Assembly: GCF_006517175.1 (NCBI RefSeq)
Contig: NZ_CP041186.1
Coordinates: 4,615,074-4,679,073 of the forward strand
Source of the DNA: Persicimonas caeni
GTDB taxonomy: Bacteria; Myxococcota_A; Bradymonadia; Bradymonadales; Bradymonadaceae
DNA: 64,000 bases
Direction of reading: 5' to 3'
Position numbers and translations under genes: made by a program. Under the pieces are notes generated by a model. That model was given only the letters and a program-made list of their open reading frames with translations. It ran no database searches and had not been told where the DNA came from. This document shows, in pieces, positions 1 to 64,000 of the stretch; the first letter of the stretch is position 1, and every line of letters begins with the position of its first letter.

Positions 1-249
1 CCGGTCTGCGAATTTCTACCCTCGCCGTCGCTTCACGCGCCGCAGACTTTCCAGCCTGGTGGCCACCCAGGCGTGCCGATCGCCCCGATAGCTGCGCGTT
101 TTACAACCTCCTGCACGCGCGTAGTTTGTGTGCACTTCGATTTTAAACGTAATTGATCGCATTTTTGCGCATCCAGGTGATCCATGTCATATCCACCGGG
201 CACTGAATGCTTATGCTAGGTGCGGTTTTGTCCGAACAGGAGGTAGTAA

Positions 250-1641
250 ATGCAGTACGGTTCGAGATTCTCGCCAGTCCCCCTCGCCCTCGCGCTCGTC
301 TTCGCGGCGGGCACCTTTAGCACGCCCCTGCAAGCTCAGGAGAAGGTTCAGCCAGAAGAGATTCCACCCCAGGCCGTCCAGCCCGAGACGGCTCGAGAAC
401 AAGCCGCCGAACAAGACGCCCCCGTCGAGTGGAGCTTCAACGCCCAGCTTCGCCCGCGCCTGGAGCTGCGCGACAATCACAGCTTCGGGTTGGCGGACGA
501 CGAGCTTCGCTACCGGGGTATTTACGCGCCCCCGGGCGACACGATCAGCTCGGTCAGCCAACGCAGCCGGCTGGGCGTCGGTGCCAAAGCCGGCGACGTC
601 AGCGCGCTGCTCCAGATCCAACACGCCGTCGAGTGGGGTCTCTTCGGCGGAAACGCGCTCACTGATCCGGTGCTCTTCGCCCACCAGGCCTGGCTGCAAT
701 ACAAGCCCTCCGACACCTGGTGGGTGCGCGCCGGCCGCCAGCAACTCGCCTACGGTGAGCACCGCGTGCTCGGCACCGTCGGCTGGACCCAGGTCGGACG
801 CGCCTGGGACGCGCTTCGCTTCGGGTTCTACCCCTCCGACGCGTTCGGCGTCGACGTCTTCGCCGGCCGCTACAACGTCGGCTTCGAGAATCCCGCCTTC
901 GAGGACGTCTCGCTGTTCAACCAGGACGCCTGGCTGACCGGCGCCTACTTCAAGATCCGCGAGGTCGCCCAACCGGCGCTCGACGAGATCGACCTGTACG
1001 CGCTGTACGACGTCCAGATCGACGACCTCTCTGACGACCAGCCCAACACCCGCAATTTGCTGGGTCTGGGCGCCCGCCTCGCCGGCAAATGGGGCCTCGT
1101 CGACGGCCTGGCCGAAGGCGTCTACGAGCTCGGCTCGCGCTGCCTGCCCGGCCCCTCGGGCCAGTGCACCGACGACACCGTCGACCTGAGCGCCTGGATG
1201 ATCGACACCGAGTTGGGCTTTTCGGTCTACGAGCCGGCCGCCCTGCGCCTCTTCGTGGGCTATTCGCGCGCGACCGGCGACGACCCGGACACCGCCGACA
1301 CCAACGAAGCGTACTTTCAATTCTACCCCACCGCCCACAAGTGGATGGGCCTGATGGACATCATCGGCCCGCGCAGCAACGTCCAAGAGATCAAAGGCGG
1401 CTTTAGCTTCAAGACCGGCCAGTTCAAGCTGCGCGAGTCGGTCCACTACTTCAACCGCCTCGAGCCCGAATCGGAGACCGTCGGCCTCGAGTTCGACACC
1501 GTCGCCTCCGCCAAGCTCACCGAGATCCTCGATCTGGGCGTGGGCCACGGCCTCTTCGTCCCCTCCGACGGCATCTCCTCCGGCGAGGAGCCCGACGGCG
1601 TGGCGAACTGGGTGTACCTGCAGATGAACGCAGTGTTCTAA
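250..1641 (+). CDS. Alginate-export-like outer membrane beta-barrel protein
   Basis: 463 residues. Residues 1-29 form a signal peptide ending near PLQAQ, followed by a Pro/Glu/Gln-rich linker (30-60) and then a barrel-like body rich in alternating aromatic strands. The stretch around residues 158-192 (WWVRAGRQQLAYGEHR, then GWTQVGRAWDALRF) is the hallmark of the alginate-export (AlgE-like) family of substrate-selective porins, and the protein ends in a C-terminal Phe as outer membrane proteins usually do. A strong ribosome binding site (AGGAGGT) lies 5 bases before the ATG. No alginate biosynthesis gene is nearby, so the substrate is unknown; the family assignment is from motif recognition and the transport role is inferred. 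Confidence 0.8.
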   Translation: MQYGSRFSPVPLALALVFAAGTFSTPLQAQEKVQPEEIPPQAVQPETAREQAAEQDAPVEWSFNAQLRPRLELRDNHSFGLADDELRYRGIYAPPGDTISSVSQRSRLGVGAKAGDVSALLQIQHAVEWGLFGGNALTDPVLFAHQAWLQYKPSDTWWVRAGRQQLAYGEHRVLGTVGWTQVGRAWDALRFGFYPSDAFGVDVFAGRYNVGFENPAFEDVSLFNQDAWLTGAYFKIREVAQPALDEIDLYALYDVQIDDLSDDQPNTRNLLGLGARLAGKWGLVDGLAEGVYELGSRCLPGPSGQCTDDTVDLSAWMIDTELGFSVYEPAALRLFVGYSRATGDDPDTADTNEAYFQFYPTAHKWMGLMDIIGPRSNVQEIKGGFSFKTGQFKLRESVHYFNRLEPESETVGLEFDTVASAKLTEILDLGVGHGLFVPSDGISSGEEPDGVANWVYLQMNAVF

Positions 1642-1762
1642 AAGGCCCCGGTCTTGGGGTCTTGGCGTAGCACGTTCGATCTTGCTAGATTCCCGAACGT
1701 CGACCCACGACCCCAAGACTCACGACTGCGCCGAAGGCGCTCCACGACACAAGACCGCGTCA

Positions 1763-2128
1763 ATGCTCCACCACATCGCCCTGGGCGCACGCGACGTCGA
1801 ACGCGTCGCCGCCTTCTACGCCGACCTCTTCGAACTCTCCGAAAAGACTCGCCATCATTACGACGATGGCTCGCTGCGCTCCGTCTGGCTCGAGATCGAC
1901 TCGACGATTCTGATGGTCGAGCATACCGAAGCGCCCGAGCGCCGGGTCGAGGGTGTGGGCGCGGGGCCCTTTTTGCTGGCGTTTGCGGTGGGCGACGAGG
2001 ACGAGCGGCGCGCGCTCGAGGCGCGGGTCGAGGCGATGGGCTCGCCCATCGAAGAGCGCACCGGCTTTAGCTCGTATTTTCGCGACCCGGAGGGGAACCG
2101 GGTGGCGGTAAGCCACTACCCTCGTTGA
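1763..2128 (+). CDS. VOC-family (glyoxalase/bleomycin-resistance fold) protein
   Basis: 121 residues from the ATG giving MLHHIALGARDVERVAAFY, the usual opening of a single vicinal-oxygen-chelate domain. The C-terminal half has the matching FRDPEGNRVAV strand in which the family's metal-ligand Glu falls (PEGN). The frame extends 27 codons further upstream, but those codons do not resemble the fold. The substrate cannot be told from sequence; such single-domain proteins range from lactoylglutathione lyases to antibiotic-binding proteins. It lies 121 bases after the porin gene and 121 bases before the sensor kinase. Confidence 0.75.
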   Translation: MLHHIALGARDVERVAAFYADLFELSEKTRHHYDDGSLRSVWLEIDSTILMVEHTEAPERRVEGVGAGPFLLAFAVGDEDERRALEARVEAMGSPIEERTGFSSYFRDPEGNRVAVSHYPR

Positions 2129-2249
2129 TGTTTTTTTGCACCTGCCTGCCGATAAGTCGCTTACGCAATCTGGGGGACTCCTGTACGATAGTGAGTTCGC
2201 GGCGAGGACAGGTCGCCTCGCTTTCCCGTCGCAGTAAGTCAGTCACTCC

Positions 2250-3740
2250 ATGCAACAAGTAACCAATCGCCTCAAGAGGCTCAGCCCCAAGAGCATGGTG
2301 GCTGTGGCGGCGCTGCTCGTCTTGGTCGGTGGCTTGAGCTATGTGGGCGTGCTCGCCTTCAACACGAGCATCGGGATGCACTCGTGGTTGACCGCCCAGC
2401 AGATCTGGAAGGGCGAGCGCAAGCAGCTGGTGGGCTGTGTTCGCGACACCATCGAGCAGTCCGACCCGACGGCGATGAGATCATGTGAGAGTACCGACGA
2501 GCTCTACGGCGCCCACGCCAAGTTGCGGCATTTCGTCAACGCGAAAGACTGGGAGGCGGCCAGGCCGCACGCGATCCGAGTGGGCCTGACGCGCTCGGAG
2601 ACCGACGCCGCGCTCGACCTGTTCAAGTACGGCCATGCGATTCCGCAGACCGCGGCCGCCATGGAGGTGTGGGGCGAGGCGATCGTGGCGGTCCGCGAAC
2701 TGCTCGAGCTCGGCGAGCAAGCCGAGCGCCTCCTCGAGCTCGGGCAGGTCGACGAGGCGCGGCGCGACGAATTGCTCCATCGGCTCGACCTCCTCGACGA
2801 GCGCCTCGTGAAGGCCGAAGAGCGCTTCGGCGCGCTGCTCCACCAGGCCTCTCCCTGGGGGCGCTATATCGGCGCCGCCTCGATTCTGGCCGCGCTCTTT
2901 TTGCTGGCCGCCTCCGGCGCCTACCTGGGGCGTCTGGCCCAGCTCTTCCAGGAGGAGCACGCCGTCGTCCAGCACCGCCTGGCTCGCCAGGAGGCCAAGA
3001 TGATGGAGGCCGACCGCATGATCGCGGTGGGCACGCTGGCCGCCGGGGTGGGCCACGAGATCAACAACCCGCTGACTTATGTGGCCGGGGGCATCGACTT
3101 CGCCCAGCGCACCTTGCGCGGGCTCATCGAGCGCGACGAGCCGAAGATCGACGAAGAGTCGATGCGCCGCGAGCTCCTCGAGGCCCTCGACGCGCTCGAC
3201 GACGCGCGCGAGGGGACCGACCGGGTGCGCGACATCGCGCGCGACCTGCGCACGTTCGCTCGCCACGAAGAAACCCGCGAAATCGCCCCGGTCGACCTCG
3301 TGCCGATCATCGAGCTGGCCGTCGACATGGCCCACCACGAGATCCGCCACCGGGCGAGCGTCGCGCGCGACTATGCCGACCACTCGGTGGCCCTGGGCAA
3401 CGAGTCGCGCCTGGCGCAGGTCTTCTTGAATCTGGTGGTCAATGCGGCGCAGGCCATCGAGGTGGGAGCGGCGGCGGACAACGAAATCAAGCTCGTCACC
3501 CGCCGCGAGGGCGACGAGATCGTCGTCGAGGTCTCCGACACCGGCAAAGGCATCCACGCCGACGAGCGGGACATCGTCTTCGAGCCGTTTCGCACGACCA
3601 AGCCCGAAGGCGAGGGCACCGGGCTGGGCATGGCGATCTCGCGAAATATCGTAGAGTCGCTGGGCGGCACCATCGACTTCGTCAGTGAGCCGGGCGTGCG
3701 CACCGTCTTTACGGTGCGCCTGCCGGCGGCCGACACATAA
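2250..3740 (+). CDS. Membrane sensor histidine kinase
   Basis: 496 residues. Two membrane segments (about 14-37 and 206-230) bracket a mostly helical periplasmic sensor region of about 165 residues. The cytoplasmic part has a HisKA domain with GVGHEINNPL (phospho-accepting His269), an N box (NLVVNAAQAI), G1 (DTGKGIHADE) and G2 (GEGTGLGMAI). There is no HAMP domain, only a short coiled linker after the second membrane segment. It has no adjacent response regulator, so it is an orphan kinase. A kinase with the same GTLAAGVGHEINNPL H-box is encoded near 52.1 kb. Confidence 0.9.
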   Translation: MQQVTNRLKRLSPKSMVAVAALLVLVGGLSYVGVLAFNTSIGMHSWLTAQQIWKGERKQLVGCVRDTIEQSDPTAMRSCESTDELYGAHAKLRHFVNAKDWEAARPHAIRVGLTRSETDAALDLFKYGHAIPQTAAAMEVWGEAIVAVRELLELGEQAERLLELGQVDEARRDELLHRLDLLDERLVKAEERFGALLHQASPWGRYIGAASILAALFLLAASGAYLGRLAQLFQEEHAVVQHRLARQEAKMMEADRMIAVGTLAAGVGHEINNPLTYVAGGIDFAQRTLRGLIERDEPKIDEESMRRELLEALDALDDAREGTDRVRDIARDLRTFARHEETREIAPVDLVPIIELAVDMAHHEIRHRASVARDYADHSVALGNESRLAQVFLNLVVNAAQAIEVGAAADNEIKLVTRREGDEIVVEVSDTGKGIHADERDIVFEPFRTTKPEGEGTGLGMAISRNIVESLGGTIDFVSEPGVRTVFTVRLPAADT

Positions 3741-3784
3741 CGACAAATAATGGCGCGCTGGTCACAACATTGGTTTGGTTGTCG

Positions 3785-4054
3785 TCAGGAGCCGGCTTTG
3801 GGGAACCGCGGCCGGTCGTCGTTTGATGAAGGCGGGCGCACCGTGCCCGTGCCCCCGCAGTCCTGGCAGGGATCTTCGATCTCGAAGAGCCCCACGTATT
3901 TCCCCTTCCCCCCGCAGCCCGGGCATTTGTACGGGTCTTCCTCCTCGAAGTCTTCGCCGGTCGCCAGATCCTCTTCCTCGTCATCGAATAGCGACGAGAG
4001 TTCGTTGTCATCGAAGAGGTCGCGAAATGGATCGGGTTTGTAGTTGTTCGACAT
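3785..4054 (-). CDS. Small acidic protein with DnaJ-type cysteine-rich zinc finger
   Basis: 89 residues if started at the ATG at 4054 (MSNNYKPDPF). An acidic N-terminal half (DDNELSSLFDDEEED) is followed by two CxxCxGxG modules, CPGCGGKG (Cys44/47) and CQDCGGTG (Cys63/66), as in the zinc-binding centre of DnaJ. It has no J domain, so it is not a chaperone of the DnaJ type; comparable stand-alone modules bind proteins or RNA. The frame stays open upstream to an ATG at 4180, giving 42 more residues of plausible codon usage, so the longer form cannot be excluded. It converges with the sensor kinase gene 45 bases away. Confidence 0.6.
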   Translation of the reverse strand: MSNNYKPDPFRDLFDDNELSSLFDDEEEDLATGEDFEEEDPYKCPGCGGKGKYVGLFEIEDPCQDCGGTGTVRPPSSNDDRPRFPKAGS

Positions 4055-4213
4055 CGTCGTACCCCGCCAGCTTGGTTCGAGCGAATCGTGGGCGTATTCT
4101 CGGACGATTAAGTCCCGGCGTACGAAACGGTACTCCGGCAACTCCCAGTCACGTGGAAACTTAAACACGTGTGTCGTCATCGAGAATGGTCGTGGCGCCG
4201 GCGGCGCCGAGAC

Positions 4214-8119
<3,906 letters not shown>

Positions 8120-8199
8120 GACAGTCCGGTGATGTTGAGTCCTTCGGAGCGAGTGCATCCCTGTTCTTGCCGACGAGGGCAAGATGCCCCCGCACCGAA

Positions 8200-9630
8200 T
8201 TAGAACAGCAAGAAGGCGCTGGGACGCTGGGCGACCTCGTCGTCGTCGAGGATACGCTCGATCGACAGCCCCTTGTTCGACGCCGCGCTCAGGTCGACGA
8301 GCTCCTCGGTGCCGTCGAGCAAGCGTACAGTGGGGCGCGTGGCGTGCGAAAGCTTGTTGTCGCTGTCGATGGGCGAGCTGCGGATGACCAGCGCCTGGCG
8401 CCCGTCGTTGAGCCGCACGGTGGTGCCCACCGGGAAGATGCCCAGGCGGTTGACGAACAGCTTCATGAGCGCCGGGTCGTAGTGCGAGCCCATCTTCTGC
8501 ATCATCGTCTGCAGCGCCAGGTCGGGCTTCATCGAGCTGTGGCCCTCGAAGCCCTGGGTCAAGATGTCGTAGTCGCGCGCGATCTCGACGATGCGGCTGA
8601 GCAGGTGCGGGCTCATCTCGTCGTTGTACCAGGTCGACGGCAGCGGGCGGTTGTACGGAAAGCCGCGCTCGTAGTTGGTCACCAGCCGCAGCGCGCTGAG
8701 CACGTCGCGGGTGCCCGTCTGGGTAAGCGCGGCGACTGAGGCCAGGTTGGTCTGGAAGTGGGTCTCGTCGCCGACGTGGATCTCGCTGGCGACCTCGGCG
8801 GTGCCGCTCAATTTGTCGACGTCCTGGGCGAGCGCGGTCATGCCGCAGCGCACCACAATCGTCGGCTCGAGGCCGACCGCCGAGGCGAGCAGCATCGAGT
8901 AGACCGCGCAGTTGCTCGCGTGGACGAAGTCGCGCCCGCTCAACAGCTTCATGTTGATGAGGCCCACGAAGATGTCGCCGTGCTCGTCGATGCTGTCGGT
9001 GATCTGCTGGACGATGCGCTTGATGTCGGTCACCGACGGGTGGGCGCCGTGGCGGATGCGCTCGAAGTAGTTGCGGCAGCGCACCAAGAGGCTGGCGTAC
9101 AGCTCGATGAGCTCGCGGCGCTCGTCGTCGACGCCCTCGTCTTCGTCCTGCTCCTCGGGGGCGACGAGGGTCAACTCGAGGTGGGCGAGCTTGAAGCCAT
9201 CGAGGCTGTCGCGCTGACCGCTCTCGACCTTTTTGATCTCGGCGGCCAGCTGCAGCATCTCGCCGCCGGTGATGCCTTTGCGAAAGATCACTTCGTTGAA
9301 GTCCGCCTGCAGGCAGAGCTGGCGAATCGGCGCGATGCGCCCGTGGCTGCGCTGGTCGATGCGGATGATTTTGCCGTCGAGGAACATGTTGTGCTCGGTC
9401 ATCTGCAGGCAGAAGCGCTCTTGCGACTCCTCGGCGAGCTTGGCGTCGACCCAGTCGACGAACTCCTCGGCGGCCAGCTTGGTCTGGTCGTGGTCGATGC
9501 TAAAGATGCTGCTCGCCTTCAAAACCTTGACGAAGTGGCCGCAAATCTGGGGGCCGAGCGCCTCTTTGGTGTCGTCGGCGCGCTCGCCGCGCTCGGAGAG
9601 CACGCTGTTGCTGGAGAAGTCGTCGGCCAT
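8200..9630 (-). CDS. Degenerate HD-GYP-like protein
   Basis: 476 residues. The N-terminal 180 residues are helical and acidic (DEDEGVDDE near 165). From residue 230 on, the layout follows HD-GYP phosphodiesterases: VHASNCAVYSMLLASAVGL (His237) and a C-terminal tail DPALMKLFVNRLGIFPVGT typical of the family. However, the position of LHDIGK reads LAQDVDK (about 268-273), so the HD histidine is lost, and no GYP signature is evident. It is therefore probably a non-catalytic c-di-GMP-type sensor or scaffold (inference). The start ATG at 9630 has GGAGGAG 7 bases upstream; the in-frame TTG at 9636 does not. It begins 2 bases after the stop of the upstream gene, so the two are translationally coupled. 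Confidence 0.65.
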   Translation of the reverse strand: MADDFSSNSVLSERGERADDTKEALGPQICGHFVKVLKASSIFSIDHDQTKLAAEEFVDWVDAKLAEESQERFCLQMTEHNMFLDGKIIRIDQRSHGRIAPIRQLCLQADFNEVIFRKGITGGEMLQLAAEIKKVESGQRDSLDGFKLAHLELTLVAPEEQDEDEGVDDERRELIELYASLLVRCRNYFERIRHGAHPSVTDIKRIVQQITDSIDEHGDIFVGLINMKLLSGRDFVHASNCAVYSMLLASAVGLEPTIVVRCGMTALAQDVDKLSGTAEVASEIHVGDETHFQTNLASVAALTQTGTRDVLSALRLVTNYERGFPYNRPLPSTWYNDEMSPHLLSRIVEIARDYDILTQGFEGHSSMKPDLALQTMMQKMGSHYDPALMKLFVNRLGIFPVGTTVRLNDGRQALVIRSSPIDSDNKLSHATRPTVRLLDGTEELVDLSAASNKGLSIERILDDDEVAQRPSAFLLF

Positions 9631-9632
9631 TT

Positions 9633-11471
9633 TCAAGCTCCTCCGTTGGCGGCATGGGATTGCAACAGCCGCTTGTAGGCGTCTTTGAGGCCCGGGGCGG
9701 TCAGCAGGCTATTCGAGAGCGCCTCGATCGTCGCGCGCGCCTTGGCGTCGCCCTTCTCCAAAAGAATACGCGCGGCGGCCTTGGCGCATTTGGCGTTGGC
9801 CTCGCCGAACCACCCGCGGGTGTCGAGTTGGTTGCGAAGCTCGTCGAGGTGCGAGGGGTGCGCCTCGACGAAGGTCTGCATCAGGAAGCGAATCTCGCCC
9901 ATCGGTTTTTTGCCCAACTCGCCGCCTTCGAGCAGCCGGCGAAGCCGCTCTTGGAGCACCTGCGGTTGGTATTGGCCCAACAACTCGTAGGTGCGCGTGC
10001 GGATGTCCTGCTCGTGGTGGTCGATGAGCGGGAAGAGCGTCGAGCGCGCCAGCGTCATGTCGGCCCAGCCGACGAAGTCGAGCTCGAGCGCCTTTCTTTG
10101 CAGCGCGAGTTTGCCGGTGGCGATGGCCGCGACGACGACCTTCTGGGCCGGCGCCCAGTCGGCGAGGCGCTCGGGCGGGATGCAGTCGAGCAGGCGCTCG
10201 AGGAAGGGCTCGTTGGCGAGGTGCTCGTCGGCGCGGATGGCGTCGGCGTTGGACTCGTCGGTCACCTCGACGAGCAGCTCGATGAGCCGCTCGGGGTGCG
10301 CCAGCTCGGTGTCGTCGCTGGACAACATCGCCAGGGTGCGTCGCTGCACGGCGTCGGCGTCGAGCAGCGTGAGCAGCTCGCGCATGGGCTCGGGGGAGTC
10401 CGACTTTTGGAGCTGCCACAAGAGCCCCTCGACGCGCTCGGGCTCCGAGGCGCTCGCAAAGACCGCCTCGATGGGATTCTCGTCGGCGCGCTCGAACATC
10501 TCGGTGCGCGTTTGCAGCAGTCGGAGTACGTGCAGGGCGGCCGCGTACATCTCCTTGTCGAGCATCTCGACGGTCATCTTCTCGATGACCATGCGCGCGT
10601 GCTCGGCGGCCAGCGAGGTCGGCGAGGTGCGGATGACGCTGAGCAGCGCCTCGATGAAGCGAAACTCGAGCAGGCTTCCGGAGTGCCACTCGGTGTAAAG
10701 CGAGCCGACGAGGTTCTCGGTCACAGACAGCGCGAACGCCAGGTCGTCCTCGGAGGCGGCGATCGGCTTGGTCAAAAAGCTCTGGCCGACGCGCTCGGCC
10801 GTAAACCAGTCGAGGCAGTCGATGCCCACGTGCTCGAAGATTCGGTCGATCTCTTGGCCCGACTCTCCGTCGGGCTCGATCGCCGCCTCGACGACCATGT
10901 CGACAACCTCCTTGGAGGTGCGCTGGTTGAACTCCTCGATGGTCTCCGAGTCGACGAAGGTGTCGACCGACCGGTACGCGATGGTGTCGAGCTGCTTTTC
11001 CCACAGCAGCGTGATCGTGTCGTCGTCCGAGCCGACCTCGCCGCTGTCGATTGCAGTGACCACCTGCATGAGTTGTTGCAGATCGGCAGCGTCGAGGCCG
11101 GGGCGAAACGTCAGGAAGCGCAGCCCGTCGGAGTTGGGCTTGTACCAGATGAACCGCTCGCTCTCGCTCATCTCACGCGAGAAGACCTCTTCGCCCCACT
11201 CCGACAGCACCTGGCTGGGCGTGAGCTCGACGGTGACCGGCCGCCCCGCATCGAGCACCTCCTGGAGGCGATTGACCGCCTGCTGGGTCACGCTGTCGAT
11301 GACCGGATGGTGGCGTGGGTAGACACGCAGCACGGTCACGACCCGGTCGAGCATCCCGAAGAACTTGCTCACACAGGTGTGGATGCGCTCTTCGCTGAGT
11401 TCGTGCTCGCTGGTCGGCTCGTCGGCCTCGTCGAGAAGGTCGCTTTCGTCTTGTGAGGAGAGTACGCCCAA
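9633..11471 (-). CDS. Large helical (HEAT-repeat-like) protein, function unknown
   Basis: 612 residues with no signal peptide or membrane segment. The first 160 residues contain a conserved-looking block with RVYPRHHPVID and LSEWGEEVFSREMSESERFIWY. The rest is regular amphipathic helices in roughly 35-45 residue units (for example LFPLIDHHEQDIRTRTYELLG), as in HEAT or armadillo scaffolds. The best start is a TTG at 11471, since no ATG exists near the N-terminus. Its stop is 2 bases from the start of the degenerate HD-GYP gene, so the products probably act together. I do not recognise a named family. Confidence 0.7.
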   Translation of the reverse strand: MGVLSSQDESDLLDEADEPTSEHELSEERIHTCVSKFFGMLDRVVTVLRVYPRHHPVIDSVTQQAVNRLQEVLDAGRPVTVELTPSQVLSEWGEEVFSREMSESERFIWYKPNSDGLRFLTFRPGLDAADLQQLMQVVTAIDSGEVGSDDDTITLLWEKQLDTIAYRSVDTFVDSETIEEFNQRTSKEVVDMVVEAAIEPDGESGQEIDRIFEHVGIDCLDWFTAERVGQSFLTKPIAASEDDLAFALSVTENLVGSLYTEWHSGSLLEFRFIEALLSVIRTSPTSLAAEHARMVIEKMTVEMLDKEMYAAALHVLRLLQTRTEMFERADENPIEAVFASASEPERVEGLLWQLQKSDSPEPMRELLTLLDADAVQRRTLAMLSSDDTELAHPERLIELLVEVTDESNADAIRADEHLANEPFLERLLDCIPPERLADWAPAQKVVVAAIATGKLALQRKALELDFVGWADMTLARSTLFPLIDHHEQDIRTRTYELLGQYQPQVLQERLRRLLEGGELGKKPMGEIRFLMQTFVEAHPSHLDELRNQLDTRGWFGEANAKCAKAAARILLEKGDAKARATIEALSNSLLTAPGLKDAYKRLLQSHAANGGA

Positions 11472-11932
11472 GGTTGTTGCTGGTCCCGCGCCGTCGAACA
11501 GACTTTTTTCTGTTAAGAAGTTGCAAAGACTTTACGCCTAGTTTGAGCTGAAGGCAATGGGCATGTGAAAAGCAGGCCCGGCCGATGACGCAGCCCCTAC
11601 GTCCTTAATTGCTTAAGTAACTACACGAAGATTCTGTCGGTCATCTCGGCGGCTCTCGACGCCAATCACTGCGTCGCCATCCCTCGACGATGCCGCCGGC
11701 ATCGCCTGCGGGCTGTCTCCTTGTGCTTGCCGCCGATTGCTCGCCGAGCTTTCCCGCACAATCTCCGTGCAGTTACTTATGTAGCGGGCGCTTCAAACCT
11801 GCATGGGCTTCTCCATGTGCTTTCCATGTTTCAGTCCTGCGGGTTACTGCATCCAATGGTTGCGCCAGTAGTCCCGACCCCGCGTGTGATTAGCGTCACA
11901 CGTAGGGGCTACAACCAACAGAGGGGGCGCAA
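11472..11932. other. Intergenic region between divergent genes, with relic of a dispersed repeat
   Basis: 461 bases between the HEAT-like gene (minus) and the EF-hand lipoprotein gene (plus). No convincing reading frame. It carries a diverged arm of the REP-like element found near 28 and 31-32 kb (11589-11619) and, at 11776-11799, a piece resembling the next part of the same element (CTTATGTAGCGGGCG). Promoters for both genes must lie here, but no box stands out. Confidence 0.5.
11589..11619 (+). repeat. Diverged arm of the REP-like dispersed element
   Basis: The segment begins CGCAGCCCCTACGTCC and continues TTAATTGCTTAAGTA. It differs at only two positions, both substitutions, from the left arm at 31222, which reads CGCAGCCCCTATGTCC then TTAATTGCTTATGTA. 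The partner arm expected about 100 bases further on is missing, so this is a solo or broken copy. Confidence 0.75.
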
Positions 11933-12544
11933 ATGACTTGTAATCAACGACTTTTGGCGGCGCTGGCGATGCTCGGTTTTGCTGCGCTGGGGGCATGCAT
12001 CCCGGAGCAGAACCTGCCCGACCCGGCCGATCAGGCCGTCACGGCTACGCCCGACACCCAATTTCACAACTGGGCGCGCGGCGACGCACAGATCGACGAG
12101 TACGATTTCACCCAGGCCGTCGAGACGATGCGCGTCTTCGAGATGTGGGACGGCAACGGCAACGGCGTCGTCGGCCGCGAGGAGTTCACTCGCCACGCGT
12201 TTCGAGTCTGGGACGTCGACAGGAGCGGAAGCGTCGAGGCCGACGAGTGGAAGAGGGCGGCTGCGTCGTTCTATCGCAGCCAGCAGCCCTACGGCGAGTT
12301 TGGCGACTGGGATCTCGACGCCGACGACGATTTGGGCATCGACGAGGTGCAACAGGGCTTCGAGCGCACCAACCTGTTTCGCTACTGGGATGCCAACGAC
12401 GATGGGTATTTGACCCGCGGCGAGTTTGCTTCGGAGGCGTTCGCCGCCTGGGATACAACTGATAACGGCATGATCGATCAGAGCGAATGGAATCAGGCCA
12501 TCGAGCTGTGGGTTATGCGATTTCGCAGGGCGCCCACGACCTGA
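11933..12544 (+). CDS. EF-hand lipoprotein
   Basis: 203 residues. A lipoprotein signal (lipobox ALGAC, Cys22) is followed by about five EF-hand-like calcium loops: DGNGNGVVGREEF, DVDRSGSVEADEW, DLDADDDLGIDEV, DANDDGYLTRGEF and DTTDNGMIDQSEW. Most carry D-x-D/N-x-D/N-G-x-hydrophobic-x3-E spacing; the third is weakest. The repeated FxxWD units before the loops are shared with a second lipoprotein near 38 kb. A purine-rich site (GAGGGGG) precedes the ATG. Likely a membrane-anchored calcium-binding protein; its partner is unknown. Confidence 0.85.
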   Translation: MTCNQRLLAALAMLGFAALGACIPEQNLPDPADQAVTATPDTQFHNWARGDAQIDEYDFTQAVETMRVFEMWDGNGNGVVGREEFTRHAFRVWDVDRSGSVEADEWKRAAASFYRSQQPYGEFGDWDLDADDDLGIDEVQQGFERTNLFRYWDANDDGYLTRGEFASEAFAAWDTTDNGMIDQSEWNQAIELWVMRFRRAPTT

Positions 12545-12619
12545 TGGCCCGCAGATTCACTTGTGAATGTCGGAGCTCCTCGGGTACAAATTGAGGGCGA
12601 GTTTTCCGAGGGAGTACCG

Positions 12620-13984
12620 ATGGCAGAAGATTGGGAAAAGTTGGCCGGCGAGACGGGCGAAGAGGTCACCTCCAACCGCTTCAAGCGCATGTTCAAGCTC
12701 GGCTCGATGGGCGCCAAAGTCACCGCCTCGAGCGTCGCCTCGAAGCTGGGGAGCTTCCTGCCGGGCAACAAGGATCGGCGCGAAGAGGGCTTGAAGCGCG
12801 CCTACGCCAAAAACGCCGAGCGCGTCGTCGAGGTGTTGGGTGAGCTCAAAGGCGCGTCGATGAAGATCGGCCAGATGCTGTCGGCCGACCCGGAGCTTCT
12901 GCCCGACGAGTTCGCCGACGTGATGTCGTCGCTGCAAAAGGACGCCAAGCCGATGACCTACAACACGGTCAAAGGCCAGATCGAAAAGGCCTTCGATCGT
13001 CCCATGGAGATGGTCTTCAGCTACTTCGATCCCGATCCCATCGGCTCGGCGAGCATCGGCCAGGTCCACCGCGCCACCTTGGAGACAGGCGAAGACGTCG
13101 CCGTCAAAGTGCAGTACCCGGGCGTGGCCGCCTCGCTCGAGAGTGACCTGAAGAGCCTCAAGACGATGCTGGTGTACGGCCGCGCGTTCGTCGACCGCGA
13201 CCGGCTCGACCAGATCTTCGACGAGGTGCGCCGCATGCTCATGGAGGAGGCCGACTATCGCATCGAGGCCGAGACCATGGCGCGGTTCAATGAGCACCTC
13301 GACGGCCGCGAGGGATGGCGCGCTCCCAAGCCCTTCCCGCAGTGGACCAGCGAAGAAGTGCTCGTCATGGAGTTCATCGACGGCCAGAAGCTCGACGAGG
13401 CCCTCGCCGAGATCGGCGACGGGCCTCGACGCCAAGAACTCTTGGAGCGCTGGATGCACCTGTACTCGTGGATGTTCCACGAGCTGCACGAGCTGCACGG
13501 CGACCCGCACCCGGGCAATTTCCTGCTGCAGGATGACGACACGCTCGTCATGCTCGACTTCGGCTGCGTCAAGAGCTTCGAGCCCGAGTTTACCGACGGC
13601 TTCATGGAGATCTTGGACGCCGCCTGGCAGGACGACGCCGAGCGAATTATCGATATCTACCTGCGCCTCGGCTTCGGCACCGACGGGACCGACCCCAAGT
13701 CGATCGACCCGGAGTTGATGCTGCAGTACCAGAGCATCGTCACCGCGCCGTTTATGCGCGACGAGCCGTTCGACTTCGGCGACTGGGAGCCGGCCATGGA
13801 GGCCAAGCTCTTCATGATGCGTCATCCGAGCTTCTTCAAGCTCATCCCGCCGCCCGACGCGCTCGCCTATTTCCGTGTGTTGAGCGGAATCAAAGGGTTG
13901 TTGCGCAAGATGGACGCGACCATGAACGCCTACGAGATGGCCTACCGAACCGCGCGCCGGCGAGGCGTGCTCACCGAGTCATAG
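12620..13984 (+). CDS. AarF/UbiB/ABC1-family atypical kinase
   Basis: 454 residues from MAEDWEKLAGE (GAGGGAG just upstream; the frame is open 19 codons further). It carries the family signature KGASMKIGQMLS, the alanine-rich loop GSASIGQVHRA, Lys163 in VAVKVQYPG, Asp295 in HGDPHPGNF and Asp313 in MLDFGCVK. Family members are ATPases that support ubiquinone biosynthesis or lipid metabolism. No ubi genes are nearby, so the exact role is open. It is shorter than E. coli UbiB (about 545) and lacks its two C-terminal membrane helices, resembling soluble ABC1 kinases. Confidence 0.88.
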   Translation: MAEDWEKLAGETGEEVTSNRFKRMFKLGSMGAKVTASSVASKLGSFLPGNKDRREEGLKRAYAKNAERVVEVLGELKGASMKIGQMLSADPELLPDEFADVMSSLQKDAKPMTYNTVKGQIEKAFDRPMEMVFSYFDPDPIGSASIGQVHRATLETGEDVAVKVQYPGVAASLESDLKSLKTMLVYGRAFVDRDRLDQIFDEVRRMLMEEADYRIEAETMARFNEHLDGREGWRAPKPFPQWTSEEVLVMEFIDGQKLDEALAEIGDGPRRQELLERWMHLYSWMFHELHELHGDPHPGNFLLQDDDTLVMLDFGCVKSFEPEFTDGFMEILDAAWQDDAERIIDIYLRLGFGTDGTDPKSIDPELMLQYQSIVTAPFMRDEPFDFGDWEPAMEAKLFMMRHPSFFKLIPPPDALAYFRVLSGIKGLLRKMDATMNAYEMAYRTARRRGVLTES

Positions 13985-14160
13985 TCGGCCCGAGAGCCCG
14001 CGGGGGAATTCTGCCAAAGCTATGTGTAGCCCTTCTTTTTGTTGCGCTTTTTCAGGGTTTTAATCGATGACGAACCGAAGCGCCCTTGAACTATCTTCGC
14101 AGATCGGTGACCTTAGCTGACTGATCGTGATCACTTACGTACGTCGGCAGTAGTAGAAGT

Positions 14161-16083
14161 ATGGGCGCTGTTAGTTCGAAGCGAATTCGGTGTATGGGCT
14201 GCCGTACAGCGTTTCGCCTCAAATGGCTCAAAGATGAACCCTCCGAGCGGATGATCTCGTGTCCGCGCTGCCACACTCAGATGGAGCTCAACGAACTCGG
14301 GGAGCCGATCTCGTCGAATTTGGCGGACGAGGATGAAGACGATTCCTTTGTCGACGTTCCCGAGCCGCCGATCCCGGAAGGTCTATCGACGGTGTCGTCG
14401 TCGGTCAGCGGGCTGACCGATCAAGAACTCGCCGACATGGAGAGCTTGGCCAACGCGCTGCGCGCCGAAGGGTCGAACTCCCGCGCATCGAAAGATCTCG
14501 ATGGGCTGCTCGACTCGGCGCGTTCGGCTCCCCCCGAGTCCAACCTTCGCACCGAAACGCCTGCCGGTGGCATCACCAAGCCTGAAGGAGAGGGCGGTGA
14601 TTATCAGCGCTCGATGAGCGACGATGATCTGCGCCGCCGCCTCGAGTCGATCATGGAGCGGGCCGGCGTCGAGTCCTCCGAGGCGTCGAGTCCGCGCAGC
14701 ACGTGGGACCTGGGCTCGCGCGAGGCGAGCGAGTCTGAGGGGATGGCCGAGACGACCAACCCCTACAACGACGACACCCCGGTGCCGCCGGCCAATTCAC
14801 CCTACCGTACGAACTTGTCGGCTCGTCCGCTTCCGACGGCGGAGCTTCGGGACGAGCCATCGTGGGGTGAGCAGCGTCGCAAACCGGTCGGCGAGGAGCC
14901 GAGCACGCCCGACGTTCGTCGCACCCAGCCCGTGCCGCGGCCCGAGGCGGGAAAGGAGGCGCGCTCCAAACAAGAGACCAGTCGCATGCCGGGCATCTCG
15001 GTGGCGGGGCGGGCCGGCGAGGCGCGCGGCAGCGGGTTTATCTTCCTGCCCACGCCCGAAATCCGCGAGTCGCTGGCCGAGGGGCCGTATCGGCTGCGCG
15101 TGGCCGGCAAGGAGTACGGGCCGGTCGACGACGCCGGCCTGGTCGAGCTGATCAAGCACGGCGCGTTGTTGGGCGGCGAGGAGATCGCCACCCTCGACGG
15201 GCCGTGGGTTCGCGTCGTCCACCACCCTGCGTTCACACAGTTGCGCTCGAAGATGGCGCGCGGCGCCCACGAGGTGTTGCGCGAGATGAGCGTGCAGGGG
15301 CGTTCGGTCGAGAAATCCGAGCAGCCGCGCAAGCGTCAGAACACGCGCACGGCCTATCCGCCGGTGCGTCGCGCGGACGAAGGGCATAGCGGTTTTATCG
15401 TGTTGCCGACCAAAGAGATCCACTCGTCGATCGAGCATGGCCGATATCGGCTGCGGATCAACGGCAAGATCCACGGGCCGGTCGAGGCCTCCGACATAGT
15501 CCTGCTCATCAAGCACGGCGCGCTGCTCGGCGCCGACGAAATCGCCACCCTCGACGGACCGTGGATGCCGGTGACGATGCATCCGGCGTTCAAAGAGCTG
15601 CGCCGCCGTATGGCTGCCGGCGCGCACGGGGTTTTGCGCGAGTTGGGGGCCGAAGGGAAGCCCGAACCGGCGGCAGCGAAGAAGCGTGTAGAGGCGAAGA
15701 AGCCGGCTGCGCCGAAGAAGCCGGTCGAAGAGAAGAAGCCGGCTCCTCCGAAAAAGTCGGCTCCTCCGAAAGAGTCGGCTCCTCCGAAAAAGTCGGCTGC
15801 GCCGAAGAAACCTGCCCCACCCAAGAAGCCGGTCGAGAAGAAGAAGTCGGCTCCACCGAAGAAGCCGGTGGAGGCGAAGAAGCCTGCCCCACCCAAGAAG
15901 CCGGTTGTAGAGAAAAAGCCGGTCGAAAAGAAAAAGCCGATCGAAAAGAAGAAGCCGGCTGCGCCGACCCAACCGACCCGCTCCGAGGTGGACGCCGCGT
16001 CCGGCGGCTGGGGGCGGCTGGTCGTGCTGCTCGCCCTTATCGTCGCGCTGCTAGCCGCGTTGTACGTCTGGCAGTTCGCCTGA
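14161..16083 (+). CDS. Zinc-ribbon membrane protein with two GYF-like repeats and a Lys/Pro tail
   Basis: 640 residues. The N-terminus is an MJ0042-type zinc ribbon (Cys11, Cys14, Cys34, Cys37), as in many myxobacterial regulators. After a disordered acidic stretch come two near-identical 85-residue modules (about 291-375 and 410-495). Each opens with SGFI-LPT-EI, has YGPV or HGPV, LIKHGALLG and EIATLDGPW, and resembles GYF_2-type peptide-binding domains. Residues about 500-600 are a Lys/Pro/Ala repeat (APKKP, PPKKS), and the C-terminus is one membrane helix (about 618-638). The topology implies a cytoplasmic adaptor anchored at its tail. It converges with the receiver-kinase fusion gene, with 2 bases between stop codons. 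Confidence 0.72.
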   Translation: MGAVSSKRIRCMGCRTAFRLKWLKDEPSERMISCPRCHTQMELNELGEPISSNLADEDEDDSFVDVPEPPIPEGLSTVSSSVSGLTDQELADMESLANALRAEGSNSRASKDLDGLLDSARSAPPESNLRTETPAGGITKPEGEGGDYQRSMSDDDLRRRLESIMERAGVESSEASSPRSTWDLGSREASESEGMAETTNPYNDDTPVPPANSPYRTNLSARPLPTAELRDEPSWGEQRRKPVGEEPSTPDVRRTQPVPRPEAGKEARSKQETSRMPGISVAGRAGEARGSGFIFLPTPEIRESLAEGPYRLRVAGKEYGPVDDAGLVELIKHGALLGGEEIATLDGPWVRVVHHPAFTQLRSKMARGAHEVLREMSVQGRSVEKSEQPRKRQNTRTAYPPVRRADEGHSGFIVLPTKEIHSSIEHGRYRLRINGKIHGPVEASDIVLLIKHGALLGADEIATLDGPWMPVTMHPAFKELRRRMAAGAHGVLRELGAEGKPEPAAAKKRVEAKKPAAPKKPVEEKKPAPPKKSAPPKESAPPKKSAAPKKPAPPKKPVEKKKSAPPKKPVEAKKPAPPKKPVVEKKPVEKKKPIEKKKPAAPTQPTRSEVDAASGGWGRLVVLLALIVALLAALYVWQFA

Positions 16084-16085
16084 GC

Positions 16086-17543
16086 TCACCCGGTTTCGCG
16101 CTCGCGAAGCCGCTGCTGGAAGACCGGCAGCAACGTATCGATATATTCGAGCACGCCCGACAGGTCCTTGAAGCGATCCTCTGGCTTCTTGGCCATCATG
16201 CGTCGGATCAACCGATCGAGGAACTCGCGCTCCATCTCGTCGAGCTCCGGGCTGAAGATGCGCGGGATCGGCTCGGAGATATGCTTGGTCAGCACCTGGT
16301 AGGCGTTCTCGCCGTTGAACGGCGGCTTACCGGTGATCATGTGATAGAGCACCGCGCCCAGTGAGTAGATGTCGGTGCGGTGGTCGATCAGATCGGGGGA
16401 CTGGAACTGCTCGGGCGCGCTGTACAGCGGCGTGCCGTAGTAGCGCCCGCCCTCGGTGCGAAACTCGAGGATTTCGGCGACGCCGAAGTCGAGAATGTGG
16501 GCGAAATGACCCCGGATGGGCATCTTTTCGACCATGATATTCTCGGGCTTGATGTCGCAGTGGGCGATGCCCATTTGGTGCGCTTCGTACAGGCCTTGGG
16601 CGACCTGGCGGGCGATGTTCAGCGCGTTGATGACACTGAAGCTGCCGGCGCGCGCCAAGATCTTGGACATGCTGTAGCCGCGCACGTAGTCGAGAATCAG
16701 CGCGAAGATGCCGTCGCCGACGATGACCACGTCGTAGATCTTGACGATATGCGGGTTGCTCAGCTTGGAGAGCACCTCGACTTCGCGGGTGGTGCGCTCG
16801 CGAATCTCCTCGGGATCGACGCCGATGCCAGGGTTGCTCAGGTCGACCACCTTGGCGGCGTAGTCGCGATTGATCTCCAGATCACGCGCCTGATAGACGG
16901 TGCCCACCGAGCCGCTGGAGATGTAGCGGCTCAGAAAGTAGCGATCGGCGATCGTGCGGCCCAGATGCGGGAACTTGTCCTTGCGGATCGTCGGCCAGCC
17001 GCCTTCGGGGCGTTTGCTGTAGCACGACGGACATTCGGATTGCTCGGCCTGGGTGCTCGAGCGGCATCGTTTGCAGTAGTGCCGACTCGAGACCGCCTGA
17101 AACTTGCCCGAGTCCGACAGCGCGGCGAAGCCTCGCTGGTTCTCGGACTTCTGCTTGCTCTTGTTGCGAATATCGAGGTGGGTTTTGACGCGGGCCATGA
17201 CCACCCCGAAGTCGAGGGGTTTGGTCACGTAGTCGTTGGCGCCCATCTGCAGCGCCTCGACCACCGTCTCGCTGTCGCTCTTGGCGGTGGCCATGATGAT
17301 CGGCAGCTCGGTCACCGAGGTGGTCTGGCGGACCTTCTCGAGGACCTCCAGCCCGTTCATCCGCGGCATCATGATGTCGAGCAAGATCAGGTCGAAGTCT
17401 TGCTGCTCCATCTTCTCGAGCGCGTCGAACCCGTCGACCGCCGTCGAGACCTCGAAGCCTCGGCGACGCAGTCGACGCGCCAACAAATCGCGATTCATCT
17501 CCTTGTCATCGACAACGAGAAGGTGCCCTTCAAGCTGATCCAT
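16086..17543 (-). CDS. Response regulator receiver - zinc ribbon - Ser/Thr kinase fusion
   Basis: 485 residues. Residues 1-125 are a receiver domain (Asp12-Asp13, phospho-acceptor Asp56, Lys108). Residues 157-174 are a zinc ribbon (CKRC, CPSC). Residues about 198-475 are a PknB-type kinase with Lys231, catalytic Asp330 in HCDIKPEN, and DFG at 352-354. The HRD arginine is replaced by Cys, which marks non-RD kinases that do not need activation-loop phosphorylation. The fusion lets a two-component phosphate signal gate Ser/Thr phosphorylation. Its start overlaps the stop of the single-domain receiver gene by 14 bases, with GGAG 10 bases upstream, so the two form an operon. Confidence 0.9.
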   Translation of the reverse strand: MDQLEGHLLVVDDKEMNRDLLARRLRRRGFEVSTAVDGFDALEKMEQQDFDLILLDIMMPRMNGLEVLEKVRQTTSVTELPIIMATAKSDSETVVEALQMGANDYVTKPLDFGVVMARVKTHLDIRNKSKQKSENQRGFAALSDSGKFQAVSSRHYCKRCRSSTQAEQSECPSCYSKRPEGGWPTIRKDKFPHLGRTIADRYFLSRYISSGSVGTVYQARDLEINRDYAAKVVDLSNPGIGVDPEEIRERTTREVEVLSKLSNPHIVKIYDVVIVGDGIFALILDYVRGYSMSKILARAGSFSVINALNIARQVAQGLYEAHQMGIAHCDIKPENIMVEKMPIRGHFAHILDFGVAEILEFRTEGGRYYGTPLYSAPEQFQSPDLIDHRTDIYSLGAVLYHMITGKPPFNGENAYQVLTKHISEPIPRIFSPELDEMEREFLDRLIRRMMAKKPEDRFKDLSGVLEYIDTLLPVFQQRLRERETG

Positions 17544-17901
17544 CTAAGAACTTCTCCATCTTCGACAGCAAACGCTTCATGTCGACTGGCTTTGTATCAT
17601 ACTCATCACAGCCGCATTCAAGCGCCGTATCGCGGTCATCGGAGATGGCGTGCGCCGTCAGTGCGATGATCGGAATGTGCTGCGTTGCATCTTGGGCCTT
17701 GAGGGTGCGCGTTGCTTCCCATCCATCGACCACCGGCAGACTCAGATCCATCAGGATCAGGTCGGGTTGCTCGGAGGTGGCCCTATCTATGGCGACTTGA
17801 CCGTCTTCGGCGACTACTACCTCGTATCCTTTGCGCTGTAGGCGACGGGCGAGCATGTCGCGGTTCATCTCATTATCTTCGACGAGCAGTATCTTAGCCA
17901 A
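17530..17901 (-). CDS. Single-domain response regulator (CheY-like)
   Basis: 123 residues, one receiver domain with the acidic pair at 8-9 (VEDN), phospho-acceptor Asp52 (MDLSLP), Thr in ALTAHA and Lys at DTKPVD. There is no output domain, so it works as a phospho-relay or by protein contact. The start codon is TTG, supported by GGAG 9 bases upstream. The first 22 residues (VEDNEMNRDMLARRL) closely match the receiver of the downstream fusion kinase (VDDKEMNRDLLARRL), suggesting duplication. The likely phosphodonor is the hybrid kinase encoded at 19.6 kb (inference). Confidence 0.9.
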   Translation of the reverse strand: MAKILLVEDNEMNRDMLARRLQRKGYEVVVAEDGQVAIDRATSEQPDLILMDLSLPVVDGWEATRTLKAQDATQHIPIIALTAHAISDDRDTALECGCDEYDTKPVDMKRLLSKMEKFLDGSA

Positions 17902-17971
17902 TGTACTGTACTCCGTGGCGGAAAGCGACCGGTTTGGTCAGAAAGCCTCGTACCATGCGAGGTGATGCTAC

Positions 17972-19189
17972 TTAAGCAAATTCACAGGCCAGATCCACTG
18001 CTTCGACCAAACGATCGATGTCTGAGCGGTTGTTGTAAAGGCCCACCGAAGCGCGCACGGTGCCCTGCAGGCCGAGATCGTTCATCAAGGGCTGGGCACA
18101 GTGGTAGCCGGCGCGCACCGCGACGCCCTGGCTGTCGAGCAGCGCGCCCACGTCGAGCGGGTGCATCCCCTCGACGTTGAAGGAGACGACACTCGCGCGT
18201 CGGCGCGGCCGCCCGATCACCTCGACCCGATCACAGGCGTCGAGGCGCTCGACGGTGTATTCGAGAAGCTCGTTTTGGTGACGCTCGATGGCCTGCATGC
18301 CCAGCGCCTCGAGGTAGTCGATCGCCGCGGCCAAACCGATCGCCTGGGCCACCGGCGGGGTGCCCGCCTCGAAGCGGTGGGGGAGGGCGGAGAAACTCGC
18401 CTCCTGCCAGCTCACCTCGCTGACCATCTCACCGCCGGTCTCCACGGGTGGCAAACGCTCGAGCCAGGCGCGTCGCCCGTACATCAATCCGACACCTGTG
18501 GGGCCGAGGAGTTTGTGACTGGAACAAACGTAAAAATCACAGCCCAATTGCTGCACATCGACCGGCAGATGGGCCGGCGCCTGGGCTCCGTCGACCACCG
18601 TCACTGCACCGACGGCGTGGGCGGCGTCGACGATCGCGCGGATGGGATTGATCGTGCCAAACACATTGGAAACGTGGGTCACAGCCACCACGCGGGTGCG
18701 CGGGCCGAGCAGAGCATCGAGGGCGTCGAGATCGAGATCGCCGCGCTCATCGAGCGGGGCGACGCGCAGCTTCGCGCCGCGGCGTCGACATGCCTGCTGC
18801 CACGGGATCAGGTTGGCGTGATGCTCCAAGCTCGAGATCACCACCTCGTCATCCTCTCCGAGAAAACCCTCGCCTAACGCCCGTGCGAGCAGGTTCAGCC
18901 CGTGGGTGGCGCCGCGCACGAAGACGATTTGATCGGAGTGGGGGGCGTTCAAAAAGCGTTGCGCGGTGGCGCGCGCCGCTTCGAAAGCGCCCGAGGCTTG
19001 CTCGCCCAAAAGGTGGGTGCTGCGGTGGACGTTGCCTGGCTGCTGTGCACAAAACCGACCGATCTGATCGATGACCGGCGTGGGCATCAACGAGGTGGCC
19101 GCGCTGTCCAAATAGACCAGGGGGCGGTCGTTGATCCGGCGACGGAGTATCGGGAAATCCCCCCTCGCCTGCACAAACGAGTTGGACAT
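17972..19189 (-). CDS. sufS: Cysteine desulfurase, SufS type
   Basis: 405 residues, the usual SufS length. PLP-enzyme landmarks are present: His123 in SSLEHHANLIPW, Asp200, the PLP lysine Lys226 in SSHKLLGPTGVG, and the catalytic Cys364 in RAGYHCAQPLM, which is the SufS rather than the IscS/NifS loop. It releases sulfur from cysteine for iron-sulfur cluster assembly. No sufBCD, sufE or sufU gene is adjacent; the neighbours are signalling genes, so this is a stand-alone copy. The ATG at 19189 has AGGA upstream. Confidence 0.93.
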   Translation of the reverse strand: MSNSFVQARGDFPILRRRINDRPLVYLDSAATSLMPTPVIDQIGRFCAQQPGNVHRSTHLLGEQASGAFEAARATAQRFLNAPHSDQIVFVRGATHGLNLLARALGEGFLGEDDEVVISSLEHHANLIPWQQACRRRGAKLRVAPLDERGDLDLDALDALLGPRTRVVAVTHVSNVFGTINPIRAIVDAAHAVGAVTVVDGAQAPAHLPVDVQQLGCDFYVCSSHKLLGPTGVGLMYGRRAWLERLPPVETGGEMVSEVSWQEASFSALPHRFEAGTPPVAQAIGLAAAIDYLEALGMQAIERHQNELLEYTVERLDACDRVEVIGRPRRRASVVSFNVEGMHPLDVGALLDSQGVAVRAGYHCAQPLMNDLGLQGTVRASVGLYNNRSDIDRLVEAVDLACEFA

Positions 19190-19562
19190 CGGGCATCGTT
19201 CCTAACTTCTTGGATTTTCTTAAAGATAATGTTGCATGTTCTCGTGTTTAAGGCAATAGTGGTGGACAACGGCAAGATGAACAGTGACGAAAAGCCGTGG
19301 TCGACTCACCCGTCGATCGCGGTAAGAGCGACGAGAATTGCGCCTGCGTCAATCTCAGGACTCGATCATCTTTTCATGGGTTCGCCACACGCCACTTCCG
19401 GGCCTGGCAAGTCGGTACGACGGCGGCGAATCCTGGGTGAGAACAATCGGACCCCCTGCGACTCGCTCCGGCGAGTGCCGCAGACCCCGACTGAGGGGGG
19501 CAAGCCTGCCGAGGCTGTATTCGTGCCGAAGCGTCCCCCAATTGGTTCTCAAAGTAGTATTC
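19190..19562. other. Divergent intergenic region
   Basis: 373 bases between sufS (minus) and the hybrid kinase gene (plus). A kinase reading frame extends leftward to 19338, but that extension reads like non-coding translation. The first 60 bases next to sufS are AT-rich compared with the surroundings and probably hold its promoter. I see no gene or strong repeat. Confidence 0.4.
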
Positions 19563-21728
19563 ATGGCCACACATCCAGATTTACTCGGCCTATTCGAACA
19601 GGCCGGAGTTGACCAACCCGACACACCGCCCGATCCCGCACAATGGAAGAAGCTTTTGCGAGGCTTGAACCGCTTTGCAGCTGAAGCCGAGCGCAACCAG
19701 TATCTGCTCGACCGCACCCTCGAGACGCTCGACCAGAGCTCCAAGAAACTGCGCACCAAAGTCGATGAAGAGCGCGAGAGGCTCACCTCCGTGCTCTCGG
19801 GGATCGAGGACGGGGTGTGCGCGGTCGACCGTAAAGGAAGACTCCTCTTTTCGAACCCGGCTGCCAGCACGTTGCTGGACCGTGATGGAGACGAACTCGA
19901 CGGGCCGAGCTTCTTCGAGATGCTCGAGTTCCACGAGGGCGGCGAGGTGCTCGACGTGCGCCAGATCGTGGCGCGGGTCAATCGCCAAGAGACCCTGCGC
20001 GATGACGACGCGGTGATCACGCGGGAGGATGGCTCGACCATCCCGGTCTCGTGCATCTTCAGCCCAGTGCTCCAAAACCACATCGTCTCCGGGGCGGTGT
20101 GCGTGTTTCGCGACGTCACCGAGCAGAAGGAGGCGGCTGCCAGGTTGCAAGATCTCAATCGTGAGCTGACCGAAACGCGCGACAAGGCCGTGGCGGCCAA
20201 TCGGGCCAAGAGCGTCTTCTTGGCGAATATGAGCCACGAGTTGCGCACGCCGCTCAACGCGGTGATCGGCTACACCGAGCTGATCACCGAGGACGCCGTC
20301 GACTTTGGTTACGACGAGATCCAGCCCGATCTCGATCGCATCCACACCGCTGCAAATCACTTGCTCAGCCTGATCAACGACATCCTCGACCTGTCGAAGA
20401 TCGAGGCCGGTCGCCACGAGATTGTCTGGGAGACCTTCAAGCTGGCTGGCCTCATCGACGACGTCATCTCGACCGTCGAGCCCAACGTTCGGAAGAACGC
20501 CAACGCGTTTGTCATCGACTGCGACGACGATTTGGGCCATATCCGCGCCGACCGGATCAAGGTGCGCCAGATCCTGATCAACCTGTTGAGCAACGCCGCC
20601 AAGTTTACCAGGGACGGCGAGGTTCGCCTGACGGTGCGCGCCGAGTCGACCGAGCTGGGCGAGCAGTTTGTCTTCGAGATCAGCGACACCGGCATCGGCA
20701 TCCCCGAGGAGAAGCTCGAGGAGTTGTTTAATCCGTTTACCCAGGCCGACAGCTCGACGACCCGCGAGTACGGCGGTACCGGGCTCGGCCTGACGATCAC
20801 CCGCCACTTCTGCCAGATGATGGGCGGAGCGATCACCGCGACCAGCACCACCGGCGAGGGCTCGACCTTCACGGTGCGTCTGCCGGCGCCGTTGTCGTCG
20901 GGGGCAAATACCGAGGCGATCGCCGAGGCGATGGCGGCGCTGGGAACCTCGCGCAGCAACTTCACCGTGCTCGTCATCGACGACGACGACACGATGCACG
21001 AGTTGCTGCGCCGCCAACTCGGCCGCGCCGGCTACGTGGTCGTCAGCGCCTACGACGGCGAGGAGGGCCTGCGGCTGGCGCGCACCATCGCCCCGAGCGT
21101 CATCACGCTCGACGTGATGATGCCCGGCACCGACGGCTGGGATGTTTTGGCTCAGCTCAAAGCCGACGATGAGCTGTGCCACATCCCGGTGGTCATGCTC
21201 ACCATGGTCGCCGACCGCAACAAGGGCTACGCGCTGGGTGCCGACGACTATCTGGTCAAGCCGGTCAAGAGCGAGAAGTTGGTCGAGGTGCTCGAGCGCT
21301 TCGACCGGCGCCAAGCCACTCACCACGCCTTGGTCGTCGAGGACGACCCCGACACGCGCAACATCATGCAGCGCAATATCGAAGCCGCCGGCTGGCAGGT
21401 CGACACCGCCGCCAACGGGCGCATCGCCATCGAGCAGCTCGAGGAGCTCCACCCCGACATCATTTTGCTCGACTTGATGATGCCCGAGATGGACGGCTTC
21501 GAGTTCCTGCGCGAGATCCGCAAGCACGACAAGTGGTCCGATATCCCCGTCGTGGTGGTCACTGCTCGTCAACTGACCCGTGCAGAGGTCGAGCAGCTGC
21601 AGATGGTCTCCGAGCGCATCATGCGCAAAGGCAACTTCACCGGGCCGGAGCTGGTCGCCGAGGTCGACCGAGTGGTGCGCCAGCAACTGCCCCAGCTCCA
21701 AGACCAAAGCGAGCCCGAGCCGGCTTGA
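19563..21728 (+). CDS. Hybrid sensor histidine kinase with PAS and two receiver domains
   Basis: 721 residues from [16 protein letters not shown] coiled-coil region (about 40-80) leads to a PAS domain (about 80-185; [18 protein letters not shown]), HisKA with [15 protein letters not shown] (His225), and HATPase ([28 protein letters not shown]). Two receivers follow: Asp517 ([10 protein letters not shown]) and Asp637 ([10 protein letters not shown]). There is no membrane segment, so it senses a cytoplasmic cue. The frame begins 75 codons upstream, but that part is arginine-rich and unlike the family. It sits 54 bases before the double V4R gene, which may supply its ligand input (inference). 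Confidence 0.92.
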
Positions 21729-21781
21729 GCCGGCCCCCCCGAATGCCCTCGAGTTTTCAGTAAGTTCTTAGGAGAAGAGAA

Positions 21782-23053
21782 ATGGAAGACTTTCGCTCGG
21801 TAATCAAGTGGCTCGACGGCCACGACTTTGTCTTCGCAGGCGACACGCCGGTGTGCTCGCACTGCCACCACTACAACTTGTTCATCGACAAGACGATCGA
21901 CGACGCCCTGGGGGTGGGCTCGTCGATCCAGCTTCGCACGGATGCAGCCCGTGAGTTCTTCTTCCAGTTGCTCAGCTCGGTCTTCGCCGAGGCGGGCGTC
22001 GACTCTCCCGACGAGCGATTGAGCTTGGCCGCCGAGATCTTTTCGAATTTCGGCCACGGCAAGATCGACCTGTCGCAGTTGAACGCCGACGGCGGCGAGG
22101 CGATCGGCGAGCATATGCACTATGCGTACACCTGGCTGGAGAAATTCGGTGACACTCAGCAGCGCTATCACCCGGCCGACGCCGTCGCCGGCGGGTTCGC
22201 CGCCGCGGCGCTCGCCTGCGCCCACGACCTGGCGCCCGAAGCGGTCGACGTCCAAGAGACCGAGTGCTTGGTGCTGGGCGACTCGCGCTGCGTCTTCGAG
22301 TTGAGCATCCGAGAGGTCGAGCTGAGCGAGCCGCGCATCCGCGTCGACTACGACAAGATTGCCGAGGTGGTGCCCGAGACCTTCGCCGGCATCCAAGAGG
22401 AGACCGTCGAGAGACTCACAGTGGGTCTCAAGGAGTTTTTGGCGAACGTCTCCGGCGACGAGCGCGGCCTGATCCAGGCCTTCGGCGTCTTCGTCACCAC
22501 CAACCCCTCGAGCCTCTACAACCGAATCTCGTACGAGATGCTCGAGACCCTGCGCCGCGAGCACCCGAGCTTCGTGGCCGTGTCAGCCAGCTTGCTGCGT
22601 GAGGCGGGGCGACTATGCGGCTTCAACACCTTCGGCGGCATCATCGGCTCGCCGGAGTGGGAGGCTCTGACCGGCTCCACCGAGCGTGACATGCTCACCG
22701 TGGCGCTGCACGCGTGCACCATCGCCCGGGGCTTGGGCTTTGGCCGCTGGTCGGTCTCCGACTACGAAGAGGGCAAGATGATCGCCTTCCAGGCTCCCAG
22801 CACCTACGAGGGACCGTACTACAAGATTCGCCACGGCGTCGCCGACGACCCCACGTGCTACCTGTTCGAGGGCGCGTGTGAGGCGGCCGCCCAGCTCGGC
22901 CACGCGGTCGATTGGAGCGAGCAGCCCGACTTCACCCCGGCGTTCTACGAGGACGTCTTCGCCCCGTCGAATAACCCGTGGCGAGCCGAGCAGACCCGAT
23001 GCGCCTGCAAGGGCGATGATCGTTGCGAAGTCGTCGTGACTCGGACCGAGTGA
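21782..23053 (+). CDS. Double V4R (4-vinyl reductase-like) domain protein
   Basis: 423 residues in two related halves. Each half ends with a V4R-type cysteine motif: ETECLVLGDSRC (Cys162, Cys170) and TRCACKGDDRC (Cys407, Cys409, Cys415). An extra CSHCHHYN motif (Cys25, Cys28) lies at the N-terminus. V4R domains bind small hydrophobic ligands or metal and occur in bacteriochlorophyll vinyl reductases and as sensor domains of XylR/DmpR-type regulators. No pigment genes are nearby, so a sensor role with the neighbouring hybrid kinase fits better (inference). AGGAGA precedes the ATG. Confidence 0.75.
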   Translation: MEDFRSVIKWLDGHDFVFAGDTPVCSHCHHYNLFIDKTIDDALGVGSSIQLRTDAAREFFFQLLSSVFAEAGVDSPDERLSLAAEIFSNFGHGKIDLSQLNADGGEAIGEHMHYAYTWLEKFGDTQQRYHPADAVAGGFAAAALACAHDLAPEAVDVQETECLVLGDSRCVFELSIREVELSEPRIRVDYDKIAEVVPETFAGIQEETVERLTVGLKEFLANVSGDERGLIQAFGVFVTTNPSSLYNRISYEMLETLRREHPSFVAVSASLLREAGRLCGFNTFGGIIGSPEWEALTGSTERDMLTVALHACTIARGLGFGRWSVSDYEEGKMIAFQAPSTYEGPYYKIRHGVADDPTCYLFEGACEAAAQLGHAVDWSEQPDFTPAFYEDVFAPSNNPWRAEQTRCACKGDDRCEVVVTRTE

Positions 23054-23061
23054 GGGAATTG

Positions 23062-23409
23062 ATGAGCGAGTCGAAACCCAGCGACAACGAGGACGTCGAA
23101 CTGCTCAACCTGAGGCTGGAGCAATCGTGTGTCGACAACTTGTTGTGGAGGGTCGATCTGCCCGACGAGGTCGACCTCGCCGCTCTTGGCGAGGCCCTCG
23201 CAGGGCTCGGTTGCCGCGAGAAGGGCGAAGCGTCGGTGTTGCCGGTCTTCGTCACGTTCACCGAGGACGAGCACCGCATCATGATCGTCGAGACGACCCG
23301 GCGCACCCAACTGCGGGTGCACTACCTGACGCCTAAAGGCGAGCGAGTCGCCGCCGCCGAGGGCATCGCCGAACTCTTGGCGCAGGCATGTGAGGACGCC
23401 TGCGCCTGA
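23062..23409 (+). CDS. Small protein, function unknown, in the V4R operon
   Basis: 115 residues from an ATG with GAGGG upstream, starting 8 bases after the V4R stop codon. It is a soluble alpha/beta protein: an acidic N-terminus, RLEQSCVDNLLWRVDLP, a predicted strand pair (PVFVTFTEDEHRIMIVETT) and a C-terminal helix (EGIAELLAQACEDAC). I recognise no family. The close spacing indicates co-expression with the V4R protein. Confidence 0.7.
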   Translation: MSESKPSDNEDVELLNLRLEQSCVDNLLWRVDLPDEVDLAALGEALAGLGCREKGEASVLPVFVTFTEDEHRIMIVETTRRTQLRVHYLTPKGERVAAAEGIAELLAQACEDACA

Positions 23410-23413
23410 GGGC

Positions 23414-24529
23414 TCACGGAATGCGCACGACCTCGGTGGAGAAGGCGCCCGTGGCCGGGTTGGCCTCGACCTTGACGTAGTGACGGCCGATATCGTCGAA
23501 GCGCTCGGGGATGGCTCCGCCGCCGCCGGTGATGAGCGCCGGGACGCCCGTGTGGGAGTACTCGTAAAACGAGTGGACGTGGCCGTAGACGGCCAGGTCG
23601 ACGTCGTGGTCGGCGAGCCGATTCGTCAGCTTGTTGGCCTCCGCGCGGCTGGCGAACGCGCCGTTTCGCTGGCCGACCGGGTCGAGCGGCGGGATATGCA
23701 TGAACACCGCGTGTAGCCCGTCGGCGCCGGCGTCGAGCCAACCTTCGAGCCAATCATACACCAACGGGGCCAGCGTGGCGCTCGCCGAGTCGAGCAGCGT
23801 GAAGCGCGCGCCGCGGAAGGTGAAGCTGAAGTTGCCGCGGCCGAAGCGCTCGCGAAACTCCGACTCGCTGTAGCCCAACTCGTGGTTGCCCAGCGTGGCG
23901 AAGCACGGGATCGGCAGCTCCTTGAGCTCACGCTCGAAGCGCTCGAGCTCTTCGGGCGTCCCCTGTTCGGTCAAATCGCCGCTGATCAAGCAGAAGCGAA
24001 GCTCGGGGTCGCTCCCCATGCGGTCGTAGATATCTTGGACCTCGTAGATATGGTCTTGGATATCGGCGAAGACCGAGAAATGCCACGGGCTCAGGTCGCC
24101 GGCGTCGGGCGGGGCGAGCGTGAGCGTGTAGGACTCGCCGGGCGTCAGATTCTCGAGGCGAAAGATGCGCTCGGTGGGGAATTCGCCGGTGCTTGTCTGG
24201 ACCGTCGTCTCTAGCTCATTGGGTGAGGTTGCGGTGAGCTGGAGGTCCGAGAGGGTGTTCTCGACGCGGATCTCCCAGGCGGTCGTGTCCGCAGGCTCGA
24301 GCTCGATCGACAGCGTCGGCGCCTGCGCCCACAGGACGACGTTGCCCGGCGCGAAGCTGCGCACGTTGGCCAGACCGTCTTCGACCGTGATCGAGGCGTC
24401 GCCTGCCTTCGCCTTGCCGATATGCCGGTCGAGCTCGGCGCGGTCGTCAGCCACGTCCAAACATCCGGTGGTCGCGACCACGCTCGTCATTGTCAGCAAT
24501 ATGAGAACTGTCAGCGCTGCGTTCTTCAT
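23414..24529 (-). CDS. Metallophosphoesterase lipoprotein
   Basis: 371 residues. Lipobox TTGC (Cys23), then a fibronectin-like beta domain (about 45-150; LENLTPGESYTLTL). A calcineurin-type phosphoesterase domain follows: FADIQDH, SGDLTEQG, GNHELGY, FMHIPP, GHVHSFYE. The first metal motif is normally D-x-H; here it reads D-I-Q, so one metal ligand differs. The layout resembles purple acid phosphatase-like secreted enzymes. The start overlaps the upstream gene's stop by 4 bases (ATGA) with GGAGGG ahead, so the two are coupled. Substrate unknown. Confidence 0.85.
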   Translation of the reverse strand: MKNAALTVLILLTMTSVVATTGCLDVADDRAELDRHIGKAKAGDASITVEDGLANVRSFAPGNVVLWAQAPTLSIELEPADTTAWEIRVENTLSDLQLTATSPNELETTVQTSTGEFPTERIFRLENLTPGESYTLTLAPPDAGDLSPWHFSVFADIQDHIYEVQDIYDRMGSDPELRFCLISGDLTEQGTPEELERFERELKELPIPCFATLGNHELGYSESEFRERFGRGNFSFTFRGARFTLLDSASATLAPLVYDWLEGWLDAGADGLHAVFMHIPPLDPVGQRNGAFASRAEANKLTNRLADHDVDLAVYGHVHSFYEYSHTGVPALITGGGGAIPERFDDIGRHYVKVEANPATGAFSTEVVRIP

Positions 24530-25692
24530 CGCGACCCTCCCGGTCGATAGACCACGTCGAGCCCGGCGACGTAGGCCGAGCCTGCTTCAAAGCCGATTTG
24601 GATGCCCCACGGCGCGGCGATGGACTTGGTCAGCCGCGCGCCCATGCTGCCCGGTGCGCCGCTGCCCAGGCCGGTGAGCTTGCCGCCGCCTGCGAAGCCG
24701 TCGTGGCGGTGGTCATAAAAGATCTCGAACTCGCCGTAGCCCGTGGCGCTGCGCCCCAGATACATGCCGATGCTCGCGTCGAAGAGCAGCAGGCTCCATG
24801 CGTCGTCTTCGTGCTCTTCGTGAGCGTATTGCGACAGGCCGTAGCCAAACGCGGCCTCGACGAACGAGCCGCGCAGCGCCTCGGCGTAGTTGTGCAGGTC
24901 GAGGCGGCCGCGCACGAGCGCCTCACCGGTGATTTCGGCGAAATCGTAGGTCGAGTAGTCGTGGTAGATGAGGCCGAACTCGGCGTCCAAAAACGAGCCG
25001 TCGGCGGCTGCCTCGTCGGGCAGTGGCCCCATAAAGCGCCAGCTCGCCTGGGCACGCGCCCGCCAGTTGGCGTCGTCGACGCCAAACCAGCCGTCGCCGC
25101 GCAGCCCCAGGCGTGGCAGGCCTACAGCCGACAGGCGTCCGGCCGCCCCGGCGTGGACGAAGTGATTGAACTCGAAGGTCGGGTTGTAGACGTACTGGTA
25201 GCCGACCGACGCCGCCAGCGGCGGGCGCTCGAGCTCGGGCAGCCCGAAGCCGTCGCCGGTCGCCGACACCCCGTAGATGTCGGCGAGCCACGAGAAGAAA
25301 AAGGTCGTGCCGCCCAACGCCGTGATGCCCACAAGCGGGGTGATCGTCTCGTCGGCCGCCCCGGTGACCACCAGTCCGCCGATGCCGCCGACGAGGAGCC
25401 CTACGCCCGCCAGCTCCGCGCCCAGAAGCTTCCAGCCGGTCTCGGAGTCTCCGGCGACGAAGTGGCCGGCGCCGTGGACCACAAAGCCGGGTACCGCGGC
25501 CACGGCGATGGCCAGAGGCTCGACCTCGTCGGGCTCGTCGGGCTCGCCTGGCTCAGCAGCGACAGCGGCCGGCGCCTCCTCGGCGAGCGCCGGGGCCGCA
25601 GGGCTCATCGCCGCGATGAAGCACACCAGCACGAACACAGCCAAGCGGTGTCTGTAGAATCGGTCGTTCATACACTCATTCATTAAGTTCAT
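24526..25692 (-). CDS. Exported outer-membrane-type protein, function unknown
   Basis: 388 residues from MNLMNECMNDRF (AAGAAAGG upstream; ATGs at 25683 and 25671 are alternatives). A signal peptide ends around APALAEE. An acidic linker (EPDEPDEVEP) and one or two glycine-rich hydrophobic stretches follow (HFVAGDSETGWKLLGAELAG, similar to membrane-anchored outer membrane proteins). The remaining 250 residues have alternating aromatic strands compatible with a beta barrel. It is translationally coupled to the phosphoesterase gene. The frame continues 50 codons upstream, but that part lacks a signal. Confidence 0.6.
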   Translation of the reverse strand: MNLMNECMNDRFYRHRLAVFVLVCFIAAMSPAAPALAEEAPAAVAAEPGEPDEPDEVEPLAIAVAAVPGFVVHGAGHFVAGDSETGWKLLGAELAGVGLLVGGIGGLVVTGAADETITPLVGITALGGTTFFFSWLADIYGVSATGDGFGLPELERPPLAASVGYQYVYNPTFEFNHFVHAGAAGRLSAVGLPRLGLRGDGWFGVDDANWRARAQASWRFMGPLPDEAAADGSFLDAEFGLIYHDYSTYDFAEITGEALVRGRLDLHNYAEALRGSFVEAAFGYGLSQYAHEEHEDDAWSLLLFDASIGMYLGRSATGYGEFEIFYDHRHDGFAGGGKLTGLGSGAPGSMGARLTKSIAAPWGIQIGFEAGSAYVAGLDVVYRPGGSR

Positions 25693-25789
25693 CGGGCCTT
25701 TCTTAACGAACCGCCGCGCAACAGCAAAGCCTACGCGTATACCTTTGAGATGCACGCTGCGAGCAACCGGTGCATCACGGAGGCACGTC

Positions 25790-26185
25790 ATGGACAAATC
25801 ACCCTCGCTCTTCAAACGTGTGCTGCGCCCGCTGTTAATCAACGAGGTCGAGACGGGAAAGTCGGTCTGGTACCCCGAGCTGCAGCCGCGCGTCTACGAC
25901 CGCGACCCCGAAGAGGTCTTCGACGCGGTGTGCGCGGTCGTAGACCGCCACCCGCGCTGGGCGCCCGAGAGCGACAACCCCGAGCAGATGCGCCTCGACG
26001 TCGAGGTGCGCACGAAGGTCGTCGGGTTCGTCGACGATATGGTCATCTGGGTGCAGCCCACCGACGACGGCCGGGCGGAGGTGACCGCGAGGAGTGCGTC
26101 GCGCATCGGGCAGGGCGACCTGGGGCAAAACGCGCGGACGATTCGCGAGTTGCTCGAGGGGGTTGATGAGTATTTGAAGGCATGA
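25790..26185 (+). CDS. DUF1499-family protein
   Basis: 131 residues from an ATG with GGAGG upstream. The order VYDRDPEEVFDAVCAVVDRHPRW, then FVDDMVIWVQP, then ARSASRIGQGDLGQNARTIR matches DUF1499, in which the last block (S-R-x-G-x-x-D-x-G-x-N) is most conserved. The biochemical role of the family is unknown. A terminator-like hairpin follows 15 bases after the stop. Confidence 0.8.
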   Translation: MDKSPSLFKRVLRPLLINEVETGKSVWYPELQPRVYDRDPEEVFDAVCAVVDRHPRWAPESDNPEQMRLDVEVRTKVVGFVDDMVIWVQPTDDGRAEVTARSASRIGQGDLGQNARTIRELLEGVDEYLKA

Positions 26186-26200
26186 ACCACGTGCCAAAAC

Positions 26201-26242
26201 GCCAACACCCCGTGCACCTGTCTGGTGACACGGGGTGTTGGC
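26201..26242. terminator. Bidirectional hairpin between convergent genes
   Basis: Perfect 14-bp inverted repeat: GCCAACACCCCGTG (26201-26214) pairs with CACGGGGTGTTGGC (26229-26242), with a 14-base loop. On the minus strand it is followed by GTTTTGGC, a short T run, so it terminates the DUF892 transcript best and probably also stops the DUF1499 transcript. Confidence 0.75.
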
Positions 26243-26302
26243 TGTAGGGCCTGCAATTTCCATGTGGCGTGAGCCTCTTCACGCCTCATCATCTACATCT
26301 GA

Positions 26303-26854
26303 TCATGCACGCGGCCTGGGCGGCTCGCGGCGGCTCTCCGGGCCGGGTTTGCTCGGCTCGTGAACGCTGACGCCCATGCGACTCAGGTGGTCGCGGGTGA
26401 TCGCGCCGACGTTGTTCTCGAGCCATTCGGCCATGCGCTCCTCTTCGACGAGGATTTCCTCGCACACCCGGCGAATCTCGGGTTCGTTATACGCCTCCGC
26501 CGCTGCGATGAGCGACTTGTACGAGGCGATCTCCATCGACTCGAACGCGTAGTTGCTGATGGCCGCTTTGACCAGCTCATCGTCGGCCCCGGCGGCGCCC
26601 AGCGCTTGCATGGTGCCGCTGAACTTGCCGACCATTTCCTTGAGCACCGAGGTGTCTCCGCCGAGCTTGTTGATGCAGTCCTCCAGCCGGGTCTGCTGGC
26701 GGCGGGTCTCCTCGAGGTGGTCGGCGATGCGCCGGTGGACCTCCGGATGGTCCTTGACCCGTTTGACTTGCTTTTCGAGAATCGATTCGGCTGACGACTC
26801 CATGGCGTGCGCGTCGCGCAGCCACTTCAACAGCATGTTCTTGTCTTTGGCCAT
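26303..26854 (-). CDS. DUF892 (YciE/YciF-like) ferritin-like protein
   Basis: 183 residues, strongly helical, with the DUF892 order: WLRDAHAMESSAESILEKQ, HLEETRRQQTRLE, LEDCINKLGGD, SNYAFESMEIASYKSLI, ILVEEERMAEWLE. The Glu and His residues in these helices match the di-iron positions of ferritin-like bundles. Family members respond to stress. AAGGAGGA lies just before the ATG. The C-terminal 20 residues are Pro/Arg-rich and outside the domain. Confidence 0.8.
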   Translation of the reverse strand: MAKDKNMLLKWLRDAHAMESSAESILEKQVKRVKDHPEVHRRIADHLEETRRQQTRLEDCINKLGGDTSVLKEMVGKFSGTMQALGAAGADDELVKAAISNYAFESMEIASYKSLIAAAEAYNEPEIRRVCEEILVEEERMAEWLENNVGAITRDHLSRMGVSVHEPSKPGPESRREPPRPRA

Positions 26855-27006
26855 ACTTCCTCCTTATCGACTTGGTAGAACGCGGGCCTCGACATTGCAG
26901 AGTGCAGCCGGAAGGCCCGATCGTTTGCCGCGCATGTGGGGAAGAGTCCCCATGACACGTCGGTTTGAATGCTGGACACCTCAGCGATCTCGACAAGGGT
27001 TGCCAA

Positions 27007-27882
27007 ATGGTTGGGAAGCAAAAGGAAACGCGTGCATGGCTGCCAGGCGTGGAATCAGATCTGAGCGAGCTGCCCGCTCTGGTCGACCTGCTCGACGAGT
27101 TGCGGGTCACGGTGATCACCGGAGCCGGCTGTAGCACCGAGTCGGGCATCCCCGACTACCGCGGGCCGAAGACCCGGCAAAAGACGCGCAATCCGATCCA
27201 ATATCGCGAGTTCGTGACCACCGAAGCGGCAAGGCGCCGCTACTGGGCGCGCTCGATGGTTGGCTGGCCGCGGTTTCGCCGCGCCGAGCCCAATGAGGCC
27301 CACCGGGCCATCCGAGAGCTTGAAGAGGCGGGCGTGTTGCGCGGCGTGATCACCCAGAACGTCGACCGGCTGCACCACCAAGCCGGCAGCCGGCGCGTCG
27401 TCGAGCTGCACGGCGCCCTCGCCGAGGTGCGCTGCCTGGAGTGCGACGCCATCGAGCCGCGCGACGACCTGCAGGAGCGCCTGACCCGCCTCAACCCCGA
27501 GTGGGGCTCACGCCACGCCACCGAACTCGCCCCCGACGGCGACGCCGAGTTGCCCACCGCCATCCCCGACGATTTCGTGATCCCGGCGTGCACGCAGTGC
27601 AGCGGCGTGCTCAAGCCCAACGTGGTCTTCTTCGGCGAAAACGTCCCCAAGCCGACGGTCACCGACGCCTGGCGCCTCGTCGACGAGGCCGACGCCCTGC
27701 TGGTCGTCGGCTCGTCGCTGACGGTCTACTCGGCGTTTCGCTTCGTGCGCGGCGCCGCCAAAAAGCGTTTGCCGCTGGGGATCGTCAACCTCGGCGAGAC
27801 CCGCGGCGACGAGCACGCCTGGGTGCGCGTCGAGGCCCGCGCCGGCTTGGTGATGCCGCGACTTGTCGAGGCGTTGGGGTAG
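27007..27882 (+). CDS. Sirtuin-type NAD-dependent protein deacylase
   Basis: 291 residues. Landmarks: [15 protein letters not shown] (NAD binding), [12 protein letters not shown], catalytic His in VELHG, zinc cysteines in CLEC and CTQC, then GSSLTVYSA and NLGETRGD. It removes acyl groups from lysines using NAD+. The segment between the two Cys pairs is longer than in CobB, as in class II (SIRT4-like) sirtuins. The ATG at 27007 has AAGGG upstream; an upstream TTG at 26965 is less likely. Confidence 0.92.
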
Positions 27883-27894
27883 TTGAGATTTGAG

Positions 27895-28065
27895 GCGCTT
27901 CCAGGATCGAGATTTGAGGCGCCTCGGTTACAGAAGCGCCTGCTACATAAGCAATTAAGGACATAGGGGTTGCGTATCGGAACGTGGTCGCAACTCGCAG
28001 CCCCTATGTCCTTAATTGTATATTTAGAGGGCGTTGCTTATCGGCAAGGCGTTCAATATCCGACG
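27895..28065. repeat. REP-like element without transposase (solo copy)
   Basis: Two 32-base arms, 27943-27974 and 27996-28027, form an imperfect inverted repeat around a 21-base spacer. The flanks (GAGGCGCCTCGG to the left, AGGGCGTTGCTTATCGG to the right) match the internal parts of the element at 31.2 and 32.1 kb. Read on the minus strand, the order is right half, spacer, left half: the same order as around the transposase gene at 31.4 kb, with the gene replaced by 21 bases. Confidence 0.85.
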
Positions 28066-28080
28066 AATCGCCCCCAGGAT

Positions 28081-29178
28081 TTACAACGCCTCACGCTCTT
28101 TGTCCGCCGCCTCGCCCTCTTCGACCACAAACGTCTCGTAGCCCAGAATCGTGCCGTCTTTGACGGCCGTCTCCACCCGCCATCTGCCCGGCTGCACGTG
28201 GCGTTTGCGGGACCACATGCGCCAACCGTCCTGGCGGCCGCCGCGCATGTGGAAGGGGATGGCGTCAGTCTGGGTCCACTCGCCGTCGACCTCGCGGTAC
28301 CAGCGGTGCTCCATGTCGACTTCGACGTCGTCGGGCGCAAAGATCGCGGTGAGCACGGCGACGTGCTCGCCGGGCTCCCACACCACGGTGGGGGCGCGGA
28401 GGCCCAGGTCGACGAGCCAATTCTGCTCGTCGACCATCGCGGTGTACTCGCCGTCGGTCTTTTGGAAATCGGTGCCGATGAGCGTGTGCTTCATAACCAG
28501 CGGTACCGGCGGCACCAGCCCGAAGACGTACAACCCCACCACGAACGCCGCCGCGCCGGTGGCCGAGTAGACCGTGCGGTAGGGCTGGCGGGCCAGCCGA
28601 CACAGGCCCCAGATGAGCCCCACGGCGGCGGCCGAGCTCAGGTAAAACCACCACGGCGAGATGCTCTTGGCGATGTGCGGGACCACGAAGTTGAGCAGCA
28701 TCACCAGGCTGACGCAGTAGATCGCCCACAAGAGATGGCGCTGCTTTTCGTCCCAGTGGGCGAACTCGTTGAAGACCATCGCCGCGAAGAGGCCCATCAC
28801 GGTCAGCAGCGTGAACCATTCGCCGGCGCTTCGGAAATAGACCACCACCAGCGCGCTGAAGAGCGAGCCCAGACAGAAGTTGAGCCCGAAGCCGAGCCAG
28901 CGCACCCACTTGGCGGTCTGCTCATCGTCGGCCCGGCCCTCGTCGTCGGTGATGGCGACGTAGGGCTGAGCGACCAGGCACGCGGCCACGCCCAGCGCGT
29001 AGAAGCCGACCACGATCAGGTTCGTGGTGGTGACGACCCGGCCCAGGGTGAGCACGTCGAACAGGAAACCGCCCACGAAGAACGCCACCGGGAACCACGG
29101 GCGCCACTTTTCGGCGCGCGCCCGCAGCTCCCAGCGTTCATCGAGGCGGTCGAAATGCTGGCGGAGAGCTTCTTTCAT
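28081..29178 (-). CDS. Multi-pass membrane protein with DUF2914 domain
   Basis: 365 residues. Five to seven membrane helices lie between about residues 28 and 230. The C-terminal soluble part has the DUF2914 layout: HRWYREVDGEWTQ, GWRMWSRKRHVQPGRWRVE, DGTILGYETFVV. The family is common in proteobacterial inner membranes and its function is unknown. It lies next to the REP-like solo element, whose right flank ends 15 bases before the stop codon. Confidence 0.75.
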   Translation of the reverse strand: MKEALRQHFDRLDERWELRARAEKWRPWFPVAFFVGGFLFDVLTLGRVVTTTNLIVVGFYALGVAACLVAQPYVAITDDEGRADDEQTAKWVRWLGFGLNFCLGSLFSALVVVYFRSAGEWFTLLTVMGLFAAMVFNEFAHWDEKQRHLLWAIYCVSLVMLLNFVVPHIAKSISPWWFYLSSAAAVGLIWGLCRLARQPYRTVYSATGAAAFVVGLYVFGLVPPVPLVMKHTLIGTDFQKTDGEYTAMVDEQNWLVDLGLRAPTVVWEPGEHVAVLTAIFAPDDVEVDMEHRWYREVDGEWTQTDAIPFHMRGGRQDGWRMWSRKRHVQPGRWRVETAVKDGTILGYETFVVEEGEAADKEREAL

Positions 29179-29201
29179 CGACTCGTCATTTCATCTGTTC
29201 G

Positions 29202-30011
29202 TTACTGGGCATCTGACTCCGTGGGGCAACTCACGGCGTCGGCGTCATCGGCTTCGCTCGCGTCGAGTTGGACATTCTCATTCTTGTCGCTGAACTCGAA
29301 GTTGCCGCTGCACACGGTGGTCTCATGCTCGGCGCGAAAGTCTTTCTGCACGTAGTTGCCGATCAGGGTGGTGTCCTGCGCGTCGGCATATCCGGCTTTC
29401 AAGTCGCCGAAGACGATGCAGTTGGTGACCATGTTGCCGTTGCCCTTGATGTGCAGGTTGCCCTCGATGACGCAGTTGGTGAGGCGGCCGTCGTTGCCCT
29501 CGAGGTCGACGCTGCCCTCGATACGCACCCCGCGAATGGCGGCGTTGTTGCCGATCACTTTGACGTTGCCGCGCACGACCGAGACGTCTTCGCCCTGGCC
29601 GTAGAGCACGCCGTCGTTGCCCTTGAACTCGACGTTGTCGGTGATGTCGGCGCCGTCGTCTTTTCCATCTAACACGACCACCGTGCCATCTTCATCCGAC
29701 TTGATGCTGCCTTTGTGCTCGTCGTGGGTGATCTCGTCGCCCGGATAGCAGACGGTATCGACGTATTCTCCGCTGTCGTCGACGATGACGTCGACGCGCG
29801 CATCGTCGCCGCATTCGTCTTGCGGGCTGACGCATTGCGAGCCGATCTCGATGCAGTCGTCGCCGGTGGGCGTGTCGTAGATCGCCGTCTCGCCGTTGCC
29901 GGTGACCACGGTCTGGCCGACGCCGGCGGGGCGTGCGGTGCCGGTGTCATCGCCGCAACCGGCGCCCACGACCAACAGAATCGCCATGCCAATCAAGTAT
30001 CGCATTTTCAT
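29202..30011 (-). CDS. DUF3060-like beta-helix lipoprotein
   Basis: 269 residues from the ATG at 30011 (GGAG 7 bases upstream; the ATG at 30029 has no such site). Lipobox VGAGC, a short acidic region with CIEIGSQC and CGDD, then from about residue 125 repeated strands of N-[GD]-x-hydrophobic type (FKGNDGVLYG, VIGNNAAIRG, LEGNDGRLTN, IKGNGNMVTN). These suggest a right-handed parallel beta-helix as in DUF3060 proteins. Probably periplasmic or surface bound. Function unknown. Confidence 0.7.
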   Translation of the reverse strand: MKMRYLIGMAILLVVGAGCGDDTGTARPAGVGQTVVTGNGETAIYDTPTGDDCIEIGSQCVSPQDECGDDARVDVIVDDSGEYVDTVCYPGDEITHDEHKGSIKSDEDGTVVVLDGKDDGADITDNVEFKGNDGVLYGQGEDVSVVRGNVKVIGNNAAIRGVRIEGSVDLEGNDGRLTNCVIEGNLHIKGNGNMVTNCIVFGDLKAGYADAQDTTLIGNYVQKDFRAEHETTVCSGNFEFSDKNENVQLDASEADDADAVSCPTESDAQ

Positions 30012-30250
30012 TTTCTCGCTCCACGTCATCAGGTAGACCAGCGGTGTACTCTCTACATGTTGAAGAGTACGCTTGAATCGCTCTCTTAATCAACTCAGGC
30101 GCGTCTTTTCCGTACTCTCGATGAGAACACCCTCCCTCATATCGAGCCTGCAGAGTACACTGACGCTCGCGCGTCCATTGCGGCAACCGCCTCGATGCTA
30201 TACCGACGAATGGGCCCGTTCACCTATTCAACCTCCACCCTGTTGTTCCC

Positions 30251-31192
30251 ATGCGCATCGAATCGAAAGGTCCCCACGATTTCTACCTCTCTCTCGACGT
30301 CAGCGAGTACTTCGAGGCCGAGTACGACCCCGAGGAGATCTTCAAGGGCGGCTATGCCCGCCCGCTGAACCTGGCCGACCGGACCGTGTTGGCGGTGATC
30401 CACTACAACGACAACCCGGTCGATCCCGCCTTCGAGGTCGAGCTTCCCGACCAGTCGCCGCCGACCGACGCCGAGGAGGCCGAGATTCGCCGGCAGGTCG
30501 GGCGCATCGTCGGCTCGGAGCTCGACGTCGAGGCGTTCTACGAGCAGGTCCAAGACGACCCGGTCATGGGCCCCATCGTCGAGGAGCACTACGGCTTCAA
30601 GCGCCTGTCGCGCGGCCAGTTCTTCGAGGACGCGATGCGCCACATCATCCGCACGCGCATCTCGCACGAGCCGACCAAGCAGCGCATGGTCCAGGACGTG
30701 CGCAAGACGTGGGGCGTGGCCTTCGAATGGCGCGGGCGCACCTACTACTCGTACCCGCGCCCGGAGGTGCTGCGCTCGGTCGACCCGAGTGACCTGCGCG
30801 AGTTCGGCATCTCGCGGCGCAAGGGGGAGTACGTCACCGGCCTGGCCGACTTGATCGCCTCGGGCGAGCTCGACCCGCTGGCGCTCGAAGCAATGGACGC
30901 CCACGCCTTCTGGGAGGCGGTCACCTCGGTGCGCGGCATCGGCCCGTCGACCGCCCAGAACCTGATGTTCCGGCGCAACCGCCACGACGGCGACTTCATG
31001 TCGCGCAAGACCAAAGGCCAAGAGAAGGGCTGGCGGCGCTGGATCCTGCCGAACTACGGCGTTGACCCCCACGAGGCCACCGACGAGGACTACGAGCGCA
31101 TCCGCGACCGCTGGCGCGGCTTCGAGGCGCTCGTCTCCCAGTACATGTTCTACGACTGGCTGATGAGCGAGTTGGAGGGTGAGGAGGGGTGA
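30251..31192 (+). CDS. AlkA-like DNA glycosylase (HhH-GPD superfamily)
   Basis: 313 residues. An N-terminal beta domain (1-75) precedes an all-helical domain. Features: MRHIIRTRIS with EPTKQRMVQ, ISRRKGEYVTGLADLI, and the helix-hairpin-helix SVRGIGPSTAQNLMF followed by HDGDF, where the catalytic Asp of HhH-GPD enzymes is expected. This order matches 3-methyladenine glycosylase II, which removes alkylated bases. The segment after the hairpin is atypical (SRKTKGQEKGW), so substrate range is uncertain. No clear ribosome binding site is seen. Confidence 0.75.
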   Translation: MRIESKGPHDFYLSLDVSEYFEAEYDPEEIFKGGYARPLNLADRTVLAVIHYNDNPVDPAFEVELPDQSPPTDAEEAEIRRQVGRIVGSELDVEAFYEQVQDDPVMGPIVEEHYGFKRLSRGQFFEDAMRHIIRTRISHEPTKQRMVQDVRKTWGVAFEWRGRTYYSYPRPEVLRSVDPSDLREFGISRRKGEYVTGLADLIASGELDPLALEAMDAHAFWEAVTSVRGIGPSTAQNLMFRRNRHDGDFMSRKTKGQEKGWRRWILPNYGVDPHEATDEDYERIRDRWRGFEALVSQYMFYDWLMSELEGEEG

Positions 31193-31200
31193 CTACTTCG

Positions 31201-31407
31201 CACCTGAACCACCGAGCGATACGCAGCCCCTATGTCCTTAATTGCTTATGTAGCAGGCGTTTCTGAAACCGAGGCGCCACATATTTCGATATTGAACGCC
31301 CTGCCGATCAGCAACGCCCTCTACATAGGCAATTAAGGACATAAGGGCTGCGTGTTGCGACGTGATTCAGATTCGCAATTTCGTATCGCGACGTGATTCA
31401 GATTCGC
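31201..31407 (+). repeat. 207-bp direct repeat, copy 1, with REP-like palindrome
   Basis: Inner palindromic element at 31222-31352: left arm CGCAGCCCCTATGTCC plus TTAATTGCTTATGTAG (31222-31253), right arm its reverse complement with 3 differences (31321-31352), separated by 67 bases. After the element come two copies of a phrase CGACGTGATTCAGATTCGC about 30 bases apart. Confidence 0.9.
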
Positions 31408-31429
31408 GATGGGCGTGTTGCAATGTGAT

Positions 31430-31918
31430 TCAGGGCTGCGATGGAGATGATTCGCATTCGTCCTCCTCAGACTCAGACTCCGATCCCGACTCCGACTCGA
31501 GCGTGCACCACTTCTCGAAGTGCGACCAAGTATTGCCGTTTCGATGATGGTCTTTTTGGTGTGCGATATACTGCTTTGTCCGCTCTATCTGTCCGCGGCT
31601 TATAGTGAACGCGGAAAATCCAGCTTGCCACTCGAGCGTCGGCATACTGTCATTCTTAGCGCGGACTTCCTCCCAAGCTTCGAGCGAACGCTGTTTGAAG
31701 GCGTCCACCACGTCTTGAACACAGCTCTCCAGGTTCCAACCGAACAGCGAATGGGTGTGGTTCCACGCCGAGTTGACACAGATTGGCACCATTCCGTTTT
31801 CCTTCGCTGTGTCCCGAATAGCTCGATGAATCGCAACCTCGCCGTCGCCACGTAAGATGTGGCTCCTGCCCTTGGTGCCCCACACGAGGTGCACATATAG
31901 CTCCCAATAGCTCTGCAT
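31430..31918 (-). CDS. REP-associated tyrosine transposase (IS200-like Y1 family)
   Basis: 162 residues. Y1 transposase signatures: YVHLVWGTKGR near the N-terminus, the metal-binding HTH (His54, His56; normally H-hydrophobic-H), EWQAGFSAFTIS and RTKQYIAHQKDHHR with the nucleophile Tyr117. Such HUH enzymes cut and join single-stranded DNA at hairpins. The C-terminal 25 residues are an odd acidic run (ESESGSESESEEDE), probably read from adjacent repeat DNA. GAGGAG precedes the ATG. The gene looks intact, and the matching palindromes on both sides support a domesticated RAYT role. Confidence 0.88.
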   Translation of the reverse strand: MQSYWELYVHLVWGTKGRSHILRGDGEVAIHRAIRDTAKENGMVPICVNSAWNHTHSLFGWNLESCVQDVVDAFKQRSLEAWEEVRAKNDSMPTLEWQAGFSAFTISRGQIERTKQYIAHQKDHHRNGNTWSHFEKWCTLESESGSESESEEDECESSPSQP

Positions 31919-31958
31919 TGATCGCTCCTCTCACAGTAGTAATGATCGTTCACACGGG

Positions 31959-32030
31959 CCTCATTACTGTTTTCGGCAGAGCAGGCCGTTTTGTTGCGTG
32001 CGATCTCGAAATCTTTGCCGAAATCGACGC
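31959..32030 (+). repeat. Dispersed repeat family 2, copy 1
   Basis: Begins CCTCATTACTGTTTTCGGCA, then GAGCAGGCCG, TTGTTGCGT and TTTGCCGAAATCGACGC. Similar segments occur at 34722-34780 (same orientation) and 62221-62294 (opposite orientation). It lies just upstream of the transposase gene. Confidence 0.7.
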
Positions 32031-32085
32031 TGGAAGCGTGCCTGGGCAGGGTTGGAAATTCAGTTCTCTGTTGGTGGTGTTTGCA

Positions 32086-32292
32086 CACCTGAACCACCGA
32101 GCGATACGCAACCCCTATGTCCTTAATTGCTTATATAGCAGGCGTTTCTGAAACCGAGGCGCCACATATTTCGATATTGAACGCCTTGCCGATCAGCAAC
32201 GCCCTCTACATAGGCAATTAAGGACATAAGGGCTGCGAGTTGCGACGTGGTTCAGATTCGCGATTTCGTATCGGGACGTGGTTCAGATTCGC
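32086..32292 (+). repeat. 207-bp direct repeat, copy 2, with REP-like palindrome
   Basis: Same layout as copy 1: left arm 32107-32138, right arm 32206-32237, then the doubled CGACGTGGTTCAGATTCGC phrase. About 96% identical to copy 1. It ends 26 bases before the stop codon of the Sel1 lipoprotein gene. Confidence 0.9.
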
Positions 32293-32317
32293 AAATCAGG
32301 TTTCGCAACGCAGTCCC

Positions 32318-33433
32318 TCACGGACACGCCTCCTGACTCCCCGCAAAGCACTGGAATTCGAGCGCGGTGCACGACGGGCTGCGCCCGCCCTCGCACGCCT
32401 TGCGGATATACTCGTAGCCGCGCTTGGGGTCGGGCGGCAGGCTGCGGCCGCGAAGGTGCATCACCCCGAGGGTGTGACACGACAGCATGAACCCCTCGGT
32501 GCACGCCTTGTCGTATAGCTGGACGGCCCGCTCGACGTCGCGCTCGACGCCGTCGCCTCGCCGGTACAGGTTCGCCATGTAGTTGCAGCCGGTCGATACG
32601 CCCGCTTTGCAGGCCTGGTCGTACTGCAGGGCGGCCTTCGCCGGGTCGGACTCCTCGCCGTCGAGGCCCGCCTCGAGCATGAAGCCGTAGCCCAGGCACG
32701 CCTGGGGCTGCTTGGTCGCCTCGCACATCTCGCGAAGCTTCTGGGCCGAGCGCGCCGGCTCGAGTATCTCGGCGCCGCACTCACCGCCTTCGACGCAGTC
32801 GTGGGCGAACAGGTAGGTGAGCTGCGGACACGCCTCCGGATGCCCCAACTGACACGCCTTCTCGAGCAGCGCGGCGGCGCGCGCCGGGCTCTTCTCGACG
32901 CCTTCGCCCTCCAGATAGCGCCGCGCCAGGTTGCGGCAGCCGAGCATCGAGCCCAGCTCGCACGCTCGCCGGTACAACTCGGCGGCCTTGTCCTGGTCGA
33001 CCTCGACCGCGCGGCCCTGCTGGTACATCACCGCCAGGTTGTTGCACGCCATCGCGTCAGGGTCCTGCGACTGGCACGCCTGCTCGTACAACTCCTTGGC
33101 CTTCGCCTCGTCCTTGGCCACCGACTCGCCGTTCTCGTACAGCACCGCCAGGTCGTAGCAGGCGCTGGCGACCTCGCGCTCGCACGACGCCTTGAAGTAG
33201 CGAATCGCCTGCTTCGGCTTGGCGGACGCCTCGAGCTTCATCCCCTGGAAATAGCAACTGCGCGCGTCGACGTCCTTGCAGGGCGACTCCGACTGCGCCT
33301 TCTCCCACGCGGCGGACGCGCTGGTGGGCTTGGTGCCCTGAGTATCGTCGATGTTTTGGGTCGAACTGCCCGTCGAACATCCGACGATTAGACTCGACAC
33401 GGCGAGCGCGGCGAACAGGCGCGTGGTGTGCAT
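32318..33433 (-). CDS. Sel1-repeat lipoprotein, cysteine-rich
   Basis: 371 residues from MHTTRLFAALAV (GGAG upstream; a 21-codon extension is unlikely). Lipobox LIVGC (Cys19). From residue 50 on come six or seven Sel1-like TPR repeats of about 36 residues, for example LAVLYENGESVAKDEAKAKE and LARRYLEGEGVEKSPARAAA. Most repeats carry a paired Cys (ACELGSMLGC, ACQLGHPEAC, ACTEGFMLSC), a pattern of disulfide-bonded extracytoplasmic Sel1 proteins. A protein-interaction role in the envelope is likely. Confidence 0.88.
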   Translation of the reverse strand: MHTTRLFAALAVSSLIVGCSTGSSTQNIDDTQGTKPTSASAAWEKAQSESPCKDVDARSCYFQGMKLEASAKPKQAIRYFKASCEREVASACYDLAVLYENGESVAKDEAKAKELYEQACQSQDPDAMACNNLAVMYQQGRAVEVDQDKAAELYRRACELGSMLGCRNLARRYLEGEGVEKSPARAAALLEKACQLGHPEACPQLTYLFAHDCVEGGECGAEILEPARSAQKLREMCEATKQPQACLGYGFMLEAGLDGEESDPAKAALQYDQACKAGVSTGCNYMANLYRRGDGVERDVERAVQLYDKACTEGFMLSCHTLGVMHLRGRSLPPDPKRGYEYIRKACEGGRSPSCTALEFQCFAGSQEACP

Positions 33434-33504
33434 GCGGGGCTCCGGATGAGGATGTTGTGGTGGAGTAAATGTATGGAGGATGGGGGGGAGAGGCAAGTGG
33501 GGGC

Positions 33505-33594
33505 ACGGTTACGGTTACGGCTACGGCTACGGTTTCGGTTACGGTTACGGCTACGGTCACGGTTACGGTTACGGTTACGGTCGCGGTTACGGTC
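33505..33594 (+). repeat. Hexanucleotide tandem array
   Basis: Fifteen contiguous units of ACGGTT with variants ACGGCT, TCGGTT, ACGGTC and GCGGTT. It lies about 70 bases upstream of the Sel1 lipoprotein start, where length change could alter promoter spacing. Low-complexity arrays of this type mutate by slippage. Confidence 0.85.
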
Positions 33595-33739
33595 GCCGGG
33601 AGCCGGAGATCGGTCACCGAAGACCCCGGCGGGTTCACCCTTGTTCTTACCCACAAATCTGAAATCGTTTTGATAAGCGGAGGCGCAAGCCGAAGCGCCA
33701 CCCCTCGTAGCGTAGCGGAGAGGGGTCTCTGTAGCCCCA

Positions 33740-33893
33740 TGTGACCGAAGGGAACGTGGGGGGAGGGGCGATGCTCGACACACCCACGCTTCGCGAATTG
33801 ACGCATGGCCAAGGAGGTCGTGAGTTGAAAACGTCGAGAAGCGACCACGTGTCGAGGGGCCCCACGGCGCTCCGGGCGTTCCCTTCGGTCACA
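33740..33893. repeat. 16-bp perfect inverted repeat
   Basis: TGTGACCGAAGGGAAC at 33740-33755 is the exact reverse complement of 33878-33893. The 122-base interior has no gene. It may bound a degenerate small element. Confidence 0.7.
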
Positions 33894-34037
33894 CCCGGCT
33901 ACAAAGACCCGGCAAACAACGCCGGGTGTCGCTCCGCCTCCGGCTTCGCTCATCAGAAGACATCGAGTCGGAGGCCTTCCACAGCCCGTGCGTCTAGAAG
34001 AGCCAAACGTGGTCGAGAAAATTGTGGGTAAGGATGA

Positions 34038-34162
34038 GGGTTCACCCCGCCGGTGAAAGAGCCTGAGCAGCTACCGAGGTGGCCAACCGCCCGAAGACCC
34101 CGGCGGGTTCACCCCGCCGGTGAAAGAGCCTGAGTAGCTACCGAGGCGGCCAACCGCCCGAA
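34038..34162 (+). repeat. 67-bp tandem duplication
   Basis: The segment starting GGGTTCACCCCGCCGGTG at 34038 recurs at 34105 with few changes (GAGCAGCTACCGAGGTGG versus GAGTAGCTACCGAGGCGG); the second copy is cut off near 34162. A fragment of the same text (GAAGACCCCGGCGGGTTCAC) also occurs near 33618. Each unit holds a small hairpin (CACCCCGCCGGTG). Confidence 0.75.
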
Positions 34163-34721
34163 AGAGCCACGACTCACGACCCACGACTCGAGACCGGCGC
34201 GCAGCGCCCCCACGACGACGTACCGGTGCGTCTGCCGGCGAATTTCGCCGGCATGGGCGTTGCGGATTTGCTTGTGATTGTGATCGGCTAACGGGCTAGG
34301 CCCGCCCCGTTTTGAAGCCACCTCGGATAGGTCATGCGCTCAGCACATGCCCACCCCGACGCCACTGCCTACGACCACATCGACGCCGCTGCGGCACTCC
34401 CATGGCACAGGCCCATCTTCACGCCACGTCTGACTTCGGCGCATCAACAAGCCCGCACCGGGCAAATCCGATAACTGCGCTCCGCCGCAAGGGCGAAGCT
34501 ACCGGCTCCACCTCCGCCGAGCGCGCCGATGATGTACTTGGCCGACATCCCATCGAAGATACGCTCGCTACGAAGGCTTTGTTTTGCGGATCGGGAAACC
34601 GTTCCGCCGCAAATGCCCTGAGCCCAACCGGCTCAGCCACCAGGGAGTGAGCCAAGGCCAACCTCGACTCACCCGCCCGTTTCAAATTTGTGGGGAAATT
34701 CGTGCGCACGATACTTCCACC

Positions 34722-34780
34722 CCTCATTACGGTTTTCGGCAAAAAGCAAAAATTGTTGCGTCTTTTTTCCGAAATCGCCC
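34722..34780 (+). repeat. Dispersed repeat family 2, copy 2 (short form)
   Basis: Reads CCTCATTACGGTTTTCGGCA, then AATTGTTGCGTC and TTCCGAAATCGCC. Aligns with copy 1 at 31959 and, reversed, with copy 3 at 62221, lacking part of the middle. Confidence 0.65.
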
Positions 34781-34849
34781 CGTGACGGTCGTTCTGGGTG
34801 GTGTTTCTCTGTTGCACCGATCGAGGGCGTCGAGGTGAGGTCGCGACTC

Positions 34850-35225
34850 GTCGTGGTGACAAATTGGCCGTCGAGGTGACCAGAGTGGCCGTCGAGGTGA
34901 GCAGAGGAGTCGTCGAGGTGAGCAGAGGAGTCGTCGAGGTGGTCGAAAAGGTCGTCGAGGTGGTCGAGAAGGTCGTCGTGGTGACAAATTGGCCGTCGTG
35001 ATGAGCAGAGGAGTCGTCGAGGTGAGCAGAGTGGCCGTCGAGGTGAGCAGAGTGGCCGTCGAGGTGAGCAGAGTGGCCGTCGAGGTGAGCAGAGGAGTCG
35101 TCGAGGTGGTCGAAAAGGTCGTCGAGGTGAGCAGAGGAGTCGTCGTGATGAGCAGAGGAGTCGTCGAGGTGAGCAGAGCGGCCGTCGAGGTGAGCAGAGC
35201 GGCCGTCGAGGTGAGCAGAGCGGCC
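34850..35225 (+). repeat. 21-bp VNTR, 18 units
   Basis: Eighteen contiguous units opening with GTCG[A/T]GGTG or GTCGTGATG: sixteen of 21 bases and two of 20 bases (GTCGTGGTGACAAATTGGCC). Unit variants end in GGAGTC, GTGGCC, GCGGCC or AAGGTC and appear in blocks, as expected from local duplication. The array stops 17 bases before the stop codon of the AMMECR1 gene. The 20-base units break any common reading frame. Confidence 0.9.
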
Positions 35226-35242
35226 GTCGTGGTGCCGGAGCG

Positions 35243-35917
35243 TCAGCTGCCGTCGAATTCGTCGACCTCGTAGACGAGCGCGCGCATCTCGTCGGACCAG
35301 TAGTCTTGAGGCAGGCCGGCCTTGCGTTTGACGTGGCGTACGAAGAGCGCCGGGTCGGGGCATTGGTCCCACACCGACGGCAGCAGCGTGCCGCGCTGGC
35401 CGTGGCAGGTGAGCACCAGCCCGTGCACGCCCGGCTCGAGCGCGGCGACCAGGTCGGCTTCGCTCGTCACGTCGAGCTCGCGCAGGGGGCTGAGCACCGA
35501 GATGTGCAGGCTGAGGCGCTCGAGGTCGTCGGCGCTCAGCGGGTCGAAGCGCGGGTCGCGAAACGCGGCCATGTAGGCGTTGTGGGCGATGTCGCGGCCG
35601 AGGGGGCGCCGGGCTTCGAGGGAGCCGATGCACCCGGCGAGTTCGCCGTCGAGGTAGACGGTCACGAAGGTGGCGCGCGGCTCGGCCAGATACCCCTCGA
35701 GCTCGGCGTCGCGCAGGTGCAGCGGCTCGTCGTAGTGCACCCCGCGGGTTATGGAGGCGACGGCCAGCTCGACGAGCTCGGCCCGCTGCGCCTCGGTGAG
35801 CCGTTCTTGCTGGCTCTGTTGGTCTTGGCTCTGTTGGTCTTGGCTCTGTTGGTCTTGGCTCTGTTGGTCTTGGCTCTGTTGGTCTTGGCGAGTGCGGTCG
35901 ACAGTCTCGACGGCCAT
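35243..35917 (-). CDS. AMMECR1-domain protein (AmmeMemoRadiSam protein A-like)
   Basis: 224 residues. After a Gln-rich N-terminus with five SQDQQ-type repeats (about 10-36), residues 40-224 are an AMMECR1 domain: GCIGSLEARRPLGRDIAHNAYMAAF is split across the central signature, followed by DPRFDPL, ISVLSPLREL, GLVLTCHGQRGTLLPSVW and HVKRKAGLPQDYW. The related system pairs this domain with Memo and radical-SAM proteins, but neither is encoded nearby. The Gln repeat is absent from typical family members. Confidence 0.85.
   Translation of the reverse strand: MAVETVDRTRQDQQSQDQQSQDQQSQDQQSQDQQSQQERLTEAQRAELVELAVASITRGVHYDEPLHLRDAELEGYLAEPRATFVTVYLDGELAGCIGSLEARRPLGRDIAHNAYMAAFRDPRFDPLSADDLERLSLHISVLSPLRELDVTSEADLVAALEPGVHGLVLTCHGQRGTLLPSVWDQCPDPALFVRHVKRKAGLPQDYWSDEMRALVYEVDEFDGS
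35814..35888. repeat. 15-bp tandem repeat inside the AMMECR1 gene
   Basis: Five copies of a 15-base unit (CTCTGTTGGTCTTGG) encode repeated SQDQQ on the minus strand. The near-perfect copies suggest recent expansion; the unit length keeps the frame. Confidence 0.85.
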
Positions 35918-35973
35918 GGTACTCTCGGGGGCGTTGGAACGAATGACGCGCCTATCCTAGCAAGCCGTCGGCG

Positions 35974-36014
35974 GATCTTGCCACCGAGGAACATGATCTT
36001 GCCACCGAGGAACA
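35974..36014 (+). promoter_or_regulatory. 20-bp direct repeat upstream of the phosphodiesterase gene
   Basis: GATCTTGCCACCGAGGAACA occurs at 35974-35993 and again at 35995-36014, a 21-base period (two helical turns), 13 bases before the GTG start at 36028. It could be an operator or a simple duplication. Confidence 0.35.
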
Positions 36015-36027
36015 GAGGAGAGTTTCC

Positions 36028-37041
36028 GTGAAGCAGTATTTGGTCGCTATCTTCGCCATGAGTTCGATGGTCGGCGTGGGCTGTTCGAGCGCGCCGGCGA
36101 CGCAGGAGGTTTCCGCTGTGCAAGATCCAGAGAGGGCGCAAAACACAGACAAGCCGCTCGACATCCAGGGCCACCGCGGCGCGCGCGGCCTCAAGCCCGA
36201 GAACACGCTGCCGGCCTTCGAGGCGGCGCTCGACCTGCAGGTCGACACCCTCGAGTTCGACCTGCACCTGTCCAAAGACGACCGGCTGGTCGTCTGGCAC
36301 GACCCGTTCGTGAGCGCGAAGAAGTGCGTGGTGCCCGACGGCGTCGACGATCTGCCCGACCCGGCGGCGCTGCGGGCGAAGGATGCGAGGTTGCGGGTGC
36401 GCAACCTGACGGCCGACCAATTGGCGCGCTACCGGTGCACGCAGAACCCGGATCCGAAGCGCTTTCCCGCCCAGGACGCCTCCCCCACGGCGCTGGCCGG
36501 CGACGACTACGGCATCGTGACCCTCGAGCGGGTCTTCGCGTTCGTCGAGCGCTACGCCCAGAGCCCGCAGAAGACCGACGGCCAGCGGGACAACGCGCGC
36601 CGGGTGCGCTTCAATATCGAGACGAAGCGCAAGCCCAGGCAGCCTGCCAATATCGGCGACGGGTTCGACGGCGAGCGGCCGGGGACCTTCGAGCGGGCGT
36701 TCGTGGAGGCCGTCGAGGCGCGTGGGCTGCAAGATCGGGTGACGCTGCAGAGCTTCGACCATCGCTCGCTGTGGGCGGCGCGCACGATCGCGCCGTGGCT
36801 CGAGCTGGCCGCGCTCGAGAAGAAGCGCCGGGGGCCGCTGGCCGCGTTGGCCGACAAGGGCGCGGCCGTCTGGTCACCGCGCCACACTCTCGTCACCGCC
36901 AAGTCCGTGGCCGAGGCCCACGCCGCGGGCTTGCGCGTCAAGCCGTGGACGGTCAACGACGCCGAGCGCATGCAGGCGCTCGTCGACCTCGGCGTCGATG
37001 GCATCATCACCGACCGGCCGGATCTAGCCGGCGATCTTTAG
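36028..37041 (+). CDS. Glycerophosphodiester phosphodiesterase lipoprotein
   Basis: 337 residues, GTG start with GAGGAG 8 bases upstream. Lipobox VGVGC (Cys19). GDPD motifs: GHRGARGLKPENT, EFDLHLSKDDRLVVWHDP, then RFNIETKRKP, LQSFDHRS and the C-terminal GVDGIITDRPD. It hydrolyses glycerophosphodiesters to glycerol-3-phosphate and an alcohol. As a lipoprotein it probably acts in the periplasm, as GlpQ does. The segment between the metal motif and NIETK is extended by an Asp/Arg-rich insert. Confidence 0.92.
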   Translation: MKQYLVAIFAMSSMVGVGCSSAPATQEVSAVQDPERAQNTDKPLDIQGHRGARGLKPENTLPAFEAALDLQVDTLEFDLHLSKDDRLVVWHDPFVSAKKCVVPDGVDDLPDPAALRAKDARLRVRNLTADQLARYRCTQNPDPKRFPAQDASPTALAGDDYGIVTLERVFAFVERYAQSPQKTDGQRDNARRVRFNIETKRKPRQPANIGDGFDGERPGTFERAFVEAVEARGLQDRVTLQSFDHRSLWAARTIAPWLELAALEKKRRGPLAALADKGAAVWSPRHTLVTAKSVAEAHAAGLRVKPWTVNDAERMQALVDLGVDGIITDRPDLAGDL

Positions 37042-37049
37042 GGCTCCAT

Positions 37050-37759
37050 TCAGGGCTCGAGCACGATCGAGCCGGTCGTCTCGCGTCCCTCGAGCGCCCG
37101 GTGGGCGTCGGCGGCGTCGGCCAAGGGCCACCTGTGGCCGACGTCGATGTGCACTGCGCCCGCCTCGACGACCTCGAAGAGCGCCTGCGCGCTCTTCTCG
37201 AGCTCGTCGCGCGTGGCGATATAGTCCATCAAGCTGGGGCGAGTCAGGTACAGCGAGCCGCGCTTGGACAGCTCGAGCGGGTCGACCGGGTCGGGCGCGC
37301 CCGAGGCGTTGCCGAAGGCCACGAGCATCCCGCGCCGGGCCAGCGAGTCGAGCGAGCCGCGAAGCGTGTCCTTGCCCACCGAGTCGTACACCACGTCGAC
37401 GCCGCGGCGGTCGCGTCGTCGATGGCGTCGGGCAGGCGCACGAGCTTGTCGGCGTCGATGCGCCGCGTCTGGGCGTAGGCCCCGGGCGGGCCGCCCGCGT
37501 AGGCGACGCGGTCGCCGACGGCGACGGTGTCGACCTCGGCGCCGACCGCTTCGACCACCCCGGCTGCCTCCATGCCGATGGCGTGGGGCAGCTCGGGCAG
37601 CGGGTACAGCCCGCTGCGATGGTAGGTGTCGATGAAGTTGACGCCGATGGCGGTCTGGCGGATGCGGGCTTCGTTGGGGCCGGGGGCGCCGAGGTCGATC
37701 TCTTCGTAGCGCAGTACGCCGGGGCCGCCGGTTTCGTGGATTTGGATGGCTTGGGGCAT
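37050..37759 (-). pseudogene. qor: NADPH:quinone oxidoreductase, internally deleted and frameshifted
   Basis: From MPQAIQIHETGGPGVL the frame follows the Qor family through GVNFIDTYHRSGLYP, GMEAAGVVEAVG and DADKLVRLPDAIDDATAA. At about 37400-37410 the reading jumps to a second frame that resumes with VDVVYDSVGKDTLRGSLD and ends with GRETTGSIVLEP. The missing centre (roughly 85-90 residues) is the start of the nucleotide-binding Rossmann fold. An intact enzyme would be about 325 residues. The loss plus frameshift makes the gene non-functional unless it is an assembly error. Confidence 0.85.
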
Positions 37760-37945
37760 GGGTCGTGGTGCCTGGGGCGCGGTCTTGGGGTTTTGGGGTC
37801 TTGGGGTCTTGGGTAATGATGGGGATTGGGAGTGGGTTTGCAAGGTGAGGGGGCAGCTGCGGCCTACGGTTTACACGATCCGAGGTGTGTTTAGATACAG
37901 ACTACCGACGTCCTTCAATGAGTAGCCTGTAAGCAGGAGTTCGAG

Positions 37946-38608
37946 ATGATTCGACATACACGCAAGACCGCCGGACTGATCGTCATGCTCTTCGTCGTGA
38001 GCCTCGCCGGGCTTTCGGCGTGTGACTACAACGGCACCGAGGAGGGCGTCGTCGACGAGGAAGGCGTCGCGCAAGAGGAGATGGGGGCCGAGGAGGAGGC
38101 GGCCGCCGTCGAGGAGGAGCCCGCCGCTGAGGAGGAGCCCGCCGCTGTCGAGGGTGACGACGAGCTCTTCGGCGGCTGGGACGCCGACGAGAATGAGCAG
38201 ATCATCGAGGACGAGTTCGCCGCCGGCCTCAAGCAGCAGGGGTATTTCTCGCAGTGGGACGCCAACGGCGACAAGCAGCTCGACCCCAAGGAGCTCACCG
38301 GCGGTGTGTTCGGCGCGTGGGATACCGATGGTGACGGCGCGTTGACCGAGGAGAACTACGAGGAGGCCTCCGACAAGTGGTTCGACGAAGACGACGCCTT
38401 CGGTGACTTCGACGAGCTCGACAAGGACGACGACGAGTCGGTGACCCGCGAGGAGTTCGTCACCAACGCGACCTCCGAGGAGCTCTACGACGAGTGGGAT
38501 CTCAACGACAGCGAGCTCATCGAGGAGCAAGAGTTCGGTGAGGGCCTGTTCTCGATTTGGGACGACGACGAAAGTGGTTGGCTGGGGCCCGAAGAGTTCC
38601 GGTTCTAG
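37946..38608 (+). CDS. EF-hand-like acidic lipoprotein
   Basis: 220 residues. Lipobox LSAC (Cys26), then an extremely acidic Glu/Ala linker (about 30-70), then FxxWD units followed by calcium-loop-like motifs: DADENEQIIEDEF, DANGDKQLDPKEL, DTDGDGALTEENY, DKDDDESVTREEF, DLNDSELIEEQEF and DDDESGWLGPEEF. DTDGDGALTEEN is the only fully canonical loop; others lack the central Gly. Shares architecture with the lipoprotein at 11.9 kb. AGGAG precedes the ATG. Confidence 0.85.
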   Translation: MIRHTRKTAGLIVMLFVVSLAGLSACDYNGTEEGVVDEEGVAQEEMGAEEEAAAVEEEPAAEEEPAAVEGDDELFGGWDADENEQIIEDEFAAGLKQQGYFSQWDANGDKQLDPKELTGGVFGAWDTDGDGALTEENYEEASDKWFDEDDAFGDFDELDKDDDESVTREEFVTNATSEELYDEWDLNDSELIEEQEFGEGLFSIWDDDESGWLGPEEFRF

Positions 38609-38648
38609 ACGGTCCTAAACGAAGCGCGGTCACCACGGATCGCCGGCC

Positions 38649-38672
38649 CTCGGACGCCCGGGAGCGTCCGAG
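38649..38672 (+). terminator. Hairpin after EF-hand lipoprotein gene
   Basis: 9-bp perfect stem CTCGGACGC (38649-38657) and GCGTCCGAG (38664-38672) with a 6-base loop, 41 bases after the stop codon. AT-rich DNA follows (ATTAATATTAA) but no uninterrupted T run. Confidence 0.45.
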
Positions 38673-38818
38673 AGCATTAATATTAACAGGATTAATACGT
38701 CTATGCTGTTGCATATGCGCAACGCGGTGCGGTACGGTGACCTCGTTCGAGCAGTTGACTCCTTTCCCACTGACTATCTGGCGCACTCCGTACGAGGGCA
38801 CAGTCGAGAGAGTTTCGA

Positions 38819-39973
38819 GTGAGTACACGCGGAGCAGATGATCTGGCCGACCTGCAAGAGACGGTCGGGTCGCTCCAGCAGGAGTGTGAGCAAAAGGAGC
38901 GCTTTATCGCCACCTTGGCTCACGAACTCCGCAACCCCATCACCGCCCTGCGTGCCGCCGTGCATCTGCAGGACTTGAGCGGTGACGACCCCTCCATTCG
39001 CAAAAAGACCTTCGACATCATCGCCCGGCAGACTGATCACATGGAGCGTCTCATCGACGATCTGATGGACGTCTCCCGGTTGAGCCGGGGCAAGATCAGC
39101 CTCGATACGCGCGTGCTCGATCTGACCTCGGTGGTCGCGCAGGTCTTCGTCGACCAGCAAAAGAGCTTCGACGACCTCGGCGTCGAGCTGACCGTCGAGC
39201 TCGGCGACGAGCCCATCTGGGTCGAGGGCGACGAGATGCGCTTGACTCAGGTGCTGAGCAACCTGCTCAACAACGCGCGCAAGGCGACCGAGGCGGGCGA
39301 TCGGGTGACCGTGGCGGTGCATAGTGACGCCGACGCGGTGCTCGAGGTGCGAGACACCGGCGTGGGCATGGAGAACGGGGAGGTCGAGCGCATCTTCGAC
39401 CTGTTCGCCCAGGCGGAGGCCGGCGAGCGACGCGACGGCGGGTTGGGGCTCGGGCTGGCGATCGTCAACGGCATCGTTCGTTTGCACGACGGTGAAGTCG
39501 ACGCCGAGAGCGCGGGGCCCGGGGAGGGCGCGACCTTTCGGGTGCGCTTGCCCTTGTCGACGCGGCCGCGTGCCGGCGACGAAGCGTCCGACGGCCAGAC
39601 CGTCGTGCGCGAGCGCAGCATCCTGATCGTCGAAGATGACCGCGACGTCGCCCAGCTGCTCGTCCAACTACTCGAGCTCGAGGGCCACCGCGTCGAGTTG
39701 GCCCACGACGTCGAAGAGGGGCTCGACAAGCTCAAGGCCCACACCCCCGACACCGTGCTGTGCGACCTGCACCTTCCGGGCAATCTCGACGGTCATGCGC
39801 TGTGCCGGGCGGTCAAGATCGACCCGCGCTTCGATTCGGTGCGCCTGGTGGCGATGACCGGTCTGGGCTGCAGCGAGTTGCGCGAGGCGAGCCTCGACAG
39901 CGGCTTCGACGAGCACCTGACCAAGCCCATCGATCTCGATGAGTTGCGCCGCGCGCTCAAGCCGCGCGAGTAG
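38819..39973 (+). CDS. Soluble hybrid histidine kinase with C-terminal receiver
   Basis: 384 residues, GTG start. Coiled N-terminus (1-30), HisKA with LAHELRNPITALRA (His near 35), HATPase with NLLNNARKA, DTGVGMENGE and GLGLGLAIV, then a receiver (about 262-380) with VEDDRDVAQLL, DLHLPGNLDGHA (phospho-Asp in CDLHLP) and Lys in LTKPIDL. There is no sensor domain, so input comes through a partner protein. It has no adjacent regulator gene. Confidence 0.88.
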   Translation: MSTRGADDLADLQETVGSLQQECEQKERFIATLAHELRNPITALRAAVHLQDLSGDDPSIRKKTFDIIARQTDHMERLIDDLMDVSRLSRGKISLDTRVLDLTSVVAQVFVDQQKSFDDLGVELTVELGDEPIWVEGDEMRLTQVLSNLLNNARKATEAGDRVTVAVHSDADAVLEVRDTGVGMENGEVERIFDLFAQAEAGERRDGGLGLGLAIVNGIVRLHDGEVDAESAGPGEGATFRVRLPLSTRPRAGDEASDGQTVVRERSILIVEDDRDVAQLLVQLLELEGHRVELAHDVEEGLDKLKAHTPDTVLCDLHLPGNLDGHALCRAVKIDPRFDSVRLVAMTGLGCSELREASLDSGFDEHLTKPIDLDELRRALKPRE

Positions 39974-40003
39974 CCCCGACCGGCCTCTTGTCGCCGGTAT
40001 CCT

Positions 40004-40834
40004 TCAGTGCACCGTGCGCTGGCGTCCCACCCACAGCGCGATCTGCCCCATGGCGATGACTTCGGGTCTGCGCGAGGTCGCCTCGATCAACTCCACCATC
40101 TTTTCGTACAAGAGCGGGCTCTCGTCGCGAATGCGCTCGAGCTTGTCCTCGCGCCCGGCGGCGATGCCGCGCACCGACACCGCGTCAATGCGCTCGACGC
40201 CGACGGAGTCGAAGAGCGCGTCGATGTCGCTCGTCTCGGCGTAACACCCCTCCTGAAAGCCCGCATCGGACGGATTCTGATAGATGTGCTCTTCGAGGGC
40301 GCGATCGATGGTGTCGCTGTCGAGCTGCTCGGGCCACTCGGCCGCGCGGTCGATCAGGCGCACAAAGCCGCTGGCCGCAGGGAGGTATTGCACGAAGGCC
40401 AGGCCTCCCGGGCGCAGCAGGCGGGCGACCTCGGCGGCGGCGCGTCGTCGGTCGTCGGGGTCGATGAGGTGGTAAAAGGGCCCGAACGCCACGACCGCAT
40501 CGAAGCTGTCGGCGTCGAGGGCGTCGACCGCGCGCGCATCTCCCTGCTCGACGGCGTCGACGCGCTCCCACAGGTCGTGCTCGGACAACTCGCGGCGCGC
40601 CCGGCGCACGTGCTTATCGGACAGGTCGACCAAAGTCATCTGGTGGCCTCGGCGAGCCAGCTCGATGGTATAGCGGCCCGGCCCGCCCCCCAGGTCGAGC
40701 ACCCGGCTGTGGGGCGCGAGATGTGCGTGGAGGGTGCGCAGGCAGCGTCGCATCTCCAGGCGGCCGGCAGGTGTTTCGAGCCGGCCCCACTCGTCGTATT
40801 GGGCGTAGTACTTTTGAATGGCGTCGATACTCAT
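40004..40834 (-). CDS. Class I SAM-dependent methyltransferase
   Basis: 276 residues from MSIDAIQKYYAQYDEWGRLE (a 19-codon extension upstream covers a short tandem repeat and is unlikely). Motif I VLDLGGGPGRYT, the acidic end of strand 2 in MTLVDLS, FDAVVAFGPFYHL and LLRPGGLAFVQY identify a UbiE/Methyltransf_11-type fold. The C-terminal cap (EEHIYQNPSDAGFQEGCY) may shape the substrate site. Substrate unknown. Confidence 0.85.
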   Translation of the reverse strand: MSIDAIQKYYAQYDEWGRLETPAGRLEMRRCLRTLHAHLAPHSRVLDLGGGPGRYTIELARRGHQMTLVDLSDKHVRRARRELSEHDLWERVDAVEQGDARAVDALDADSFDAVVAFGPFYHLIDPDDRRRAAAEVARLLRPGGLAFVQYLPAASGFVRLIDRAAEWPEQLDSDTIDRALEEHIYQNPSDAGFQEGCYAETSDIDALFDSVGVERIDAVSVRGIAAGREDKLERIRDESPLLYEKMVELIEATSRRPEVIAMGQIALWVGRQRTVH

Positions 40835-40856
40835 CGCAGACTCTCGGTCGATGGGT

Positions 40857-40901
40857 CGCGTGGCGTCTGGTCGCATGACCTCTGGTCGCATGGCCTCTGG
40901 G
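40857..40901. repeat. Three tandem 15-bp units upstream of the methyltransferase
   Basis: CGCGTGGCGTCTGGT, CGCATGACCTCTGGT and CGCATGGCCTCTGGG follow each other directly 22 bases upstream of the methyltransferase ATG. They lie in the divergent promoter region with the next gene, so they may influence expression. Confidence 0.7.
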
Positions 40902-41004
40902 TGTCAATGTGGACACCTGCAAGATTCCAAAAAGTCGGGGGTTCACGATTCGCCCGCGATGTCGATGTTCGACGTAGCGAGATTTTCTGCGTCCGGAGGC
41001 ATCT

Positions 41005-41616
41005 ATGGCGACCGAGCCGCTCGACTGGAACGCCAAATACGACTGCCGGGGGCTGTTGTATGGACACCAACCCAATAGCTTTTTGGCCGAACACGCCGCC
41101 TCGCTCATTCCGCGTCAGGCAACCATCCTGAGCCTGGGCGAGGGCGAGGGTCGAAACGCGGTGTGGTTGGGCAGGCATGGATGGAAGGTGTGCGCGGTGG
41201 ATGTGTCCGCGCACGCGTTGGCCAAGCTGCACCGCTTGGCCGCCGAGGCCGGAGTGGACATCGAGACGCGGCGCGCCGACGTCAGCGCCTTCGACGCCGG
41301 TTGTGCGACTTACGGGGCGGTGATCATTTTGCACATGCACCTGCCGCCCGAGGCGCGCCGCCAGGCCCACCGGCGCGCGATCAACGCGCTCGCGCCCGGC
41401 GGCGTGCTGTTGCTCGAAGCGCTGCGCCCCGAGCAACTCGAGCAGCCCTCGAGCGGGCCGACCGCCGTCGAGTGCCTCTACACCGCCGACGAACTCGCCG
41501 AGGACTTCGCCCCGCTCCAGATCAAATACTTGGGCACCGAAGACAGAGATATCCGCGCCGGCCAGCATCAGGGCATCACGAGTGTGGTCAGCCTGATTGG
41601 ACGCAAGCCGGGCTGA
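41005..41616 (+). CDS. TehB-like SAM-dependent methyltransferase
   Basis: 203 residues, GGAGG 7 bases before the ATG. The opening WNAKYDCRGLLYGHQPNSFLAE and motif I ILSLGEGEGRNAVWLGRHGW match the tellurite-resistance/thiopurine-type methyltransferase group, and HMHLPPEARRQAH and LAPGGVLLLEA follow. Motif I has E-G-E-G in place of G-x-G-x-G, as is common in this group. It is divergent from the other methyltransferase gene. Confidence 0.85.
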   Translation: MATEPLDWNAKYDCRGLLYGHQPNSFLAEHAASLIPRQATILSLGEGEGRNAVWLGRHGWKVCAVDVSAHALAKLHRLAAEAGVDIETRRADVSAFDAGCATYGAVIILHMHLPPEARRQAHRRAINALAPGGVLLLEALRPEQLEQPSSGPTAVECLYTADELAEDFAPLQIKYLGTEDRDIRAGQHQGITSVVSLIGRKPG

Positions 41617-41647
41617 GGTGCATGAAGGCGCAGATGGAGGTGGGGGG

Positions 41648-41935
41648 CTAGCTCAACCCGGACAAGACCGCCAAGAGGCTCTTTTGGTCCTCGAGGGTGC
41701 CGCCGACTTTACGGCGCGGCTCGGGCTGGACGCGCACCAGAAGCGGGGTGACCAGCGCCCCGTCGCGCGCGGCGCGCCTGGGGTGCTCGGTCACGTCGAC
41801 CACTTCGACGTCGGCCTCGTGGGGTTGCAGGATATCGAGCGCCGTCTCCAGGTTGCGTCGAGCCAGGGTCGACGCACGCGAGTTGGGGGCCACATAGAGG
41901 CGCAGCTGCAGGGTCTGGTCCGACGGTTTATTCAT
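41648..41935 (-). CDS. kaiB: KaiB-family circadian clock-type protein
   Basis: 95 residues from MNKPSDQTLQLRLYVAPNS, close to cyanobacterial KaiB in length. Landmarks: LRLYVAPNSRAS (KaiB LYVAGNTP), ARRNLETALDIL, VEVVDVTEHPRRAARDGALVTPLLVRV (KaiB ILATPTL) and PEPRRKVGG (PPPVRRIIG). KaiB binds the CI ring of KaiC. The start lies in the last codons of kaiC (8-base overlap, ATGAATAA), so translation is coupled. The frame is open further upstream inside kaiC but those codons do not match the family. Confidence 0.88.
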   Translation of the reverse strand: MNKPSDQTLQLRLYVAPNSRASTLARRNLETALDILQPHEADVEVVDVTEHPRRAARDGALVTPLLVRVQPEPRRKVGGTLEDQKSLLAVLSGLS

Positions 41936-43637
41936 CGGCCTTGTCCCTGCGGGTGTGTCCCCGGCGACGTGCAAGTTCTTGGACGAAGTGCTCACGTCGC
42001 TCGCGCTGTTTACGTTGACGCTCATCGAGTTTCTCGAGCTCGGATTTACGGCGCTGTTGCTCGTGGCGAAGCGCCTCCAACTTCATGTCGATTTCGTCGA
42101 GAGCCAGGCGCTCGTTTTGCTTCTCGAGCTCCAGCTCTTCGACTTGGCGGGCCGCCTCGGCCTTTTCTCGCTGCTCTTTCTCCCAGCGAAGCGTGCCCAT
42201 CAAGACTTCGCCACCGCCGGTGTAGACCGGAGCGAGAGTCACGCCGTCGTCGTCGAGCAACAATTCGCGCACCTGGTTGGAGTGCTTCATGCCGCGCGAT
42301 TTGATGACCGACAGGGCCCGATTCCGCTCGCCACCCTGCTTCTGGTAGGACAGGTGCAGCCAGGTGTCCGCGATCGTCGAAAGTCCTACCGGTGTGGCTT
42401 CGATCTCGGGCGACTTCGTCGCCAGTAGCGTCGTACTTACGATAGTAATGCCCGCGCTTTTGGCGAAGTCAATCAAGCGCAGCGCGGCATCCTCGGCGGC
42501 CTGGGTGTCCCCGAAGTGGGTGAACACCGAGATGGGGTCGATGACAAGATTCTCGGCCCCGTGGTCCTGAGCGGCGTTGATAATCTCGACGACGTGGGTC
42601 TCGGGGCTGTAACCGCGGGCGCGCAGCGACAACATGTCGATGACCCCTTCGGTCACAAAGGGCTCGAGGTCCAGGCCGACCGACTGCAGGTTGCGCACGA
42701 TCTGGTTGGCGTCCTCGTCAAAGCTCACATACAGGGTTCGCTCGCCGTTCTGCGCGGCCTTCCGGGTGAAGGCTCCTGCCAGCGTGGTCTTGGCGGTGCC
42801 CGGCGCCCCGGAGATGAGCACCGAGGTGCCGCGGAAATACCCGCCGTCCATCATGGCGTCGAGGCGATCGACGCCCGTCGAGACGCGCTCGGTGGAGACC
42901 TGGTGGTCGATCTCGAAGCGCGAGCCCACGGCCACGTCGATGCCGCCGCTGGTGATCGTGAACGGAAACTCGTTCGACGAGTGCGACGTGCCGCGGTACT
43001 TGGACACGCGCATCCCGCGCATGGCGGTGTGCCCGACCAGGTTGTGGCTGAGCTGGACCACACAGTCGGCCATGAACTGCAGCTGGTCGTAGTGCGGGTC
43101 GATCTCGGCGCCCTGCGGGTTCGTCTTGGCTGTGATCACACCGCTGATGCCGTTTTGGAGCACCCAGTCTCGCAGGCGGAACACCTCGCGGCGCACCGCC
43201 AGCGGATTGTCCAAGAAGCCGAGCAACACGTCGATGCCGTCGAAGACGACCCGCCGCGCCCCCGTCTCCTCGACCTGCGCGCTCAGAATCGCCAAAAGGC
43301 CTTGCAGGTCGAAGTCGGTGCCGTCGAGCACCGTGTTTCGAAGCTGGGCGTCCATGAACGTGACTTCGTCGGGGCTCTCGAAGCCGCCCGGCCACGCAAA
43401 CCCGGCCGCGTTCATCTTGATATGCTCGGCGTTCTCCTCGAACGCCACCAAGATACCCGGCTCGTCGTAGTCGAGCGCCCCGTTGACCAGCGTCTGCAGG
43501 GCGAATACGGTCTTGCCGGCACCGGGACCGCCCATCACCACAGTGACACGGTTCTTCGGCAGACCCCCTTCGGTGATCTCGTCGAAGCCGCGCATCCCCG
43601 TCGGTGTTTTCTGGATGCGAGTGATATTCTGGTTCAC
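41928..43637 (-). CDS. kaiC: KaiC-family double-RecA ATPase with C-terminal coiled coil
   Basis: 569 residues, GTG start with AGGAG 7 bases upstream. Two RecA-like halves: CI with Walker A GGPGAGKT (36-43) and catalytic Glu67-Glu68; CII with GAPGTAKT (277-284) and an acidic Asp307-Glu308 pair where clock KaiC has two Glu. The autophosphorylation dyad appears conserved as Ser420-Thr421 in PVGLSTIADT, with Thr415 at the position of cyanobacterial Thr426. After about residue 485, the A-loop and tail that bind KaiA are replaced by about 80 residues of charged coiled coil (EKAEAARQVEELELEKQNER). No kaiA is present. A non-cyanobacterial KaiBC pair, probably in stress timing or signalling (inference). 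Confidence 0.9.
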   Translation of the reverse strand: MNQNITRIQKTPTGMRGFDEITEGGLPKNRVTVVMGGPGAGKTVFALQTLVNGALDYDEPGILVAFEENAEHIKMNAAGFAWPGGFESPDEVTFMDAQLRNTVLDGTDFDLQGLLAILSAQVEETGARRVVFDGIDVLLGFLDNPLAVRREVFRLRDWVLQNGISGVITAKTNPQGAEIDPHYDQLQFMADCVVQLSHNLVGHTAMRGMRVSKYRGTSHSSNEFPFTITSGGIDVAVGSRFEIDHQVSTERVSTGVDRLDAMMDGGYFRGTSVLISGAPGTAKTTLAGAFTRKAAQNGERTLYVSFDEDANQIVRNLQSVGLDLEPFVTEGVIDMLSLRARGYSPETHVVEIINAAQDHGAENLVIDPISVFTHFGDTQAAEDAALRLIDFAKSAGITIVSTTLLATKSPEIEATPVGLSTIADTWLHLSYQKQGGERNRALSVIKSRGMKHSNQVRELLLDDDGVTLAPVYTGGGEVLMGTLRWEKEQREKAEAARQVEELELEKQNERLALDEIDMKLEALRHEQQRRKSELEKLDERQRKQRERREHFVQELARRRGHTRRDKADE

Positions 43638-43681
43638 GGATTGCTCCTGTATGTTAAAGCTTTTTTAGAGGAAGCTTTATA

Positions 43682-43739
43682 TGTGTAAAAAACACACTAA
43701 TACGCGCGTCGTTAACGCTAGACGCGAGATCAGTATTAG
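43682..43739. promoter_or_regulatory. Nested palindromes between kaiC and the PPC gene
   Basis: In the 199-base AT-rich divergent region lie TGTGT-AAAAA-ACACA (43682-43696) and a longer nested inverted repeat, CTAATAC (43697-43703) with GTATTAG (43733-43739) enclosing GCGTC (43706-43710) and GACGC (43721-43725). A -10-like TATAAA for kaiC is at 43676-43681 on the minus strand. The symmetry suggests operators shared by both genes. Confidence 0.5.
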
Positions 43740-43836
43740 GATAAATCACCGTTTTAGTGCAAGGCCCGCAAGCGAGTGAGAAGGGGCTAGAGGGCCGATT
43801 TGGTACTAAAATCTTGAAAAGAGACACGGCAAAATC

Positions 43837-44271
43837 ATGAAATGGATTCAAGAAGAAGATGGTCGCGTTGTGCTCAGTTTGGAGCGCGGTGAGACCCTGC
43901 GCGAAAACGTAGAATCGGTGGCGGCTGAGCTCGGCTTCAAGGCCGCCAAGGTCTCGGCCATCGGCGCCCTCGAAGATCCGGAATTGGGCTGCTACGAGCT
44001 CGACGACCGCGAGTATATCCACCGCACGTTCGACGGCATCTGGGAGCTCTTGTCGCTCGAGGGCAATATCAGCCTGCTCGACGGCGAGCCCTTCTTGCAC
44101 GCGCATTGCTCGATTTCGGGCCACGACTTCAAGGTGTTGGGCGGGCATCTGTTCGACGCCAAGGTCGGCGTGGTCGTCGAGATGTTCATCGAGCCGTTCG
44201 ACACGCCGCTGCCGCGCATTCCCTGCGAGGCGATCGGGTTGCCGCGTTGGGAGCCGGGCGAAGAAGCGTGA
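43837..44271 (+). CDS. PPC/DUF296 domain protein
   Basis: 144 residues. The order GETLRENVESVAAELGFKAA, VSAIGALEDPELG, ELLSLEGNISLLDG, HAHCSIS and VLGGHLFDAKVGVVVEMFI matches the PPC (plant and prokaryote conserved) domain, a trimeric fold with a His-based metal site (HAH, GGHL). Bacterial members are free-standing and their function is unclear; plant versions occur in AT-hook DNA-binding proteins. It is divergent from kaiC and shares its promoter region. Confidence 0.85.
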   Translation: MKWIQEEDGRVVLSLERGETLRENVESVAAELGFKAAKVSAIGALEDPELGCYELDDREYIHRTFDGIWELLSLEGNISLLDGEPFLHAHCSISGHDFKVLGGHLFDAKVGVVVEMFIEPFDTPLPRIPCEAIGLPRWEPGEEA

Positions 44272-44344
44272 GGTGTGAGTTTTGGGGGGATTGTGCCTAT
44301 GTTTGGGGGGCGAACTTTCCGACCCCTACCTGAGGTTATGCGCC

Positions 44345-44722
44345 ATGGATTACGAGACGTTCATCGATCATCTCGAGCAGCACACCGACTTGTGGTCTCG
44401 TGAGAAGGTCGAGCAGGTCGCCGCGACGACGCTGGAGGTGCTCGGCGAGACGCTTTCGACGCCGGAGCGCACCTGGGTCTCCAAACGCCTGCCGGCGCGT
44501 CTGGGGGATGCGCTCACTCGCACCTGGGGCGGCCAGCGTTTCGACATGGACGAGTTCAAAGACCGTATCAGCCATCGCGAGGGGCTCGTCGAAGATTTCG
44601 CCGGCGAGCAGGCCCAGGTGGTCTGTCAGGTCTTGGCCGACGACCTCGACAAGGAGGTCGTCGAGTACCTCATCGCGCACCTGCCCGCGCCATTCCCGGC
44701 GCTGTTTCAGCGTCCCGTGTGA
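44345..44722 (+). CDS. DUF2267-family protein
   Basis: 125 residues from MDYETFIDHLEQHTDLWSRE. The pattern of two helical halves, AATTLEVLGETLSTPERTWVSKRLPARLG broken by the usual linker, then FKDRISHREGL and VCQVLADDLDKEVVEYLIAHLP, matches DUF2267, found in stress-associated clusters of proteobacteria and actinobacteria. Function unknown. A 21-codon upstream extension is less likely. Confidence 0.75.
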   Translation: MDYETFIDHLEQHTDLWSREKVEQVAATTLEVLGETLSTPERTWVSKRLPARLGDALTRTWGGQRFDMDEFKDRISHREGLVEDFAGEQAQVVCQVLADDLDKEVVEYLIAHLPAPFPALFQRPV

Positions 44723-44804
44723 AATCCTTTGAAACTCGCCGCCTGTTCGATGCGTCTCGTTTGCAGAGGAGATTGCCGAGACTCTCGACAAGAGTGATAT
44801 CCAG

Positions 44805-45545
44805 ATGAACAAGCATATTGTCCCGATTTTACTCGTCCTTCTGGCCGTCGTGCTCGCCATCAGCGCATGCAAGCCGACCCGATCGGCCGACGAGGGCTCC
44901 GATACCGTCGCCGCGGAGAACGAAGAGCAGGCGTCGGGTGAGCAGGTCGAGTCTGCTGGAGAGGCCCAAGAGAGCGGGCAGGGCACCGAGGCGCTGCCGC
45001 CGACGGCTGAAGATCCCTCCCTCGAGATTGCCACGTTCGCCGGTGGCTGCTTCTGGTGCATGGAGCCGCCCTTCGACAAGGTCGACGGCGTGGTGCGCAC
45101 CATCTCCGGATATACCGGGGGCAAAGAGAAGAGTCCGACCTACAAAGAAGTCTCCTACGGCAAGACGACCCACGCCGAAGCGGTGCGCGTCTATTACGAG
45201 CCCGACACGGTTTCCTACGAGGAGCTGCTCGACGTCTTCTGGCGCAACATCAATCCCACCCAGAAAAACGGCCAATTCGTCGACATCGGCAGCCAGTACC
45301 GCACCGCCATCTACGTGCACGACGACGAGCAGCGAAAGCTCGCCGAGCAATCGCGCCGCGAGCTCGAGGCGTCGGGGCGGTTCACCGAGCCGATCGTCAC
45401 CGAAATCGAGCCGGCCGGCACCTTCTGGAAGGCCGAGGAGTACCACCAGGACTTCTACAAAAAGAGCCCGGTGCGCTACAAATCGTACCGCAGCGGCTCG
45501 GGGCGCGACGAATTCATCGAAAAGGTTTGGGGCGACTCGGAGTGA
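44805..45545 (+). CDS. msrA: Peptide methionine sulfoxide reductase MsrA, lipoprotein
   Basis: 246 residues. Lipobox AISAC (Cys22), an acidic linker (25-68), then a complete MsrA domain: ATFAGGCFWCMEPPF with catalytic Cys82, SGYTGGKEKSPTYKEVSYG, HAEAVRVYYEP, INPTQKNGQFVDIGSQYRTA, FWKAEEYHQDFY. It reduces methionine S-sulfoxide in proteins. The lipid anchor places it in the envelope, so it would protect periplasmic proteins. The resolving Cys near the C-terminus seen in E. coli MsrA is absent. Confidence 0.95.
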   Translation: MNKHIVPILLVLLAVVLAISACKPTRSADEGSDTVAAENEEQASGEQVESAGEAQESGQGTEALPPTAEDPSLEIATFAGGCFWCMEPPFDKVDGVVRTISGYTGGKEKSPTYKEVSYGKTTHAEAVRVYYEPDTVSYEELLDVFWRNINPTQKNGQFVDIGSQYRTAIYVHDDEQRKLAEQSRRELEASGRFTEPIVTEIEPAGTFWKAEEYHQDFYKKSPVRYKSYRSGSGRDEFIEKVWGDSE

Positions 45546-45630
45546 GCGATGGGGCGCGCAGGGGCTTGCGGGGTAGAGAGCGGCGTGGCAGTTTAGCCGC
45601 AAGTTCTAACACCCCCATCGAGGAGATCCG

Positions 45631-46074
45631 ATGCGCCTCTTTTCGCTTTGCCATCGCTGGATTGTTTGCCTGCTCACCGCCGTTGTCATGCTCGCAGCCG
45701 GCTGCGCGTCGAGCACGCCCGTGACCGACGCGCCGCTCGAGGCGACGAAGCAACAAGAGCTTCGCCAGACGCTCGTCGGTACCTGGCAGCACACCCACAC
45801 CGAAGACGCCGACGGCCAGCGCGAGCCGATGAACGCCGCCAAGATCACGTGGACGTTTAACAACGACGGTACCGGCGTGTATCACCAAGTGGTGCCGACG
45901 ATCGGCATGGACGCCAAGAATCCGTTCCAGTGGCAACTCGAGGGGCGCAATATCCGCCTGTCGATGGAGACGGGAAGCGACGCCACCTACTACCGCGCCG
46001 ACGAGTGGGCCGCCGGTCAAATGAAGTGGTTCAACTACACGCTGAGCGATTACTACATCGTCAAAAAGCAGTAA
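45631..46074 (+). CDS. Small lipocalin-like lipoprotein
   Basis: 147 residues with GAGGAG before the ATG. Lipobox LAAGC (Cys25). The mature part begins LRQTLVGTWQHTHTE and alternates short strands (KITWTFNNDGTGVYHQVV, WQLEGRNIRLSM), as in lipocalin-like or META-type beta barrels. Function unknown; it is 9 bases upstream of dusB and probably co-transcribed. Confidence 0.75.
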   Translation: MRLFSLCHRWIVCLLTAVVMLAAGCASSTPVTDAPLEATKQQELRQTLVGTWQHTHTEDADGQREPMNAAKITWTFNNDGTGVYHQVVPTIGMDAKNPFQWQLEGRNIRLSMETGSDATYYRADEWAAGQMKWFNYTLSDYYIVKKQ

Positions 46075-46083
46075 CGGAGCCCT

Positions 46084-47142
46084 ATGGGCATCTCCTTTGA
46101 CAACTTGAAGCCGCCTCGATGGGGCGGGCCGGTGCCCGGCCCCGTCGAGCGCGACCCGTGCGTGCTCGGCCCCGACGTGGTCCTCGACCCGCCGGTGGTG
46201 CTCTCGCCGATGGCGGCGGTGACCAACCCGCCGTACCGGATGATCTGCCGAGAGATGGGCGCCGGGCTGGTGGTCACCGAGATGATCCACGCGCGCAAGC
46301 TCGTCGAGGGTGACGAGCGTACCTGGCAGATGCTCGATATCCGCCCCTCGGAGCACCCGGTCAGCGTCCAGCTCTTCGGCAACGAGCCGTCGGTGCTCGC
46401 CGAGGCGGCCGCGATTGTGGCCGAAGAGGGCGCCGACGTGGTCGACCTCAACATGGGTTGTCCCATGCGCAAGGTCGTCTCCAACGGCTGCGGGGCGGGG
46501 CTGCTCGAAGATACGAAGCTCATCTACGAGATCTTCCGGGCGATGAGCGACGCGGTCGACGTGCCGGTGACCGGTAAGATTCGCGCGGGCTGGGAGGAGA
46601 GCAACGCGGTCGACGTCGGCCGAGCCATGCAAGACGGCGGGGCGGCGGCGGTGACCATTCACGGGCGCACCCGAAGCGACATGTACGACGGCCACGTCGA
46701 CCTGGCGATCATCGCCGAGCTCAAGAAGGCCGTCGACATGGTCGTCATCGGAAACGGCGACGTGCATGACTGGCAGTCGGCTCGGCGTATGTTTCACACC
46801 ACCGGATGTGACGCGGTCATGGTCGCGCGCGGCGCGCTCGGCAACCCATGGGTATTTCGCGAGCTCGCCGCCGACTTGGCCGGCGAGGAGGTGCCCGCAC
46901 GGCCCGACCTGGCCGAGAAGCGCCGCACGCTCGCCCGCCACGTCGACCTGTATATCGACACATTCGGCGAAGAGCGCACGACCTTCGAAATCCGCAAGCA
47001 CCTGTTGTGGTATTTTCGGGGGACCCCCGGGGAGAAGACGCTTCGGCGCAAGCTCAAAGATCTGCACAGCCGCGCCGACATCATGCGCGCGGTCGACGCG
47101 GCTTGTGAGGCGTGCCGAGAGGTCGGCGCCAAGGCGTCCTGA
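46084..47142 (+). CDS. dusB: tRNA-dihydrouridine synthase, DusB-like
   Basis: 352 residues. FMN-binding TIM barrel signatures: LSPMAAVTNPPYRMICREMGA, QLFGNEPSVLAEAA, VDLNMGCPMRKVVSNGCGAG, GKIRAGWEESNAVDV, TIHGRTRSDMYDG, VIGNGDV and MVARGALGNPWVF. The C-terminal helical tRNA-binding part is present (KHLLWYFRGTPGEK). It reduces uridines in tRNA to dihydrouridine. The N-terminus is about 30 residues longer than E. coli DusB. In E. coli dusB precedes fis; that linkage is absent here. Confidence 0.9.
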   Translation: MGISFDNLKPPRWGGPVPGPVERDPCVLGPDVVLDPPVVLSPMAAVTNPPYRMICREMGAGLVVTEMIHARKLVEGDERTWQMLDIRPSEHPVSVQLFGNEPSVLAEAAAIVAEEGADVVDLNMGCPMRKVVSNGCGAGLLEDTKLIYEIFRAMSDAVDVPVTGKIRAGWEESNAVDVGRAMQDGGAAAVTIHGRTRSDMYDGHVDLAIIAELKKAVDMVVIGNGDVHDWQSARRMFHTTGCDAVMVARGALGNPWVFRELAADLAGEEVPARPDLAEKRRTLARHVDLYIDTFGEERTTFEIRKHLLWYFRGTPGEKTLRRKLKDLHSRADIMRAVDAACEACREVGAKAS

Positions 47143-47145
47143 GAA

Positions 47146-47703
47146 TCAATCTTCCAACATGCGATGCAGCGCGCTGGTGGTGAACGCCGCGGCCAGTCCG
47201 TACGCCAGGTGCGACCCGAGACGGTGTACGTGCTGGCGCACCGGATATTTGCGCGGTCCTTCGGCCAGCCCCAACGCCGGCACGGCGAGCTCGTCGCCCA
47301 AAAGCCACATCGCGCCCCCGTAGGTCAATCCCTTGGCCCACCGCGGGCCGGGCAGTCGCTCGGCCACTGCATCGTAGATGGCGCCCTGTGCAGCGCCGTA
47401 GGTCCAATGGACCAGTTGGCTGAGCTTCTCTTGTTGGCTCTGGGGCGGCTCGTGGTGTTCCACCGCCTCGTAACCCAGCCGAGCGAGGGCGGCGGTCGAC
47501 GATTCTCCCTCCTTGTGATGAGTCCCCAGCAGCGCAATGGAGGTGGTCTGCCCGTTGGTCTTGCGGGTCTCGGTGCGCGGATCGGAGCCTGAAATTGTGG
47601 TGACGGCCTTCCAATAAGCTTGCATGGCCAACGTGCCCACCAGGCCGCCGGCCGTGCCGATGACGATGTCGGTCAAGAGGCTGTGGTTCCGGGAGTTTCT
47701 CAT
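47146..47703 (-). CDS. Membrane-associated protein, DUF1440/YagU-like
   Basis: 185 residues from the ATG at 47703; an upstream TTG would add 14. A helix near the N-terminus (IVIGTAGGLVGTLAMQAYWK) and a second hydrophobic block (GLTYGGAMWLLGDELAVPALGL) with WTYGAAQGAIYD between match the YagU-type inner-membrane protein layout, linked in E. coli to acid tolerance. The match is by motif order only. It converges with dusB, 3 bases apart. Confidence 0.6.
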   Translation of the reverse strand: MRNSRNHSLLTDIVIGTAGGLVGTLAMQAYWKAVTTISGSDPRTETRKTNGQTTSIALLGTHHKEGESSTAALARLGYEAVEHHEPPQSQQEKLSQLVHWTYGAAQGAIYDAVAERLPGPRWAKGLTYGGAMWLLGDELAVPALGLAEGPRKYPVRQHVHRLGSHLAYGLAAAFTTSALHRMLED

Positions 47704-47894
47704 GATGCGCGTTCCAGAGAAGTAGGGTGGATACTCGGGGAGCAAACAGCACTTTCAGTCATGGTTGTGGTACGACCCAAAGCTGAACACTGGCCCCGCC
47801 CAAGCAAGTTGTGCCGTGGCCGTGGTTGCCGTTTGGGCGCTCAGTTCTTACCTTGCCGTATGCCTTTGGATGTCCCGAAATGGAGAATGTGAAG

Positions 47895-48797
47895 ATGTCT
47901 GTACTCGTCGCCACCGATCTATCGTCCGGCTCTGAAAACGCGCTGCGCGCCGCCTCGCTGCACGCGCGTCGGAGCGACTCGAAGCTTGTGGTGTTGCACT
48001 GTCTGGAAGCGGCCGCCGAAGGCGTCGCGCTCAAGGACTTTGTGAGCCACTCCGAAGAGATCTTGGCCTCGGCCAAGCGAGACGCGCTCGTCGAGCTCGA
48101 GCGGACCTACCAGGACGCGGTCGCCGAAGAGTTGCGCCCGAGCGAGGTCGACTTTGGCGTCGAGCTCAAGTTCGCCGGCGTCGGGGTGCTCGAGGCGCTG
48201 AGCGCCGAGAGTTTCGAGCTGGTGGTGCTCGGTCCCACCGGGGCGGGGACGCTGTCGGGGATGCTTTTTGGCAGCACCGCCGAGGAGGTGGTGCGCGAGT
48301 CGACGGTGCCGGTGTTGGTGGTCCCGCCCGACGCGCACACCGAGGCGATCGGGTCGATCGTCGCGCCGGTCGACCTGTCCGAGTGCAGCCGAGCCAGCCT
48401 GCGCCACGCCGTCGAGTTGGCTCAGCTCCACGACGCCCGACTCGACATCGTCCACCACTACGTGGCGCCTTACGGCGGGCTCCTCAAGCTCGACTCCGAG
48501 CCGGCTCCCGAATCCCTGGAGCGCCTGGAGGCCGAGCGGCGAGAAGCGCTCGAGGCGTTTGTGGCCGAGGTCGATCTGAGCGGGGTCGACCACCGGCTCA
48601 AGCTGTGGAGGAGCTCGGTGACCAACAGCAGCCCGGCCGAGAGTATCGTCGAAGTTGCGCGTGACGATGAGGCCGACCTGATCGTGATGGGCACCCACGG
48701 CCGGCGCGGGTTCAAGCGGCTTTTTTTGGGCAGCACCGCCTTCAAAGTGCTGCGCCACGCGCCCTGTCAAGTCATGGTCGTGCGCGCACAGAAATGA
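47895..48797 (+). CDS. Tandem universal stress protein (two UspA domains)
   Basis: 300 residues from MSVLVATDLSSGSENAL (GGAG 9 bases upstream; an in-frame ATG at 47880 is possible). Two UspA domains, about 1-148 and 149-300. Both carry the ATP-binding tail: GPTGAGTLSGMLFGS with TVPVLVV and GTHGRRGFKRLFLGS with PCQVMVV. Nucleotide-binding Usp proteins support survival under starvation or redox stress. Confidence 0.92.
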   Translation: MSVLVATDLSSGSENALRAASLHARRSDSKLVVLHCLEAAAEGVALKDFVSHSEEILASAKRDALVELERTYQDAVAEELRPSEVDFGVELKFAGVGVLEALSAESFELVVLGPTGAGTLSGMLFGSTAEEVVRESTVPVLVVPPDAHTEAIGSIVAPVDLSECSRASLRHAVELAQLHDARLDIVHHYVAPYGGLLKLDSEPAPESLERLEAERREALEAFVAEVDLSGVDHRLKLWRSSVTNSSPAESIVEVARDDEADLIVMGTHGRRGFKRLFLGSTAFKVLRHAPCQVMVVRAQK

Positions 48798-49147
48798 CGC
48801 ACAGAAAGAACAGGGCCAAAGGGCGATCGCCTCGGCACGCGGCACCAGCCGGTTTAACGCTGTATTAAACGATCATTAAACCTTTTGGCCTCCAAACCCG
48901 CCCACAGGCGGTGCTCGCCGGGGTTCTTGTCGCCCCGACACCCTGCCCGGCTTGACCGGCGGCGTCTCGTGGTTATCTCTCAACACGCTCTCGAGCCGCC
49001 CCGTAGCTCGACAAACTTGAAACGCGCGGGCCTCGAGACGCATCGAAACCATAGAGAGCGGAACTGACGTAGTAGCTTCATCATCGCTCCTCGCTTGAAG
49101 TGAACACTTGAGGCGGGTTTCCCAATTTATTGACGAGGAGGACGAAG
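48798..49147. other. Intergenic region upstream of the sigma factor gene
   Basis: 350 bases. The first part has AT-rich TTTAACGCTG and TTAAACGATCATTAAACC and a loose inverted pair GGCCAAAGG / CCTTTTGGCC (about 48830 and 48880) that may end the Usp transcript. The last 60 bases lead to rpoH and contain CTTGAA boxes without a well-spaced partner. No gene seen. Confidence 0.4.
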
Positions 49148-50152
49148 ATGAACCAAGTGGAGTCTAGAGTCGACACGGACCAGGCCCACGTGGAAGTCGT
49201 CACCGAAGAGCAGCTTGCGAATCAACAGCAAGAGGAAGAAGACGAGCTGCTCGACCTTGCCACAGCCAACAAGTTATCGGCGCTCGACATCTCTGCGGAC
49301 GCCGATCCGGTGGCTACCTACATGGCACGTTTGCAGAAAGTCGAGCCGTTGCCGGCCGACGACCAGCAGGAACTTGCTCGACGTTACGTCGAGGAAGATG
49401 ACATGGACGCGGCCAAGCTTCTGATCCTGACCAACCTGCGTTTGGTGGTCAAGCTGGCCAAAGAGTACAAGCGCCGCTGGGCGGATATGCTCGACCTTGT
49501 CCAAGAGGGCAACGTCGGCCTGGCCGAGGCGGTCACACGCTACGATCCCTACCGTGGGGTCAAATTTACCAGCTACGCGCAGTACTGGATCCGCGCGATG
49601 ATCCTCAACTACCTGATGAACTTCGTTCATCCGGTACGTATCGGCGGGTCGCGCGCCGGGCGTAAGTTGTTCTACAACCTCAAAAAAGCGCGTCGCGAAC
49701 TGTCGCGCCGAGGCGTCAAGCCCACGGCCAGTCGCGTGGCCGATTACCTGGAGGTCGACGAGAAAGAGGTGGTCCGCGTGGGCGCCCAACTCGACGCCCC
49801 TCCCGTGGCGCTCGACGCGCCGGCGCCGGGCTACGACAGCACCACCGTCGGCCAGTTGATGGAAGGCGACCACGTCGCCCCCGAAGACGCCTTCGCCGAA
49901 TACGAGATCTCCTCGCAGATCGAAGGGTCGATCGAGGCCTTCGGCGAGTATCTCGATGATCCGCGCGAGAAGGCCATCTGGTTCGAGCGTATGATCGTCG
50001 ACGACTCCAAGACGCTCAAGGAGTTGGGCTACGACTGGGATGTCTCCAAGGAGCGTATCCGTCAGGTCGAGGTCGAGATCCGCGGCAAGTTCAAGGAGTT
50101 TTTGCTCGACCGCGTCGGTGACGACGTGGAGATCTCGTGGCTGGAGCCGTAA
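49148..50152 (+). CDS. rpoH: RNA polymerase sigma factor RpoH-like
   Basis: 334 residues from MNQVESRVDTD (GAGGAGGA upstream). After an acidic N-terminus (to about 55) come region 1.2 (DPVATYMARLQKVEPLP), region 2 (LTNLRLVVKLAKEYKRRW, DLVQEGNVGLAEAVTRYDPYRGVKFTSYAQYWIRA with the -10 recognition helix), region 3 and a region 4 helix-turn-helix (TLKELGYDWDVSKERIRQVE). There is no region 1.1 and the pattern is the RpoH heat-shock group. Longer than E. coli RpoH by about 50 residues at the N-terminus. Confidence 0.9.
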   Translation: MNQVESRVDTDQAHVEVVTEEQLANQQQEEEDELLDLATANKLSALDISADADPVATYMARLQKVEPLPADDQQELARRYVEEDDMDAAKLLILTNLRLVVKLAKEYKRRWADMLDLVQEGNVGLAEAVTRYDPYRGVKFTSYAQYWIRAMILNYLMNFVHPVRIGGSRAGRKLFYNLKKARRELSRRGVKPTASRVADYLEVDEKEVVRVGAQLDAPPVALDAPAPGYDSTTVGQLMEGDHVAPEDAFAEYEISSQIEGSIEAFGEYLDDPREKAIWFERMIVDDSKTLKELGYDWDVSKERIRQVEVEIRGKFKEFLLDRVGDDVEISWLEP

Positions 50153-50250
50153 GAGAGTAAGCAAAACAAGCCGAGCCCGACAGGGCGCAGCATATTGACT
50201 CGATAGCCCCCGGCGAAGCGCAGCGGAGTCGGGGAGAACGAGTCATCGAG

Positions 50251-50291
50251 ACGCCGGCGCCACCCTCCTCACGGGGTGGCGCCGGCGTTTT
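50251..50291 (+). terminator. Rho-independent terminator after rpoH
   Basis: Perfect 14-bp stem ACGCCGGCGCCACC (50251-50264) and GGTGGCGCCGGCGT (50275-50288), 10-base loop, followed by TTT and then GGCTTCTT. Lies 99 bases after the rpoH stop codon. Confidence 0.85.
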
Positions 50292-50403
50292 GGCTTCTTG
50301 GGGGCCCGGTTGGGAGCGCTTGGGGGTCGACCGCGGCGTCGAGATCCTTAGGTTTGGGGTGAGGTTGGGATGTCTGGTTCTCCAACTGCCCCGGGACGAC
50401 GCG

Positions 50404-50898
50404 ATGGCACAGACCCAACAGGATCGGCCTTTCGATTGGCGGGCGTTGGTCCTCGCCGGGATCATCGCCGGTCTCGTCTATCTGATCGTCGAGATGGCGC
50501 TTGTGCCGCTTACGGGCCTCAGCGCCTGGGCGCCTCCGCGCATGCGAGCAGCCATCGTCATGGGGCCCGAGGTGCTCACACCACTCGAGGTTTTCGACGC
50601 GGGAGTATTCGTGTTGGCGCTGGCGCTCCACCTGAGCTTGTCGATCGTGTACGCGGCGCTCATCGGCTTGTTCGTGCGCCTGCAATCAGTGGGAATGGCC
50701 GCGCTAATCGGCGCGGGGTTCGGCCTGCTGCTCTACATGGTCAATTTCTTCGTCTTCACCGGGGTCTTTCCCTGGTTTGCCGAGGCGAGAAGTTGGGTGA
50801 CCGCACTCTCTCATCTGGTCTTTGGCGGGGTGGCGGGGGCCGCCTTTGTCTGGATCAGCCGACCGAGCGAATGGGGCAGGCCGACCGTTGCCTCGTGA
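50404..50898 (+). CDS. Four-helix membrane protein, function unknown
   Basis: 164 residues from MAQTQQDRPFDWRALV. Four membrane helices (about 15-40, 60-90, 95-122, 132-155), the second with a HLSLSIVYAALIG motif. Short cytoplasmic ends. It resembles small uncharacterised membrane proteins found beside SDR and stress genes. It lies 58 bases upstream of the SDR gene. Confidence 0.7.
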   Translation: MAQTQQDRPFDWRALVLAGIIAGLVYLIVEMALVPLTGLSAWAPPRMRAAIVMGPEVLTPLEVFDAGVFVLALALHLSLSIVYAALIGLFVRLQSVGMAALIGAGFGLLLYMVNFFVFTGVFPWFAEARSWVTALSHLVFGGVAGAAFVWISRPSEWGRPTVAS

Positions 50899-50956
50899 CG
50901 TCCCGACCGAGACTCACAACTCACAACTCACGACACAACATTTGGAGGGGAGGAGG

Positions 50957-52090
50957 ATGCGCAAGCATAAAGACTTGAACGAGCAGGTGATCGTCGTCAC
51001 GGGCGCTTCCAGCGGGATCGGAATGACCACCGCCGAGATGGCCGCCGAGCGCGGCGCGCGGGTGGTCTTGGCGGCGCGCAGCGAGGATAAGCTCGCCACG
51101 ATCGTCAACCGCATTCACGCCAAGGGGCAACACGCCATCTATGTGCCGGCCGACGTCAGTGACCGACGCGATGTCGAAGAGATCGCGCGCACGGCCACCC
51201 GCGAATTCGGCGGCATCGATACCTGGGTCAATGTGGCCGCTCAGGCGGTCTACGGGCGCAGCGAAGAGGTGCCCATCGCCGACGCCAGGCGGCTCTTCGA
51301 CGTCAATTACTTCGGCACCGTCCACGGGTGCAAGACGGCCATCCCGGTGCTTCGCCAGCGCGGTGGCGGCGCGCTCATCAACGTGGCGAGCATGGTGGCC
51401 GACACCGCGCTGCCGCTGTTGTCGCACTACTCGGCGACCAAGCACGCCATCAAGGCGTTCTCCGATGCGTTGCGCATGGAGCTCGAGGAGGCCGGCGACC
51501 CGATCACGGTGACGTTGATCAAGCCGGGGAGCGTCAACACCCCGTTCACCAAGCATGCCAAGAACTACATGGACGTCGAGCCGACTTATCCGCCCCCGGT
51601 CTACAAGCCCGAGGTGGTCGCGCGCGCCATCTTGAGTTGCGCGCGCAAGCCCAAGCGCGACGTGCTCATCGGCGCCGGCGCCAAGCAGTTCAACGTCGTC
51701 GGCGAGAACTACCCGCGACTGGGCGACAAGCTCATGGAGCGCACGATGTTCGACGCGCAGAAGACCGACCGTCCCACGAATGGGGCCAGCCAGGGCAACC
51801 TCTTCCAGCCGATGCGCAACGAGCAGCCGTCGCGTTACGGCGATTATGACGGGCGGGTGCGTGGCTCGAGTCTCTACACCCAGGCGCGCCTCCACCCCGT
51901 GTTGGCCACGGCCGGGGTGGCCGCCTTGGGCGTCGGGGCGTTGTACGCGCTGGGAAAAGTGACCAAGGTCGCCGCCAAGACGACCGGCAAGGCCGCCAAG
52001 GCCAGCGGCAAGCTCGGCTTGCTCAGCCTGGGGGCCAAGCTGTTGAGCTCCGATGACGACAAGGAGAAGCGCCAGGAGCGCCGCGACTGA
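50957..52090 (+). CDS. Short-chain dehydrogenase/reductase with hydrophobic C-terminal extension
   Basis: 377 residues with AGGAGG before the ATG. Classical SDR core: TGASSGIG (15-22), NVA motif, and catalytic Ser-Tyr-Lys (NVASMVAD, HYSATKHA). The first 255 residues are the enzyme. The C-terminal 120 add a helix VLATAGVAALGVGALYALG and a Lys/Ala-rich tail (KAAKASGKLGL) typical of membrane-associated 'SDR family' proteins next to DUF genes. Substrate unknown. Confidence 0.88.
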   Translation: MRKHKDLNEQVIVVTGASSGIGMTTAEMAAERGARVVLAARSEDKLATIVNRIHAKGQHAIYVPADVSDRRDVEEIARTATREFGGIDTWVNVAAQAVYGRSEEVPIADARRLFDVNYFGTVHGCKTAIPVLRQRGGGALINVASMVADTALPLLSHYSATKHAIKAFSDALRMELEEAGDPITVTLIKPGSVNTPFTKHAKNYMDVEPTYPPPVYKPEVVARAILSCARKPKRDVLIGAGAKQFNVVGENYPRLGDKLMERTMFDAQKTDRPTNGASQGNLFQPMRNEQPSRYGDYDGRVRGSSLYTQARLHPVLATAGVAALGVGALYALGKVTKVAAKTTGKAAKASGKLGLLSLGAKLLSSDDDKEKRQERRD

Positions 52091-52097
52091 GGCGTGG

Positions 52098-53684
52098 TTA
52101 TTCGGCGCCGAGCTCGGGGGCAGCGGGCAAGCGTACTTGAAAGCGCGTGCCCTCGCCCGGCGCGCTGTCGACGTCGAGCTCGCCGCCCATGCGCTCGATG
52201 AGCTGCTTGCTGATGGAGAGGCCCAGCCCGGTGCCCTGATCGGGTTCTTTGGTGGTGAAAAAGGGGTCGAAGATGCGATCGAGGTGCGATTGTGCGATGC
52301 CCACGCCGCTGTCTTCGATGTCGATGGTGACCCAGCCGTCGAGCTGGTCCAAGACCACTCGCAACACCCCGCGATCGGAGTCGGCCGCCTCGATGGCGTG
52401 GGCGGCGTTGATCAGCATATTGAGCAGCACCTGGCCCAAGCTCGACTCGTGGCCCAAAGCCGGGGGAACCGACCCGTAATCGCGCACCAGGCGCGTGTTA
52501 GCGGGCAATTGGTGCGAGGCCATGCGGATCGACGTCTCGAGGACTTCGGACACCTCGATCGGGTAGGGCGGCGCGACTTCGTCGCGGGTGAACATACGCA
52601 GGTGGTCGATGATGTCGCGGATGCGATGCGCCCCTCGGGTCGCCGCGCGCAGGCTGTGCTGGATGTCGAGCAAGATGTCGGAGATGTCGCTGCGATCGGT
52701 GTCGAGGTCTGCGTCGGACGCGCCGAAGCGCTCGACGAGGTCCAGACACTCGTCCACACCGGTGTGAACAAGATCGAGGTGGCCGGTCAAAAAGGCCAAG
52801 GGGTTGTTGATTTCGTGGCCCACTCCGGCCGCCAACGTGCCCGCCACCACGAGCCGGTCGAGGGCCATGGTGCGCGCCTGCAGCCTCTTGCGCTGGCTGA
52901 TGTCTCGTATCAGCGAAATCATGGCAGGCTGACCGTCGAAGGTCCCTTCGAACCGCGTCTCCTCGACCACGACTCGCTCGCCGTTGCGTGTGCGCAGGCG
53001 AAGCTCGATATGAGGCAACGGTGCTCGTTGCGCCCGGGCCTTGCGCTTGTTCGCCTGGCGCGCAGCCGCTCGGCTCTCCTCGCACAGCACAAACGAGTCG
53101 ACTCGAATCCCAATCAGGTCGGCGGGGCTCTCGTACTCGAGCAACTCCGCCATGGCCGGGTTGGCGTACACCACCTGCTCGTCGCGGTGGATGACAATGC
53201 CTTCAGGGGAGTTCTCGATGAGTGTGCGAAAACTCTCTTCAGAGCGCTTGAGCCGTGTGCGCGCTTTGACGCGCTCGGAGATATCGGTGATCGCGACCAG
53301 GGACGCCTCGTACGCTTCACCGGTCACGCGAATGGGTTGGGTGGATACCAGCGTCTGCAGTGGCTGGTCGTCGGCAGTGCGAAACTCGTGTTCGATGACC
53401 TCGGAGATGCCCTGGGCTCGTCTCTCGAGGTTCTTACGGGCGCGCTCGGCCCATGGGGCGGCCATAAAAGAGAAGAGCGAGTCGCCGACCATTTCGTCAA
53501 CGCGGTACCCCAGCATCTGGGCCATGCGCTCGTTGACGTACAACAACTTGCCGTCGAGGTCGCACAGCAGGATTCCCTCGTTGATGGCCTCCACGATGAA
53601 CTTGAACGACGGCACTGGCCATGTCGGTAGCCCGTTACCAGACGTTGACCGCGAACTATCCGCCTTTAAGTCGTCCTTTTTCAC
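52098..53684 (-). CDS. PAS-domain sensor histidine kinase
   Basis: 528 residues, GTG start with GAGGGAG 8 bases upstream; the frame is open into the DUF523 gene but that part is out-of-phase coding. Two PAS domains (about 28-140 and 150-275), with the second continuing into VANPAMAEL-type motif and FDGQPAMISLIRDIS, then HisKA with GTLAAGVGHEINNPLAFL, and HATPase with NMLINAAHAIE, DSGVGIAQSH and GTGLGLSIS. No membrane segment and no adjacent regulator. Its H-box matches that of the kinase near 2.3 kb, so the two belong to one kinase subgroup. Confidence 0.9.
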   Translation of the reverse strand: MKKDDLKADSSRSTSGNGLPTWPVPSFKFIVEAINEGILLCDLDGKLLYVNERMAQMLGYRVDEMVGDSLFSFMAAPWAERARKNLERRAQGISEVIEHEFRTADDQPLQTLVSTQPIRVTGEAYEASLVAITDISERVKARTRLKRSEESFRTLIENSPEGIVIHRDEQVVYANPAMAELLEYESPADLIGIRVDSFVLCEESRAAARQANKRKARAQRAPLPHIELRLRTRNGERVVVEETRFEGTFDGQPAMISLIRDISQRKRLQARTMALDRLVVAGTLAAGVGHEINNPLAFLTGHLDLVHTGVDECLDLVERFGASDADLDTDRSDISDILLDIQHSLRAATRGAHRIRDIIDHLRMFTRDEVAPPYPIEVSEVLETSIRMASHQLPANTRLVRDYGSVPPALGHESSLGQVLLNMLINAAHAIEAADSDRGVLRVVLDQLDGWVTIDIEDSGVGIAQSHLDRIFDPFFTTKEPDQGTGLGLSISKQLIERMGGELDVDSAPGEGTRFQVRLPAAPELGAE

Positions 53685-53754
53685 AGCTGACGCTCCCTCA
53701 GGTTGTCGTACGGGAAGCTCGATTATGGGGCGTGTCGACGAGGATGTCGAGACG

Positions 53755-54258
53755 CTATTGGCCGCGCAAATAGGCATCGGCCGCTGCAAACTCTGCTTCG
53801 TCGAACACACGTATGCCGTGGCGGCCCAACAACGCAGCGGTGACGCCTTGGCCGGCGAGGCGCGTTCCGCTGAAGGTGCCGTCATAGATGGTCTTCGAGC
53901 CGCACGACGGGCTCTTGCTCTTGAGCACGGCGACTTTGGCGCCGGCTTCGAGGGCCGCGCGAAGCGCGTTGTGGGCCCCGCGCACGAATGACGCGGTCAC
54001 GTCTTGGCCTTCCTCGGTGACCACGCGGGCGTGGCCGTCGAGCACGTCGGCACCCGTGCCGCCCACGATTTCGGCCGGAGGGCGCGGGGTGGGCAGGCCG
54101 CCGGAGACCTCCGGACAAAAAACACATATCCGTCCCTCGGCCTTCCAACGCGCCAAAATGGCACTCTCGGCTTGGGAGTGGCCCCCGTCGTAGCGCACCT
54201 TGCGGCCCAATAGGCAGGCGCTGACCAGTACACCGGCGTCTGACTCTCGCTGACTCAT
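53755..54258 (-). CDS. DUF523-family protein
   Basis: 167 residues from MSQRESDAGVLVSACLLG with GGAGGAG 8 bases upstream. The order VLVSACLLGRKVRYDGG, CPEVSGGLPTPRPPAEIVGG, then LKSKSPSCGSKTIYDGTF matches DUF523, with three conserved cysteines (ACLLG, CPEV, SPSCG) suggesting a metal or redox site. Function unknown; the family often sits near DUF1722. Confidence 0.85.
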   Translation of the reverse strand: MSQRESDAGVLVSACLLGRKVRYDGGHSQAESAILARWKAEGRICVFCPEVSGGLPTPRPPAEIVGGTGADVLDGHARVVTEEGQDVTASFVRGAHNALRAALEAGAKVAVLKSKSPSCGSKTIYDGTFSGTRLAGQGVTAALLGRHGIRVFDEAEFAAADAYLRGQ

Positions 54259-54411
54259 TTCGCGACTCCTCCTTGCGTATCGACCTGTCAATCACAGGCA
54301 ATTCTTGGCTCCTGACGCCTCGATGTCTAATCTACATGTGGGGATAAGTTGACGGAACGCCAAGAAGGTGGTTCGATTGTCCCACCTGTAGTTCAGTCTG
54401 AAGGCACATTG

Positions 54412-55143
54412 ATGGCGAGCGACGAACAAGAGAAGTCTCCAGACGCCCAGCGCGTCTATTACGACCACGAGCCGGCCTACAAGGCGATCGCGGAAGCGGG
54501 CGGAACAGGCTGGGATGATCTTCCCAGCGAACAACGTCACCTTTGCGATGACTCCGAGGCCACCGATTCGTATGTGGCGCTCGATCGCTTCTTAGCCTCA
54601 CGCTGGGCTCCCCAGCCGGGCACACGCGCGATCGAGTTTGGCTGCGGCGGCGGGCAGGCCTCGATGCGCCTGGCCGAGTACGGCTACTCGGTCGTCGGTG
54701 TCGATTACTCGGAGACTGCCATCGAGCTGGCGCGACAGAACGCCGACGAGGCCGATCTCGACATCGATTTTGTCGTGGCCGACGTGCTCGACCTGTCGGA
54801 CTTCGACGACGACGAGTTCGGGTTGGTCGTCGACAACCACTGCTTGCACTGCTTGGTCGAGCCGGCCGACCGCGAGGCGTTTCTGCGCGAGGCGACACGT
54901 GTGCTACACCCGGGCGGGATCTTCTTCTCGGAGACGATGACGCGCGAGGGCTTCTTCGATCCGGACAAGTTCGACGTCGATCCCGAAACGCACATCTCGG
55001 CGTCCGGCACGCGCATCTGGGTCTCCAAGATCGAACTCGACGAAGAACTGCGCGGCGCGAACTTCAATATCATCCACACCTACAGCCGCAACCACGGCCA
55101 CGGCTTCGGCTACACCTTCGTGAACTACGCGCTGGCGCGCTGA
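54412..55143 (+). CDS. Class I SAM-dependent methyltransferase
   Basis: 243 residues from MASDEQEKSPDAQRVYYDHE (AAGG upstream). Motif I AIEFGCGGGQASMRLAEYG, strand 2 VVGVDYSETA, FGLVVDNHCLHCL and VLHPGGIFFSE. The C-terminal HTYSRNHGHGFGYTFVNYAL is distinctive. The fold is clear; the substrate is not. Confidence 0.85.
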   Translation: MASDEQEKSPDAQRVYYDHEPAYKAIAEAGGTGWDDLPSEQRHLCDDSEATDSYVALDRFLASRWAPQPGTRAIEFGCGGGQASMRLAEYGYSVVGVDYSETAIELARQNADEADLDIDFVVADVLDLSDFDDDEFGLVVDNHCLHCLVEPADREAFLREATRVLHPGGIFFSETMTREGFFDPDKFDVDPETHISASGTRIWVSKIELDEELRGANFNIIHTYSRNHGHGFGYTFVNYALAR

Positions 55144-55156
55144 CCATTCGGGGGCC

Positions 55157-55173
55157 TGTCAACTTGGTTGACA
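55157..55173. promoter_or_regulatory. 17-bp palindrome, candidate activator-binding site
   Basis: TGTCAAC-TTG-GTTGACA, perfect 7-bp arms. Its centre is about 117 bases upstream of the expected start of the sigma54 promoter at 55256, a normal distance for an enhancer bound by an NtrC-type activator, and such an activator is encoded by the same operon. It also follows the methyltransferase stop by 14 bases, so a terminator role is possible, but no T run follows. Confidence 0.5.
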
Positions 55174-55255
55174 CCCGAGCGTCCACCTCCTTCACGCTCG
55201 CGCCCCATCCTTATCTTCGACCCCTGCCGTAGCACTTCCTGAGGGCGATCTGCCC

Positions 55256-55272
55256 TTGGAACAGCCCTTGCT
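55256..55272 (+). promoter_or_regulatory. Candidate sigma54 (-24/-12) promoter
   Basis: TTGGAACAGCCCTTGCT has the invariant GG (55258-55259) and GC (55270-55271) exactly 10 bases apart and matches 11 of 13 defined positions of the YTGGCACG-N4-TTGCW consensus. Transcription would begin near 55283, 59 bases before the ATG of the first membrane protein gene. Confidence 0.65.
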
Positions 55273-55341
55273 CTCCTGTCTGTGCGATTCGACGGAATCG
55301 TCACTCTACACCCAATTTTGGGAAACGACAGGAGGCAACCC

Positions 55342-55941
55342 ATGGCAATCGCATCTCAACTCAAGTCGGCTCTAGTCGAAGTCGGCACTGCCGTACGCCG
55401 GCCCGAGCAACTCGCCAAGAGGTGGCAGGAGCAGACCGACGACGCACCGCCTGCGGCCGTCTTCGGAGTGCTGTTGCTCAACGCCGTGGTCGGCGTGGCG
55501 GCCTACGGGCTGACCATGCAGATGCACCGCGGCCCCGAGGGCATGGTCTCCGGGGCGTTTTACACCCCACTGGCCGCCGGGCTCGCCTGGTGCATCGCGT
55601 TTCCTGCGCTCTACATCATCCGGCGCATCCTCGGCTCCAAGATCAACTTCACCAGCACGGCGCTGGCCGCCTCGATCACCGTCAGCTTCGGGGCGAGCGC
55701 GCTGCTGGCGAGCGTGCCGATCAACTGGTTCTTCACGCTGGCGCTCCCGTGGTCGTCGGTGCGCTGGTTGGTCAACGTGGTCGTCTTCAGCGGCGTGGGC
55801 TTCTGCATGGCCGATGTCTTCTTGCGGGTGATGCGCGAGCTCGAGCCCCGCAAGAGCCACTTCTTCGCCTACCTGTGGCTGGCGCTTCTGGGCGTCATCG
55901 GCGCCGAGCTCTTCTACCTGTTTGGTATCTTTAACTTTTGA
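55342..55941 (+). CDS. Yip1-like multi-pass membrane protein
   Basis: 199 residues with AGGAGG just before the ATG. A soluble N-terminus (RPEQLAKRWQEQ) precedes five membrane helices (about 43-65, 75-95, 112-135, 140-160, 175-198). The pattern resembles Yip1-domain proteins of bacteria. It is the first gene of a five-gene operon with a candidate sigma54 promoter and precedes a related membrane protein by 23 bases. Function unknown. Confidence 0.7.
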   Translation: MAIASQLKSALVEVGTAVRRPEQLAKRWQEQTDDAPPAAVFGVLLLNAVVGVAAYGLTMQMHRGPEGMVSGAFYTPLAAGLAWCIAFPALYIIRRILGSKINFTSTALAASITVSFGASALLASVPINWFFTLALPWSSVRWLVNVVVFSGVGFCMADVFLRVMRELEPRKSHFFAYLWLALLGVIGAELFYLFGIFNF

Positions 55942-55964
55942 TCGAGCGAATGAAGGAGGATGGT

Positions 55965-56690
55965 ATGACCACGTTGAGCGCAGAGAATATCGATTCGGTG
56001 GACGCAGAAATGTCTGACACCGTGTTGGAGGACAAATCGGAAGGTTTTTTCGAACTCGTCTTGAGCGAAGGCCGCCCGATGGACGACCTGGTGATGGACG
56101 AAGGACAACTGGCCAGCACGGTGCAAAAGCTGCTGTTGCTGTCGGTCTTCGGGTTGGGGTTCTACGGCGTGGTGGTCGGCTTGGCCGCCCAGACGTCGAC
56201 CCTGGGCACCTGGTTCACCGCCGGCACGCCCACCCTGTGGATGCCGCTGGCCTTCTCGGGGGCATTCCTGGCCGCCATCGGCATCTGCTTGCCGAGCTTC
56301 TACTTCTACACCCAGCTCGCCGGATTAGACGCTTCGTTTCGGCTGATCACCGCTCAGTCGCTTCGCGTGCAGGCCCGCACCTCGGTCGTGCTTCTGGGTG
56401 TGCTCCCATTCTACACCGCGCTCGCGCTGGGCATCGGCGTGGGCTTCGACCTGGGCCTGGGCGCCAACGGTGTGGTGCTCGTGGGAATGTGGCTCCCCTT
56501 CGCCGTCGGCTTGGTGGGTATCGCCGCGCTGTACCGCAGCTTCAAGCGCCTCGTCGAGCGTCTGCCCATCACCCACGAGCGCCGCGGCAACATCATGCTT
56601 CGGCTCGTGCTGTGTTGGGGGGCGGTCTTCTCGACCGTCGCGCCGGTGGCACTGTGGCGCCTGGGCGAATTCTTGGGAACCGTGATTTGA
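55965..56690 (+). CDS. Multi-pass membrane protein, Yip1-like, function unknown
   Basis: 241 residues from MTTLSAENIDSVDAEMS (AAGGAGGA upstream). An acidic N-terminus (1-40) with ELVLSEGRPMDDL precedes five membrane helices. Loop residues LDASFRLITAQSLRVQART suggest a cytoplasmic interaction site. It is the second gene of the operon, with 16 bases before the next. Confidence 0.7.
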   Translation: MTTLSAENIDSVDAEMSDTVLEDKSEGFFELVLSEGRPMDDLVMDEGQLASTVQKLLLLSVFGLGFYGVVVGLAAQTSTLGTWFTAGTPTLWMPLAFSGAFLAAIGICLPSFYFYTQLAGLDASFRLITAQSLRVQARTSVVLLGVLPFYTALALGIGVGFDLGLGANGVVLVGMWLPFAVGLVGIAALYRSFKRLVERLPITHERRGNIMLRLVLCWGAVFSTVAPVALWRLGEFLGTVI

Positions 56691-56706
56691 ACGATTGGAG
56701 GATATG

Positions 56707-57396
56707 ATGGGAATCACCGAAACGAGCATCATCTACGGCATCATCGGCGCGGTCGTCGCTTCGGCGATGTGGCTGGCGAGCCCGATCCAAAGCCTCGCCG
56801 CGGGGGCGGCGCGCTTTGCGCTGCACCTGGTCTTGTGGCCGTTCTTCGCCCCCGTGCTCCTCGGAGGCGCGGCCAACCGAGGCGCGTCGTCAGACCGCGC
56901 TTCCAAGCCGCGCCCGCCCGACCTCGACCCGCGCGTCGACCGGGCTGAAAGGCGTCTGCTCGACGCGCTGACGAGCCTCGACGGCGTCGCCGAGGACGTG
57001 CTCGGCCTCGAGATGCAGCGGGTACGCGAGCTCACCGGCTCGCTGGCCACCATGGCGCGGCGCATCGGCGAGATGGACGAGCTCTTGGCCACCGACGAGT
57101 TCGACGCCGCGCGAGCCGAGCGCGCGCTCGAGGCGCTCCGCGCCGACGCGGAGTCCGACAATCGGGCGCGTCGCGACAGCGTCGAGGCCCGGCTTCGCAA
57201 TATCCGTCGGCTCGAGCAGATGAGACGGGCCTTGAGCGAAGACCTCGAACGGGCCATCCTCGAAATCGAGGAGATCAGCTCGCAGATTCGCCTGTTGCGA
57301 TTCGCCGACCGACCCGAACACGAGGTCAGCGGGCTGATCCAAGATATTGCAGCCACCGTCGAGGGGCTCTCCGAAGGACTTTTGTCGACCCGATGA
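56707..57396 (+). CDS. Membrane-anchored coiled-coil protein
   Basis: 229 residues. Starts at ATG 56707 with GGAGG 5 bases upstream (56704 is also possible). An N-terminal hydrophobic region (about 6-57) is followed by long charged coiled coil (about 75-225: ALEALRADAESDNRARRDSV). This layout recalls phage-shock-type or MotB-like anchors, but no domain is recognised. Its stop overlaps the kinase gene start by 4 bases (ATGA). Confidence 0.72.
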   Translation: MGITETSIIYGIIGAVVASAMWLASPIQSLAAGAARFALHLVLWPFFAPVLLGGAANRGASSDRASKPRPPDLDPRVDRAERRLLDALTSLDGVAEDVLGLEMQRVRELTGSLATMARRIGEMDELLATDEFDAARAERALEALRADAESDNRARRDSVEARLRNIRRLEQMRRALSEDLERAILEIEEISSQIRLLRFADRPEHEVSGLIQDIAATVEGLSEGLLSTR

Positions 57397-59009
57397 CTCC
57401 ACTGTACGCCTACAGCCTCATCCCGGTGCTCTGCGTCGCGCTGCTGCTCTTTTTCACCGCAGCGTTGCGCGGCCAGCGCGCCCGGGGCTTGGCCGCCTAT
57501 TGTCTGGCGACGGCCGGCTGGTCGGCCTCGCTTTTGCTCACCTACTTTCCCGAGACTGCCCCCATCGGCGAGCGCCTGGCCGCGGGCGGCGCCTTCGTGG
57601 TCGCCAGCTACCTGCACGCCGCCTACGACTTCACCGAGCAGAAGTCCTACGGCCTGGTGTGGTTCGCCTACGCCGTCGCCGCGGTCATCACCGCCGCCGG
57701 CGCCCTGGTGCCCGGGCTTCTGTACGATCCGGTCGACCTGTCGGCAGGCCCCTTTTTCTGGGAGTCGATGGCGCTGGCGATGATCGCCGCGTCGGTGCCC
57801 ATGGCCACGCTCGTGCGCGGTTGGCGGCGCGAAGACGACCCCCAGCGCCGCCGCCAGATGCTGGGCCTTCTCGGCGCCGGGTTCTTGGGCTACTCGGGCG
57901 CCTGGTTCAACGCCTATATGCTCTCGCACGGCCAAGTCGTGCCCTACGGGCTCTTCGCGGTGCTCGGCTCACTGCTGGTGCTCACCGGTGTCGTCCAGGC
58001 ACGCCAGCGCGCCCGTGACCGGCGCCTGATGGAGCGAAGCCTGCTGTACGCGGCGATGACCGCCTTCATCTCGGCGGGTTTTTTGTTCGGCGTCCTCACG
58101 CTCATGTCCGAGAGCGCCGAGCCGCTGGTGACCGAATATCGCTTCGGCGCGCTCTTTTTGCTGGCGATGGCCGCGCTGGCCTTCGAGCCGATCCGCCAGC
58201 ATCTACAAGGCGCGATGGGGCGCGTAATCGCTCGCGACCAGGCCGACGCCACCCAGCTGGCCGACGAGCTCGCCGAGCAGGAGCGCCGCGCCGACCAGGC
58301 CGAGAGGCTCGCCGAGCTGGGCACGTTTACCTCGGCGATCGCCCACGAGGTTCGAAACCCGCTCGGGGTGCTCTCGGCCTATGTGCGTATGCTGTCGGCC
58401 GAAGGTGTCGACCGCGACACGATCGACGAGATGCGCGAGCAGATCGAGCGCGCCAGCGAGTTTTTGGACGAGCTTTTGGCTTACGGCCGCCCGCGCGAGC
58501 TCGAGCTTCGCATGGTCGAGGTAGGCGACGTCGTCGAGCTGGCGTTTTCGTCGGCGCGTCAAGCGCTCGCCGAGATCGGTCAGGCCGAGTTCGACGTCGA
58601 GTTGAGCGACAAAATAAGCGTCATCGAGGCCGATCAGGCCCAGCTCAACCAGGTCTTCGTCATCCTCTTCGAGAACGCGCTGCTCGCCCTCGACGAGACC
58701 GACGGGGCGCGCATTCGAGTGCGCGGATCACTGCAGGCCGGCACGCTCGAACTCCATATCGAGGACAACGGTCCGGGGCTCCCCGAAGAGCTCGCCGGGC
58801 GGCTCTTCGAGCCGTTTGTGACCGGCCGGAAGCGCGAGGGCAAGCGCACCGGCACCGGGCTGGGCCTGGCCATCGCCCGACGCATCGTCGAGCGCCACGG
58901 CGGCGCGATCGAGGCGGGGCGCTCCCAAGATTTGGGCGGCGCGATGTTCACCATCGCGCTGCCTCGCCATCAACACGTACTCGCTGCAGCGACAGCAACC
59001 GAGGGATGA
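57393..59009 (+). CDS. Multi-pass membrane histidine kinase
   Basis: 538 residues. About eight to nine membrane helices fill residues 5-285, as in 7TM-type histidine kinase sensor modules. Then come HisKA with SAIAHEVRNPLGVLSAY, a coiled dimer helix, an N box (ILFENALLALDE), G1 (EDNGPGLPEEL) and G2 (GTGLGLAIA). Sensing probably occurs within the membrane. It is coupled to the genes on both sides: 4-base overlap upstream, and the NtrC-type gene begins 2 bases after its stop (or overlaps by 4 if the ATG at 59006 is used). Confidence 0.92.
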   Translation: MTPLYAYSLIPVLCVALLLFFTAALRGQRARGLAAYCLATAGWSASLLLTYFPETAPIGERLAAGGAFVVASYLHAAYDFTEQKSYGLVWFAYAVAAVITAAGALVPGLLYDPVDLSAGPFFWESMALAMIAASVPMATLVRGWRREDDPQRRRQMLGLLGAGFLGYSGAWFNAYMLSHGQVVPYGLFAVLGSLLVLTGVVQARQRARDRRLMERSLLYAAMTAFISAGFLFGVLTLMSESAEPLVTEYRFGALFLLAMAALAFEPIRQHLQGAMGRVIARDQADATQLADELAEQERRADQAERLAELGTFTSAIAHEVRNPLGVLSAYVRMLSAEGVDRDTIDEMREQIERASEFLDELLAYGRPRELELRMVEVGDVVELAFSSARQALAEIGQAEFDVELSDKISVIEADQAQLNQVFVILFENALLALDETDGARIRVRGSLQAGTLELHIEDNGPGLPEELAGRLFEPFVTGRKREGKRTGTGLGLAIARRIVERHGGAIEAGRSQDLGGAMFTIALPRHQHVLAAATATEG

Positions 59010-59011
59010 GC

Positions 59012-60385
59012 ATGTCCGACAACGCACGCATTCTACTCGTCGACGACGACCGCGCGTTTCGCCGCGTCTACGGCAAGCTCTTGGAGGGTGAGGGCTACGA
59101 GGTCGAACGCGCCGACGATCGTCCGTCGGCGCGCGAGGCGTTTTCGTCGGGCGACTTCGACGTCGTCGTCCTCGACTTGATGCTGCCGCCCGACGGCAGC
59201 GTCCAGAAGGGGCTCGACGCGCTCTCGGAGATGCTCTCGGAGAACCCGCGCGCCAAGATCGTGGTCGTCTCGGGCGCCGGCGACACGCAATTTGCCGTGC
59301 GCGCGGTCAAAGAGGGGGCGTTCGACTTTTTGACCAAGCCAGTCGACCCGGACGTGCTGCTCATCGTCGTCGAACGCGCCGTGGCGCGCACGAAATTGCA
59401 GCGCCAGGTCGAGAGCCTGCAGGACTCGCTGGCCGCCTCGAGCCCGGCCGGCGCGATGATCGGCCAGAGCCCCGCTTTCGAGAACGCGGTGCGCATGGCC
59501 GAGCGCGTCGCTCGCAGCGACCTGCCGGTGCTCGTCACCGGCGAAAATGGCACCGGTAAGGAGCTCATGGCGCGCACCATCCACGAGCATAGCCCGCGCG
59601 CCGACGGGGCGTTCGTGGCGGTCAACTGCGGCGCGCTGCCCGAAACCTTGCTCGAGTCGACGCTGTTCGGCCACGTCCAAGGTGCCTTCACCGGCGCCAA
59701 GACCGACCGCCCGGGCGTCTTCGCCGAGGCCGATGGCGGCACCTTGTTCCTCGACGAAATCGGCGACACCCCTCCGTCCCTGCAGGTCAAACTCTTGCGC
59801 ACCCTCGAGTCGGGCGAGATCCACCCGGTGGGCGCCGACCGCCCTCAGACCGTCGATGTGCGCATCATCTCGGCGACCAACCGCGACCTCGACGCCCTGC
59901 AGGCCTCCGGCGAGTTTCGCGAAGACTTTTACTGGCGCATCAAGGGCGCCGAGATCGCCTTGCCGCCGCTTCGCCGCCGACCCACCGACATCCCTATTTT
60001 GGCCGCGCACTTTTTGAATCAGGCCGCCGCGCTGTCGGCCGACGGCCGCGTCAAAACCCTCTCCGACGCCGCGCGCTCCGCGCTCCTCGAGCACGCTTGG
60101 TCGGGCAACCTGCGCGAGCTTCGCCACGAGATGCAGCGCGCCACAGTCTTGGTGGGCGAGCGCGACGTGCTCGAGCCCGAGGATTTCTCGTTCGGCCACA
60201 AGGTCGCCGCCGGCGCCGCCACGCCCGACACGCAGGCCACGCTCCACGAGAAGGTGGAGGCGCTGGAGCGCCGCGAGATCGAGGCGGCGCTGGTGCGCCA
60301 CGGGGGCAATCGCACCCGCACGGCCGAGGAGCTGGGGTTGTCGCGGCAAGGGTTGCTCAACAAGATCGAGCGGTATGGGTTGTAG
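59012..60385 (+). CDS. NtrC-family sigma54-dependent response regulator
   Basis: 457 residues from the second ATG (GAGGG 6 bases upstream; the ATG at 59006 would overlap the kinase gene by 4 bases). Receiver (1-120) with phospho-acceptor Asp55 (VVLDLMLP) and Lys in LTKPVD. AAA+ domain (about 150-390) with Walker A GENGTGKE, the sigma54-contact loop GAFTGA, Walker B LFLDEIGD and FREDFYWRI. A Fis-type helix-turn-helix closes the protein (NRTRTAEELGLSRQGLLNKI). It activates transcription with sigma54, and the operon's own promoter is the likely target. Confidence 0.95.
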   Translation: MSDNARILLVDDDRAFRRVYGKLLEGEGYEVERADDRPSAREAFSSGDFDVVVLDLMLPPDGSVQKGLDALSEMLSENPRAKIVVVSGAGDTQFAVRAVKEGAFDFLTKPVDPDVLLIVVERAVARTKLQRQVESLQDSLAASSPAGAMIGQSPAFENAVRMAERVARSDLPVLVTGENGTGKELMARTIHEHSPRADGAFVAVNCGALPETLLESTLFGHVQGAFTGAKTDRPGVFAEADGGTLFLDEIGDTPPSLQVKLLRTLESGEIHPVGADRPQTVDVRIISATNRDLDALQASGEFREDFYWRIKGAEIALPPLRRRPTDIPILAAHFLNQAAALSADGRVKTLSDAARSALLEHAWSGNLRELRHEMQRATVLVGERDVLEPEDFSFGHKVAAGAATPDTQATLHEKVEALERREIEAALVRHGGNRTRTAEELGLSRQGLLNKIERYGL

Positions 60386-60483
60386 ACGCGCATAACTCGT
60401 CGGATTAGGGCGCGCGTCGATTCTTTGCTACACTCAGCAACCCACGACTCATTTTGCAACAAACGACGAGGGGGGCGAACGAC

Positions 60484-62157
60484 GTGACGAAGATGCTATC
60501 GGCCCAGGTGGGCAAGCGACTGATCTTTGTGGTCCTGTTTGCGGCCTGCTTTGCGCCCAATTGCACCTGCCACGACCTCGACGACAGCGAGTGGGTGCTG
60601 CGAGACGAGCTCGACATGGGCGACGACACGCCGGTCTACGAGCCGGAGGACGAGCCTCTCGAGCAACTGTCGAACTGCGACGAACGGTTGGGACGGGAGG
60701 TGAGCTTTCACGCCACCGGCGGCTCGGCCGATTGGCAGCTGGCGGTTCCGTCGAGCGTCTCGTCGTTTCGCGAGCTGACCATCGTCGACAGTGCGCCGTC
60801 CCAGGCGCGGTGGAGCGCGGTCGCTTTGGGCGATACGCAGCGCGAGGTGGCGGGGTTGTTGTGGTCGACGGCCGTCGGACCGTCGCGCAGCGAGGCCGTT
60901 CAAATGCTCGCAGAGCATCGGGTGAGCCTCGCCGCGCTCGGCAGCTTGCTGCAGGAGTCGAACGGCGGCGAGTTTGGCACCCACGACGGCCACCGGGCTG
61001 TGTTAGGGCGCTACAGGCTGTCGACGCCGAATCCGATCTCCTCGACAGCGCTTCGCAAGCTGCTGCTCGACAGGATGACGCCGTTTGGTATCGACCGGGT
61101 GCGCGGGCTGCCTGCTGATACCGGTGAACGGTTCGACACGTTCGACGTCCGACTCGCTGTCGTTGCGCGCGATCTGGGCGAGCGCACTCAGATGCTTACG
61201 ACGCTCGCCTTGGCGCCGTCGCGCCGGATCGCGGCCGAGCCCACCCTGCAAGGTTTGCTCGATGATCTGACCAACACGACAAATTTGGCGTCGGCGCGCC
61301 GACAGACCCACGTTCATTGCGGTGTCTACCGCGGCCGTCGCTCGGCCAAGGCCGATTTTTACTGGGTGCTCGACCAATCAGGCTCGATGGTGGACGACTA
61401 CGCGCGGGTCGCCGAGGTGGCCAACCAATTCTACGCCGAGTTGAACAACACCAGCCTCGACTACCGGCTCGGCGTCACCACGATGGATGAAGACGGGGAG
61501 GGAAGGTTGCGTGAGGACGTCGGGTGGCACTCCGAGCTGGAGCCCTTTCTGGGCGAGGTCGCCACGGTCTCCAATTGGTCGGGCAACACCTACGAGGAGT
61601 ACGGACTCCAGGTGGCCCGATCGGGCATCGAGACGATGCGAAGCGACGCCGAGCACGCGTTGCGTCCGGGCGCCGAGCTCATCACGATCTTCATGTCGGA
61701 CGAGGAGACCCAGACCTTCCAAGACGATCGGCTGCAAACCCCGCAGGGCCAACTGCTCTATGACGACTTCGAGAGTTTCTTTGCCGCCAACACGACCGCC
61801 TACGCCATCGTGGGGGACAGTGACGGTTGCGGTCTCGACGGCACCTCGTATCGACGCATCGCACAAGCCACGGGAGGAGCCTACTCTTCGCTGTGTGCCG
61901 AAGACATTTCGCAGACTATCGAGCAGATCATCTACTCGGCTTCCGGCGCATCGTCGGGCAATGTGCTGGCGGAAGTACCGATCACCGCCACCCTCGGCGT
62001 CGAGCTCGATGGTGAGCCGGTGCCCCGCAGCCGCGTCGATGGCTACGATTATTTTCCCGAGACCAACTCGATCTCCTTTTTCGGCTCGTATCGTCCCGAC
62101 CGGATCGAGGGCGGCGAAGGAAGGGTGAAGGTGAGCTACGAAGCGTATGGGCATTGA
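60484..62157 (+). CDS. Exported VWA-domain protein
   Basis: 557 residues, GTG start with a G-rich site 8-9 bases upstream. An N-terminal signal region (LIFVVLFAACFAPNCTC) may be a lipoprotein signal, as a Cys follows FAA. The middle has no recognised domain. Residues about 290-500 form a von Willebrand A domain with DQSGSMVDD (MIDAS Asp-Ser-Ser), FMSDEE and a late Cys pair. The C-terminal 70 residues are beta-rich (SFFGSYRPDRIEGGEGR). Such proteins usually bind surface partners through the metal site. Confidence 0.8.
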   Translation: MTKMLSAQVGKRLIFVVLFAACFAPNCTCHDLDDSEWVLRDELDMGDDTPVYEPEDEPLEQLSNCDERLGREVSFHATGGSADWQLAVPSSVSSFRELTIVDSAPSQARWSAVALGDTQREVAGLLWSTAVGPSRSEAVQMLAEHRVSLAALGSLLQESNGGEFGTHDGHRAVLGRYRLSTPNPISSTALRKLLLDRMTPFGIDRVRGLPADTGERFDTFDVRLAVVARDLGERTQMLTTLALAPSRRIAAEPTLQGLLDDLTNTTNLASARRQTHVHCGVYRGRRSAKADFYWVLDQSGSMVDDYARVAEVANQFYAELNNTSLDYRLGVTTMDEDGEGRLREDVGWHSELEPFLGEVATVSNWSGNTYEEYGLQVARSGIETMRSDAEHALRPGAELITIFMSDEETQTFQDDRLQTPQGQLLYDDFESFFAANTTAYAIVGDSDGCGLDGTSYRRIAQATGGAYSSLCAEDISQTIEQIIYSASGASSGNVLAEVPITATLGVELDGEPVPRSRVDGYDYFPETNSISFFGSYRPDRIEGGEGRVKVSYEAYGH

Positions 62158-62220
62158 GGCTCTTCGATTTGTACGATTAGAAAAGTGACCTTCTTGACCC
62201 CTCCAAGAACCCCTTCAAGC

Positions 62221-62294
62221 CGCGATTTCGCGAGAAATCTGAAAAAAGTACGCAACGAATCGGCCCTCTCTGCCGAAAACCGTAATAGGAGGGG
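62221..62294 (-). repeat. Dispersed repeat family 2, copy 3
   Basis: On the minus strand it reads CCCCTCCTATTACGG, TTTTCGGCAGAGAGGGCC, GATTCGTTGCGTAC and GATTTCTCGCGAAATC. The last piece is a small palindrome (GATTTC-TCGC-GAAATC). Related to copies at 31959 and 34722. It lies between the VWA gene and the final gene. Confidence 0.65.
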
Positions 62295-62351
62295 ACGAAG
62301 ACCCTCCTCGATTCGATCCGGTTGACGACAACACGAGAGCGCAGGTGCGCG

Positions 62352-63929
62352 ATGGCAGACAAAATATCCGGAGCCGGCGGCTCCACCACGGGTTTGATGA
62401 CCGACACGGATGCGACCTCGGCGCCGGCCGAGGGGGCGGGGAAGAGCAACGTGCAGGAGGCCCTCGACGACGTCGGTGGCTGCCTGAGCGAGACAGCGAA
62501 GGATGTGTGGCAGAAGGGGCCGGCGGTCCACGAGGACTTCGAGGCGTTCGTCGGCGAGCATTCCAAAGACGGCGACGTCGAGGAGGCTGTGTTCGAGGCC
62601 GGCAAGAAGACGCTGTTCGAGTTCATAGCCGAAAACTCCCGGGCGAAGGCCCGAGCGGAGAAGGCCGCGATTGACGAGGTCAGCGGGGGCGATGAACAAC
62701 TCGCCGACTTTCACGAGACCCTGAGTTCCAACTCCGGCGAGCTCGCCAAGATGGATCAAAACGACATGCGGGGAATGCTCAACGACGCATTCGGCAAGAA
62801 CGCTTGGGAGGAGAAGCTCGACTTCGCAGCTCAACTGCGTCCGGGCGCTCGCGCCGACTTTGCCGACAATATCTCGCGCACTCTCATGCGAAGTGGAGAT
62901 GTCCCTGAAGAGCAAGTCGCCGAGATACGCGACAGGATCCTGGCGGCGACCGAAGATGTCGTGCTCAATGCGTTCGAGGACAAGTTCATCGAGGGGACTG
63001 TGACGACGTTGGAGAATGCGAAACTCTCCATTCAAAATCGGTTCAATGCCGACCCGAGCGCCCGGCGCGAAGTGCTCGCGTCGTTCGCGGAGAAATCGTC
63101 CGACAGTACCCAGATTGCTCAAATGATGGTCGCCACGCTTGGGGTTCCCGAAGATGACGCGCGCGCAATCGCCAGCGAACTCGCCGAGCTGCACGGTCAT
63201 CCGGACAAGATCGCTGCGCTACGAGGCGGCGCTGAAGGTCCGGGGGCATCGATTGTCACCGATGGCGCCTATACCGACCTGGAGCAGGCGTTGGAAGACG
63301 CTCTCGACGACGCCGCCGACAACATGCAAGGGCTTGTTCGCCGGCTCAGGAGCGATCGGTTCCGGGGCAATTCGAACGATGATCATCGCGTGTTGGTCGA
63401 CGACACCTTCAAGCTCGGCCGCCAAATGTTCATGCACAAGTTGTCGAGCGGTCCTGCCAGACTTGGCGACGATGCGTTGGAAGGGCTCCGGACGGTCATG
63501 GAGCAGGAGAAGGCTGAGGCGGAGAGCAATCTGTTCGAGGAAGACATCGCCAAGTCGAGCATCCTCATCGCTGCCGGCATCGGCGTCACCCTCGCCACGG
63601 GAGGCGCAGCTGCAGGGGGGCTAGTTGGCTTTGCTACAAGCAATGCAGGCGCCGCCCCGGGGATGGTTAACGCGTGGCAAGATGTGGAGCTCGCCGAACA
63701 GGCCCAAGCCCACGGGCAGACCGACAAAAACACCGTCGAGGCGGCGAAGCACGCCCGCAACAAAGCTATCGCGTTGCATATCGCCAGCTCGAGGGCCCCA
63801 AGTATGACGTTGAGAGGCCAGAGTGTCGTGGGAGATGCAGTGCGATGGGGGTCGAATGTGGCCATCGGCGAGGCGTACAACTTCGTCTTAGGGGAGGCGT
63901 ATGACGCGGCCTCCACAATGTTGGACTGA
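62352..63929 (+). CDS. Large helical protein with glycine-rich hydrophobic segment, function unknown
   Basis: 525 residues from MADKISGAGGSTTG (the frame is open 10 codons more). There is no signal peptide. Residues 30-400 are amphipathic and acidic helices (QEALDDVGGCLSETAKDVWQ, DFADNISRTLM, EDDARAIASELAELHGHPDK). One hydrophobic glycine/alanine-rich stretch near 405-445 (SSILIAAGIGVTLATGGAAA) looks able to insert in a membrane. The third codon position is less GC-rich than neighbouring genes, suggesting a different origin. I recognise no family. Confidence 0.65.
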   Translation: MADKISGAGGSTTGLMTDTDATSAPAEGAGKSNVQEALDDVGGCLSETAKDVWQKGPAVHEDFEAFVGEHSKDGDVEEAVFEAGKKTLFEFIAENSRAKARAEKAAIDEVSGGDEQLADFHETLSSNSGELAKMDQNDMRGMLNDAFGKNAWEEKLDFAAQLRPGARADFADNISRTLMRSGDVPEEQVAEIRDRILAATEDVVLNAFEDKFIEGTVTTLENAKLSIQNRFNADPSARREVLASFAEKSSDSTQIAQMMVATLGVPEDDARAIASELAELHGHPDKIAALRGGAEGPGASIVTDGAYTDLEQALEDALDDAADNMQGLVRRLRSDRFRGNSNDDHRVLVDDTFKLGRQMFMHKLSSGPARLGDDALEGLRTVMEQEKAEAESNLFEEDIAKSSILIAAGIGVTLATGGAAAGGLVGFATSNAGAAPGMVNAWQDVELAEQAQAHGQTDKNTVEAAKHARNKAIALHIASSRAPSMTLRGQSVVGDAVRWGSNVAIGEAYNFVLGEAYDAASTMLD

Positions 63930-64000
63930 CCCGGACGCTGACCATCCTCTTCACTCGACACGGACTTCAAAATGCCACCACTTGTATGGCCCGACGGGGG

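Follow-up and report, generated by a model that had tools for sequence, protein, structure and literature searches.

It is an open question how timekeeping works in clocks that lack KaiA, of which a single example has been well studied structurally. A kaiB-kaiC pair in the genome of Persicimonas caeni raises the question of which type of Kai system it represents and what its KaiC, with a long C-terminal extension and deviating catalytic residues, could do. The pair lies in a stretch of 64,000 nucleotides (the window, to which all coordinates refer) and comprises the following elements:

41928..43637, minus strand: kaiC, 569 amino acids, GTG start; two RecA/KaiC ATPase domains (CI and CII) followed by a C-terminal coil
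41648..41935, minus strand: kaiB, 95 amino acids, with an ATG start inside the end of kaiC
41928..41935, minus strand: overlap of the kaiC stop and the kaiB start, 8 nt, read directly as ATGAATAA
43644..43648, minus strand: AGGAG Shine-Dalgarno sequence, 6 nt upstream of the kaiC GTG

The larger gene encodes a KaiC, which matches PF06745 in two stretches (profile search, E 2.5e-87), fits the curated KaiC model NF006799 with two KaiC/RecA domains (488 bits, cut-off 408) and has its best solved relative in KaiC of Rhodobacter (Cereibacter) sphaeroides (KaiC_RS, PDB 8dba), to which it aligns over residues 8-563, coil included (E 7.7e-115). The smaller gene product contains a KaiB domain well above the Pfam cut-off (PF07689, E 7.2e-16, 58.1 bits against 27) and a predicted thioredoxin-like fold, its AlphaFold model matching KaiC-bound KaiB_RS best (8fwj_M) and other thioredoxin-like KaiB structures besides. 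The genome (8.05 Mb, one contig) contains no other KaiB above the cut-off. Besides the query, its KaiC-like matches are one more distant ATPase (27%) and a weaker one spanning CII only. KaiA (PF07688) was not found anywhere in this genome by a search that does detect KaiA in S. elongatus, which separates the locus from the KaiABC oscillator. The preliminary description of this DNA, a pair of kaiB and kaiC without kaiA that overlap by 8 bases, is thus borne out in its coordinates, frames and lengths. Scans for promoters and terminators returned nothing. A PCC/DUF296 gene (PF03479; window 43837-44271) is oriented divergently from kaiC and is not conserved beside kaiC in the clade described below.

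The C-terminal extension of KaiC forms a coiled coil at the following positions:

41958..42197, minus strand: C-terminal coiled coil, residues 481-560, one predicted helix, supported by a heptad test
41961..41963, minus strand: Arg559, located at the tip of the coil and almost invariant among coil-type KaiC (18/18 coil-bearing clade members, 91/94 KaiC2)

This coil is Pro-free and charged: over 85 residues, Lys/Arg and Asp/Glu occur 24 times each. Its best heptad register has 11 large hydrophobic residues, a number reached by none of 500 shuffled sequences. AlphaFold predicts the KaiC monomer with a mean pLDDT of 84 and residues 481-560 as a single helix, whose ten-residue blocks score about 81-90 as far as residue 550; the final block scores 69. 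Composition, heptad test and model therefore agree with the charged C-terminal coil of some 80 residues first noted, a single-helix extension beyond the 50 residues taken as the minimum for a KaiC of the KaiC_RS type. A two-register signature like the partner swap of R. sphaeroides KaiC was also sought; half the positions of the second-best register belong to the best one as well, so that counts of this kind cannot show such a signature.

The four top PDB matches of the KaiC model in a Foldseek search are all KaiC_RS structures (8fwi, 8fwj, 8db3 and 8dba). Counted from the end of CII, the heptad phase is identical in 7/8 scored members of the query clade and 86/88 KaiC2 (93/96 in total). Glu526, like Arg559, is near-invariant in coil-type KaiC, and the position of Trp426 is occupied by Trp in 113/113 coil-type KaiC and by Ile in 22/22 KaiC1/3. 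The shared phase, the near-invariant Glu526 and Arg559 and the common Trp426 indicate that the query coil is homologous to KaiC2 coils. A novel fusion or replacement was accordingly rejected, as KaiC_RS and some 90 relatives carry the coil in the same phase. In R. sphaeroides, the coil joins two hexamers as a dodecamer via a 12-helix bundle, shifts its register with phosphorylation and accelerates dephosphorylation, and Trp419 forms part of the allosteric path (PDB 8DBA/8FWI; Nature 2023, PMC10076222). The initial proposal of a self-regulatory coil hence holds for this homologue, where such a role has been demonstrated (PMC10076222), and for the same reason the KaiA-less, coil-ended architecture is already known and not novel, striking though it had seemed: the coil is the usual tail of the family. 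Nor is the A-loop and tail region missing or replaced, as had been stated, since the segment after CII is present but divergent, as in R. sphaeroides KaiC.

With the R. sphaeroides system (KaiC2-type; PDB 8DBA, 8DB3, 8FWI and 8FWJ), the locus shares two KaiC domains, the order kaiC-kaiB without kaiA, a coil of about 80 residues in the same heptad phase, a Trp in the network between coil and phosphosites and, as predicted for the query, a thioredoxin-like KaiB. The two KaiC proteins are about 38% identical and differ in the second phosphosite (Thr in the query, Ser in R. sphaeroides), the CII P-loop (GAPGTAKT versus GVAGAGKS) and the CII acidic pair (Asp-Glu versus Glu-Glu). S. elongatus KaiC (KaiC1) has in common with the query the CI/CII fold, the Ser-Thr dyad, the Lys/Arg contacts to ATP and the equivalent of Thr426 (Thr415); however, its R385 corresponds to His374, Ile follows the dyad where the query has Trp, E318 is Asp in the query, and a KaiA-binding tail takes the place of the coil; KaiA itself is absent from the query system.

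The residues that set this KaiC apart lie in CII rather than in the coil; the motif positions of both domains are:

43509..43532, minus strand: CI Walker A, residues 36-43, GGPGAGKT, canonical
43434..43439, minus strand: CI catalytic pair Glu67-Glu68, conserved
42786..42809, minus strand: CII P-loop, residues 277-284, GAPGTAKT, where Ala282 replaces the Gly of Walker A; a marker of the clade
42714..42719, minus strand: CII acidic pair Asp307-Glu308, equivalent to S. elongatus E318-E319
42375..42380, minus strand: phospho-dyad Ser420-Thr421, aligned with S. elongatus Ser431-Thr432
42360..42362, minus strand: Trp426, equivalent to KaiC_RS Trp419 in the coil-to-phosphosite network (role from PMC10076222)

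A pattern search of the query KaiC finds the Walker A motif in CI only, and the catalytic Glu pair is likewise complete in CI only. The dyad Ser420-Thr421 and the Asp-Glu pair of CII were correctly described at the outset, but both Walker A motifs were said to be kept, which is wrong for CII, and the significance of the Asp was missed; the real peculiarities of this protein are the Gly-to-Ala change in the CII P-loop and a substitution of the catalytic Glu seen across the clade. In S. elongatus, the hydroxyls of the phosphosites are activated by Glu318, and the rhythm is lost in E318A as well as in E318D, although loss of phosphoryl transfer was reported for E318A only and not for E318D (PMC2777353). 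A natural Asp at this position together with a changed P-loop would thus predict an altered phosphotransfer, and both changes could be compensated elsewhere.

The phylogenetic placement of the query was investigated with relatives taken from 80 GTDB loci and found by searching genomes across several phyla; the segments around the P-loop, the acidic pair and the phosphosites of CII had been removed from the alignment. The query falls into a clade of 19 members (support 100/100) that is distinct from KaiC2 (95/81) and KaiC1/3 (100/100). Members derive from Gemmatimonadota, Opitutae, Latescibacterota and the window's own phylum, and one more clade genome had been sampled from the phylum to which a cyanobacterial record belongs. 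A KaiC of the query type coexists with a KaiC2 or KaiC3 in several genomes, so that the type is a lineage of its own instead of a local variant. The Ser-Ser dyad that defines the KaiC2 subgroup (PMC5520375) is Ser-Thr in the query, and the second phosphosite is Thr in 19/19 clade members and Ser in 92/94 KaiC2. A KaiC3 identity was rejected as well, since the Ser-Thr dyad is common to both but the tree separates the clade from KaiC1/3. At the P-loop Gly position the clade has Ala (18 members) or Ser (one), whereas Gly is found in 116/116 KaiC2 and KaiC1/3; at the Glu318 position it has Asp in 16 members and Glu, Gly and Asn in one each, whereas Glu is present in 116/116 sequences outside. Two clade members have Ser at the Glu319 position, and the canonical CI motifs are retained throughout.

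These data bear on whether the locus might simply be a KaiC2-type KaiBC system in which the substitutions make no functional difference. The domain order, coil, Trp426, KaiB neighbor and association with histidine kinases (see below) are as in R. sphaeroides and would fit that reading, which we nevertheless consider very unlikely, given the fully supported separation from KaiC2 on columns that exclude the deviating segments and the loss of rhythm in S. elongatus with Asp at the same position. Neither the clade nor its CII substitutions were found described in the literature searched, although a published KaiC tree may hold members in supplements that lay outside that search, and nothing usable was found on KaiC in Gemmatimonadota or Bradymonadales.

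Three further observations concern the relatives. One clade KaiC (L197 / L211 5776-7272; 498 amino acids) ends without a coil and has Thr-Thr phosphosites, possibly owing to loss or to an assembly fault. Opitutae genomes carrying the query type also encode KaiC2-type proteins (L158, L159) with Thr-Ala (VTAPMDAWL) in place of Ser-Ser. Two coil-less KaiC (L126 and L127, from genomes G117 and G046) with the phosphosite segment SGLGF[VS]SLVD are placed beside the query clade on a long branch.

Whether CII of the clade is still a kinase is not assured by its sequence, as no Gly precedes the Lys of its Walker A and two members have lost the E319 equivalent. CII might accordingly have lost its autokinase and bind nucleotide only, CI serving as the ATPase and CII with the coil as a structural or sensing scaffold read by KaiB and a histidine kinase. 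The substitution of the P-loop Gly in all 19 members and the variable Glu318 and Glu319 positions are consistent with such a loss, but we regard it as unlikely, because Ser/Thr420, Thr421 and the Lys/Arg residues contacting the gamma-phosphate are kept in 19/19 members and the conservation of CII equals or exceeds that of CI. The ratio of CII to CI identity is 1.04 in the clade compared with 0.85 in KaiC2, 51 CII positions are invariant, and K283, D367, K446 and R448 are among the CII residues without exception in the clade, all of which points to constraint; decay of CII was therefore rejected. Furthermore, MCM helicases are active with a GDPxxAKS-type Walker A, which also counts against a lost autokinase; a search of the literature on the MCM P-loop motif yielded nothing usable. 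The absence of decay favors a working, re-tuned CII over an inactive one.

We therefore interpret the locus as encoding a KaiB-KaiC timer or switch that needs no KaiA and belongs to the coiled-coil type known from R. sphaeroides, a reading which, with the mechanism that follows, we hold to be reasonably probable. For the activity, assembly and output of this KaiC we infer that the protein would form a double-ring hexamer of CI and CII, and that the C-terminal helices of two hexamers would zip into a 12-helix bundle to give a dodecamer. With the A-loop held out, CII would need no KaiA to autophosphorylate on Thr421 and Ser420, and the register of the coil, coupled via Trp426 and CII, would set the rate of dephosphorylation. 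The putatively thioredoxin-like KaiB would bind ADP-bound CI, as has been reported for R. sphaeroides (PMC10076222), and speed ATP hydrolysis, so that under a falling ATP/ADP ratio it could drive KaiC back to the unphosphorylated state; output would be through a histidine kinase. Given the changed CII chemistry (P-loop, Glu318 position and Thr phosphosite), phosphotransfer or dephosphorylation is likely altered, and a coil-regulated, KaiB-dependent phospho-switch or hourglass is expected and not a self-sustained, free-running clock. A more far-reaching proposal, which we put forward tentatively as a possibility, is that these coil-tailed KaiC proteins constitute a branch of their own, apparently not described before and paired with a distinct branch of KaiB, in which a re-tuned CII serves a KaiB-reset switch or hourglass through a phosphorylation mechanism unlike that of all studied KaiC.

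In support of a KaiB-KaiC timer or switch, kaiB adjoins kaiC in 17/19 clade members and was not found for the other two (L003/L152 and L206/L192). A quick tree of KaiB splits along the same line as that of KaiC; no other KaiB in it has as long a branch as that of the query. In nine clade members the gene after kaiB encodes a histidine kinase, those scanned containing PAS domains and often a receiver domain, and R. sphaeroides has the gene order kaiC-kaiB-kinase. Unlike there, no histidine kinase directly follows kaiB of the query. The kinase nearest to the pair is a hybrid HisKA-HATPase-receiver protein (38819-39973, other strand), which is a candidate partner only and shares 28-34% identity with kaiB-linked kinases, as histidine kinases generally do. 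One clade genome (G381, locus L003) encodes a coil-tailed KaiC with a sigma-54 response regulator upstream, and no KaiB was found in that genome. The lack of an adjacent kinase and the long KaiB branch in the query, like the coil-less L197 and the KaiB-less G381, weigh against the timer or switch.

The presence of the pair is sporadic: in 20 other genomes sampled from the same family, a close coil-tailed orthologue was identified in one only (G006). Such a distribution would suit a stress-response module without a timing function, as proposed for Legionella KaiBC (summarized in PMC5520375), and the KaiB model also matches thioredoxin-like L. pneumophila KaiB (4kun; TM about 0.82, 31% identity, a comparison of KaiB only). 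Legionella KaiC, however, is a KaiC2 homologue that autophosphorylates (PMC5520375), so that a stress role is compatible with the same biochemistry; as an explanation that dispenses with timing, it appears improbable to us, and the timer or switch remains our preferred reading. The coil occurs on both sides of the split between the query branch and KaiC2. Having kept the coil and KaiB while carrying a natural equivalent of E318D and a non-canonical P-loop in CII, this sister branch allows a natural test of the KaiC chemistry that is needed for a timer as opposed to a self-sustained oscillator.

Elsewhere in the window, three tandem repeats were identified. A 6-bp repeat (ACGGTT, 14.8 copies) occupies 33505-33593, and a 21-bp repeat at 34866-35234 (17.6 copies, 81% matches) gives rise to repetitive ORFs in several frames. 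A 15-bp repeat at 35811-35889 (5.3 identical copies) lies within the ORF at 35917-35243, where it encodes a DQQSQ repeat close to the N-terminus.
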